From contig KQ482057.1 in assembly GCA_001430745.1 (NCBI GenBank), positions 180,052-244,051 of the forward strand: a stretch of 64,000 nucleotides of DNA, in the 5' to 3' direction. The translations under genes were made by a program, and so were the position numbers. The notes beneath the pieces were generated by a model that saw only the letters and a program-made list of their open reading frames with translations, was not told the origin of the DNA and made no database searches. Shown here piece by piece: positions 1 through 64,000 of this stretch (its first letter is position 1; every line of letters begins with the position of its first letter). This DNA is from Auxenochlorella pyrenoidosa (lineage: Eukaryota > Chlorophyta > Trebouxiophyceae > Chlorellales > Chlorellaceae).

Positions 1-3000
1 TGCATGCCCAGGCCCTTGCCGGCGTGTGTGCCCGGCCTCTCGTCCACCCTTGCTGCGCCTGCCCTCGCCCCTTGCTCCCCGCAGGCCCTGCTGCAGCGCC
101 TGGAGTCGCGTGCGGGCGGCAAGGGCGCATCTGCCGCCTGCTGCGCCGGCCTGCTGCGCCGCCTGTTCCCGCGCGCACCACCCGGCGCCGCGGCGGAGCG
201 CTACCCGCCCCGCATCTTCCTGTGCGCTTACATGGTGCTGGCGCACCCGGGTGAGCTGCAACCGGGTACAGGCTTCCTGCTGGTTGTTCTGAGAAGAGCA
301 CAGAGCTTGTTTACGGGGGTTCACCACCCACCCTGCGGGGCGTAACACTGTGGCCCTGGTCGTCAGGGTATGGCTGTGCCCGTCGCTGTGCGCAGCTTGC
401 CCGAAGCCTCCTGGGGCTGCAACTCTGGCTTGACTGTGAGGAGCAGCGCCCCGCCGCGGTCACCCCTGCAGACGTGGTCTTCAACACGCGTGGCGAGCGC
501 GAGCAGGCGCTGGCGGCGGCAGGGCGCGAGATGCTGGCCGCGTTTGAGGCTCTGCTCGGCCGCCTGCTGGAGGCGCCCAGCGATGCCCGCGGCGCGGGCG
601 CGGCCGCTGGCTGCGATTTGGATGCCCGAAGCGCTGCCCTGCCCGGCCCGGCCAGGGGGGGGACGCTTGGAGACGAGCCCTGCGAGGCAGCCGCCGCTGC
701 GCCATCCCTGGCAGACATGTTGCAGGTCAGCGAAGCGCCTGTGGTACCATTATAGGCCAGCGTCACGCCTCTGGTTGGCGTTTGAGATACCATGCGTGCG
801 TGCCGTGCGTGCCACGACGCTCGAGTACTTGGCTGCTATATCTAGATCCTTCCCCCCATGCGCTTTGTTGCCCCCCACCCAACCCCACCCCCCACCCCCA
901 CAAACACACACCACACACACCAACCCCCATGCTGCAGCGCTTTGACGAGGCCTGGGTCGCCTACCTGGAGCAGTTTGTGGCTTGGAAGTCTGCTGACGCA
1001 GGTGCACACCCGCGCGGCGGCCCAGGGACTGTGGAGCGCGCTTATTGCAATGCATGGGCAATACGGCACACGCAGCGCGCTTGCTGGGTCGAATGCCGAC
1101 CAGGGCTGCTGGCGTCCTCTGCACCGCCGCGCCGGTGCATACCCTGCCGCCCCGACGCGCACCCGTTTCGCCGCCCACCCTTGCCCTCATGCCCTTACCC
1201 AACACGCCCTAGCCCCCACGCCCTTGCACACCCGCCTCTTCCCTTTGCCCGCCCCCCTGCTGCAGCCGGGCTGGAGACCGAGCTGGTCCGAGTGGCAGTG
1301 GAGCTGGAGCGCAGTCGGCTGGCCAAGATGGCGTCTGTGTCGACGCCGCGGGCGCGTCGCGTGCGCTCGCCTGAGGACCTGCAGGTGTGTGGATCACTCA
1401 ATCATTCATTCAATCAGTCACTTGACCAGTCAATCAGTGCAATTTGTGTGCGTTCGCACGAGGGCCTGCACATCTGTCTGCATGTGTGTTGTTAGGGGGT
1501 GTGGGGGCAGGCCGCTCCACAGGCCAGCGGCGCACCCCCGCAAGCCAGGATGGCCATACCTTCCGCGTGCCTGCGCCTGGCTGTCTGCATGTGCTGCCGG
1601 CCCCCACCCCACGTGCACGCATCTCGTGACACGCCGCGCAGCCGGCCCCCCTCGCCCTCCCCTCCTGGTTCAAATCCCCTCGCTCCAAATCTCTCTGCCT
1701 CCCTTGCTCAAAAACTCCTCTGCAGGCCCTTGCCGCGGGCGTTGACCACGACCTCCAGCTGATTGCTGAGCGGGTGCAGCGGCTGACCGGCGCCCAGGGC
1801 TCCGCCCGCCTGGAGGCTGCCCTGACGGCCGCCCGCGCCGCGGCGGCAGCCGAGCTGCGCGACGCCGCATCCACGAGCGGCAGCGAGGGGGAGCCCAGCT
1901 CCCCGCCGCAGCCGGGCGGCCTGCAGGCCAGGCAAGCAGGGCCTGCGCCTTGGTTGCACCGTTTGCTCGCGTGCTTTGAAGCCCACCGGTCGCATGCTCC
2001 CCGCAACCAACCAACAGCAGCATCTGTGGCACTACTCTGCTCACCAACCCCTGAGCTGCTGGCTGGCCTGCAGGTCGCCGAGCCAATCTCCCGCGAAAAA
2101 GGCGCCCCGCAGCTCGGGCAGCTTCCAGCACGGCGGCTGCGCTGCCGAGGCCCCGCCCAGCGCCGAGGCGGTGTCCACCCCCGATGTTCCTCCTGGCCCG
2201 CTCTCCAGGTGCAGCTCCCTACTGGAAGGGCGGATGCGTGGCCTTGAGCCTCTGCAGCCTGTCTGTCTGCTGGTTGCAACCTCTCGAGGGCGGATGCAAG
2301 GTGTTGAGCCTCTGCAGCCTGCCTCGCTCCCTCCCAAGGCACCTCAGCCATATGAACCGGTGTGGCATGACGTGACCTTGTGTCCCAAAGGCTCTGGCCC
2401 CTCCCTGTCCCAAGCTCCCCGCCATGAGCAGCGTCTGCTCTGCGCGCCGCCCCCTTGCCCCGCCTGCGCAGGAGCAGCAGCGCCATGTCTGTCGGCTCCA
2501 GCTCGGGCTGCCTGGCGGCCAGCGCCGCGCTGTCAGCAGCTGTGGACATGGATGCTGCGCTCGCACAGCAGCCAAACCTGCCCCTGGTGTGGGCCCTGCT
2601 GCACGACCCGCTGTGGCAGGTGGGGTGGGTGGGCACACGGGCGGCAGGCATGCAACCCTGGCCTCAAAGCTGTGGCAGTGGCGATGGCTCGTCCCCACCT
2701 GGCGGCTCGGCCCGCCTCACGGCTGTTGTGCCCCCTTCACCCCGTGCCCTCCACCCGCAGCTGCCAACCAGCGAGCTGGATGCTGCCTGGGCCGACGCCA
2801 TGGGCGAGACCAACCCCATGGATGAGCCCCCGGTCTCCGCTGAGGACGCGGCAGGCGCTGCTGAGCTGGCCCAAGCGGTGCAGCGGCGCGTGAAGCGCAT
2901 TGCTGAGCGCGCCTTTTGGGACTCGCTGCGCGAGCGCCTGGCTGGCGGGGCAGAGGGGCCGGAGGCGGCAGCGGAGCAGCTGGCGCGGCTGCTGACAGAG

Positions 3001-5347
3001 CTGGGCGGCCAGCTGGCCGGCGTGCTGCCCGACGCTGCGGCACAAGAGGTTGCGGCCCGGCTGGACAGCGCCCGCCTCATGCGAGAACTGCTGCCAGCTG
3101 GGAGCAGCGCCAGCCTGGACATGCCTGCAGTCTTTGGCCTGCTGGACTGGTGCGGCGGGCTGCTGGCCCGTTACGGGGCACCTGCCCGGGACGCGGCCGC
3201 TGCGGCAGGCCAGGCGGCGGTGCGCGCGCAGCTGGCGGCTGCGGTGGGCGACGCCGCCGCGACAGGGGCCGTGGCGGTCTGTGCGCTCCGCCTGCTGACG
3301 GTGCAGCTCAAGATGCTCCGCATGGATGCAGGTGCGCCAAGGGCCAGGTTTGCTTTTGCAGGTGCCTGTACCTGGACGGCATGCTTTCATACTTCCTAGC
3401 ATGTTGTGCATAGTCGGAGTGCAGCGACGCGCCGCAGCATCGCGACGCTCTCCCTCCATGTGCACCCATCTTGCCTTTCGATTCGCGCTGCCTGTGCAGC
3501 CAACGCGCACCTGCGGGCGCTCTCGGCGCAGCTGCAGGCCGACGGCGCCGCCGCCTGGGCTGCTGCCAAGCTAGAGGCCATGTTGGGCAGCGCCGGCGGC
3601 GCCGGCGCGGGTCAGCTCGGCGCCTGGCTGCCCCACACCCGCGCCTGGCTGGCGGGAGCTTCCGGACAGCTGCCCCAAGTGGAGCAGCTGCCGGCGCTGG
3701 TGGCCTCGCCTGAGGGCAGCCCCGATCTGGAGCCCGATCGCCAGCAGGCCCTGCCCCAGATGCGCGCCGGCCTGCGTGCCTCGGGCAGCAGCCCGGCCGG
3801 CAGCGGCGCCGTGGCGCAGCTGCCTCTTGAGGCGCCAGTGGCGCCTCGCAGCTGGCAGGGCCTGGTTCGACTGGGCCTGGTGCAGCTTGTGTCCGGTGAG
3901 CACGAGCAGCCTTGGCATTGTCTCGGCCTTTGGCTGTTCAGTGGCCGGTTTCCACCTCACTTGGGCACAGCGCTGCCAGCTTGCTCTCTTGGCTGTGCCT
4001 ATGCCTTGCCATTGCGTTGGCCTCAGGCTATTCAGTGGCTCCCTTTCGACTCTGGTGTGGCCCACCATACCTCACTGCTGGCAGCCTGTTCCCAGCCGCG
4101 GGTCGCAAGCCCTGCAAGCCTTGACACAATCCTGCCAACCTGCTGCGCAGGCGAGGGCGCCATCGGGCGGCTGCCGCTGCCCGAGCTGCTCAGGCTTGAT
4201 GCGCCGCGCCTGCACGCCGCGCAGGTGGGCGGGCGGGCGGGGCGGGACCCTTCGGGCCAGCGCTCGGCAGCCTGCGCTGCATAACGTCTTTGATTACGCC
4301 CTCCCCTCCTTCCTTATTGGCTCCCTGGCCTAACTATGTGCCACCCCTGCAGGGCGAGTTCCAGCGCCTGCTGGTGCTGACCACCTGCCTGCTGCTGGTG
4401 CGGCAGGGCTGCGCTGCGTCTGGCAGGGTGAGAGGGGGGCATGGGAGGGTGCCGGCACGCCAGCTCGGGTCAGCGCACGCTGCAGCAGCACCACCCTATG
4501 CGAGCCATGACTTGCATCGGATGCCCCTGCCCTGGGCGGGTGCCTTGCCTTGCCTGGCCTGCACGCCCGCTTGAGTACTCACTTGCCAGGCCAGTGCAGC
4601 GCGAATGCTTGCATTATTTGTGTGCAGCCTAAACATTCGCAAGCTCCAGCCTCCGCGCTGTGCAGCCCTGTGGCCCCGCTGACCTGGCGACAGCAAAGCG
4701 GCGCCTGGCGGCCCTGCTGGCGGACCCCGGCATGGGCCTCTCCGACTTGGCAGCTGAGGTGGCGCGCCTGGCCGGCAGCGAGGCGGGCGAGGCGGCCGAG
4801 CGCGCAATGCAAGACTCCATCCACCGCATGCTTGCTCGCACTGGTGGAGCCATGAAGGTGAGGGCGTAGAGTATGCCCACACAGTGCGTGCAGGCTGCCT
4901 GTCGGTGGCATTCCTGGTGGCTCTGAGCAGGCCCCGCTGTCTTCGTTGGCTGCACATCGAAACCGCCCCCGCCCAACTCTGTGCCCGCAGGCGCTGACGC
5001 AGGGGCTCACCGCCGCCCTGTTGACGCTCCTGCTACTGGGCCCCGACAGCAGCCGGGCGCAGGAGCAGGCGGCTCTTGCGCTAAGGTGCGGCGCGACATT
5101 CCGGCCGTTGCGGCGCGCTTTTGCGCTGGGAGAGCAAGGGCGGGGCTGGCCTGTGAGGCTGCCTCTTATGTGTTATGTCGGATTTGCTCAGGCCCCCCCT
5201 GCTGCCGAACTCCCCTGCAGGCGGTGCGGCGCGGGCGACCTTATGCACGAGGCGGCGGAGCTGGCGCGGCAGCTCGCCGCCGTGGCCGCCGTGACCGAGG
5301 CTGTGTGCGCGCAGTGGTATCGCGCACTCGCCGACGACCTGCTGTGA
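1..5347 (+). CDS. T-complex protein 11 (TCP11) domain protein, 5' end missing
   Basis: A multi-exon gene entering from the left edge. The first exon contains YPPRIFLCAYMVLAHP, typical of the start of the plant TCP11 domain. Later exons contain KRIAERAFWDSLRERL (about 2893-2940), the helical LDWCGGLLARYGAPARDAA block (about 3140-3200) and NAHLRALSAQLQADGAAAW (about 3500-3560), which matches the TCP11 core. The last exon ends with TEAVCAQWYRALADDLL and TGA at 5345-5347. Introns end in TGCAG or similar. TCP11-family proteins are alpha-helical; mammalian TCP11 acts in sperm cAMP signalling and the plant members are poorly characterised, so no specific role is assigned. The start lies outside the window. 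The 3' end is duplicated in tandem and offers an alternative terminus. Some internal exon limits are uncertain, but the family call is fairly secure. Confidence 0.8.
2227..2321. repeat. Two-copy direct repeat, period 60, in a TCP11 intron
   Basis: The segment beginning AGGGCGGATGC and ending CTCTGCAGCCTG occurs at 2227-2261 and again at 2287-2321 with few changes, exactly 60 bases apart. It falls in a non-coding stretch of the TCP11 gene. No function is evident. Confidence 0.7.
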
Positions 5348-5399
5348 GCGCTGTGTGCGTGCAGTGGTATCGCGCGCTGGTTGGCAACCTGCTCTGAGC
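5300..5399 (+). repeat. 50-bp tandem duplication of the TCP11 3' end
   Basis: Bases 5300-5349 and 5350-5399 are two copies of one 50-base unit. Both begin GCTGTGTGCG and contain GCAGTGGTATCGCGC and a TGA. Copy one encodes WYRALADDLL-stop and copy two WYRALVGNLL-stop. The second copy also changes GCGCAG to GTGCAG, making a better splice acceptor, so either copy could serve as the final exon. Fifty is not a multiple of three, so the second copy is not read in frame without splicing. Confidence 0.9.
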
Positions 5400-5906
5400 G
5401 CCACAGCGCGCTCCTCGTGCTCGACTGGATATCAAAAGTGAAGGCGGGCACTTTGATTTACCACTGTGCGTCAGCGAGCCATGTGAACCCTCTGCCTGGT
5501 GACCACATGCTCATGAGATGTCAGGCGGCTGACCACAGCTGTACAATGCACTATCCCAAGCGCCCCACGGATCGGGCTCTCGTCTGATGCTCAGAGAGCA
5601 TCAGACAGGGCCCTCAATATTCACTTGGGCCCACGTTGCACATTTGGCAATGGGAACTCACCAATTCACCACTGAACCGCTCACCTTTCCATCCTGCGCT
5701 GCCATGGCAGCATGCACCACGATATACGCCTACAAGAACGGCCAATCCACTGTTGTATGCCCCCCTTGTGCCACCACTCTCAGCTGTACAGACCCCACCC
5801 ATTTCTTTGAAATCTCCTCTGCGCACAAACCCTGACATATGTAACATCGACACACGTCTCATGAGTTGGCACGATTGGCACAACGCCGAGGCGCACTCTG
5901 GCATCG
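5400..5906. other. Convergent intergenic region, no gene seen
   Basis: This is the space between the stop codons of the TCP11 gene (+) and the RIO2 kinase gene (-). It is less GC-rich than the flanking exons and fits two 3' UTRs. No conserved protein frame, RNA gene or repeat was recognised. Confidence 0.5.
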
Positions 5907-10029
<4,123 letters not shown>

Positions 10030-10626
10030 GGCGCCTCAGTCCAGGGAAGAGGCCGTGGAGGTGGCGCTGGCGGCGGCGGCAGCAGCGGCAGCGGCGGCGG
10101 CGGGAGTGGCCGGACTAAATGGAGAGCCCCCGTGCGCACTCTGAGCGCCCACAAGCTCCTCAAGCGCAGGTGGATGTGCAGCGCCTCCTTCGGGGTGCAA
10201 GACCAAGCCCACAAGAGGCCGAGCGGTCGGAGTGGCGTTAATTGCCCTCCCGCGTGATCGAGAGTTTGCTGGGAACCCAGCAGCAAAGTGCAATGTTACA
10301 GACTTCCCCAGGCTCGTGCTGAAGTCGCGCCTGCGCCGCCATGCATTGCATGCATTTGCTGTGCCCTTGCGGTTGTCTCCACTTTGCTATTCGATCGCCT
10401 TTAGCGGAAAACAGGCCGCGGGCTACCGCTCCGACAAGACAGGCGCCTGCACGCAGCCTAGTTGCACTCTCTGCTGCTGTAGGCGGATTCCCGAGCAGCG
10501 CACTCGAAAGCAGGACGACCAGAAAGTCCACACTGCAAGCGGCTTCAGTTGGTGCAAGGCGCGGCGGCAGGAGCGGCGGCAGGAGCGGCGGCAGGAGTGG
10601 CGGCAGGAGTGGCGGCATCGGCAGCC
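10030..10626. promoter_or_regulatory. Divergent promoter between RIOK2 and NLE1
   Basis: 597 bases separate the two start codons, and both genes read outward. The segment holds GC-rich trinucleotide-like runs near 10044-10110 (5' side of RIOK2) and 12-base repeats near 10561-10618 (5' side of NLE1). No TATA box or known motif was identified. The promoter role is inferred from gene layout. Confidence 0.6.
10561..10618 (+). repeat. 12-bp tandem repeat just upstream of the NLE1 start
   Basis: The unit GGCGGCAGGAGC (later copies AGT) is repeated about four and a half times and ends eight bases before the NLE1 ATG. Read in the NLE1 frame it stays open and would encode short Ala/Gly/Val repeats, but there is no in-frame ATG, so it is taken as 5' UTR. 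Confidence 0.85.
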
Positions 10627-13600
10627 ATGGCTGAGCGGCCTGCAAAGCAGCAAAAGCTGGATGCGGCGGCAACACCTGCCAATGTGATCATACAGTTCCA
10701 GTCGCCCGAGGGCGAGGCGACGGGTGAGTGCTGGTCATTGTTCGTGTGCAGAGGAAGGCCTGCCTCACTCACAGGATTCAGTGCTCGCCTCCTATCCTCC
10801 CTTGGTAACACTTGCAGGGCCTCAGCTGGATGTGCCGCATGACGTCACGCCCGAGCAGCTGGAAACGCTGCTCAATGGGCTGCTGCAGGCAAGGCGCCCC
10901 CGGCCTGCGCACACCGGTACTTCCTGTGTCTCCTGGACTGCGTGAATGCGACACAGTGCCTTTGCGCGCGCCCTTGCCCTGCCCCAGCTGGAAAGGCATT
11001 TTCCGAGCAGCAACTGGAACTGCCTTGCGTATGCGCAAGAGGGATATAATCCTGCTCTTCTCTAATGACTGTGATTGTAAGGGCTGGCCCAACTCACACG
11101 CATTCTTTCGTGGCCGGCCCTGCAGGCCGAGGAGAAGCTGCCCTACTCCTTCTTCATCGAGGAGCAGGAGCTGGCAGCGGAGCTGGGGGCGCACCTGATG
11201 AAGCACAAGGTGGGGAGTGTTGGGGTGTGGGGACGGGGTTCGCACCGGCGCGTGCCGCACCTCACACTCGTGGAGCCAGCATTCACGCAGTGCTGTCAAC
11301 ATCCAGTAGCTGAACTTTGCTGCCCGCAAGCTCCATCAGCCTCCTGGTGCTCCGCTGTTGGCATCGACTGCCCATGGGTTGCTGCCCCCAAGCTCCTCCA
11401 GCCTCCCCCCGCACCATGCAGGTGTCGGTCGAGTCGGTGCTGCGAGTGGTGTACCAGCCGCAGGCGGTGTTCAAAGTGCGGGCCGTGACGCGGTGCACGG
11501 CGAGCATGCCCGGTCACGCGGGTGGGCCACGGGGCGGAAGGCGGCCGGGGCAGGGCGGGCGGGGTGGTTGCGCTTGTGGGCCTGGTCGGCTGCGTGCAGT
11601 GGCCGCTTGACAAGCTGTGTTGCAACTGATGCTCACCATGCAAATGAAGCCTTCCATCACCATACTTTTGACACTTATTTCTGCTCTCTTTGTGCTTGCA
11701 GAGGCGGTGCTGTCGGTCAACTTCAGCCCGGATGGGCGCCGCCTGGCCAGCGGCAGTGGCGATACCACTGTGCGCTTCTGGGACCTGGCCACGCAGGCAA
11801 GAGGGGAGGGAGGGGGTGTGTGGGTGGGGTTTGGGGCATGCTGCTGCTCACGCCGTGGATCGTGCAATTTGCGTCTCGTGCTGAGGCTTTGTGCGTGAGC
11901 ATGCACCAGGGACTGGCAGCCAAAACACCGCTTTGTCTTGCACATTGTTTGCTTGCAGACGCCCAAGCACACGTGCAAGGGACACACAAGCTGGGTGCTG
12001 GTGGTGGCGTGGAGCCCCGATGCGGCCATCGTGGCATCAGGCAAGCGCCGCCACCCCCCTGCAGCCCTTACTGCCGCCTTGGCTGGCAGACAGCCTGCTG
12101 CATGTTCGACACAACTGGTTGTGGCATTTATTGGATGGCATCTGCTGAAAGCTGTGCGTTAATGCGTTTCGGCCACTGGGCTGCAGGCGACCACAGCGGC
12201 GGCATCTGGCTATGGGACCCTGCCACGGGCAAGCCGCTGGGACAGTGCAGGGTGAGAGCAGCCCCTGGGGTGTGAGGGGGCTGAAGTTTTGCTGCAGCTT
12301 GCTGTGCAGGGCCACGCCTATTCAGCGCGGCACCCCCTTGCCTGCAGGCCGCTGGGCGGGCCAGCGCAGCGCGTCTCCGCAGACTTCCCACCCCGTGCCG
12401 GCTGCGCTGGCCATGCCTCTGCTGCTGCCGCGCACCCAACCAGTCTCTGCCCCCCCCCCCCCCCCCCTCCGCCAGGGCCACCGCAAGTTCATCACCTCCA
12501 TTTCCTGGGAGCCCGCCCACGTGGAGCTGCCCAGCCGGCGGTTCTGCAGCGGCAGCAAGGACGCCACCATCAAGGTCTGGGAGGCCAGCACGCGGTGAGC
12601 CGGGTGGGGCCGCCCACGCGTGCTGCTCGTCCGCATTTGTGTTATTAGCACTCTTGGAACTCTCAAGCAAGCTGCGGCATTTGGATGCAGCTGTACGGGT
12701 CACCCCTGAGAGCTACGGGTACTGCACTGAAGAATGAGTCTGGCTTGTTGGCAAACCCATGCTGACCCTGCACCAACTGTCTCCGGCGTGGCTCTCCGCA
12801 TGCAGGCGCTGCCTCTTCACGATGAGCAACCACACCCAGGCCATCACCCAAGTCAAGTGGGGCGGCGACGGGCTGATCTACAGCGCGGCGCGCGACTGCA
12901 GCATCAACGTGTGGGCGGCGGCAGATGGGCGCATGGTCCGCAGGTGACGCGGGATGGGGTGCGAGAGAAGCATTGCAGAAGCATTCATTGGCTCGGGCAA
13001 AGGATTTGTCTGGCACTAGCCACTGTCAAGCTCTGTGCGAGGTCTGGCAGGCTGCAACTGCTGCTGGGCCCTCCCGTCCTCACTATGCAGTCTCAAGGGG
13101 CACGGCCATTGGGTGAACACCATGAGTCTGAGCACAGGTAGGCTCGTGTGTGCTGTATGCTTTGGTTGCAAGGAATCGCAGGCGGTTGCGTGCTTGAATC
13201 AGGCAGCTGCGTTCATCCTGCTATGCAAGCGCCTAGCCAGCCATGTAGATAAAAGAGAAACTGAATTTTGCTTGCTTGCCCATCTGCTGTCTTGTGCAGA
13301 CTATGCACTGCGCACAGGCGCGTTTGACCACACCGGCGCCGCTCCAGCAGACCCAGAGGCGGCCAAGGCAGCAGCCAAGCAGCGGTATGACGCGGCATGT
13401 GGCGGGCGACCCGAGCGCCTGGTCACAGGTGCGCCTGGCATCTGCTGGCGCCTGCTTTCGGCGCGTCTGCTGGGTCAACACTACTGCCTCTGAGCAGCTC
13501 TTGGCTGCCCTCTGCATGTCAACCCAGTGGGCAGCACACTGCGCGCACTGCCATGCCTCGAGTTTGTGTGCAGGCAGCGATGACTTCACGCTCTTTCTCT

Positions 13601-14714
13601 GGGAGCCATCCACACAGAAGCAGCCCCTGGCGCGCATGACGGGGCACATGCAGCTGATCAACCAGGCAAGCCGAGCAGGCGGCGCCTGCCCTGCAATGAG
13701 GCGCCTCTCATGCACAGCTGCATCCTGCGTTCTAGCACTGTTTCGAACTCCCTTTTCAAGCTCGCGCGCGTGCTGCTGTGCAGGTCACGTTTTCCCCTGA
13801 TGGCCGCTGGATCATTAGTGCCAGCTTTGACAAGTCGGGTGAGCCCAGCTGATGTGGGGCCACGCTGGGCGCGGCGTGCCGTGCAGAGGGCCACGGCGCT
13901 GGCGGGCGTGGATGGACATGGCCAGGCCAACCAATTTTGTAATGCCTTGCCTTGTGCGTCATCGACTGCCAGCATCCCTCATGTCCAACAGCCATAACAC
14001 GCTGCTGCCGCTGCATCTATTAAGGCGCCCCTGCCGCCTGCTTCCGCTGCTGCAGTCAAGCTGTGGGATGGCGTGAGGGGGACCTTTGTGGCGACGCTGC
14101 GTGGCCACGTGGGACCGGTGTACCAGGTACGGAAGCTTTAGTTTGCAGGACTGGGCGGTTCGCAGCAGGCTCCTCCCCCCTTAGACACCGTCTCTTGCCC
14201 GCCCACTCAGGTTGCCCACTGCCCTCCCACCCGCCGCCCCCCTTGCAGGTGGCCTGGTCCGCCGACAGCCGCCTTTTTGTGAGCGGCAGCAAGGACAGCA
14301 CGCTCAAGGTGTGGGACCTGCGCAGCAGGAAGCTGCTGATGGACCTGCCCGGCCACGCCGACGAGGTGTTCAGGTGCGGGGTCTGGGGTGTGAGTGGGGT
14401 GGGTGGGCTGTGAGAGTGTGGATGGGTGGGGTGGGGGTGGGGGTGGGTGGATGGGGGTGGGGGGGTCTGTAAACGCATTCCAGAGCAAGTAAGCAGGTCG
14501 TGCAGGCTCAACACCCCTGCCGCAGAGCAGCCCCGGGACTCTCGTGTGGCGGCAGCTTGATTATAGCCAAACCTGCCATGCCTTGATGTTATCTGCTGAC
14601 TGCCTGTTCACCCAGAGCACCCGCCCTGCCCTGCGCAGCGTGGATTGGAGCCCCGACGGCGCATCGGTGGCGAGCGGCGGCAAGGACAAAGTGCTCAAGC
14701 TGTGGCGGAGATGA
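10627..14714 (+). CDS. NLE1: Notchless homologue, WD40 ribosome-assembly factor
   Basis: NLE1 (yeast Rsa4) is a WD40 protein of pre-60S particles that contacts the AAA ATPase MDN1/Rea1 through its N-terminal domain. The ATG at 10627 begins [12 protein letters not shown]. The NLE domain follows: [13 protein letters not shown], then [20 protein letters not shown], then [13 protein letters not shown] conserved linker ([20 protein letters not shown]) leads to eight WD repeats ending [16 protein letters not shown] and TGA at 14712-14714. Clear repeat cores include [37 protein letters not shown] and [13 protein letters not shown]. About fifteen introns are present; at least four start with GC (10889, 11797, 12041, 13666). 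It is head-to-head with RIOK2. The call is secure. Confidence 0.96.
12450..12467 (+). repeat. 18-base C run at an NLE1 splice acceptor
   Basis: An uninterrupted run of 18 C residues lies just before TCCGCCAG and the exon encoding [13 protein letters not shown]. It serves as the pyrimidine tract of that acceptor and is likely to vary in length between strains or reads. Confidence 0.85.
14375..14472 (+). repeat. G-rich simple sequence in the last NLE1 intron
   Basis: The sequence consists of GGGTGGG and GGGGTGGGG units with interspersed GAT or TGT. In the transcribed sense it has many G-runs of three or more and could form G-quadruplex RNA. It lies immediately after a 5' splice site. Confidence 0.75.
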
Positions 14715-15059
14715 GAGCAGGGTCCAGTCCCAGCTAGCGGCGAGGAGCTCGTTGCTGTGGGCTCGACTGGAGCAAGGCAGTTGCTTGCATGGGAATGCGG
14801 ATGATGGCTGCATGTGTCATCCCTCACCCATGTGCAAAAACATCCCATTTGAAAAACAAGTCGATTCTTGTTCACCGCTATCTGAGGTCAAGCACTGAGC
14901 CATGTGCTTCTTCTTCCTGTGCTGGATCATGCGCCATAGGAGCGGCCTGGTGCCTGCTTATCTTCTTGGCTCCTGATCTACTTGTTTTGTTTGGGAAAGC
15001 AGGCAGGAACCTCGACTGGAATTTGCATGCCGCCTCTCCTGTTCACTTTGCTTTGGGGG
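14715..15059. other. NLE1 3' flank up to the assembly gap, no gene seen
   Basis: This stretch follows the NLE1 stop and ends at the run of N. It probably contains the NLE1 3' UTR. Long open frames that cross the gap are artefacts of the N run. Confidence 0.4.
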
Positions 15060-15726
15060 NNNNNNNNNNNNNNNNNNNNNNNNNNNNNNNNNNNNNNNNN
15101 NNNNNNNNNNNNNNNNNNNNNNNNNNNNNNNNNNNNNNNNNNNNNNNNNNNNNNNNNNNNNNNNNNNNNNNNNNNNNNNNNNNNNNNNNNNNNNNNNNNN
15201 NNNNNNNNNNNNNNNNNNNNNNNNNNNNNNNNNNNNNNNNNNNNNNNNNNNNNNNNNNNNNNNNNNNNNNNNNNNNNNNNNNNNNNNNNNNNNNNNNNNN
15301 NNNNNNNNNNNNNNNNNNNNNNNNNNNNNNNNNNNNNNNNNNNNNNNNNNNNNNNNNNNNNNNNNNNNNNNNNNNNNNNNNNNNNNNNNNNNNNNNNNNN
15401 NNNNNNNNNNNNNNNNNNNNNNNNNNNNNNNNNNNNNNNNNNNNNNNNNNNNNNNNNNNNNNNNNNNNNNNNNNNNNNNNNNNNNNNNNNNNNNNNNNNN
15501 NNNNNNNNNNNNNNNNNNNNNNNNNNNNNNNNNNNNNNNNNNNNNNNNNNNNNNNNNNNNNNNNNNNNNNNNNNNNNNNNNNNNNNNNNNNNNNNNNNNN
15601 NNNNNNNNNNNNNNNNNNNNNNNNNNNNNNNNNNNNNNNNNNNNNNNNNNNNNNNNNNNNNNNNNNNNNNNNNNNNNNNNNNNNNNNNNNNNNNNNNNNN
15701 NNNNNNNNNNNNNNNNNNNNNNNNNN
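15060..15726. other. Assembly gap (N run)
   Basis: 667 undetermined bases. The gap borders the first ankyrin duplication unit, whose 5' flank begins immediately after it, so the missing sequence may include more of that repeated unit. Confidence 1.
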
Positions 15727-15997
15727 GGCGAGCAACGTGAGCAGCCTGGCGGCTCCACCAAGCCTTAGGTCTTGCCGCCGCATCGCACCGGTGAGGGGTG
15801 GACTCGGCAGTGCTCTGCTCTGCGCTGGCCAGCGGGCGTTGGTCTGTGGGTTGATGTGCAGTAGCTCTTGGCTGGCTGCCATGCTAAACGATGCAGCGAG
15901 CAGAGCAAGCAGGGGCAGATGTTGTCTGGTTGATCCATCCATGCCCCGCTGCCCCTCCACCCGCAGCCACTCAATCAAACCCTATCAGCTCGACACC

Positions 15998-17318
15998 ATG
16001 CAGTCGCATAGCACCATGGCCGCTATCACGATCCCCGCAGGCGTTGCCGCCCTTTATGCCATTTATTCCGTGAGACAAGCCATGCGAGCACAGCCTTCAG
16101 GCCTTCCTCTACCTCGCACTCATGCAGAGCAGGCATCGGCTGCAGAGCTGCAGGCTCGCCAGCCGCGGCGGTGCCTCACAACATACAGCGTGCAGCTGCA
16201 CCATGCTGTAGTCAGTGGGGACGTGGCGACAGTGCAGCACATCCTGGCGGTTGCTCCGCAGGCTGCGGCTGTGCGTGTCAATGGCAGCGGGGACAGCCTT
16301 CTTCATACGGCTGCCTCACAAGGGAGCGTGGAGGTCATGCAGCTGCTGGTTAAAGCAGCACCAAGTGCTCTGACAGAGGTCAAGCATGACCGAGGGTCAG
16401 CGCTCCATGCCGCAGCCAGAAAGGGCAATGATCAGGCGGTGCACTGGCTGCTGCAGGCAGCGCCCCAGCTGGCAGTGATGCGAGACGCATGGGCGGGACT
16501 GCCATGCATGCAGCGGCTGCCTCAGCACAAGGACTGGCAGCTGTGCGCCCGCTGGCGGAAAGCTTCCCAGCATTGGCTGTGATCATCGATTCGCAAGGAC
16601 AGACTCCGTTACACGTGGCTGCTTATTTTGCCCACGAGCCAGCCATCCAGGCATTACTGGACCTGACACCGCAGATAGCAACCTCCGTTGACAGCAGTGG
16701 CCGCACCCCGCTCTATGCAGCCGCAGCTGGGATGTCATTCAAAGAGCACCAAGTTGCGGCCCTGCGGATGCTCTTTGAGGCTGCCCCAGTCGCTGCACGC
16801 ATGCAGGACAGCAGCGGCTGCACTCCCCTGGAGCTGCTGCTGGCCGACCCCTACAACTATGCTGCAGCCCAGGACCTGGGTGTGCGCGATCCCCAGGCAA
16901 CACTGCTGCTGCTGCGCGCATCCCATCAGCCCGCCGGGCCTGCCCTAGCTGCCCACCTGGCCGCCTGCCTGCCCCTCTCAGCGTTTGAGCGGGCCTCGCT
17001 GCCAGCCGCTTGTCTGGCAGGAGCAGAGCCGCAGGCTCACCAGCCGCGGCGGGGCTCGGTTGTCAAATCTGGCAGCTGCACCGTGCCGTAGTCAGCGAAG
17101 ACACGTCGGCAGTGCAGCACGTCCTGGCGGTTGCTCCGCAGGCTGCTACCTCGGGCTGCTTCAGTGGCGGGGACACCTTCTTCCACGTGGCTGCCAGAGA
17201 AGGATGCATGCGCAAGCTGATGCTGTGCCTGGCACGCTTGCAGCGCACAGCGGCGGCTTTCCTGCCCCTGCCCCTGCTGCAGCGCATTCTGGTTCAGGCT
17301 GGCAGTCTGATGTACTAG
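15998..17318 (+). pseudogene. Ankyrin-repeat protein gene, frameshifted and rearranged
   Basis: Starts with an ATG matching the intact copy (MQSHSTMAAITIPAGVAALY), a short N-terminus plus hydrophobic segment, then ankyrin repeats (DSLLHTAASQGSVEVMQLLV, GSALHAAARKGNDQAVHWLL). Relative to the intact paralogue one base is missing near 16490, where GCATGGGCGGGACTG replaces GCACGGGGTGGGACTG. The frame shifts there; the rest (GGTAMHAAAASAQGLAAVRP and so on) is read in another frame. After about 17020 the sequence does not continue as in the paralogue. It repeats the N-terminal region a second time (17021-17205, QPRRG then AVQHVLAVAPQAAT) and jumps into the C-terminal end LPLPLLQRILVQAGSLMY with TAG at 17316-17318. 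Two independent lesions make this a pseudogene. An intron hiding the frameshift is possible but unlikely. Confidence 0.75.
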
Positions 17319-18664
17319 TGTGCTGAGCCCCTTGCGCCCTGAAACTGAGCCGCTAGGAGCTCCGAGTGCATGATCCGCTTCGACCCTATAGCTACTGTGC
17401 CATAGCGCTAAGTGCCACCTTTGCATTCAAACCTGCCTGTGCACGCACATCCACTTCCCCACCCTTGGGCTCACGTGATCTTTCTTTTCTGTCCGTCTTG
17501 ACCCTCACAATCATTTCAAACATCAACTGCGGTCAACTGTTGTGTGTGGCCTCGGGGCTGCTTGGGTGTAAACCATTCAGTGTGGCAAGCGGTTGCTCAG
17601 CTGCAGCGTTGTCCAGTGTTGTGCTGTTGATGCCGGCTGTGGGCTGCCGCCACAGTACGTGTGCATTTCAAATGGCAGGCACCGACTGCAGCGTGGGGAT
17701 GTTGACAAACCAGGTGCGCTGCCAGCCTGGGGGCGCCTGCAGGGGGGACACGCCCCCCCCCTGCCGGCACGCTAGCTGTCCGAACTAGTCCAGACGCCCA
17801 GACTGGGTCCTTACTCCTGCCGCAAATCACCTGGACACCTCCAAGCATACACGAACCCTGCGAATGAAAACTGGGCAACTGTCAAAATAAAGGGCTATGC
17901 ACGCTTGTGGGAGGAGGCGGGGCGGCACGAGGTGCATGCAGCACCAGGTACCCTCCGCTGCTCCTTAGTCCTGTCTTAGACGGTCCATCGCGCTTCTTCA
18001 AAACTCTCCGAACCATGCTCAGCACATTCTGCCTCGCTAAGCGGAGCGGAGGCCGCCGCCCTCTTCACTGTAGCGCGCATGGCTGCATCGCCCGCTTAAT
18101 ATAGCTCTGTCATATACCCAGATGGCGATCTCGCAAGCCGCGGGTCTGCCGCTCATGCCGCCCGCCTCCCGCCGCCACTCCCGCCTGCTGGTCACGCTGC
18201 TGTCTGCAGCGCAGTCATGGCTGCAGGACTGCACTGTCAGTTCAGTCTGGCGACAATCCATTTGTTGAGCATGATGGCCTCTTTGCACCGGCTCTCGGCC
18301 CCTGCCGGCATGCTGTTGAGGGTGACCAGCAGGCCCCCGAGGGCTGCTGCACTGCTCCTGGTATGCACGACCCGTTACCCGCTCAGCCAGCTTGCACTCG
18401 AGCAGATCTGCTTGGTTGCGCTGTATACACTTCCAGAAGTGAATATGTCCAAATGGAAGCACAAGCAAGCATGTCGTCTTGACTCCTCCCTGCTGCAACT
18501 GGACTGTGACTGCAAATCAGGGAGGAAAGCGGTGCCTCGGGGATGACGAGCGAGTGCCAGTGGCATGGCTTGCCAGAGCTTGGGCCCATGCTACATGCAT
18601 GTTTCTCGCTGTCACTCGCAAAGTCTGGCGAGCAGGCGTGGAACAGCCTTGCGGCTTCTTGACC
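17319..18664. other. Spacer between the ankyrin copies
   Basis: About 1.3 kb. The first 450 bases are the 3' flank of duplication unit 1 and contain the minus-strand coding remnant described separately. The remainder (about 17800-18600) is not obviously shared with the other flank. Its minus strand has a short protein-like stretch (LGGLLVTLNSMPAG then CKEAIMLNKWIVARLN) near 18250-18350, which I could not identify. Confidence 0.5.
17598..17736 (-). pseudogene. Decayed minus-strand coding remnant, copy 1
   Basis: Read on the minus strand from a CTGCAG acceptor (exon edge near 17736), the sequence encodes RTWFVNIPTLQSVPAI, a TGA, then NAHVLWRQPTAG. It matches the open frame of copy 2 (20366-20590) with many third-position-only differences and a Trp-to-stop change. 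The family is unknown. Confidence 0.4.
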
Positions 18665-18917
18665 ATGGCACCCAGCCGCCGCGTCCCACTGGTGAGTGGG
18701 CGCCCTGACAGAGTGGTGCGCACTGGCCAGAGGGCGTTGCTCTGTGGGATTGATGCATCCTGCAGCAGCGCTTGGCTGCCTGTGATGCTGAGCAAGGCAG
18801 CCAGCAGAGCAAGCAGGGCCAAACGTTGTCTGTTTGATCCATCCCTGCCCGGATGCTTCACTGCCTTTGCAGGCATTCAACTGGGACCTTATCAGTCTCG
18901 CGATTGAGCTCCACACC

Positions 18918-20156
18918 ATGCAGCCACATAGAGCAGTGGCCGCCATCGTAATCGCTGCAGCTGCTGGCATCGCCGCTCTTTATGCCGTGCATTCCGGGCG
19001 GCAGTACCTGCGAGCGCAGGCTGCAGAACCCCCTTCACCTCCAGCTCATGCAGAGCAGGCATCCGCGGCAGATGTTGAAGATCACCAACCGCAGCGGGAC
19101 AATGAGCGGCTCGTGCGGCAGCTGCGCTGTGCTGTAGTCAGAAGTGATGCGTTTGCAGTGCAGCGCATCCTGGCGGTTGCTCCGCGGGCTGCGACATTGC
19201 GGTGTAACGGGGGCACCCTCCTTCATCTGGCTGCCTCACAAGGGAGTGTGGAGGTCATGCAGCTGCTGGTTGAGGCAGCCCCAAGTGCTCTGACGGCAGT
19301 GGACTGTGCGCTACGATCAGCGCTGCATATCGCAGCCTTCAACGGCCATGAGCAGGCGGTGCGCTGGCTGCTGCAGGCAGCGCCCCAGCTGGCAGCGGTG
19401 CGAGACGCACGGGGTGGGACTGCCATGCATGCGGCAGTTGCCACTGTGAGAGGAACGGCAGCTGTGCGCCCATTGGCGGAGCGCTTCCCGGCATTGGCTG
19501 TGATAACCGACTTGGAAGGACGGACTCCATTGCATGTAGCTGCCTTATTGGCCCAGAATTCAGCCATCCAGGCATTATTGGAGCTGGCACCGCACACAGC
19601 CACTGCAGTTGACAGCACGGGGAAGACTCCTCTCCATGCAGCTGTGGCTAGCACATGGCTGCCGTGGTCATACAGAGATCGCCAAGTTGCGTCCCTGCGG
19701 ATGCTCTTCGAATTTGGGGCTGCCCCAGGAGCCCCTCGCATGCAGGACGGCAGCGGCCATACTCCCCTGAAGGTCTTGCTGGGCAACCCATACGGCAGAG
19801 AACTGGCAAGAGACCTGGGAGTGCGCGATCCCCAGGCAACACTGCAGCTGCTGAGCGCAGCAAACCAGCCGGCCGAGCCATCAGCCCTGGCAGCCATTCT
19901 TGCTGCCTGCCTGCCCCTCTTGGCCTTTGAGTGGGCCTCGCTGCCACCAGCCTGCCTGGCAGCTGCCCTTCCCATCGCGCTGGCGCACTCACCAGCTCAG
20001 GCGCGCCTGCTGGTGGCGCACCTGCCGCAAGCAGATGCGGCCCGCCTGCACACGCTGGCGCTGTGCATGGCGCGCATGCAGCGCACTGCGGCTGCCCCGC
20101 TGCCATTGCCCCTGCTGCAGCGCATTCTGGCCGAGGCAGGCAGCCTGCTGTATTAG
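18918..20156 (+). CDS. Ankyrin-repeat protein with N-terminal hydrophobic anchor
   Basis: An uninterrupted 412-codon frame with no intron in the repeats, unlike its intron-rich neighbours. The N-terminus MQPHRAVAAIVIAAAAG plus IAALYAVHSGRQ looks like a signal anchor or transmembrane segment. Ankyrin repeats follow: GTLLHLAASQGSVEVMQLLV, SALHIAAFNGHEQAVRWLLQ, GTAMHAAVATVRGTAAV, RTPLHVAALLAQNSAIQALL and KTPLHAAVAS. The C-terminal part is Ala/Leu-rich and ends LPLPLLQRILAEAGSLLY, TAG at 20154-20156. A 5' intron is possible: donor GTGAGT near 18692 and acceptor TTTGCAG near 18873, both conserved in the broken copy, would add MAPSRRVPL from an ATG at 18665 in the same frame. Ankyrin repeats mediate protein binding; the partner is unknown. 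Confidence 0.8.
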   Translation: MQPHRAVAAIVIAAAAGIAALYAVHSGRQYLRAQAAEPPSPPAHAEQASAADVEDHQPQRDNERLVRQLRCAVVRSDAFAVQRILAVAPRAATLRCNGGTLLHLAASQGSVEVMQLLVEAAPSALTAVDCALRSALHIAAFNGHEQAVRWLLQAAPQLAAVRDARGGTAMHAAVATVRGTAAVRPLAERFPALAVITDLEGRTPLHVAALLAQNSAIQALLELAPHTATAVDSTGKTPLHAAVASTWLPWSYRDRQVASLRMLFEFGAAPGAPRMQDGSGHTPLKVLLGNPYGRELARDLGVRDPQATLQLLSAANQPAEPSALAAILAACLPLLAFEWASLPPACLAAALPIALAHSPAQARLLVAHLPQADAARLHTLALCMARMQRTAAAPLPLPLLQRILAEAGSLLY

Positions 20157-20829
20157 TGTGCCAACCTAAACTTCTTGCACGTTATAAGCAACAGCCGGGA
20201 GCTCCAACTGCAAGATCTGCTTCCACTCAGTGCTACTGTGCCATAGCGACTACTGCTTCCTGTGCCGTCCTGGCTGAGCACACATTCTCAGCACTCCAAC
20301 ACGTTTCGGCTGACGTGCAGCTTTGCCAATCTTTCTGTCCGGCTTGCCCTTCACAACGTTTCATGTCATGTACTCGTGCGGGCGTACCAGTGTGCGTGCC
20401 CTTTGGGCTGCTGGGGTGTAAACTGTTGCATGGCTATCAGTTGCTGTCCCCCAGCTGCAGCGTTGTTCAGTGCTGTGCTGATGCTGCCCGCCGTTGGCTT
20501 GCGCCGCAGCACGTGGGCATGCCAGATGGCAGGCACCAGCTGCAGTGTAGAGGTGTTTACAAACCAGGTGCGCCGGCAGCCCGGCGACGCCTGCAGGCGC
20601 TGCCGGGCTGCAGCCCAGCCTGCGGGCAGCCTGTGCTGCAAGTTGAGCTGACCAGCCAGGCAATTTCAGGTTAGCAGCAGCAACCACTCTGCCTTTACTG
20701 CATGCTTATCGCGCTGGCGGGCACACTGCACGTCCCCCATCGTTGTTCTTGTCTGTTCTTATCTGTTGAAGCGTTCAATGCAGCATTACCAGGATTGCGA
20801 AAACCGTCACAGTTCTAACTGTTCTGCTG
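20157..20829. other. Convergent spacer between ankyrin gene and GnT I
   Basis: 3' flank of duplication unit 2, including the minus-strand frame above, plus the probable 3' UTR of the GnT I gene. No other gene was seen. Confidence 0.5.
20366..20590 (-). CDS. Possible last exon of a small unknown protein in the ankyrin 3' flank
   Basis: From a CTGCAG acceptor at 20591-20596, the minus strand reads ASPGCRRTWFVNTSTL, then PAIWHAHVLRRKPTAG, and ends HWYARTST-TGA at 20366-20368. The broken copy at 17598-17736 differs from it mostly at third codon positions and by a three-base indel, which suggests that the frame was once under protein-level selection. No family is recognised, and upstream exons would have to fit before the GnT I stop at 20830. 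Confidence 0.35.
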   Translation of the reverse strand, partial: ASPGCRRTWFVNTSTLQLVPAIWHAHVLRRKPTAGSISTALNNAAAGGQQLIAMQQFTPQQPKGHAHWYARTST

Positions 20830-23800
20830 CTAATGCTGCTGCCTTGTTTCCTGCTGCTGCTGCGGGTGCTGCTGCGATTGTGCTGCCTGCTGTGCCAGGC
20901 GCTCTTTGCGCTGCTTCAGCCACTCCGCCGGTGTCAGGCCGCCCTTGGGGGACCTGGTGCGCCTGCACCCGGGGCCGCAGTGCATATGGACATGTCAGGC
21001 ATGCAGGCCGGCGGGCAGGCATGTATCCAGGCTGGCATGCTGGCAGGCAGGCAGGCAGAGCTCAGCCCACCTTCGGACCAAGGCGCCTGTGGAATCCACG
21101 CGCAGCTCCATGCCAGGCGGCACCACCACTGGGGCTGCACGCCAGGCGGGGCAGGGCACAAGACAGCTTTGCAGGCAGGTCTTCATTGTATTGCGCTCAG
21201 AGCAGGAATCGGAACCTGAGCACCTCTGAGCTGAGCATCTTGCTTCCTCTGCACACACCGTTGAAGTCTACGTCAGCAGTCGGCGCCAGGAAGATGCGCG
21301 CGCCGTGGGTGTTGCGCACAGCCACGACGCCGCGGTACGCCCCCCGTGGCACGCCGTCCTGCATGGATTATGCAAGCCCAGCCAGCATTCCCCTCACGAC
21401 GGCGGTCAGGAGCGCAGTGGCAGACATGGGGTGCGCATGCTCCTTTCAACAAGGGTCCGTGCAATGCAGGCGCCCCTTCTGCTGTTCGCCGCGCTGCCCC
21501 GGCACCTCACCCGCCACTCGCGCAGCATGCGCAGCCGCCCCGTGATCTTCTCGTAGTGCTGCTGGCTGGAGTAGCGCAGGACGTAGTCGCGCCCAGGCTC
21601 CGCGCCCTGCGCCTCCTCTGCATGGCAGGGTGTGGTGCGAACTGCCAACAAGCTACTAATGCAGCACCCAACATGATCCCCTGCAGAGCTATTAACCAGC
21701 TTGGAACATGGGGGGTGCACAGCAGCCTGGGCGCCCAGCAGTCTCGGTCCTCACCGATGGTGCTCAGCTCCTGTGCAGCACGCAGCTCGGCCTCAAACAG
21801 CTGCTGGTATCTGTGCAGAAAGAGGGTCAGATTCCAGGGGGGGGAAGGGTAGCAAGCGCCTGGCTGCCACAGCAAAGGGTAGAGAGTGCCTAGCTGCCAC
21901 AGCCATTTGAATGCACATTGTGCACAATAAGGGCACGTCGAAGTGGCAGCGGGCCCGCCCTGGCAACAGGCCTGCTTTGGAGGCATTTCATCAAAACCAA
22001 CCTGTCGGCCTGGAGGTAACCTAGGTCTATATGTGCCCAGTCCACCGTCTCTGCGGGCAAGCCAACAGATGCCACGCTCTGCTCAGAAGAATGAGGATGC
22101 AAATACTGGCCAGCATGGGGCTCAGCAAAGGCGTGTGGATGGGTGGCCAGGTCGCCTCACCGTTGTTCAGCCGGATGGGTTTAAGAAAGAGCCTAAAATA
22201 CTGGCCCGAGGATGAGCCAATGTCGCCAAAGTTGTAGGTGCGGCAAATCTCAGGCCTGGTGTGCGACCAAGGGATGAGGAGGGAGAGAATGGTGAGCAGT
22301 GCAGCGAAAGCCAGGCCAGGCAGGAGCAAGGCACAGCGAGGGAGTAAAAACAAGACGTGACCAAGGCTGCTTGTTTAAGACCTGGAAACACTTGGAAACC
22401 TCCTGAAAACTGTTGAAAATGTGACGCAGACCAAGCTGCACACCTGATGCACTGCCGGCCCTGCCGCGTGGAGTTGAGCCGCATGAAGTCGTCCCAGTAG
22501 GCATGTGGCCTGCAATTGTGGCAGGCGTTATCGCCTCCATGATACGCGATCGTGATAGGCGTTTTTGTCACCTCCCGTGTCCTCAGTAAGCCACGCAGGT
22601 AGCCAGAAAAGGGGGTGCTTGCAGCTCACTGCACCACTCCCCGCTGTGCGCATGCATGTGCATCATCGCCAGGCGGCAGGCAGCTGCGCGCAACCCTGCT
22701 TGCGCATGCTGGCACTGTGCCTGCTCCACCCACCACTTGGGCGCCACGCTGTCCCACACCCGCCGGTTGAGCATCCACCCAAGTCCCGGGAAGAAGTCGC
22801 TGCGGTACAGCTGGGTGGCGTTGCGCACAAAGCGGTCCTGCGGTGCCAGGCGGGTGCGAAACCTGAGGTGACCGGGCGGGGGTGCACAGCGCTGCGACGA
22901 CCTGGCTGCACGCTGCGGGGCTGCTACCAGCTTGCTGCACCCAGCATGCGCCCTGAGATTTTTAGTTAAACAAAGTGCAATCTGCATGCGGGGCCACCTG
23001 GCCGTGGTCGTTCCATGATGAGACGCAGTACAGGGTCGGGTCGGCGTCCAGTACGGGCGCGGCGGCCTCAAAGTACGAGAACAGGTCTGGGGCAAGGGTC
23101 ATGTCATCCTGCGCAGGGAGGGGGAGTGGCAGCAACGTCGCAGCTACGGGCTCCGTGCAAGGGGCGGCAGGCGGCGCTCGCAGCCTTGAGCAGCTGCAGC
23201 GCGCAGCGGTAGGCTGGCTGGCTGCACAAGGATTGGGCGGCACGCACGCGTTTCAACCATCCTTTTGGTTGACCCAGTGGCACCAGGCCGCACCTCCAAG
23301 ATGATAACGCGCTGGAAGCCAAAGCAATCAAACATGGTCCTCAGAATGAACCTGCAGGTGGGAAGGGATGGCAGTACAGAAGACACGGAGCATGCTGGTC
23401 TCAGCCCAGTTGAGCCGCGCGCCGCAGGCGCGCTACACGCCTGATGTATCTGAACAGGCCGCATCCTCATTTTGGAGCAGAGCTGTCCGCATGCCCTCAC
23501 TTGTAATGGTTGGCAATGCGGTAGTACACGACTGGCTCCTTCTTGCGCTCCGTGACCGGCTCCCGCTCCTCGTAGTGCTGCAGGTAGCTCAGCTTGTCAA
23601 GGTGCTGCGTGGCAGGGGCGAGCGGAGCTTTGGTGAGTGCCGGCCTCTGTGCAGTCCGATGGTTGCGCGCTGACATCCGCATCGCCGAGAGTACGAGTGA
23701 GCGCGAGTCCTTGTGGATGAGATGGTCTGGCGGGGTACTTTTCACTCTGGTGCTTTTCAATAATCAACAACTCTTGTCGTCCCTCAACGCACCTGCTCCA

Positions 23801-25387
23801 CCACATCCTGCACGCCAGAGGCATTGAAGTCCTGGCTGACAAACAGCGGGAACTTGAGCCTGCGCAGCACAGCATGGGGCGGTGCTCAGGCTGGGCTGAG
23901 CTGAGCTTGCCGCTCGCCGTTGCAGCTTGAGCAAGGACCGACTCCCAATACGGTCTGTCCACAGCCAGGTGGGAGGTTGGCAGCGCCCTTCCCCATGAAC
24001 TGCCGCAGGCACCTGTTGGCAGGGTCAGATCCGTGCACCGCAAACAGGCTGGCCAGCGTCTGCTCAAGGTACCGCGCCCTGCAAGGGGAGGCGATGAGCT
24101 GTGACGGCAGGTGGCACAGAGACAGGGGATGCCCGAGCTCTGGAAAGTACGCAAAGAATAAAGAAGACTCGCCCACACTCATGACCCGAGAGCGCAGCTG
24201 CAAGTTGAGCCAGTGGGTACCAAGGGGCAGAAGATACCTGTTGAAGGTGACCAGCACCACTGCCGCCACCACCCCATCTGCAGGCGGCCCTTTGCCAATA
24301 CACGGCCGGTCTTCGTTGCCTGCATGACTCCGGGATGAGGGGAGCCCAAGCCTAGCTTTTGGCAAATCAATATTCTTTGAGAACAGGCAGCGCTCCCAGT
24401 TGCTGCTCATCATCAGGGGGTACCAGCCTGCAGCCTTGTACGCAACGGGGCACTTGCCAGGGCAGCTCATCAGAGGGCCTACTCAGCAGGGGCCCACGCA
24501 CCTGGGGGAAAAACAGCCGTCCCTGCCAGCGGCAGCGGCCCCTCCTCCTCCAGCTGTGTTGCTGCCGCCTGTTGCAGGGCGCGCAGCCGCTGCACCCGCT
24601 GCTCATCGTACCGCTCGCTTTGCTGCAGCGGGGCCGTAGGGCAGAGTGCTGTTGCAGCGGGCCCGCAAGAGCGTGCATGGCGTGTGATCTCATGTCGCAG
24701 CAGCAGGAGCAGCTGGGACCCGATCATGCAGCAACTGATGAGTGAGGCTGTGCTGACCTCTCAACAAGCAGGCATCCCACGGCAGGAGGTGTTTGCTCCA
24801 TGACCCACCAGCAGCGCCTTGGCCTGCTCCTTGCGGCTGGTCAGACGGCGCGTGAGTGCACTCTTGGCTGCGGGCGTGGCTACCTTAGCAGCGGCGCCGA
24901 CTGCTCCCTGGCTGACCCCTGCCCGCACTCTGCCGTTGGAATGGGTGCCATGGTCGGCAGTGTCGGCGCTCCCGCCTTCTGTGCGACCAGACGCCTGCCG
25001 TGTGCGCTCCTGTGGAGTGGGGAGCATGCTCAGCTCCCATTTGGGTGGGAGGCCACAAGACTCAGAGGTGTGTACGCACGCAGGCACACGTTGCCTCACC
25101 CTACTGGCGGATATTCTTCTGTAATAGACTACGGTGACTGCAACCTGCAGGGCCAAGAGTTGGAATGGTGCGCGGCTTGTTGCTGCGGCTCCGCCACCGG
25201 AGTTTGTTGCCGCGACCGCAGTTTGTTAGCTGGGGCCTCGGCCTGCCGTATTGCAGAATCCTGCAGGGTCTGCTCGAGGGCAGTTGCCAACCTGCAGCGC
25301 CATAAAAAGCAGGAGAGCGGCGAGCAGCCCCGTTCTGGAGGGCCATCTGGAGCGGCGGGCCCCTCCCCGCACATGGACTGGGAGCAT
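20830..25387 (-). CDS. MGAT1: N-acetylglucosaminyltransferase I (GnT I), Golgi type II membrane enzyme
   Basis: Transfers GlcNAc from UDP-GlcNAc to Man5GlcNAc2, opening the complex N-glycan pathway in the Golgi. The proposed ATG at 25387 gives MLPVHVRGGARRSRWPSRTG, then the hydrophobic GLLAALLLFMALQ joined across a 147-base intron (25145-25291, phase 0) to VAVTVVYYRR. This makes a basic cytosolic tail and a signal anchor. A low-complexity coiled stem follows. The catalytic part contains ARYLEQTLASLFAVHG, YQRV-type FGFQRVIILE joined to DDMTLAPDLF (the EDD metal site), CVSSWNDHGQ, FFPGLGWMLNRRVWD, YWDDFMR, RTYNFGDIGSSSGQYF and DYVLRYSSQQHYEKI. The C-terminus ends in a Gln-rich tail (QQQQETRQQH) at TAG 20830-20832. 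The family call is secure; N-terminal exons are inferred. Confidence 0.92.
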
Positions 25388-25534
25388 GCGGGTCCGATCA
25401 CGCAATGAGCTCGCCCAGCTCGCCTCCCGTACTCAAAACAAATGCTTCGTGTCCTGCGTGGCACATGGCCCCTCCTCTCTCCTCCTCCCCGCCTTGTTTC
25501 TGCTTTCTGCGACACCTCGACACACGGCCATTCA
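25388..25534. promoter_or_regulatory. Short divergent promoter, GnT I / MMTAG2-like
   Basis: Only 147 bases separate the two proposed start codons, so the 5' UTRs and promoters of both genes must share this space. No known motif was recognised. Confidence 0.5.
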
Positions 25535-27514
25535 ATGGCGGGCATTTTCAACGTGAGTGCAGCCTCTCCTGCGCAGCTGGGTATGCTCCTGCACGCGTGT
25601 CGTAAGTAAGCAGCGTGCTGCACCCGTTTTCTAACCCTCCGCTCGTGCCTTGCCCTTTTTCAGGGCCCCCCGCGCGGTGGCACGCGAGGTACGTGTTCAG
25701 GGCCTTCTGGTTCGTGCAGAGCCCAAGCTTTAGCCTTGAACGGCAGCAAAAAGCGCCCAAAATCGGCTTTGCCCGCAGATGGTCTGCGGCTGCTGCTTGA
25801 GCCTCCCCGCCTGGGCGTCTGCCGGTGCCGCCCCCAGCACTTGGCCGACAGCCATCACGTTGGCAAAACTCCCGGCTGCAGGCGGACGTGATCAGTTCAG
25901 TTGGGACAATGTGAAGAGCGACAAGGACCGGGAGTTTTACCTGGGACACAGCGTCAAGGCGACCACTGGTCGGTGAGCTAATGGCGGCGCCACCATGAGT
26001 GCCGCAGCAGCTGTCCCAGCTGCTGTGTGGTTGCCTTGTGTTGCGCCACCATCCCAACAGACACAGAGGAGTTATCAGGCCTCTTCAAGCCTCGTGTTGC
26101 GCCGCCTGCTAGCCTCCGCAGCCAGAGCCCTGCCCTTGGTTGCATTCTCGCGTATCATTTTGACTGAGACCTTCACTTGAAAACACGCCATGGCATCGCT
26201 GCAGGTGGCAGAAGGGGCGCGACGTGTTCTGGTATACGCGCGACGTGGAACGCAGTGCGGCGGATGCGGCCACCGAGCTGGCAATGGTGAAGCAGCGGGA
26301 GCAGGACTTGATGATGGAGGTGGGCGCTCGCCCTGTGCTGTCTTTCCCGCAGCCGGGCGTGCCCTGCCTGGTTCCCCCGCAGCCTGGCGTGGGTGTGCCG
26401 TTGCTGCGGCTTGCTGCATGGTCAAGGCACAGCTTGCTTGCTCGTGGGCAGTCAGCGCCCAGGCCCAGCACTGAACCATTTGCTGTACCATGCAAAGTGG
26501 TACATGTGTCCCACGTGCACCCATGCTGACGCCTTGCAGGCGCTGGGCGTGAAGCCAAAGGCACCCAAGCAGCTCAAGCAGGCCCAGCTGGACAAGCAGG
26601 ACATGCAGAAGCTGCTGCAGGGTGGGTGCCTGCCAGGACAGCTGCTGACGCTGCAAGGGGCTTGGCTGGGCGGCTTCTCTTCCCCCATACCCAATTTGTA
26701 TCACTGCTTCACTACGCCATGCCTCTGGTGCAGGCGAGCAAGACGCAGGGGCTGCGGGGGGCGCAGCCGCCGCGGCTGCAGCCGACACCGATCGCATCCA
26801 GGGGTTGGGCTTCAGTGCCAGCATGACAACAGGTGCGCATGGAAGCATGGAAGCAATGCCAAAGGAGGAGGGGCACGCAGGCGTCCGCATGTGCAACAGG
26901 CTGTTGCTTCCGTCGCCGCATCGCATGCTGTCCGCCCTTCGCCGGAATGTTTGATGCATGTGCCCTGCCTCCGGCCCACATGCAGGGGCCATCCAAGCGG
27001 GCCAGGAGCGTGAAACGCTGGCGGGGGTGGGCGGCGGCGCGGCAGCAGCTCCTCACGGGCAGCAGGCAGCAGCACAAGCCGCACAAGCCGCACAGCAGCA
27101 GCAGCAGCCGCTGGGGCAAGGGCCAGGGGGGCCTGCCCTGACTGCAGAGCAGATTGCGGAGCTCAAGCGGCTGCGGAAGAAGCAGGAGAAGAAAGCGGCG
27201 AAAAAGGCCAAAAAGGCGGCCAAGAAGGTGAGCTGTGCAGTTTGGGCATATCATCAATCAGGTGTAGGGATGAAGATATGGCAGACATGCTTGCTGCAAG
27301 ATCTATGAGGTTGCGGTTGGCAGCTGCCAATGTTAATGTTGTGCCTCCCGGTGCTGCCCCCAGAGCCCTCATGCCTCAACCAATGCTCAGGCTCTCGTTG
27401 CCTGTTGTGCACACATTAACAAATTTGCAGGCCAAGAAGAAGGCCAAGAGGGAGAAAAAGAAGCGCAGCAGGAGCAGCAGCAGGAGCAGCAGCAGCAGCA
27501 GCGATGGCGATTAA
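25535..27514 (+). CDS. MMTAG2-like (C1orf35 family) nuclear phosphoprotein
   Basis: The first three exons join in phase to [20 protein letters not shown] followed by [19 protein letters not shown] and [19 protein letters not shown], the signature N-terminal domain of the multiple-myeloma tumor-associated protein 2 family. Exon 1 is 25535-25552 (donor GTGAGT), exon 2 follows TTTTTCAG near 25664, and exon 3 starts at the GCGGACGTG after GGCTGCAG. The middle contains [20 protein letters not shown]. The C-terminus is a Gln/Ala stretch, then Lys-rich [17 protein letters not shown] and a Ser/Arg tail ([16 protein letters not shown]) with TAA at 27512-27514. The family is conserved in eukaryotes; the lysine and SR-like tail suggests a nuclear, RNA-related protein, but its biochemical role is not established. 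Confidence 0.9.
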
Positions 27515-28086
27515 GCGGGAACAAGGGACTCGAGCACATCCTGGGGCAGCTTTGTGTTATAAAGGTCTGCCTCCAAGGTGGTCTCATACTGCAAATCTAT
27601 GCAGAGTTGCAGCAGGAGTGCAGCCCGACCAGCCAGGCGGCGAGAATGGCAGGGCGGCACAGCATGCAAGCAAGGTATGCGGGCTGACAGCTCTCCCTGC
27701 ACGCAGGCTGATGCAGTTAACTGAAATGTAAAACACAACAAGTGCCCAGTCCTTAGGCATGAAAGCCGTGCAGAGCGGACCCAGCACACAGTCATGCAGA
27801 TAAGCCACAAATGCATATTTTGCAGAAGTGTTCCTCAGCTCGTGGAGGCCACAGGGATAGGCAGGGCGTCGTCAAGAGGGTTGTCACATTACATTTACAA
27901 GGGGTGTATACAACCACGCACCACAGGGCGGTGCAGTTTCAAAAATGTGGGCGGCAAGTGCTGCAGATGGATCGGGTGAGTCATCACATGCGATTGGCTG
28001 TGAGGTACAAGCAAGCAGAGGGGAATATGGCGTGGGATGCTGCAGCAAAAATGGAGGCCGCGTGTGGTGGCAGCGCGGCAGCAAAG
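27515..28086. other. Convergent spacer, no gene seen
   Basis: Lies between the MMTAG2-like stop (+) and the TVP38-like stop (-) and fits two 3' UTRs. Short open frames here have no recognisable similarity. Confidence 0.5.
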
Positions 28087-30146
28087 TCAGTGTGTCTTAT
28101 CTGCCTCCCCGGGCTCAAGTTCTGCGCTCACTTCCGCCATGGCCTTGCTCGCCAGGCGCCCAATGTAGCCGACCGCCAGCGCAGTGACGCCCAGGGCGAG
28201 CCCCACCTGCAGGCCCAAAAGGGGGGTATTGATTGGTGGCGAGGTGGGACAGGCATGGCACATGTGGTGCGCAGCCCAGTGCTGGCAGTGGTCGAGGCTG
28301 CTATTCGTGGCTCGACCCTGACCAGCGGCCACCAGGAGGCGGCAAGTAGGCGCCCAGAGCAGCGGGCCCGCGCTTGCCTGCCACCAGTGCGGCCCCTCCA
28401 GGGCTCCCCCGCCCTCCAGCAGCTGCTTGCCGTACTTGCCAGCCGCCACGTACGCTGCCGTGCCTGCATGGGCGCGGAGCAACACAAGGCAGGGTGGGGT
28501 GGAGTGGGGGGTGGGGCATGGCCCGGCAGGGCCTGTGGGCTGGACGACTGAGCAGGCAAGCAAGTGCGCAGCCAGGCCGCCTCAGTCTGTCCCGAAGGGA
28601 GAAGCAAGCTTCTCTCTTGAAGGAAAAGCGAGCAATGCGGCTCACCGGGAAGCATGCCCAGCCACGAGCCTGCCACGTACTCCCAGAGGCCCACGCTGGT
28701 GAGGCCATAGCTGCAGGGGCAGGCACCAAAACAGGCGGTCGGCCACCATATGCCTGTGTGCTGCGCAGCACATGCAGAAAGCAGCCCTGGGCGCGGGCTC
28801 AGCTGCCTCGAGAGGGCAGCGGCAAGGGCAGAGCACCAGGAGGCTGGCGGAGGAGGGTTATCAAAAGGGGCCGGCCGGCGCTCACAGGTAGTTGCTGGCG
28901 GCCAGCGGCAGCAGCGGGCTGAGGCGCAGCAGCACCACGACTCGGAAGCCGTCCCGCCCAATCGCCCGGTCGATCGCCGCAAACTTAGGGTGCGCGGACG
29001 CGTACTGCAGCGTCAAGGAAGGGCAGCAGTGGGCACAGGGCAAGGAAAAGGGGCCTCACTGAACTGCCGCGTGGAAGCAAACAGCGCGCGCGAGTGGAGC
29101 CCACTGGGCAGTGCCAGCGCAGGTGCAGGCAGCGAGGAGCGGGGGCGGGCGCCGCACCTGGGCAACCCTGTCGCGTGCGACGTAGCGCGCGATCAGGAAG
29201 GCGGCGGTGCATGCGGCGGTGGCGGCGATCGACACAATCACAGTGCCAGGCACCACGCCGAAGATGGCGCCGGCGGTCATCGTCAGCGGGATGGCGGGCA
29301 CTGTCGGGAGGAAGGGGCGCGGAGCGGGTGACCGCACATCGAGGCTGGAAGGACCCACGCCTGCCACGTCAAGCCATCCTAGGCCGGCGCCGCAGCAACC
29401 CCGCAAAACCCCCCTGCACGCTGCACACCGGCAAGCAGCTCCAGGCCGGCATAGACGACGCCATAGGCGACAAAGCCCAGCGGGCCCCAGTCATCCACCA
29501 GCGAGATGAACAGCTGGATGAAGGCGCTGCATAAAACAGTGGGCGGGGCCAGCCGGGGCGGCTGCCGTGAGTCAGGGCCTCAAGTTCGGTGTGCGCAGAA
29601 GTGGAGGCAGGAGAGGAGGGCAGGATGGGCGAGCACAGGCGACAGGCGATGCCAAGGCACAGCCGCACCTGATCTGGTCTTTAAACACCACACCGCCGCC
29701 GATCAGCAGCGCCAGGCCGCCCACCACCCCGAGAGATGCTGCCAGCTTGGCGCTTGGGCCTGTTGTGCGGGGCTCGTCATCAGCGCTGCAGTCGCAGGGG
29801 CCGATAGAGCAGGGACCAACCAGCTGGCTGCAGCTGCAGCACCGGCGGCGGTGGCGGGGGGCGCAGCTGGCAGGCAAGCGCCCGAGAGCGCAATTCAACT
29901 TCACCTCTCGAGAGCCGAAAGCCTGTCGCCACCAAAGTGCTGGCAAAGCACGAGCACGCACCTTGCTGTCTCAGCTTCCGTGTCTTGCTGCGCCTGCAGC
30001 GCTCGCAGCTTCGGGCAGTGCTGCAGGCGAGGGAAGGCTGTCGAGCGTGCTCCTCGCCGCAATCCAGGCAGGGCTCTGCGTCCAGCAACTTGCTGCAGGC
30101 CGAAAACCTGTGCTGTGCATCGCCCTGGCGCACTGCAAGCCAGCAT
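28087..30146 (-). CDS. TVP38/TMEM64 (DedA-type) membrane protein, probably plastid-targeted
   Basis: Polytopic membrane protein of the SNARE-associated/VTT domain family. The first in-frame ATG (30146) gives MLACSAPGRCTAQVFGLQQV, an Arg/Ala/Ser-rich and acidic-poor leader that resembles a plastid transit peptide. Then come ADDEPRTTGPSAK, a membrane span (LAASLGVVGGLALLIGGGVV), LVDDWGPLGFVAYGVVYAGL, the VTT core PAIPLTMTAGAIFGVVPGT, AFLIARYVARDRVAQ, IGRDGFRVVVLLRLSPLLPL, YGLTSVGLWEYVAGSWLGML and AAYVAAGKYGKQLL. The end is VGLALGVTALAVGYIGRL then a charged tail, TGA at 28087-28089. The match is to the land-plant subgroup with organelle-targeted members. Related proteins act as lipid scramblases or transporters; the substrate here is unknown. 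Confidence 0.9.
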
Positions 30147-30502
30147 CGTGCTGGAAAAGCGCCTGCAGGAATGGAAACAGCGCGATGGCGACACTAGAAG
30201 GTGGGCGCGCCGCGGCAGGCAAGGCACGTGTGCGCCACATCGACGAAGATTGTCATTGTCGGCGGCAACAAAGCACCTGCTTCACAGTCGTCCGTCTTCA
30301 CTTTGTCGCGGCTTGTGTCTAACTGTGCCATTTATGATCCAGAAGTGAGCACAAACGCCAGTCCAGTGCTGCCTGGGCGCTCCAGCAGATTCAGCGAGAG
30401 CGAGGCACGGACCTTGAGCCCACGCCAGGTTGTGCTAGCAAACCATAGCAGTTACAGATACTCTTGTACAAATTACCACAAATACTGGAGCACACGAGCC
30501 GC
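30147..30502. other. Spacer between RING1-AP2 3' end and TVP38-like start
   Basis: About 350 bases between two minus-strand genes. It should hold the 3' UTR of the RING gene and the promoter and 5' UTR of the TVP38-like gene. No motif was identified. Confidence 0.45.
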
Positions 30503-33500
30503 TCAGACTGCTGCGACGGCGGTGGGCAGCACCGCCGCTGGGCTGCTCTCGCTGCTGCCGGTCAGTGTGGCGTGGTACTCGAGAGCCAGGTCCTCCAGCG
30601 GGTTCTCTAGCATGCCCAGGAGGTCCCTGCAGCCAAGCAGTGGGTGCACATGTGGGGGATGCAAGCATGGGGACACATGGATGAGTTGCGTCAAAGGGCC
30701 CACAGATCAGTGCAGGAGGCAGCGGCCAGCATCCCCAGCTCCATGCGCCATGCTCAGGGCTGCGCCTGGAGCGCCAGGCGGTGCCTTGGACGTGCTCTCG
30801 GCAGCACGCCCACCCCGCACCTGATTGTCACGTGTCCTTGCAGCAGAAGGTTGCCAGTGCCGCTGTCCTCGCGGCACAGCGCATCAAAGTCTGCAGAGGC
30901 ATCCAGGTCGTTTGCGACAGACAGCCCCACGGCCAGTGCGCCTGGCGCGTGGCCGTGCTGCTGCGAAAGACCGAGCTCCACGGCCTGCATGGAAAAAGGG
31001 AGTGAGGCGGAGAAGTATGCTTCCCAGACCATGCGGTCACCAAGCGCTGGCAGCAGATGAATGCCAGGCGTCAGCAGTATCCACACGCCATCCCCGCAAA
31101 GTCACCGGGTGCTGGTCCGCCGCTCTCGCCTGGTTGGCAGGCAAATCGCAGCCTCACCTCGGACAGCTGCGCAATCGTGGCACCGGCAGGGCACCCCAGG
31201 TATGCCATGCGCCAGCTCAGGCTGCCGCCCGCCTGCAGCCGCACGTGCGCCACGCCGGACGCCAGGCCAGCTTCCAGCGACCGCTCCACTGCCAGCTGCT
31301 CGGCACGCTGGGCCGCAAGGGCGTGCTGCTCAGCCACTGCAGCGTCCACCTCGGGTGCGGCTGCCGCAGCCTGCACATTCTGAGCCGCTCCGCCATACGA
31401 GCGGGTGCCACCGGCTGCCGCCGCCTCGTTGCTGCCTCCGTTGGCTGCGGCGTGCGTGGTGCCATTGGTGCGCCGCGCGGGTGCGGGCACGGCGCCAAGG
31501 CCGCCCTCCTCTGGCACCGGGGCGCCCGGCACGCCGCTGGCGGCCTTGACTGCCGCCTGCACCGCCACGGCCAGGAAGTCCAGCATGCCGTCGGGCGACT
31601 GCAGGTCTACCAGGTCTGCAAGGATCTGCTTGTAGTGCTGGCGCAGCAGCGGGAAGTTGAGGCGCTGCGCCTTGCCGCCCTGCTGCTGCAGGCGGTCGAG
31701 GTCGTATGCCATGCCCGCCTCCTCTGCCGTGTTGTACAGGCCGAGGCTGACCTCCTTGCCAGCACGCTTGGTGCGGGCCTGCCAGTTGTCGCCCTGGAAG
31801 CGCACACCTCTGAAGGAGAGGGAGGAGCGGGGCAAGGGGGCTGGTTGAGAAGCGAGTGCAAGGGACCAGCCAACGCGGGGTGCACAGCAGTGCAGACCGG
31901 TGGAGAATGCCACTGCTGCACCCTTCAGAGCATCAACCCGCCCGTGCGCACCGGTACTGCCCAGCCCCGGTCTCGTCCTCGTCGCCCAAGTTGAGCTTGA
32001 GGCGCTTGGCCTCGCTGGCAGCGGGGGGGGCGCCCCGTTTGGAGCCCCCCGGCTGCCCGCGGGCCCGTGACGTCACCCGCACAGTCCCGTCTGCTGCCTG
32101 CTGTGTTGTGGCTGCCGCCTGTGGCGGTGCTGCGGCCGCGTCTGTGCCCTGCACTTGCTGCTCTGGCGGCGTCTCCGCGTGCTGCTGCTGCTGCTGCTGC
32201 TGCTGTTGCTGCTGCTGTTCGCTCGTGCTTGGGCCCTGCACGGACTGCTGGCGCTGCGCAGGCAGTATCGCCTGTGGTGGGGCTGGCCGCCGTGTAGCTG
32301 CTTGCATCTTGACCTGCAGGGTAGACGTGACAGGGCGGGGTTCCAAGATAAATGCATCAGCTGGGCAGTTGCAGCATGCAGTGTGCCGCCCAGGAATCCA
32401 GCTGCCAGGGCAGCCACCATCCTTGCAGGCGTGCCCGACCGCCCACCCTCCCCGGCTCCCACCCGCGCGATCTGGTGGCCCACCGCCCTGGCGGCCTCCA
32501 GCACCTCCACGGAAGGGTCCAGCATGCGCTCCTCAAAGCTGCGGATGTCGCCAAACATGGCCCCCAGCAGCAGGTCGAAGTTGGGGTCCTGCAGGGGCTC
32601 AAGGGGATGAAGGAGCAGATAGGCGCGGCACGCCAAGCCACGCCTCAAGCTTGCCCCTGGTCCATGTACTCCGTTAAGCCCAAGTTGGGCTGCCCTGCCA
32701 CTTGGATGCCACCGTCCGCCACGCCGTCCCAGCATGTCTGCCAGCACCCACCGGCTTGCAATCGCGCTTGGAGGAGAACTTGATGCGGCACTGCGGGCAG
32801 TTGTTCTCTCTGAGGGGCGCAGGCAGCAGGGAGGGCAACATGTTGAGGGCCTCCACCAGCCCTGGACCTGAACGGGGCGCTGGTGCTTCCACAGGCATGA
32901 ATAGTGGCAGGCTTGTGTGTGTCGGCTTAGCACGTCATGTGTGCCCCTGGCAAGCCCAGGCAGCAGCTTGCCACTCACATCTGGGTGCGCAGCCAAGCCT
33001 CGATGCAGTCCTTGCAGAAGCGGTGCATGCAGGCCGACACTGCACGCGTGTTCTTGATAATTCCTGCTTTGTTGGTCAAGAGGGCCGGCAACTGGCGCAA
33101 CTGGTGAGCAGTGCGGCAGAGCGAGAGCCCGACGCTCGGTCCGTCCAGTGCTTGGAGGGGGTGAGCTCCCTGGCTACTTGGGTGCAAAAATGACTGGCCA
33201 ACCAGGCAGTCAGCGGTTGATCCAAGGTGCAGGGTGGGCGGGCACGTGCAGCAGGGCCCATTTCATGCTCACCCATGCAGATGGAGCACTTGCAGTGCTC
33301 CAGAACGCCCTCCAAATCCAGCGTCACCCGGAGCCTGCAGCATGCAGATTCCACAGTCAGTCTGGATGCGCTGGGCGGCAACTGGGCGCCACAAGCAGCG
33401 GGAGAAACAGGCAGCGGGCAAGGCAGCAGCCTGTGCATGCGCGCACAGGCCAGCACCCACCCGGCGCGCAGCGACAGGAGAGCACCCGCTTCGACTGGCC

Positions 33501-33911
33501 CTTGCGCTTGTCCCTCGCTCGTCGCAGGAGCGGCACCTGTATCTGCATTAGGGGGGGGCGGGCACGCTCTGCAGCGAATGGGACAGGCTCTGCGGCACCT
33601 GCGCGCTTGAAGGTGCACTAAGAAATGTTTGGGGATCGAATAAGCCAGCACCCAGCAGCGTGCTGGTATCAGGAATCAGGCAGCCAGCTAGGGTGTGCCG
33701 CCCATATGCGCTGCTGAGCACCATCACCTGCATTGCTGAGGGCAGCAGGCTCAGCCGGGCCAGCAGCAATCATGTCTGCCTGCTCGCTGTGCGAAGCTGC
33801 GGCCGGAGCGGGTGCCGGCTCGGGCGGCGGTGTGCTGCCCGCCACATCTGACTGAGGTCCAGAGGATCCACAGGGATCACCAGCCTGGCCAGCAGAGGGC
33901 GTGTCTGCCAT
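30503..33911 (-). CDS. Polycomb RING1-type E3 ligase with an internal AP2 DNA-binding domain
   Basis: ATG at 33911 (MADTPSAGQAGDP) opens a Pro/Ala-rich leader. Phase-matched exons give LRVTLDLEGVLEHCKCSICM, GIIKNTRAVSACMHRFCKDC, IEAWLRTQMRENNCPQCRIK and FSSKRDCKPDPNFDLLLGAM: a complete C3HC4 RING plus the PDPNFD tail that marks RING1/RING2 of Polycomb repressive complex 1. The next exon (phase 0 join, R-V-K-M) has a polyQ run and a basic SKRGAPPAASEAKRLKLN segment. An AP2 domain follows: QYRGVRFQGDNWQARTKR, SLGLYNTAEEAGMAYDLDRL, GGKAQRLNFP. The C-terminus resembles a RAWUL domain: AYLGCPAGATIAQLSE, AVELGLSQQ, GNLLLQGHVTIRDLLGML, EDLALEYHATL. TGA is at 30503-30505. Probable role: H2A mono-ubiquitination with built-in DNA recognition (inference). 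One gene rather than two is supported by splice phase and by RAWUL lying after AP2. Confidence 0.85.
32180..32219 (-). repeat. CAG/CTG run encoding polyglutamine in the RING1-AP2 gene
   Basis: About a dozen CTG triplets on the + strand, interrupted once by TTG, encode a Gln run on the minus strand between the RING and AP2 domains. Such a repeat is likely to vary in length. Confidence 0.9.
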
Positions 33912-34372
33912 GGTGGCTCACGCGTACACGCAGCCAGTCTTTGCGCAGGCCGGTCCGCCAGCCCCGCGGTGCGCACTGCAGCGGCGGCCTCAGACAAGGC
34001 ACTCGTCGGCGAGTGGCGGCAGGGAGGCCTGCGGACTTGCGCGGCAAATCCAGTGAAGCGGGCGATTCAGAGAAGGGCGCGGGGGCGCGCCGAAGCGGGA
34101 GCGAATTGAAAGGGGGTGCCGAACCCTGATCTGCCTTCTCTTCCCGCCCGACAGTAATGAAGTGAGTGCAGTGTCGAGGAAGAGGAGAATGGGCAGCAGC
34201 CAAGCGGGCGTGCTGCGCCTGGCCCTCAGCAGGCCCTTCAAGCAGGGGCTGCTCAGGAGGTCAGGGCATCTCTGCGTGGCTCCCCAACACTGCTCCGCCT
34301 GTCCTCAGCATCCAACACAGCCTCCCTGCCCCTCTGTTCTGCTCAGCACCTCCCCCCGCGCACATCCTCACC
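33912..34372. promoter_or_regulatory. Divergent promoter between RING1-AP2 and RNR2
   Basis: 461 bases between two start codons reading outward. It contains an E2F-like site at 34141-34148, several GCGGGA/GCGCGC elements around 34050-34105, and moderately lower GC before the RNR2 start. The shared promoter role is inferred from layout. Confidence 0.6.
34141..34148 (+). promoter_or_regulatory. E2F-like site TTCCCGCC upstream of RNR2
   Basis: TTCCCGCC matches the plant E2F core and lies about 225 bases upstream of the RNR2 ATG. Ribonucleotide reductase small-subunit genes are known E2F targets in land plants. In a GC-rich genome a chance match is possible. Confidence 0.45.
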
Positions 34373-36881
34373 ATGGGCGGCGGCCGAGGCGACCAGAGCG
34401 CAATCGGTGAGGCGTGGGGTGCGAGCGCGGCATGCCGGCCCTCCCCTGTCACCGACAGCCAGGCCGGAAATCAAAACCTGGCTGCCTCCGTCGCCCCTGC
34501 AGACGCCACCGAGCCCCTGCTGGCCGACAACGAGGATCGCTTCGTGCTCTTTCCCATCAGGTGGGGGGCCTGCCCTGCGGCGCTCGCCGCCGCGCCTGCC
34601 CGGCCCTGCACAAGCTGTTCTTAGCTGCCGCCGCCTTGCCCAGCCACACAAACTCACCTTCAGGGGTCCTGGGGACGAAATCCGAGCCTTCCAGCGCGAG
34701 CCACTGGTGCTGCTGGGCGCACGCCGGCGTGTGCTGGAGCGCCGCTCACAAACACCCTCCTCGTGCCGGCTGTCCTCCCATTCCTGCAATTCAAAAACGG
34801 CTTGAATGCGCCGTCCCCCTCCTGCAGGTACCGCGACATCTGGGAGTTCTACAAGAAGGCAGAGGCCAGCTTCTGGACGGGTGAGGCACCAGCGTGTGGG
34901 CCCACCATTGGTAACCCTGCGTGTTCAGCGGGCAGGCTGTGGCGCCGCCACGTCCCGTGACGCAGCACCCCCGCCCCCCCGCCCCGGCCCCTCCCTGCTG
35001 CAGCCGAGGAGGTGGACCTGGGCAGTGACGTCAAGGACTGGGAGCGCCTGAACGACGACGAGAGGCACTTTGTGTCGCACATCCTGGCCTTCTTCGCCGC
35101 CTCTGATGGCATTGTGCTGGAGAACCTGGGGGCGCGCTTCATGAAGGAGATTCAGGTCCCCGAGGTGAGCGCAGCCAGGGCAGGGCCTGAACAGTGCGCC
35201 CGCCGTGAACTTCGCGCAGGCCTGAACATGCATGGGCGCAAGCAAGCCGCAAGGCGCTCCTGGCGCGTCGGGAGCAATCCTGGCGCGCGACTCGCAAGGG
35301 CAACGGCTGCCCGCCTTGCGCCGCCAGCGTGCCTCCTGACTCCACGCCCCCTCGCACCGCCCCCGCCCTCTCTCTCCCGCCCGCAGGCGCGCGCCTTCTA
35401 CGGCTTCCAGATCGCCATCGAGAACATCCACAGCGAGATGTACAGCCTGCTGCTGGAGACGTACATCAAGGACAGCAAGGAGAAGGACCGGCTGTTCCAC
35501 GCCATCCAGACGGTGCCCGTGGTGAAGAAGAAGGCAGAGTGGGCGCTCAAGTGGATCACCAGGTGTGTGCCCGGGGGTGTGTGGCAAGGCAGCTCGAGCC
35601 TGCCCCGCCCGGGGCTTGCATGCCAGCCTGCCCTGCTCGCCTATGCGCCGTTCCATGCCAACCAGCAGGGCCCGCGCCTCACTGCTCAAGCCCTTCTGCC
35701 CGACCCCTCCTGTGCCCCGCCCCGCAGCGCGGAGCGCTTTGCTGAGCGGCTGGTCGCCTTTGCCTGCGTGGAGGGCATCTTCTTCTCGGGCTCTTTCTGC
35801 TCCATCTTCTGGCTCAAGAAGCGCGGCCTCATGCCCGGCCTCACCTTCTCCAACGAGCTCATCTCGCGCGACGAGGGCCTGCACACCGACTTTGCGTGCC
35901 TGCTGTACAGGTGCGCGGCGCCACGGGCTCTTCTCCCTCGCTGTATTGCAGCAGGGGGCGCATGGGGGGGGGGGGGGGGTGCATCTGCATGGGCAGCCCA
36001 TCGCGTTGAAGCAGAAAGCACAGCATGCTGTGCGCTCAGGCTCACGCATCATCCCTTGCCGTCTGTTGTGCAGCCTGATGAACAACAAGCTCAGCGAGGA
36101 GCGCATCGCCGAGATTGTGACCGAGGCAGTCACCATTGAGAAGGAGTTCATCTGCGACGCGCTGCCCGTGGACCTCATTGGCATGAACGGCCGCCTCATG
36201 TCGCAGGCAAGGGCGGGGAGCGCAGCTGCCAAGGGGCCGGAGGGATGCGGTGGCATGTGCCAGTTGGCCACCACACTGGGCGGACCTCCTTCCCATCATG
36301 CAACCCCTCCCCTGCTGACTGCAGTACATTGAGTTTGTGGCCGACCGGCTGCTGGTGGCACTGGGCAACCCCAAGGTGTACAATGTCGGCAACCCCTTCG
36401 ACTGGATGGAGCTTATCTCGCTGCAGTGAGTGCAAGCGCACACGCGATGCAGCCCCTGCCGTGCTGTCTGCAGCATGCGTCTGCTTGCTGTGAGGAGCGT
36501 TTTGGGTGCAAGCTTGATTGTTGAAAATCAGCAAGACACAGGCTTAGCTGCAGCTCACAGCTCGGCTGTGCACATCTCTCGTCTCCGCAGGGGCAAGACC
36601 AACTTCTTTGAGAAGAGGTGAGGCAGCTTGACGCAACTTGGCCGGGCATTGGCCAGCAAGGTTTTGGTGCACGCCCTGTCTGCACTGAGCAAACCGACTC
36701 GCTGAGGTTTTCAGTCCATTTTCAACCAAGCGCCGGCGCATGCTGGCGGCCTTCACCCTGTTCAACCAGCCAGCGCCTCTCCATGCACTGCAGGGTGGGA
36801 GACTACCAAAAGGCGGGCGTCATGGCTGGCCTCACCAGCACAGACAACCAGCATGCCATGAGCTTTGACGAGGACTTCTGA
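34373..36881 (+). CDS. RNR2: Ribonucleoside-diphosphate reductase small subunit (R2)
   Basis: Class Ia R2 subunit, which houses the di-iron tyrosyl radical for dNTP synthesis. ATG at 34373 ([11 protein letters not shown]) is followed by [18 protein letters not shown] and [18 protein letters not shown]. Ligand motifs are all present: [13 protein letters not shown] (Asp), [19 protein letters not shown] (Glu, His and the radical Tyr), [14 protein letters not shown] (Glu) and [14 protein letters not shown] (Glu, His). [35 protein letters not shown] and [10 protein letters not shown] follow. The C-terminal MSFDEDF is the peptide that docks to the large subunit; TGA is at 36879-36881. One intron starts with GC (36207-36324) and another has a 16-G run. 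It is divergent from the RING1-AP2 gene, with an E2F-like site upstream that fits S-phase expression. Confidence 0.97.
35964..35979 (+). repeat. 16-base G run in an RNR2 intron
   Basis: An uninterrupted G homopolymer inside the intron before the exon encoding [16 protein letters not shown]. Its length is likely to be unstable or misread. Confidence 0.85.
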
Positions 36882-37145
36882 ACATGCATGACCTGGCACA
36901 TGGCAATCTAGCTAGCTAATATCATACCTCCTCGCTGCCCACTCAATTGCTTGCCATTCATTGCCCCGAATTGCTACCCTCTGGACGAAGAGCAGTCGGT
37001 GCGCCCATGACCATACGCACCAGCCGTCCACTGTGCGCAGCGCCCCATTTGTACTCTTGTGTTCCAGTTGTACGTCCTGATGCTCTGTGCTACACCACAA
37101 TTAATAATCTGACCGCCCTCCTGGCAAGCATCACATGTAAAGCAC

Positions 37146-40100
37146 ATGTGCGACAGCTGCCCGCGATCTGCAGCAGGCAAGGCACTGTTGGGATGGGACG
37201 GAACAGGAATGCATGCTCGTGCCGGTCTGTCGCAATCGACAGCTCAACATTTGATGTGTGATAACGTCGTAGCATCAGCGCTGGCCGCTCTTAGTTTGGA
37301 AGAAGCAGCGGCCACAAGCAAGGTTGACGAAAATGGCCAAACCAGCGCTTATCAGGCCGCCGATGAGCTTCCTGGTATGCAAGACGTGATGGAGGCGCTA
37401 GAAGAGGTGCGCAGCTTGCCGCCGCCACCGCCGCCGCCTGCCACCGGCGCTGCCTGCGCCTCACAGAGCCGGCGCTCTTCCTGCCAACCTTCCATCCGTG
37501 CCTGCGTTGTTCGTGCCCTGTCCTCTGTACAGGCTCTTGCCTGGCCCTCCCGCTATGCTGACCTGGCCTCTCAGCTTGGCGTGCGGTGGCCCAAGGGCAT
37601 CCTCCTTCACGGCCCCCCCGGCTGCGGCAAGACAGCGGCAGTACACGCAGTGGCACGCCAGTGCAGCGCTGCTGTGCATCTGGTGACTGCGGCCTCCATC
37701 TTGGGGTCCTTTACAGGTCTGGTCGGCACGCCTGGCCGCTCTCCATGTCGGTGCATGCTGTGGCCTGATTACCATTTGCCAGCATTCCCGCCAGCGCTGA
37801 TGTATGCATGCGCTTGCATGCCCATGGCCTGTCCACCGCCGCCAAATATAGATGCTTGGATGTCTGCAGGCGAGTCGGAGCGGCGGCTGCGCGAGGCGTT
37901 TGCAACGGCTGCTAAAGATGCAGCCAGCGGTCGCTGCGTGGTCATCCTCCTTGATGAGGCAAGCGCGCCCAGCAAGGGCACTGCATCTTTCGTGTTGGGG
38001 TGGCTGATGTTAGACGCGCTCGACGTCACAGGACTTCCATTTGACATGGCAGCCCCTGCCTTGGCCTTGCTCTGCGCAGGTGGATGCCCTCTGCCCAAAG
38101 CGCAGCTCGGCAGGGCAGCACGAGGCACGGATTGTGGGGCAGCTGCTCACACTGCTGGACGGCTCGGCTGCGCTTGGCCCGTTGCAACAAAAGGCGGCAT
38201 TCCAGGGCAAAGGGTCGCTGGGGCGGCCAGCCCCTGGGCATATCTTGGTGGTTGGCACCACCAGCCGGCCCAACGCGTTGGACCCGGCCCTGCGGCGTCC
38301 AGGCAGGTGCGTGCTCTGCGCTGGCTGCCCTTAGCGTGCTGCGGCAATGTGAAGTGTTCGCAGGGTGCGTGCATTTCCTCCCTCCTGCGCCCAGTGGCAG
38401 CTGCTCAGCTTGCCGCTTCAATTTAAGTACGCTCCCTGCGTTCTGTCTGTTCTCTCCTTTCTTCTTGTCACTTCTTGCCACCTCGCTTCCTTGTTTGCCC
38501 TCTGTGATCGCGGAATTGCCTCCTTCCTTCCTCGCGTCTCCTCCTCTCAATGTTGCATTCTTTCCTTTCCGCTTGTGTGTTACCTCCGGCCTACTCAGCA
38601 ATCTAGAGTTTGCCCTGCCTCCTGGATGCAGGCTGGAGAGGGAGATTTTGGTGGGCATGCCAGATGCGTTGGCGCGAGCCAGCATCCTGCGGCTGCTCAC
38701 GCGGCAGTTGCCGCTCGATGAATCTCTCAGCCTGCAACGGTGAGCGCGAGGCCGTGCCTCTGGGGCACCCATGATTGGGTTCTGTCTAGTTGTCAAACTT
38801 TGCATCTTTTCGGCTCCAACATCCCGCTGCCATTGAAGCGAGAGACCGGAGCAAGCTGCTGCCGCTGCTGCTCTGCTCCTCCATGTCATTGCAGTCTGGC
38901 AGAGGACACGCACGGCTACACAGGCGCCGACCTGCGCGCGCTGTGCAGAGAGGCCGCCATGTGCGCCGTCAGCTTGACAGCAGCAGGAGCAGCGCAGGTT
39001 GCAGAGGGCGCCGGCGGGCAGCAGTTAAGCGAGCGGGGGCTGGCCGGCGCTGCCGCGGCACCACTTGCAGCGCAGCGGAGCAGTCACGATGCTGACAGCG
39101 GCGAGGGTACAGCAGCAGCAGCAGCAGCGGGAGCAGCAGCTGGTACGCAGCAGCATGCTGCCCATGTGCTGAGGCGGTTGTCGGCTGCCGACTTTGCCAC
39201 CGCCATGAAGCGGGTTGGGCCGTCCATGGCTCGAGGCTCGGCTGTAGAGTTTGAGGCCGCCAGGTGGGCCTGGCCAGCGGCTAGGCCACTGCTGACGTGT
39301 GTGCATCCATTCCGGCATGTGCCAATCAAGTGTGTCGCAGCATTGTTATTAGTTTGTTTCGGCCTGCCCATGCAGCTGGGACGACATTGGTGGCCTGGAG
39401 GGAGTGAAGCAGAAGCTCAAGTGAGGAGGGCCGCAGTCCGCAGCGCGGAAAACCACCGGCCTGTGAATGCCTGCCTTGCATTGGACCATGTTGCCAAGAG
39501 TCAAAGTGTCTGTGCCTGTGTAAGGCCACTCTCCCCTCTGCATGCTCGCAGGCAAGCCGTGGAGTGGCCGCTGCGACATGCCGATGCCTTCAAGCGCCTG
39601 GGGCTCACACCTCCCAGGCAAGCAAGCAGGCATGGAAAGCATCTGTGCATGTGCGTGGGCATAGAGCTGTTGGGTACAGGTGTCCACGACATGCCAGGAA
39701 GCAACTGCACGTGTGTACACTTGCACGCTCCCCAGTGCAGGGGCGTGCTGCTGCACGGGCCGCCCGGCTGCAGCAAGACAACCTTGGTCAGGGCGGCCGC
39801 CAGCGCTAGCGGCGCCACCTTCATCTCGCTGTCGGGTGCGGCAGGCAGCTGGGGAGGCCACGCCTGCAGCCGTCGGGTGGTGGCCGTGTGGTTTCACGCT
39901 TCTTATTTCTGTCTGTCAATATTTTGACATTCAAATTCACCTTGCCTGCAGGCGCCCAGCTGTACAGCATGTACGTGGGCGAGGGCGAGGCGCTGCTGCG
40001 CGAGACGTTCAGGCAAGGCGGGCAGGGCGTGGGCAGCCTGGCTGGCCACTGCTGGCGCGGCCGCGCGCCCACCACACCGTTGGGCTTCCTGACACGCCCC

Positions 40101-41193
40101 GCCCTGGGTACCACCGTGCCTGCAGGCGCGCCCGCCTGGTGGCCCCCGCCATCATCTTTTTCGACGAGCTCGACTCGCTGGTGGGCAAGCGGGTGGAGGG
40201 AAGGCAGACGGACGAGGTGACGGCCCGCATCCTGTCCTCCTTCCTCACCGAGATGGATGGGCTGGAGCTGGCGCGGGGGGTGCTGGTCATGGGCGCGACC
40301 AACCGGCCGCAGGCGCTCGACGCCGCACTCATCAGGTCGGGTGGCCGTCGCGTGCCCAGCTGTCTTCACAGCCTCATGAGCCTGCTGGCTCCGTGGACTT
40401 TACATGTGATCGATGAAATTGCTGTGCATGCATGCATGCATGCATGCATTCCTCTTGGCCAGGCCCTGACTGGAACCTCATCGCTTGTGCCGCTGCCACT
40501 CGCCAGCATGTTTGCTCATGTGCTGACGTGCCGTGCCGCTTTGGTGTTGCAGGCCTGGGCGCTTTGATGTGGTGCTGTACGTTCCCCCCCCCGATGAGCC
40601 CGGCCGTCTGCATGCGCTGCAGGTGATGCATGGTGGGGCTGCCACAGACTGCGTCATGGACCCGTTCCTGAGATGCACTTTAGTTGCTCTCTTCACACAT
40701 GTCAACCAGCAACTCCCGTGTATGTGCAGATCCACTGCCGCGACATCCCGCTTGCTGCCGATGTGGACCTTGGCAGCATTGCAGCCGCCACAGACTGCTA
40801 CACAGGTGAGGGCCCACGGCCCGGCAGCTGGATGTTGCTTCCGGCACTCACACTGCAATCATCCCATTGAGGCTGACCAGGGCTCGGCCCCGCCCTTACC
40901 ACCCGGCAGGCGCGGAATTGGCAGCCATTTGCCGAGAGGCGGCGATGTCGGCGCTGCGCGAGGGCGGACACAGCGGTGAGACCACATGTTCATTGCACAC
41001 GGCAATGAATTCAAGCTGTATGCATGTAAAACGTGTGAGCCAGTCCGTGCATTTAAGCTGCTCACCCTGCTTCTGCCATGTCCCCGCAGCTAGGGAGGTT
41101 GGCCAGCGGCACTTTCTGGCATCACTTGCGGGGCTGCGGCCACACCTGGACGCGGCAGAGCTGTCCAAGTACGAGAACTGGGGCCGGCAGTGA
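37146..41193 (+). CDS. AFG2/SPATA5/CIP111-type double AAA ATPase
   Basis: Hexameric AAA+ ATPase; yeast Afg2/Drg1 releases Rlp24 from pre-60S particles and plant CIP111 is its calmodulin-binding relative. D1: [20 protein letters not shown] (Walker A), [17 protein letters not shown] joined to VDALCPKRS (Walker B), [20 protein letters not shown]2: [40 protein letters not shown] (the GCSKT form typical of this subfamily), [48 protein letters not shown]. The end is [15 protein letters not shown] at 41191-41193. In-frame ATGs at 37146, 37209 and 37254 are all possible; the family gives no help in choosing. The usual N-terminal substrate domain is missing: only a short leader precedes D1. Three introns begin with GC (37959, 39618, 40013). 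Confidence 0.9.
40424..40449. repeat. (TGCA)n microsatellite in an AFG2-like gene intron
   Basis: About six copies of ATGC in a row, palindromic on both strands, inside the intron that precedes the GRFDVVLYV exon. Confidence 0.9.
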
Positions 41194-41232
41194 CTGATGC
41201 ACTTTACAGATGCCAGTGTTGTTCCGCCACAG

Positions 41233-41237
41233 TGTAA
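41233..41237 (+). terminator. Possible TGTAA poly(A) signal of the AFG2-like gene
   Basis: TGTAA, the polyadenylation signal used by volvocine green algae, occurs 40 bases after the stop codon, in the 131-base convergent space before the choline/ethanolamine kinase stop. Whether this alga uses TGTAA is not shown by the window; several other genes lack it nearby. Confidence 0.3.
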
Positions 41238-41324
41238 CAGAATTCATTCCTAAACAAATGACCCAGGGGCAGGCTCAAGCTGACAGCCAGAATTTAGCGA
41301 CGCCGGTCCGAGGTGCCCGGGAAC

Positions 41325-43856
41325 TCAGTGTGCAAACACTCGCGCTGCCTCTGCCAGGAACTCCTCCTTCCTGCGGCGGTACTCGGCCCACCGCAGCTGC
41401 GCATACCCAAGGTAATCAAAGTCTATCGAGCTCCACTTGGCCTGCAAACACACAGTCAGGTCGGTCTTTGGCGCATGTAGCCCAGTGGACCTGCTGCTTG
41501 GTGGGTGCGCCCTGCTGCCTAACCATCGTTTGCTGCGCACCCAAGCGCGCCCACACAAGCAAGCATCACACCTGCAGCAGGCTCCAAGTGCCCCAATACT
41601 GGTGTGATGCCAGCGAATAAACGTTGGCTTCTGCCACATGCCGCGCCAGCTGCGCCTCATCCTGGGGGCCAGGATGGAGCAGGGTGGAGCAGGGTGGAAC
41701 AGCAGGCCAGGCACGCCGGCAGCGATGTGGACAACACTCGAAACCGCAAAGCAGAGATGCATACAGCGATGGTGCAACCACGCTGCAATAGGCTTTCCCT
41801 GCCACGCACCACTGCTGCATCATCACTGCCATGGTTGGCCGCTGCTGCTGCAAGGTAGTGCCGAATGAAGAGCGCCGCCTGCTCCCTGCCAGGGTAGCGC
41901 GTGTAGTCACAGTCGAAGCCCGCATACCTGCAGGGAGCGGCTCAGCTCAAGGACATGAGCAGAGGAGGGGAAGGCAGAAAGACGCATTCCTTGTTTCAAG
42001 GCGGTCGCGCAGCCATGGGGCCCCATGCATGCAGCATGCCGAAAGCGAGGAGGAGGGAATGAACAGTGCGTGCGGCACTCACTCGCAGAAGTGGTTGCCC
42101 CAATCGAAGCCGCGGGGCGCCAAGTCGGCATACTCAAAGTCGATGAAAGTCATCACACCCCGCTGGCACTCTGCAGTGCTGCCCTCCTCACGACTGCTGC
42201 CGCAGCCTGCCCCCTGGCTACCGCCGGCTGCCTCTGCTGCCGCACCATCTTCAGGCACGCCCTCCAACGGCACCATGATGTTGCCTGCAGCCAGGCATGA
42301 ATACAATGCAGCATTGAGCATGTGCCAGTGTGCATACGCGCATCTCCGACATGCTCACATGCGTAATACGCCCACGTGGGCAGAATGCAGGCATGCTGTG
42401 TACTGAGCAGATGTCAAGAGGTGGCACGTCTCACCTGAAAGCACGTCATTGTGACCAAACACCACTGGGCTGTCGGCGGCAGAGGCAGCCAGCTCCACTT
42501 GGTCGACCTCTGCCCGCAGCGCGGCAAAGTCAAATGAGGCAAACACGCGCTGCTTCTGCAGAATGGGGCAAACCTGCCAGCCAGGTCGAGTCATGCAAGC
42601 CGCAGCAGGCGCCATCCTGGACGATTGCAAGCCATTCAACGCGACAGCCGCCAGCAGGCACCAACTGCGCTTGGAGGCTGCTTGCAGGCAGCGCCCACCT
42701 CGGGGTCTTCAAACACAAACTGCTCCGCAATGTCCAGCCACTCCCGGATGCGGCCAAAGGGGGTGCGGCCGCGCTTCTCTGCGCCCTGCGCCCTCGGGAC
42801 GTGGCACACTTGTGGGTACGCCGCGTGCGCCCTGAGGAGCACACCAGCCAGCGCCAAAGTCGCCCTTGATGTTGCACGTTCCGCAGGCAAACAAGTTGAC
42901 CGGTGCCTCCCCACCTGCTGCGGCGGTATGCTGTGGAAGCGCGCCAGCGTGGCGGCGACGACGGGCACGAAGCTCGGCGACGCCATCTCCTCTGGCTGCT
43001 CAGCACAAGGACGAGGCGGCGCAGGGTGTCCCGCGTAAGTCCAGCCAGCGTGCCTGGCTTGCAGCACAGGCGGGACAGGTGGCGGCGTGCCGTGAAGGGT
43101 CCCCCACCTGGAGCGAGCGCATCTGCAGGAACTCCTCGATGCGCCCATTGGCAAAGGTTGCTAGCACCTGCGTGCACAAAGGGGAAATGGCACCCACGAG
43201 GTTGCTGGCCACCTTGCTCGTAATCCAGCGACCTGCCTGGACAGGTGCAGGGGGAGCGCTCCTCATGCTGGTGCAGGGTTCGCAGCGCATTGTGCCGCAC
43301 TGCAGGTGTGGTGCAGGGAACGCCAGGCGCCAGTTGGACAGTGCCCCAGCATGCATCACCCGCATGCTGGCTCGCCTGCGGCCCAAAGCCGTGCTTGTTC
43401 ACCAGCCGCATCACCTCCAGCTCCCGTGCACGGTCGATGAAGCGTTCCGTGTTGTCGCCGTAAATGCGGAACGCAGCCTTGCCCGCAGGGCAGGACACGG
43501 CAAACAGCGCGTTCGAAATGCCGCCGGCCAGCAGGCTCACGTCCACGCGCGCCCCCGCCCAGCCTGGCAGCAGGCGCTGGCAGGCCGACACGATGGCTGC
43601 AGTGAGCTCATCCTTGGGTGCATGGCCATCTATGGAGAGTTCGGGGGCGTGCTGCAAGAATGGGGAAGGGCAGGTGGGCCAGCTCTGTCAAGCAAGCCGC
43701 CCGTTGCGCAGGGCGTCGTCGGCAGCTTGGGGGATGCGCCTCCTGGGCTGCGTATTTTTATTGCATGATCTTCTGAAGCCAAACATGTTCCCCGACCAAG
43801 CCGCTGGTGCCCAGGGCTGCGAGCTCCGCTTCCAGGGAGCGAGCCTTCCGCGCCAT
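41325..43856 (-). CDS. Choline/ethanolamine kinase
   Basis: Phosphorylates ethanolamine and/or choline, the first step of the Kennedy pathway to PE and PC. Main exons read LLAGGISNALFAVSCP, KAAFRIYGDNTERFIDRARE, VLATFANGRIEEFLQMRSLQ, PVVFGHNDVLSG joined in phase to NIMVPLEG (catalytic HNDxxxxN), VMTFIDFEYADLAPRGFDWG and NHFCEYAGFDCDYTRYPG. The C-terminus WAEYRRRKEEFLAEAARVF ends at TGA 41325-41327. Position and motifs fit ethanolamine kinase slightly better than choline kinase, but they do not decide. The exon starting HAPELSIDGHAPKDE has no ATG, so an upstream exon is needed. The best candidate begins at the ATG at 43856 (MARKARSLEAELAALGTSG) with a donor near GTCGGG or GTTTGG. That first exon is a guess. 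Confidence 0.88.
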
Positions 43857-44299
43857 CGCGCGGTTGCGCTGCACTTAGCACTCACAACCGGCTGCATGAA
43901 GAGCAGGGAAGTGCTCGATCGTGCTGCGACTAGGTTTTGAGGAACCTAAGCCAGCCGACTTCTTGCTGCGAGCTCTTCCTGGTCGAGGTTCAGTGGCTAC
44001 AAACAACACAAATCAAAGATCTGCGACGTGTGGCGTGCACAGGCACTGGCTTGCCATTGCCACTGCCCTGGCGCCACCTAAGGCGGGAGGGCACACAAGC
44101 TCGCCCTGTGTGATTGTCATGTACTTGGGGAAGACTGCAGTTGCACTTGGGACTTTACTTCTCATGCCTGCAATTCAATGAGCAGGTGCAGCACTCCAAA
44201 TTGTTGCCTCCCATGCCAGCAACATGCCGCGCAAAACAGGGCTGCCATAGGCGTTTGTTGTTTCAGTGCAATGCAAGGCCCTGTCGGCCAGGGCCTGCC
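43857..44299. other. Spacer between RPA70 3' end and choline/ethanolamine kinase start
   Basis: About 440 bases between two minus-strand genes, expected to hold the RPA70 3' UTR and the kinase promoter. No motif or gene was recognised. Confidence 0.45.
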
Positions 44300-47200
44300 T
44301 CAAGACGCTGCCGCCGCAATCAGGCCCAGCAGGCGCCGTGACTCGACGGCATAGTCGGTGGGGCGGATGTCGGCGACCGAGAAGCGCTGCCGCATCTCGC
44401 CCTGGTACTCCTGCACCATCACATGGGCAGCACAGGGAGACTCAGATACGTGCACACGACGCGCCTGCAAGAGAGGCCTGCATGCAGGAGCATGTGCTGC
44501 ACAAATCGAGGCGGGCGCAAGGCGGCAGCATAAGCATACCGTCGTCGGACGAGGCGCGCACCTGCACTTGCGCCTTGAGGCGCAGCACGTGGTCCTTCCA
44601 CAGCGCGGCGCTCAGGGCAGACCGGTAGCGCTTCTCGTCTGCAGCAGCAGGTGGTTGGCTTGAGGCCGAGTGTCATTGGATATGATGAGAGCTGATCGTC
44701 AGCAAGCACACTCACGACTTGACCCTGCGGCTGGTAAGAGCTACCTCGTAAAGAACATTAGGCAGCCCACCTGAGCGCAGGGCTGCCAGCTCATCTGCCG
44801 TCATGCCCAGCAGCTGCTCTGCCTGCACAAGCAAAGGCAAGTGGAGGTAGATAGGTTGGAGCAGCCCTCCAAGTATGGTGGAGCAGCCCTCCCGCCGCTC
44901 GGTGTGCCCTGCCTTGCATGCTATGGGGTTGCACCACATTGTCCGCAACCCCTGCCGCGCAAAGCCCAGGCAGCAGCGCCTGGGCAGGTCAACAACCCAC
45001 ACCCTGTCACTTGCCTGCTCGTTGAACACCTGCACCGAGCACTCGCCAGTCTCGTCGACAACCTTGGCAAGGAAGATGTAGCGGTGCACCATGGAGGAGA
45101 TGGTCGTGTTGTCATACTCGCAAAAGTACTGGCCGGGACCCTGCTCAACCACCTGCAGAGCACAACATGCGGTGTATCGGATCAGCAAATTGGCTCACAC
45201 CGAATGCCAAGAGGCAGAGCACCCCTCTTCAACTTGTCAGGCACCCCTCAGCAATCTCCCCCTTGCCTTGCGGTTGTTTTCGGGGTTGGCCATGTAGTAC
45301 ATTGTCTGGTCTGGGTTGATGCTTGCAAATGTGGCTGCAGAAAAGGGGGCGGCGTCCCAGCACTTGGCTGCACAGCTCGCTGATGGTGTGGCGGCTGCAG
45401 CAACATGAGCGCAAACAGGGCGCAACAGCTGTTTCTGCCTCCATCTGCAGCACGCCGCACGCCTGCCCCCACCCACCCATCACAGTCGCATAGTGCGGCT
45501 TGTCCTGCGGTGTTGCTGGTGTTGCGGCGCGGAAGGTTACCAGTGATGCACGCTCCTGCGGGCCGCCGGTGCCAGAGCGCCTGCGTATAAAAAGGAGGGG
45601 CAAAAAGATTTGAAATGTGCTTACGCTGCGCAGCCGGTGAGTGCCACTTTCTTAGCATTCGCACATGGCCCTCTGTCGACAAGCAGTTTGGCACACCCAG
45701 CTTCCACAGAGCGTCTTCAGTGCGCATCGCCTGCGCTGCTTGCAGCTAGTTAAATTGCAAACCTCCATTGTTGACAGGCAAACCTGTGCCAAACCAATCC
45801 AGCTGTCATGGGTATTAGGCCTCGGCCACAGCGCACGCATACCAGCTGCGCTGCTTGCAGCACGTGCATGCCATAAGCATGCCCTCTCACTTGATGGCTG
45901 TGGCCAGGCCCTCGCCCACGTGGGTGGTGGCTGCGCCGCGCCCAGATGCATCGTACCACTCACGCAGAGCCGACACCTCCGGGATGTCGGGCGAGTTGAT
46001 GAGCACAGCGCTGCGCTGCAGAGTGCTCACTGCAGGCGGGCGGCAGCGGCGACAGCGCATGGGTTGCTCAGAGTGCATCGACAAGCAAAAACCGCAGTGA
46101 AGCACTGCAGGTGCACAGCATGGCACTGCTGCTTGCCCTCTCTAGCCAAGGCAGTCTGGCTGAAAATTCCACTGTCGTTTACACACCCACACCCACACCA
46201 AACGCGCAAATGTAGGCATTGGGCCTCACCTGACACGCCATTGTACGAGGACACCCGGCAGGAGGAGATTGCCACCACTGGCGCCGACCCTGCCTGCTCC
46301 TCCAGCTCGCGGCCCGGGCCCTCTGCAGTGCTGCCCCACAGCGTGACCACCACCGTCTTCAGGCTGCGACCATCATCACGAGTGGGAAGATGACGATTGA
46401 GAGCAGGGTTGGATGATCAGTTTGCAGGTTGGCATGCAGGCATGCTGTGGTTTGCCTGGGCACATTTGAGCAGCACAGGGGGCTTCAATTGCCTTCCAAC
46501 CCAGCAGCCCCGAACCCTCACTGCTTCTGGACTTGCAGGTGGCACAGCTTAATTTGGCACAGTCCCGTCACGCTATTTCCCAGCAGAGGAGCAAGGCCTG
46601 CGGTGCCCCATGCCCACCTCTGGTCAACCAGCGTAATGTCGCGCCGGCTCAGCTCCACTTGATCGGTCTTGCGCTTCACGCTGCCCAGCGGCCTCACCTC
46701 CGTAACCACGCCCACCACATCCACAAGCATCTGCACGGGGCGCAGGCAGCTCCCCCCACCCAGGTTGAGGTGAGGCGGCAACTGAGGGAAGAGGCAGCAG
46801 GCGCCTGGTAGCAGAGCATGCCGAGGCGGTCGGGACAGCACCTTCTGGCCGACTTGCATGTGGCCCTGCCTTGGCCTGGGGCCCTATGGCAGCCTTGCGC
46901 TGTGGCCATCAGCCCTGTAACCAAGCTGGTGGCTTGCAGTCCACCCACTGCTCACCTTCTTGTCCGCATAAGCCGCCAGCTGGTCAATGGCCACAAACTC
47001 CATTTTGCCGTGCATCTTGCTGGTGTCGATATCCTCAGCTGCGGAGCAGCAGGAGATGCGAGGCATGCCTTGAAGCAGCACAGCGAGGGAACTTGGCAAC
47101 AGGGCAACGAGAGCCTTATGCACGTTGTTCTGCCAGAGGTGTCCGCGGCTGCCCCTCACCCTTCCACGCGCTTTGCCTCTTCCTCACCGCAGCTTTCCAG

Positions 47201-48712
47201 CTCAAACGAGGCCGGGTCAAAGTGCAGCGCGTAATCGTTCCGCACGCGGCTGTAGCGCTTGTCTGCGGGCTTGACGTTGCCGCGGCCAAAGATGTACACC
47301 TGGAGCAAGCAAGGGGGAAGTGTCGCACAGGGCCAACTGTTGCACCCTGCTGTACGCCTTTGCATCCGCTGCCACAAGGCACGCAGTGCAAAGAGCAAAA
47401 AGCTCTTCCCATATTCCATCCGTTGCCGCCTGCCCAGCACGCCTTCCTCGGTTCCTAGGCTCTCCAACAAGCAAATGGCGGCGCCGGGCACACCCCCTCA
47501 CCTTGCCCTCCTCCAGCAGCTCGTCGGCGCGGTCGGCAGCGTCACGCCAAAAGGTGGCCTCGATGGCGGTGCCCTGCTCGTCCACCAGCTCCACATTGAG
47601 CAAGAAGCCCTTGGAGAAGGCACGCTTGGGCTGCTTGGCCACCACCTTGGCCTTGATGGACCAGTTGTTATTGTAGGGGTTGAGCGCGGAGATGGGCTGC
47701 AGCGGGCGCTTGCTGGCGGAGCCGATGCCCATCTTCTGCGCCCTGCAGGGGAAGGGGACTAACGGCAGGCGGCGTCTGAGTCAGGCAGGCGTCTGAGTCA
47801 GGCAGGCATGCCGGGATGGGAGAGGTGTCCCATGCGAGCAAACTTCTGCTGCCTCAGACGAGATGCTCCCGCTGCTGGAGTATAAACTAGATGAGCTTTG
47901 GGTTCAACAATGTCGAGCATCACCATTCGCCGCACCGCCTACAGCGCCGACCAGCATGACTCACCAGCCGGCAGAGGGTGGGGTGGGGTGGTTGCCAGGC
48001 GTGGCGTAGGGCGAGGTCTTGGCCAGGGCCGCAGACTGGGTCTTCAGCGCCGCAGCGGGCGTCTTGGCGGCAGCCTCAGCAGCCTGCTCGGCCGGTGGCG
48101 CGTCTGTCTGCATCTGCTCTGCCGTTGGGGCTGTTGCCGTGCTGCCCCCCTCCAGCTTCACCGCTGCGTCATCTCCGGCTCCCAGCAGCTCTGCCTTGGC
48201 CACAATGAGCAGGTGGCCGCTCCCAATCGCTGACACATTGGCCTCTTGCACCCGCACCAGTGCCTGGTTCTTCAGCTGCGTGCCGAACTCACGAGCCACC
48301 TGCCAGCAGGCACGTGTGGGGAGCAAGAGGCGAGGGAGGGGTGGATGGGCGTGTTCTTTGAGTAATGAATGCATCGCAACCGCAGCTCAGCAACCCATGT
48401 GCTGTGCCGCCAGGCCGGCGGGGACCCACCTGCGAGGTGAACACGCTCGCAATGTTCTCCTTGCCATCCGTCAGTTGACACTTAATCTTGCCATTGTCCA
48501 GATGTTGACACTCGCCCGCCACCTGCATCACCAAGCGGCAGTGGGTGGGGAAATGCATCGTGAAATCGCGAAATACAACCGTCACCTTGTGCACAGGTGA
48601 CGGCCAGGCACCGCCGCGGCAGCGGGCCAGCGCCTCTCCCCGATCGCACCTTGAGCTCCACCGCAGCCTCCACGGCGCCCTGCTCCTTGAGTGCGCTGAT
48701 GACGCCAGCCAT
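44300..48712 (-). CDS. RPA1: Replication protein A 70-kDa subunit
   Basis: Large subunit of the ssDNA-binding RPA trimer for replication, repair and recombination. ATG at 48712 (MAGVISALKEQGAVEAAVEL). The N-terminal OB fold includes GKIKCQLTDGKENIASVFTS and QVAREFGTQLKNQALVRVQE. After a Thr/Ala/Pro linker come ALNPYNNNWSIKAKVVAKQP (DBD-A), VELVDEQGTAIEATFWRDAA, YAADKK-type DBD-B with LVDVVGVVTEVRPLGSVKRK and VVVTLWGSTAEG, then DBD-C with DQTMYYMANPENNRK, VVEQGPGQYFCEYDNTTISS and FLAKVVDETGECSVQVFNEQ. The end is RQRFSVADIRPTDYAVESRR, TGA at 44300-44302. In DBD-C the zinc ribbon is degenerate: only one of the four usual cysteines remains. The intron at 45153-45266 has a GC donor. It is divergent from the XEG113-like gene. 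Confidence 0.96.
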
Positions 48713-49070
48713 GGCGCGGTCGAATTTAAAATAGGTCGGCCCGACAACAGCCGGGCTGCACTGTCCTGTCGAGGTAGTCCTCAGATATATTCCCTGCCCC
48801 GACTAGCTAGAGAGCAGGCAGGCAGGCAGGCAGGCGAGGGGCAGGCTTGGAGCAGCAGTGGCAGCAGAGGAATGGTGTGAATCAATATGTTCATCCGATC
48901 GTCGCGGACAGCCTCGATGGCGCCAGACGATTGAGATGGAGCAGCGAGACAGCTGGGCCGCAGCATGTGCCCAGCAGCTGTCTTCTCAGGTGGTCCCGCT
49001 GCCTGCCAATCTGAGGAGACTCTCATTGATGCGGAAGCAATAGATCTGCAAACATTCTGCCGTTGACGGC
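48713..49070. promoter_or_regulatory. Divergent promoter between RPA1 and the XEG113-like gene
   Basis: 358 bases between two start codons reading outward. It contains an AT-rich TTTAAAATA segment about 12-20 bases upstream of the RPA1 ATG and a GCAG microsatellite. The promoter role is inferred from layout. Confidence 0.55.
48814..48835. repeat. (GCAG)n microsatellite
   Basis: Five tandem GCAG units in the RPA1/XEG113-like intergenic promoter. Confidence 0.9.
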
Positions 49071-52000
49071 ATGGCTCGACTACAGGACGCCGGCTTGCCC
49101 TCCCGGGCTGTGACGCCCCTTCGATTGGCGATGATCCTTATCTTTCTCTGCACACTGTCGGGCTGTGCGCTGTACCTTGCGGGCGGCAGCCTGCGAATGG
49201 TCTATTGGGGCGGTGAGCGCCTGTCCCAGGCCCAGCACACACAACTGCTGTCTGCAGGGATCGATCAGTCTGCACGGAGGCCGCCTGCGCACGACAGGCC
49301 GTGTCGCCTGCGCCGCCGCTGCCGCCCAGTGCCCGCCAACCGCCCGGTGTCCCTCGTGCAGTATACGGCCGCCTGCGGCCCATGGTTTCAGAGCAGGATC
49401 TGCTGCGCCAGGGCAAGCAAGCACCAGGTGTGCCAGAGGCCTGACACAGCGAACGATGGGAGTTGCGGCAAAGCACAATGGCAATATCGTCCGGCGCTTA
49501 TGCACTAACGACCTGCGTGCTCTCCACCGGTGGTGTTGCGGCCAATCCCGCCTTTGACAAGTGCAGGGGTCACGTATGCGCAAGAAGATGTGGCCAACAC
49601 AGAGCGGCGGGAGGCTGTAGAGCTTCCAGCCACGGCAGCTTTAGAGGCCAAAGAGCAGCAACAGGAGGAACCGGCGCAACAGCAGCAGGAGCTCAACCAA
49701 CCAGAGCAAGCCAAGCCTAGAGACGACCCCGTCACGGGCGGCAACCGGCGGTTTGCGCTCACAAAGTGCGATGGTTGTAGATCGGCACGACATGCCGCTG
49801 GTCCTCAAAGCTTCCCGCAGGGACCTGCCTTCCTGTACCTCTCGCTGCCGCCTGCAGCCCCACCACAGCCCATGCCAGCCCTTGCCTGCCTGCCCCTGGC
49901 GTTGCAGGGCCATGGTGGCCAAGGTGGCGCAGGAAGGCATGGTACTGGTCACTTGGGCCAACTTCCACTACCGTGACTTTGTGATGAATTGGGTGGAGCA
50001 CCTGCGGGCGGTGGGCTGCAACGCCTTCATCGTGGGTGCGCGCCGGCCGGTCGCTTTGTTTGCCCTTGCCTGCTGCGTCGCCAAGCTGCATTCCTCCCTG
50101 CTCCCCGCTAAGCCCGCCTGCCTGGCCGCAGCCCACCGAGCTGTCGCGTCATCACAATTCTTGGTTACAGGTGCCATGGATGACAAGCTGCTGGACTTCC
50201 TTATTGAGCGGGAGGTGCCTGTCTTCAGCATGAGCTCGGGGCTGACGCTGGACGACTTTGGCTGGGGCACGCCCACCTTTCACAAGATGGTGGGCGCGTC
50301 GTGGCGAAAAGCATTCCGCCTTGGTCCGCGCCATGCTGGCTGCTGCTGAGCGCGCAGGGTGGGCCTCTGCCCTCAACAGCCCCTGCTGATGCTGGGCCTG
50401 CCTGCGCTGCGTTCCCGGCTTGCTCGCAGGGCCGTGAGAAGATCCATCTGATCCACTCCTTCACTAAGATGGGCTTTGACGTGCTCATTTCTGATGTGGA
50501 CACTGTCTGGCTGCGCAACCCGTTGCCGTACATGAAGCAGGCGAGGGACGGGCAAGGGAAGCCTTGGAGATGCAGGGCTGGGTGGTCTCTGCCGGCACCG
50601 GCACCGCGCTGCCTTGCCCAGCTGTTGTCATGTGCCATCATACCTCCGCCTGCCTAACCTGCCCCTTGCAGTATCCTGAAGCCGACGTTCTTACCTCCTC
50701 CGACCACCTGATGAACACCGTGACAGACGAGGGGCTGGAGCGGTGGCCTGAGGCTGGTTCTGCTGCCAACATTGGCATCATGCTGTTCCGCCCCAAGGGA
50801 CACGATCTCGCTGCGGTGCGCCAACCAGGTTGCCTTGGCCAAGAGCCCAGGCGTCATCTGCTGTGTGTTGTCCAGCTTTGGTGCTTTGCGGCGACCAATC
50901 CATGCACCAATCAGATTGGCCACACGACAAGCCACGGCTTCCTGCGGCTGTTCCCTGCAGGAATGGACAGAGATGCTGGACAAGGATGACAAAATTTGGG
51001 ATCAGAATGGGTTCAATGACCTCATGCGCCGCGGCTCGCGCCCGCTTCCCGACCGCACAGACCGGTTGTTCCAGTGAGTGGTTGTGTTCGAGGTTGGGTC
51101 AATGGCATATGGAGCAGGCCTGTGCCCGCAAAGGAAGGAGGTTTCCTAAGGAAACATTTTGCAACCCATGCCCAAGCCTGGAGGCATTAGCAGCATCAAC
51201 ATCTGACCTGTCCTTGTTCCCCTGTTCCATGCTGCAGGTGCTATGATGGCAAGCTCAAGTGCGGCATTCTGCCGGTCTCCCTCTTCTGCAGCGGCCACAC
51301 TGGCTTCACCCAAAACATGCCCGGCAGGCTGGGATTTAAGCCATATGTTGTGCATGCCACATTCCAGTACTCGGGCACGCCCGGCAAGCGGCACCGCATG
51401 CGCGAGCGTATGTGGTGGAATGTGAGCTCGAAGCAGCAGCAGAGACGGGAAGCGAGGGCTGGCTTGTGTCCAGCACGATGTTTCTTTCCAAACAGCATCC
51501 TGTTGGCTAGCAGCCTTGCCACTGTTGGCATCTCAGCAGTGTCATTTCTGTCAGGTTCACTGCCCAACAGCAGCCATTCTTGCTCTGTATGCTCCCACGC
51601 CAGGACGCCTTCTTGCATGGCAACCACTATGTTTTCTTCGAAGCTGTTGCCCAAAATGCCCACTTCCGGCCTGCAGGATGGCCCTGAATACTTCAATACG
51701 CCTGGAGCTGGGTTCATTGCATACGACCCGGATATCCCCGCGGCGCTGCTGGATGCCATTCGCACCATGGAGCGCAACTTCACGCTGGAGGCCACCATGC
51801 CGCATTTTGACCTGGTCAACTTCCAGCTGCGCCAGCTGCGTGCCGCCTTTGCAGTGGCAACGGTGAGGAGGCTGTGAGCTGCCAGACCCGGCTTTAAATG
51901 AACCTTCAACTGCGCTCAGCCTTGGCCACACTCAGAATGCCCACCACCTCTTGAGCTCACTCCACCTGAGAGATCCAACCCATCTGCCTACTCCTAGTTT

Positions 52001-53280
52001 GTCCACGTGTTGCTGGCAGGGCTGCCTGACAGGCGGTCTGTTTGCCGACCCGGTACCTGCCGCTCAGCCATCCCGCCGCTGCCTGCAAATTGCATGTATG
52101 CCCCGCAGATCACGGGCCGCGGCCTCGTGCTGCCACGGCTCTGGTGCGGCATGGACCGCTGGTGGGCGCCGCACGATGGCACCATCCCTGGCTCTAGCCT
52201 GGATCTGCCCTATCTGTGCCCTGCTGATCATGTGGTGGACCTCGAAGCGTGAGTTGGCACAGAGGGGCGCCTTCTCGTGGAGCAGTGTTCACCAGCTGAT
52301 CTGCCTGGCCCCTGCATAGCTTGTCTTGACCACCAGCCCACCTCCTTGCTACCTCTTGGCGCCTGCCATGCCCAGTTTGCTCCGTTCGATTGCTACAACT
52401 TGCTTGCCGCAACAAGCAGACCCTGCCCATACTCTCTTGCTTCTCACGAGCCAGTGTGTGGCTTCTGTCACTTCACTGCAGCATGACACGCCCCCTAGCG
52501 GAATCCGATCACGGGCCAAGCATCGCATTCCGAGAATACTCGTTCCTTGAGCGCCCAGAGGCAGCAGAGCTGAACAAGTCTACAGTGGTGCTGCAAGTGT
52601 GCCCGGTGCGCACCGATGCGGCTTGCTGTATTACCATTCCACCTGCTGTTTGAGACCTGCGGCCCAGGCTTTGTTTGATTGCCCTTTGTCACTCCCTCGC
52701 CCCTTGGCTGTGCAGGACGATTCCGCCGACGCTGCCTGCTCTGACGGCGCTGGCGGAGCAGGAGAGAAGCTGAAATCGCAGCTAGATGACAAGCAGCTCG
52801 CTGCCGCTCTGACACAGGGCCCTGCGGCAGGAGCAAAGGTGAGGATAGCATGCCTGAGTTTGCCCTAGTGGGCTCTTGCAGGTGCGCACCTCATCTGCTC
52901 AACTTAGGCACCTGACAACTCCTTGCATGCGCTATGTTCCATCCGTGCACATGGCACCCAGGTGCTGCGCATTGTCGGCGGCATTGAGCGACTGTTTCGC
53001 GGCTGGGCAGATGAAGAGGCAGGCAGGAAGTTTAAGCGGCGCCTGGACACGTATGGTTCCATTTGGTGTTGCATTAACGCGCACCCAGGCCACATCTGGT
53101 GAGTGATTCTCCTTGCCAGCACCAGCCCGCCTCCCCTGACTGACCAAGCTCATACATGACCTTGTTTCCTATGTGCCCACTCTCTTCGACAGGTACGACT
53201 TCTTCTGGGACCAGGTGCCACATAAGGACCGCCATAATCGCGCCGTCGAAGGCTCCTGGAGACCCAAAACAGGACCATGA
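49071..53280 (+). CDS. GT77 glycosyltransferase, XEG113-like arabinosyltransferase
   Basis: Golgi enzyme of family GT77; Arabidopsis XEG113 extends hydroxyproline-linked arabinose chains on extensins. ATG at 49071 gives MARLQDAGLPSRAVTPLR and a signal anchor (LAMILIFLCTLSGCALYLAG), then a Gln/Glu-rich stem. Catalytic part: GMVLVTWANFHYRDFVMNWV, VGAMDDKLLDFLIEREVPVF, GWGTPTFHKMGREKIHLIHS, LISDVDTVWLRNPLPYMKQ (the DxD motif is DVD), YPEADVLTSSDHLMN, AANIGIMLFRP, DDKIWDQNGFNDLMRRGS and GFKPYVVHATFQYSGTPGKR. Downstream VLPRLWCGMDRWWAPHDGTI and SGNIxF-type C-terminal segments match the XEG113 subgroup rather than the RRA subgroup. TGA is at 53278-53280, with TGTAA at 53322. One intron has a GC donor (50541). 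The substrate in an alga without classical extensins is unknown. Confidence 0.92.
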
Positions 53281-54508
53281 GCAATTCTTTGTTCTGAAAA
53301 ATCCATGGATTATACTATCACTGTAATTCCCTGGACCACCATGGAAACTGAGCTCTGCAAGTCGCTTGAATGCTGATTAGAGGATGTTGTCCTGAAATCA
53401 CGATGTTGTCTAAGGCGGCCAGGGCTCTTGGGTTGATCTGCAGCATTAGGGCTCGATTCTGCAGCTTGCCTGGCCCACTAGCACCTTGCCGACTCATCTG
53501 GGACCAGCGGCTTTACGGCGGCCAGGGCCATCACTGCGGAAGTGAGATGCCTCTGCTGGGCTTTCATATTCTCTCTTTGCCTGCCTGGCATTCAGGGCAC
53601 ACATGTAGCTTGCCTCCACGGCATCACAGCGTAGTGCCACATACGAGTAAACCATCAAGGGTCTGTGTCGCAAGGTCCGTTGCGGATAGACAGACATTAA
53701 GCCCAAACAAGCAAGGGGTGCCAGCCTTAGCACCTAGGCCTCGTTTGGGGGCGGTGCTGGTCGGTCTGGCTGCCGCACTGAGGTGGCTGCCTGCCGCACT
53801 CCTAAAGTGCACACCCATGAGCCAGCCCGTCTCAGGCCGCTGTCAGGTGCTACGGCCTGGCATGTAGTGCAGCACCGCCCTGCGGGCAGCACTTCAGGCA
53901 GACTGTACTGGGGCGGTGGCGGCAGCGGTCCAGACTGCCTCTCCCTCGACGCACGAGTGCTCGACTTGCTGTGGCGCAATGTACGATCCAGCCCCGGGGC
54001 CGCAAGTCAGACGCGCAACAAGGGGGAGCCGTAGAGTACAGGCTGCAAGGCTGTTGCTCGGCTTGGGAGCGCCGCTGCGCGACTGATGTGCTGGACAGGC
54101 TCTGGCAAAGCAGTCTAGGCTGGCAGCCGGCGCGCTCAGGAGATGCATACCTCACAACCCCACCGCCGCCTCGCTGGCGTCTCTCCCATGCGACCCTCGG
54201 CCACAGGCATGTCTCCCCGCTGGCTCGCAAGGGAAAATGCAATCACACACAGCCAGAAATGTGTGCATGCAGCAGCAGGGCCGGCCTGCAGAACAGCTGG
54301 GCATGCGCAAGCCTGTGTACCGCCCCCGCTGCCACCTGGCTCGCCTGACGGTGCGCGGCGCAGAGGGGTGGGGTTACAAGGCGGCCATGGTACACGGGTT
54401 GCAAGGGAGGGTCATAGATTCTTCTCGGTGTTGCTGGCCAGGACAAAAACGGCCGAAACGCCCGTTTTTTTAACAAAATACGCAATTTCGAGCCGAAAAT
54501 TTGGGCTC
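53281..54508. other. Convergent spacer of 1.2 kb, no gene seen
   Basis: Lies between the XEG113-like stop (+) and the LHCII stop (-). Several short open frames exist on both strands but none resembles a known family. The right end contains the hairpin at 54445-54469 and an AT-rich segment downstream of LHCII. Confidence 0.5.
54445..54469 (-). terminator. Perfect hairpin downstream of the LHCII stop
   Basis: AAAAACGG (54445-54452) pairs with CCGTTTTT (54462-54469) around a nine-base loop. It sits 40-64 bases past the LHCII stop, in the expected 3' UTR, inside an AT-rich island. It could be an mRNA 3'-end or stability element; this is inference from structure and place. Confidence 0.4.
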
Positions 54509-56348
54509 CTATGCGCTGGGCACAAACTTGGTGGCCGCCGCGAAGCCGTTGTTGACCGACGGGTTGGCAAGGTGCTCGGACAAGTTCTCAAGGGGAGACT
54601 TGCCAGTCACCAGGGCCTGCAACAGGAAAGGAAGCAGGGAGGGGGGAGCCAGGTGAGGGGGAGCGGTCGGGGGGCGGTGGTGCACCGACGGGCGCCGACG
54701 CAACCGCGCAAGGATGCGAGGCCGGCAAGCCGTGCATGGCCAACAGAACTGCGCCCCTGTGCACCAGACCTGCAGGCAGCACAGGACAGCAGTGCAACAA
54801 CACGTGCAGGGTGCACCAGGCCATGCCAACTCTCAGCCCATCAGCCCGGCGCGTGCCCGGCAGGCCCACCTGCACGTAGAAGCCGAACATGGAGAACATG
54901 GCCAGGCGGCCGTTCTTGATCTCCTTGACCTTCAGCTCAGCCAGGGTGTCGGGGTCGTCAGCCAGGCCCAGGGGGTCGAAGAAGCCGCCGGGGTACAGGG
55001 AGTCGCCGGTGGTCTCCACGGGGCCCTCGCCGGCCGAGCGGTAGGCCTCGGCGGCGCCCATGATCACCAGCTGGGTCAGCAGCACGGCGGCGATGGACTG
55101 GGCGTGGATCAGGGAGGGGTTGCCTGCAGGGGGTTGGGAAAGGGAGAGCAGGCAATCAGCACTGAGCAGGCGCATGTTCAGGCGGGCAGCAGAAGAGCTG
55201 AGGCCATGATTCAAGGGCACGCGCATGTACACTGGAGGCGATGACTCAAGCAAGTGAGGACCAATTATAACAGCGCAGCGCAGTTGCAACGCGAGCTCAG
55301 CAACCCACTCACCCAGGTAGTTCAGGCCATCCTCGTTGAAGATGGAGGCACCAGCCTTGAACCACACAGCGGCCTCGCCGAAGTCGGCGGCGCCGTTGTT
55401 CTGCAGCAGCTCGGGCACCAGGCAGCCCAGGGCGCCCAGCATGGCCTGCATGGGTAGGGAGAGTGCAGGGATCATGATGAAGGTTGCTTCCAGGCACCAC
55501 ATGCCGGCGTGCAGTCTCACTTGACGGCATGCCATGTGGTACAAGACGCTGGCTAACAATGTCCCTGACCTTCACCACTGCGTGCTGCTCCATATTCCAC
55601 ATAGACTGCCTGGTAGACTCACCCAGCGGGCGTGGATGACCTCAGTCTCGCGGTAGCGAGCGAAGGTCTCGGGGTCGGCGGACAGACCAGCGGTGTCCCA
55701 GCCGTAGTCACCGGGGAACTCACCTGCAGGCAGCGAGGGAAGCTGGCGTGAGCAGGCAGCAGGGACCACCGAAATCCACCCAGCCTTGTCGCGCTGCCCC
55801 TCAGATAATGATCCACAGCTGGGTCTGATCCGCGCCGCGCTAATGCGCTGCTCAGGATAGCGCGCCAGAGCTGCCACGCGATCTGCGCCTCACCCTTCAG
55901 GTAGGAGGGGGTCACGCCCTCAGAGAAGGGGCCCAGGAACTTGGCGCGGTCAGGGCCGTAGAACTCCACAGAGGCGCGGGTCACCTGGCGGGTGGCCTGC
56001 ACGCGCGGGCGGGGCGCCATTGCAGTCAGCGGGAGCGCTGCAGGAGCGCCAGGGCTCGGCAATTGGCGAGCCCTGTGCTCGTCCCAGCCCTGGGCGCCGG
56101 CAAACAGGCTGCGGGGGATACGGCCCAGACCGCCTTAGCCGTATCTCCATCTCACTCGATGGCCCCACCCACTCCCTCTGGCGCACGGCCGGCTGGGGCG
56201 GCTCGCAGGCCGGGCCCTGGGCGGCAGAGGAGCCTCGGAAGCAGGGCAGGGCGCTGCGGCGACGAGGCGAAGCAAGAGGGCCCTGTGCGGCACTCACCCG
56301 GCCAGAGGGCCGCACGGCAGCGAGGGAGCGGGTCAGGGCGGCCTGCAT
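54509..56348 (-). CDS. LHCII chlorophyll a/b-binding protein
   Basis: Major light-harvesting antenna protein of photosystem II in the thylakoid. ATG at 56348 starts a transit-peptide-like [17 protein letters not shown]. The mature protein has [36 protein letters not shown], helix [18 protein letters not shown] (Glu/His/Arg chlorophyll and ion-pair residues), [19 protein letters not shown], helix [36 protein letters not shown], helix [21 protein letters not shown], and [20 protein letters not shown] is at 54509-54511. The sequence fits Lhcb/LHCBM rather than LHCI. The N-terminal trimerisation motif WYGPDR reads FYGPDR here. A TATA-like TACAAATG lies about 70-80 bases upstream of the ATG. Confidence 0.95.
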
Positions 56349-57866
56349 GGTGTCGATGTGAGCGGTACAAAGTTCTGTGGAAGTTCTGACGGCGAGCGAG
56401 GGGGCCGGGAGCCTGCATTTGTAGCAGAGAATCTCGCTCATCTTTTCCCCTGGGTCAGGCTGCTGAGCTGGAGGCTCGACAGGTGATTCAGATAGCAGTC
56501 TGCTGCAGTCTGTGTATCGTCGATCGCCGATCGCAGCGAGGCGGTGACGGGAGCAGTCTGCAGCTGAGGCGATCGCCGCCGCCGCTGCCGCTGCCGCAAT
56601 ACAAGGCGGGCGCCTGCGGCAGGGGGCACAGGTGGAAGGACAACTGCCCGCGCCCGCACGCAGGGCTGGCTTTCCACCGACAACGGCGTGTGCACACAGC
56701 CGGGCCGGCACCTGCGGGGGCGCGTCACAACCGGCACCACCGGCACAGGTGGCCGCCGCTGGCTGGCGACAGTGAGTGTGATCACCGCTGCCTTGCGGCT
56801 GCTGCTGCTGCCAGTTGGGGTGAGAGCTGCGCAGAGCGATCTGCAACTGCTTTGTGAATGTGCCCTGATGCAGCTTGAGGTTGGGGGTGGGATTGTTCCT
56901 CCTTCAGCGGTGGTGAGCTGCTTCCGTCATATCTGTGTGCTGCGGCAGCAGCCGCGGGGCAGGAATGGTTGTGCAGCTCATGCCCGCGCCGTATCCTTTG
57001 TCGCTCGTCTGCTGGGCACTCTGCCATGATACACGTTCCAACTGTGAGGTGCTAAGCTGACGCTCTGGTTGCTTTGAAGGGCTGTTTGGGCTCAAGTCTA
57101 TGACGCTTCGTTCGAATTTTCGCCCTTCAGGTTTGTGTGCTCAGTTGGCAGAACACGTGAGCAGAAGGAAGAGAGCACAGCTGAAATTTTGCGCTTGTAT
57201 CAGTGTTTCTGGCCCCTGCAGGCTGTTTTCCCATGCCGCTATTTCGCTGCTGTGGCCCTCTTCTATCATGCCAGGGTTGAGGGCTACAATCAACCTCCTT
57301 GCCTTCTGTGACGGCTGGCTCCAGTGAATGCGGCACACAGCATGACGGGGAAAGGCGGTTTGGCGTGAGGCAGTTCTGTCCCCACCTCAGGTGGCCCTGG
57401 CTGGCCCTTGGTGCGATGCCATGCCTTGCAACCTGTGTTTTCAGTTTGTGGTGCACCTTGAGGCATTTCGGGCCAGAGTATATCCCGACAGCCAGGCTGA
57501 AGCTGAAGAGGCGAACTCTACAGAATGCACAGGGCTTACTGCAGCTGCGCTTGAATCGCCTGCAGCAGAGCAGCAGGTAGCTTAGCAGTGGCTTGACCTT
57601 GATGTCGACAGCAAAGCTCCCATTGTGTGTAGCCCATCAGCATGAATGGTGAATGTATGGCGAGTATAGCCCCCTCCGCGCCAGAATGGATTGCTGTTGG
57701 GGCAGACTCTAGGTATGCGTGGCAGGGCGCCAGCGCCCGCAGCGCTCCCGGCGGGGCGCATTTGGGTATGCAACCTGCACCTCCGTCCTCTACGCGCCTA
57801 GGCCTTTTTGCGAGTCCGGTCTTCGCCTACTGCACTCAGCTTCTCCTCATAGTTCACCTGGGCGCG
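56349..57866. other. 1.5-kb intergenic region with unexplained exon-like pieces
   Basis: Left end: LHCII promoter and 5' UTR. The middle (+ strand) has frames that look partly coding: WLATVSVITAALRLLLLPVG (about 56757-56815) resembles the first membrane span of Oxa1/YidC/COX18 insertases. An acceptor TTTTCAG at 57438-57444 opens FVVHLEAFRARVYPDSQAEA and on to a TAG at 57583-57585. I could not join these into a convincing gene. Several CGATCG palindromes occur near 56517-56575. Confidence 0.35.
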
Positions 57867-60096
57867 ATGGCGCAGGTCACCAGCAGCAGGGCTGCGGCCC
57901 CTGCTCCTGTCCAGATGCGGCTGATGTCCCGCAGCGGCGAGATGCGGGCAATGGCGCCCCAGCGTGAGCGAGATAAGCGCTATGTGCACAGGGTTGACAG
58001 GCGGCGGCCTAAGTGAGGAACCGCACTCCAATTGGGCCCCACAGATCCTCTCTGCAGGCGCTATTGCTTTCAAGTCTGCGGCACGCGCCCCTCGAGCGCT
58101 GCAAGCGCAGCGAAGCAGCCGGGCAAACCCGGCCCTGGTGCGCATTCCGTAGCAGACCTTGCACAGGCGCAGACAGATTTTGGAAGCAATCATTTAGTGT
58201 GCTTCCCGGCCAAAATCGGACTCCTTCTGCACCGCCGCCGCTGCCGCCGCTGGCGCCACTGCCGCCACTGCCCGTGCTGCGTCCCCCCATCTCTGCACAT
58301 TTCCCTCCGCCGCTGCTACTACAGGTGGTTGCTTCAGCAAATGGCCAGCTGCGTATCATGATTGCCGGCGCACCTGCGGCGGGCAAGGGCACGCAGTGCG
58401 CCAAGATTGTTGAGAAGGTGCGACCACGCCCGGCAGCGTCCTGCGGTAGGAGCGGTGCAGGCTGAGCGGGCGCCACGGCAGATTGAGCGATGCCAACTTG
58501 CCCGCCATCTGACCTACGGCCCCCTCTGGTTTTGCAGTACGGCCTCGTGCACATCTCCGTGGGCGACCTGCTGCGTGCTGAGGTGGCGGCCGGCACGCCC
58601 GCCGGCAAGAAGGCCAAGTCCTTCATGGACAATGGTGACCTGGTGCCCAACGAGGCAAGCCAGTGGGGGGAATCGTTCAACAAGGGTTTTTTGGGCCCGC
58701 CAGCCTGGTGGCTTGCAGAGCAAAGGCTCGCTGAGCGCAGGCGGTCCGGCAGGCAGCGAGCGGTAGCAGCAGCGCAGCCCGCGGCGCCCCACCCGGCAGA
58801 TCACGCTGCATGCCTGCACCGTGTTCGCTCCCTGTGCCGCAGGTGGTGGTGGAGATGGTGAAGAATAAGCTGGCGGAGGATGATGTGCTGCAGAAGGGCT
58901 GGCTGCTTGACGGCTACCCCCGCAGGCGAGGCGGGCGCTGGGATCGGCAAGCTGGCTGGCCAATGCGGCGGTGGCTCTGCACCGCTTCTTAAATGCCCAG
59001 CTGCACCGCTCTGCCTCACCCATCTTGCCAGCATCGTGCTCTGCCCACCCCGCTGTGCAGCGGCGAGCAGGCAGAGGCCATTGAGAAGGAGGGCATCCGG
59101 CCAGATGTGTTCCTGCTCATCAACGTGAGTGTCCCTTGCATGCTTTCCAGGCTGGAGTTGGTGCACCTGCTGCCCCCACGCCAGGTTTCTGCGCACCAGA
59201 TGTCGTCGTCTGGGTTTCTCGCCTCCCCTCACTCAATGACTAATGGCCATGCGCCGGTTGTCTTGTGCAGGTTCCCGATGAGCTTCTGATCGACCGCGTG
59301 GTCGGCCGCCGCAGCGACCCAGGTGAGATGCTCCTGCACATTCTTTGCATATACAGGCAACCGCCGGCGTGCTTCATCCTGGTGTGTGCTGCCGGCATGC
59401 TGCCGCTGCTTGGTAGGGAGGCTAGGCTGGCTCTCCCACTGCTTGCCGCCGACCTGTGCTGCAGAGACGGGCGAGATCTACCACCTCACCTTCAAGCCGC
59501 CGCCGCCGGAGATTATGGATCGCCTGGTGCGCCGTCGCCTGCTGCCTGGGATCAGCAGGCAGCCTCTCTTAGTACAGAAATGGGAACTTGAGAGTGTATG
59601 CGTGCAGCAGCACTGATGCGGCACCTGGGCGGCCTTTCCTGTCCATGTTTGGCAGCAGCGGGGTGGAGGAGCTGCCGAAGCCGGAAGGGCAGGTTACCGC
59701 TCAAGGCACCCTGGCAGCGGGCCGAGCCTGCTGCCTTGCCTGCGCCTGCCTTGCCGCGACTGCAGGTGCAGCGCAGCGACGACACCGAGGAGAAGGCGCG
59801 CAACCGGCTGCGCACCTACCATGCCAACGTGGACGCAGTCATCGGGTACTACAAGGACCAGCTGGTCGAGGTACGGTTGACTACTTGTGCCTGCGGCCGG
59901 TGTGTGCTGCTGTGCCAGCGCCATGCTCAGCAGCTGTATGCTATCCTTTGCGTGCTGCAGCAGGGATGCCCCTGACAACTTGTGGCCATGTCTCCTCTCC
60001 TTGCGACAGATTGATGGCACACAGTCCATGGACAGCGTGTTCGAGTCCATCCAGGCAGCCATTGATGGTGCTGCAAAGAAGATGCAGCTGGCGTGA
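57867..60096 (+). CDS. Adenylate kinase, plastid-type
   Basis: Interconverts ATP + AMP and 2 ADP. I propose exon 1 at 57867-57963, [20 protein letters not shown] then [12 protein letters not shown], a plausible plastid transit peptide. It joins in phase (donor GTGAGC at 57964, acceptor CTTCAG before 58338) to [20 protein letters not shown], the P-loop. Then [111 protein letters not shown] and [20 protein letters not shown]. The end is [12 protein letters not shown] at 60094-60096. The long lid with TGEIYH fits the eukaryotic/bacterial long form. Two introns have GC donors (58655, 58926). If exon 1 is wrong, an in-frame ATG exists at 58358. Confidence 0.93.
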
Positions 60097-60835
60097 TTAG
60101 CAGATACAGACTGAGATTCCCAGGCGGTCCTTGGGTTGCCCGCAGCGCCCTGGGTGTCAAAATGCGCACAACAAATTAATGTTCAGTGTAGTTTGCCGCT
60201 GCCATTTATAGATTCTTATCTTCACTGACATATGCCGCGATGCAATAAATGCAGCAAGGGACAGTGCTCAAAGCATCAGTCAGCAGCCAAGTCGAGCAGC
60301 ACGGTGGGCATGGTGAATGAAACGGCCATGGTCTTATTTGGCGCCCAAACGCTAGGAGTGTGCATTGTTCCTGTTCGGTCATTTTACACATCAAATGTTC
60401 TGTTGATGCCAGAAAAGATTTTTAGCAACCAGTTGGTGCTGGGTGGGGAAGCATGGTCGCGTGCGCCACCTTGGCACTATTGCCAAGTTGGCACCTGGTG
60501 ATTTGGTGCATACACATTGATGGATAAACCGGGTTTGTTTGCCTTTGTTTCCGCATTTCAGACCCGACATTCGCCCAGGTGAGGCCGAGTGGCGGTAAAC
60601 GGCCCGCTACACAGCTACTGGGGGGCCTCTGTGGCGTGTTGGAGGCGCGACTCTCGGCTGCACTGCGATTGCCGCTCTGCGGAAGAACCCGGTTGTCCGA
60701 TCCGCCCTAGCAGACCTCCCCACAGCGGCACTGAGTGCCATTGTGGTGGGCAGGGCAGTTGATGGCACCCCCGCTCCCATCCCCACAAACCCTTGCACCA
60801 GCCCTGCCCGTCCAGGTCCTTCTCTGCTGCCCAAC
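60097..60835. other. Spacer between adenylate kinase and THI4
   Basis: About 740 bases holding the adenylate kinase 3' UTR and the THI4 promoter and 5' UTR. An 89-codon open frame begins near 60232, but it has no similarity I recognise. No thiamine riboswitch core was found here. Confidence 0.5.
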
Positions 60836-63506
<2,671 letters not shown>

Positions 63507-63830
63507 GCACCAGGCAGCCATGCTAAGATACATACTAACATGTTGCACATAGCAACTTCAGCCACCATTCTTTAGCTCATGCATCTGCACACTGATTCTT
63601 GCTTCCTGGTCGGTTCCTAGCTTGCACATTGAAGGTAACTTAGCTGCTTTCGACACACCAAGAGGTGAAGGCAAGGACGAGATGGGGGGAGATGAAGTGA
63701 GGTGCATGACTGGGCTTTAGGTGCCAGGGACAGATGGTAAAGCAATCTACAGATGGTGCAGCCCAGGTTAGCAGAGACTACCGGCGGCAGCTGCATTGTC
63801 AAGATGGCCATCATCACCACTATTGCTGCC
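63507..63830. other. Convergent spacer after THI4
   Basis: Between the THI4 stop (+) and the stop of the right-edge minus-strand gene. It fits two 3' UTRs; nothing else was seen. Confidence 0.45.
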
Positions 63831-63955
63831 TTATCGTCCCCGGCCCATGGCATGCTCCACAGTGAACATGCGCGCCATTGAGTTGTACCCACGGACGTCG
63901 CCGCCACGCAGCAGGTTGCCAGCATCGCAGTTGAGCGGCGAGTCCGCCGCAGGAT
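63831..63955 (-). CDS. Last exon of an unidentified gene, 5' part outside window
   Basis: On the minus strand the acceptor CCTTGACAG (edge at 63955) opens a frame PAADSPLNCDAGNLLRGGDV, then RGYNSMARMFTVEHAMGRGR, ending at TAA 63831-63833. The clean acceptor, GC-rich codon use and position opposite the THI4 3' end make a real terminal exon likely. I do not recognise the family. Confidence 0.5.
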
Positions 63956-64000
63956 CTGTCAAGGAGACGCAATGTGTTCGATCAATGCGGATTGGAATGC

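Follow-up and report, generated by a model that had tools for sequence, protein, structure and literature searches.

A RING1-type protein of Auxenochlorella pyrenoidosa with an AP2 domain between its RING finger and a RAWUL-like C-terminus, a candidate DNA-guided ubiquitin ligase

The window, by which we mean the whole 64,000-nt stretch of Auxenochlorella pyrenoidosa DNA analysed here (GCA_001430745.1, contig KQ482057.1, 180,052-244,051; positions below are those of the window unless a contig is named), carries on its minus strand, from 33911 to 30503, a gene of ten exons joined across nine GT-AG introns into a single frame of 632 codons and a stop (Table 1). Along the 632 residues, the domains follow in the order RING, basic linker, AP2, conserved helical block and RAWUL. 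The introns measure 126-209 bases, and retention leads to a stop in seven of the nine; retention of intron 6 shifts the frame, and that of intron 2 (126 bases) produces neither a stop nor a frameshift. The joins of exons 1 and 2 are the least certain part of the gene model, and both exons are of low complexity. The motifs quoted in the initial annotation are present on this strand where it placed them; one small correction is that the linker exon starts at 32313 and not, as it had proposed, at 32319.

A gene for the small chain of ribonucleotide reductase (PF00268, 2.1e-69; 34373-36139, plus strand, with the start at 34373 read from the frame only) and the RING1 gene form a head-to-head pair separated by about 460 bases, and a gene for a VTT-domain membrane protein (28963-29748, minus strand) lies downstream of RING1 on the same strand. 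In Micractinium conductrix, one protein model (P0003) joins the RING1 and VTT proteins, so that the gene order looks conserved and P0003 is probably an artificial fusion.

Table 1 Features of the RING1-AP2-RAWUL gene and of the lone AP2 gene elsewhere in the genome
Feature	Position	Strand	Remarks
RING1-AP2-RAWUL gene, coding span	30503..33911	-	10 exons, 9 GT-AG introns, one open frame, 632 aa
Exon 1, start codon and low-complexity N-terminus	33728..33911	-	
Exon 2, low-complexity N-terminus	33461..33542	-	Weak support, acceptor picked by frame
Exon 3, RING start	33273..33334	-	First cysteines, CSIC
Exon 4, RING	32979..33063	-	CMHRFCKDC
Exon 5, RING end	32752..32809	-	CPQCR, and K-R pair aligned to RING1B K97, R98
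Exon 6, PDPNFD and arm after RING	32463..32588	-	Holds DPNFD
Intron 6, disputed join	32314..32462	-	149 bases, phase 0, no in-frame ATG ahead of exon 7
Exon 7, linker	31952..32313	-	KMQAA motif, polyQ linker, basic stretch, first AP2 residues
PolyQ linker in exon 7	32217-32182	-	
Basic NLS-like stretch in exon 7	32040-31993	-	Putative NLS
Exon 8	31809-31158	-	
AP2 domain core, inside exon 8	31650..31808	-	By sequence; predicted fold on relative P0004
Conserved helical block after AP2	31524..31649	-	LLRQHYK..DFLAVAVQAA..VPG
RAWUL, first part	31158..31253	-	VAHVRLQ..AGATIAQLSE; by profile comparison, predicted folds on relatives
Exon 9, RAWUL middle	30821..30984	-	
Exon 10	30626-30503	-	
RAWUL end, in exon 10	30569..30626	-	DLLGML..LALEYHA
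Lone AP2 gene (L007)	G000:C26:2031687-2034815		AP2 at 1501-1629

Three protein searches, with candidates chosen by shared words and limited to 8,000 in the first two, gave 20 different proteins, one of which (P0011) is the window's own frame; the counts given here are among the matches listed, where the nearest named proteins come from Chlorella, Micractinium and Nannochloris. Six of the 20 (P0001, P0002, P0003, P0004, P0006 and P0018) contain all three domains, at least in part, within one chain, and the RING-AP2-RAWUL order recurs in relatives, including entries from Chlorella vulgaris and M. conductrix. Several of these chains are incomplete: P0001 begins within the RING, P0002 (C. vulgaris, named RING1b) has a shortened RAWUL, P0003 (named RING1a) loses the RAWUL end where the model enters the next gene, and the AP2 of P0018 (Nannochloris 'desiccata') is marginal, with an E-value of 1.6e-4, or 0.034 with P0006 also left out. 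P0002 and P0003 are already named RING1 in databases, with RING as their only precomputed domain. AP2 or part of it, with no RING, is found in nine of the 20 (P0005 and P0007-P0014), several of which resemble single-exon gene calls, RING with no AP2 in three (P0015, P0017 and P0020), and one, P0016 from Micractinium tetrahymenae, is an AP2-only paralogue. A further protein, P0019 (JGI, 414 aa), has RING and RAWUL and no AP2 (E-values of 74 with the AP2 profile and 1.7e-32 with the RAWUL profile), and is either an outgroup or a case of AP2 loss.

The domains named in the initial annotation fared unevenly when the translated product was searched, as Pfam recognised the RING (E-value of 1.9e-10), placed AP2 below its cut-off and gave no match for RAWUL. 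The best PDB matches to the RING stretch contain RING2 (1.8e-20 for a RING2-BMI1 chimera and 4.2e-18 for 2ckl), whereas PCGF1 is weaker (1.8e-7) and other RINGs are weaker still. Judged by these PDB match E-values, the RING is of the RING1 type, with RING1/2 as its nearest relatives, ahead of PCGF and the other RINGs. A point of caution is the low pLDDT of the RING in structure prediction, about 35-49. Positions I53, D56, K97 and R98 have been described as key in RING1B; eukaryotes conserve I53, K97 and R98, and Arabidopsis has a glycine in place of D56 (PMC10638273). At the aligned positions, the residues of the window protein are I, G, K and R. The K-R pair is found in six of the nine relatives read (P0001, P0002, P0003, P0004, P0006 and P0015), and is replaced by R-R in P0018 and P0019 and by H-R in P0020; P0018 also has V at the I53 position. 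No close RING1 paralogue was seen in the genome (51.6 Mb, 65 contigs), where a search with the window RING and arm returned four matches, all of them the gene's own exons.

The 2ckl alignment runs eight residues beyond the join of exons 6 and 7, into the 'vkmqaatr' encoded past intron 6, and because it crosses this intron it supports the join at which the initial annotation had seen the risk of two genes. P0001, P0003 and P0004 are likewise continuous here, and the frame of P0004 is unbroken over 495 codons in a 2,104-base contig from a related alga, which is how a spliced transcript would look, provided that the introns of this alga resemble those of the window gene. With these three proteins spanning the join and the RING2 alignment crossing it, we discarded two neighbouring genes misread as one as the main explanation. 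A locus that mainly yields two products from overlapping transcripts, one RING-only and the other AP2-RAWUL, with the full fusion minor or absent, is a different matter, which we keep, at a low probability, because of two relatives. P0005 (C. vulgaris, seven member sequences, on a contig as long as that of P0002) is AP2-RAWUL without RING, and seems to have its start within the intron that precedes the linker exon, while P0015 (M. tetrahymenae, three members) ends after the polyQ, before any AP2; either may be an isoform or a faulty model. Against two products stand, besides the three spanning proteins and the RING2 alignment, the presence of the exon 6-7 join even in P0015, and intron 6, whose 149 bases offer the AP2 part no in-frame ATG for a separate start ahead of exon 7, although one inside exon 7 could serve. 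The single RING1-type ligase with AP2 between RING and RAWUL, as first proposed from the letters of the DNA, is supported by the gene model, the relatives with the same order and the unbroken P0004 frame.

The AP2 of the window protein scores 21.3 bits against a Pfam gathering cut-off of 33.3, which is a curated threshold and not a biological feature, and Pfam lists AP2 for four of seven relatives, all below the cut-off, with none in P0003, P0006 and P0007. The same stretch matches WRINKLED1 both when searched as a single sequence (E-value of 4.6e-7) and, more strongly, when searched as a family profile (5.2e-15), and the AP2 of P0004 is predicted with high confidence to fold as AP2; by sequence and by this predicted fold, we identify the domain as AP2, and we reject a chance match because of the family-profile match together with the fold. 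Several of the positions through which AtERF1 contacts DNA are changed in it. These changes, the conservation in relatives of the helical block outside AP2 and the marginal AP2 of P0018 would fit a single chain in which AP2 no longer binds specific DNA, and in which AP2 and the helical block serve to contact proteins or to dimerise, helping the ligase to keep hold of nucleosomes or partners. We regard this as unlikely, given that all 11 alignment rows agree at the GV, W, T and LG positions and that the P0004 fold is so confidently predicted. As a separate observation, 20 viral contigs (L014-L033) encode AP2 stretches that are 33-46% identical to that of the window.

The nearest AP2 copy in the genome lies at C26:2033160-2033306, is 84% identical over 49 residues, and has more of the helical block in a second, downstream match. 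It belongs to a lone AP2 gene (L007), of which P0016 is a relative, and which resembles the RING1 gene also in the similar block that follows AP2 and in a phase-2 intron just before GVRFQG, according to our reading of the splice sites. This common intron points to common descent of the exon. The two genes differ in that L007 has an extra intron inside AP2, and no RING or RAWUL was noticed in the part read. In the AP2 tree, one of 12 inner branches is well supported and the bootstrap is unsettled; the two lone AP2 proteins pair, and the tree gives no order for which copy came first. The remaining genomic AP2 matches are distant: one search returned five places, among which the window's ranked fourth, and there is a weak match on C16 (E-value of 0.068).

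For the C-terminus, Pfam and a profile search against PDB gave no RAWUL match with the window protein, but the RAWUL profile comparison outscores 300 of 300 shuffles, and the predicted C-terminal models of two relatives have the RAWULs of RING1B and PCGF1 as best matches, with other ubiquitin folds narrowly behind. A RAWUL-like ubiquitin fold is thus supported by the profile comparison with its shuffle control and by the predicted structures of two relatives. That the RAWUL was merely a wishful reading was considered and rejected, the early blanks being outweighed by the shuffle control and the predicted folds. Genome searches with the RAWUL and CXC families gave no matches, but their controls were likewise silent, so that these blanks carry no weight. 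No protein with a RAWUL was found among chlorophytes in PMC8364250; a RAWUL diverged to the present degree would be easily missed.

Reports on the parts of PRC1 in chlorophytes disagree (PMC4397884, PMC5405695 and PMC8364250). One describes Ring1 at full length and the RING of a Bmi1, with no LHP1 seen in seven genomes (PMC4397884), another reports RING1 for C. reinhardtii and M. pusilla and none for O. tauri (PMC5405695), and in these two surveys algal RING1 occurs without LHP1 and mostly without other PRC1 parts. In the present genome, an exon-by-exon search with human BMI1, of a kind that could miss a partner, found no PCGF, and its sole match is a RING exon (L034, G000:C57:1385502-1385579) which we take to be COP1-like. 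SET-domain exons that match human EZH2 (L035-L037, G000:C60:681024-681716, E-values of 4.6e-5 to 8e-4) suggest a candidate PRC2 methyltransferase, or may be of another SET family. H2A has six matches in the genome; four were read, three ending in LLPKKTGKKAEAA and one in LLPKKSGKKGGSVSQEF, all with a double lysine, and another has an internal stop, so that the lysine pair is stated for the four read. The open frame given for the H2A match L010 (G000:C23:1735540) spans 11,950 codons, for which masked bases (1,296 N at the locus) are probably responsible.

A continuous frame with a RING1-type RING that keeps the E2 and nucleosome positions, an AP2 domain and a RAWUL-like fold, in an order common to relatives, is established by computation, and from it we propose that the protein is probably a DNA-guided H2A ubiquitin ligase, the RING1 of a Chlorella-like green alga with AP2 and the helical block placed between RING and RAWUL. 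The basic stretch would take it to the nucleus, AP2 would bind particular DNA sites and the RING, perhaps as a homodimer since no PCGF was found, would place ubiquitin onto the conserved lysine pair of the H2A tail in nearby nucleosomes, while the RAWUL would join partner proteins. In this way, AP2 would perform in cis the task that falls to separate recruiters such as VAL1 in land plants. According to PMC10638273, however, the H2A mark is unreported outside holozoa and Arabidopsis. A RING E3 that uses AP2 to reach non-histone proteins on DNA, such as other transcription factors, and is no H2A ligase, would agree with the absence of a PCGF from our search and with the suggestion that algal RING1 moonlights outside PRC1, made because other PRC1 subunits are missing (PMC4397884, PMC5405695), but the nucleosome-contact K-R pair is retained together with the H2A lysine pair, and we consider such a ligase quite unlikely.

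More tentatively than the H2A ligase itself, the PRC1 ligase of Chlorellales could be self-targeting, with AP2 reading a DNA motif and the same protein ubiquitinating H2A without PCGF, LHP1 or a recruiter, and with the lone AP2 paralogue competing for, or sharing, its sites. In plants, what leads PRC1 to its sites is still an open question (PMC8408475), little studied in algae, and a ligase that carries its own DNA-binding domain would, if true, be a direct answer, testable via the AP2 motif. We found no description of a RING1 with AP2 in the open-licence literature, outside which most subscription papers fall, including the available portions of PMC4397884, PMC10638273, PMC5405695, PMC8408475, PMC8364250 and PMC8788455; in that of PMC3900384, 'AP2 domain' occurs in the reference list only.

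Compared with known systems, the window protein resembles RING1/RING2 (RING1A/B) in the type of RING, the KMQA-like motif in the arm, the E2 and nucleosome residues and a C-terminal RAWUL, in the order RING then RAWUL, and differs from them by AP2 and the helical block in the linker, by a RAWUL too diverged for Pfam and by a PCGF partner not found in our search of this genome. With WRINKLED1, AtERF1 and TEM1 it shares the three-stranded sheet and helix, and the pattern GVR...W...LG...EEA...YD...LNFP, whereas its AP2 is below the Pfam cut-off and sits inside an E3 ligase. As in the case of VAL1, whose B3 domain brings PRC1 to sites in Arabidopsis (PMC8408475), a plant-type DNA-binding domain would direct the ligase here; however, VAL1 is a separate protein that binds BMI1 (PMC8408475), and in the window protein the DNA-binding domain is part of the ligase. 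In the same study, LexA-RING1B bound to an Arabidopsis promoter gave no H2AK121ub, with the reporter slightly down, and LexA-VAL1, by contrast, gave H2AK121ub (PMC8408475), so that built-in DNA binding may help and yet not suffice. The RING1-AP2 protein would be the natural counterpart of this LexA-RING1B tethering, retained in several algae.
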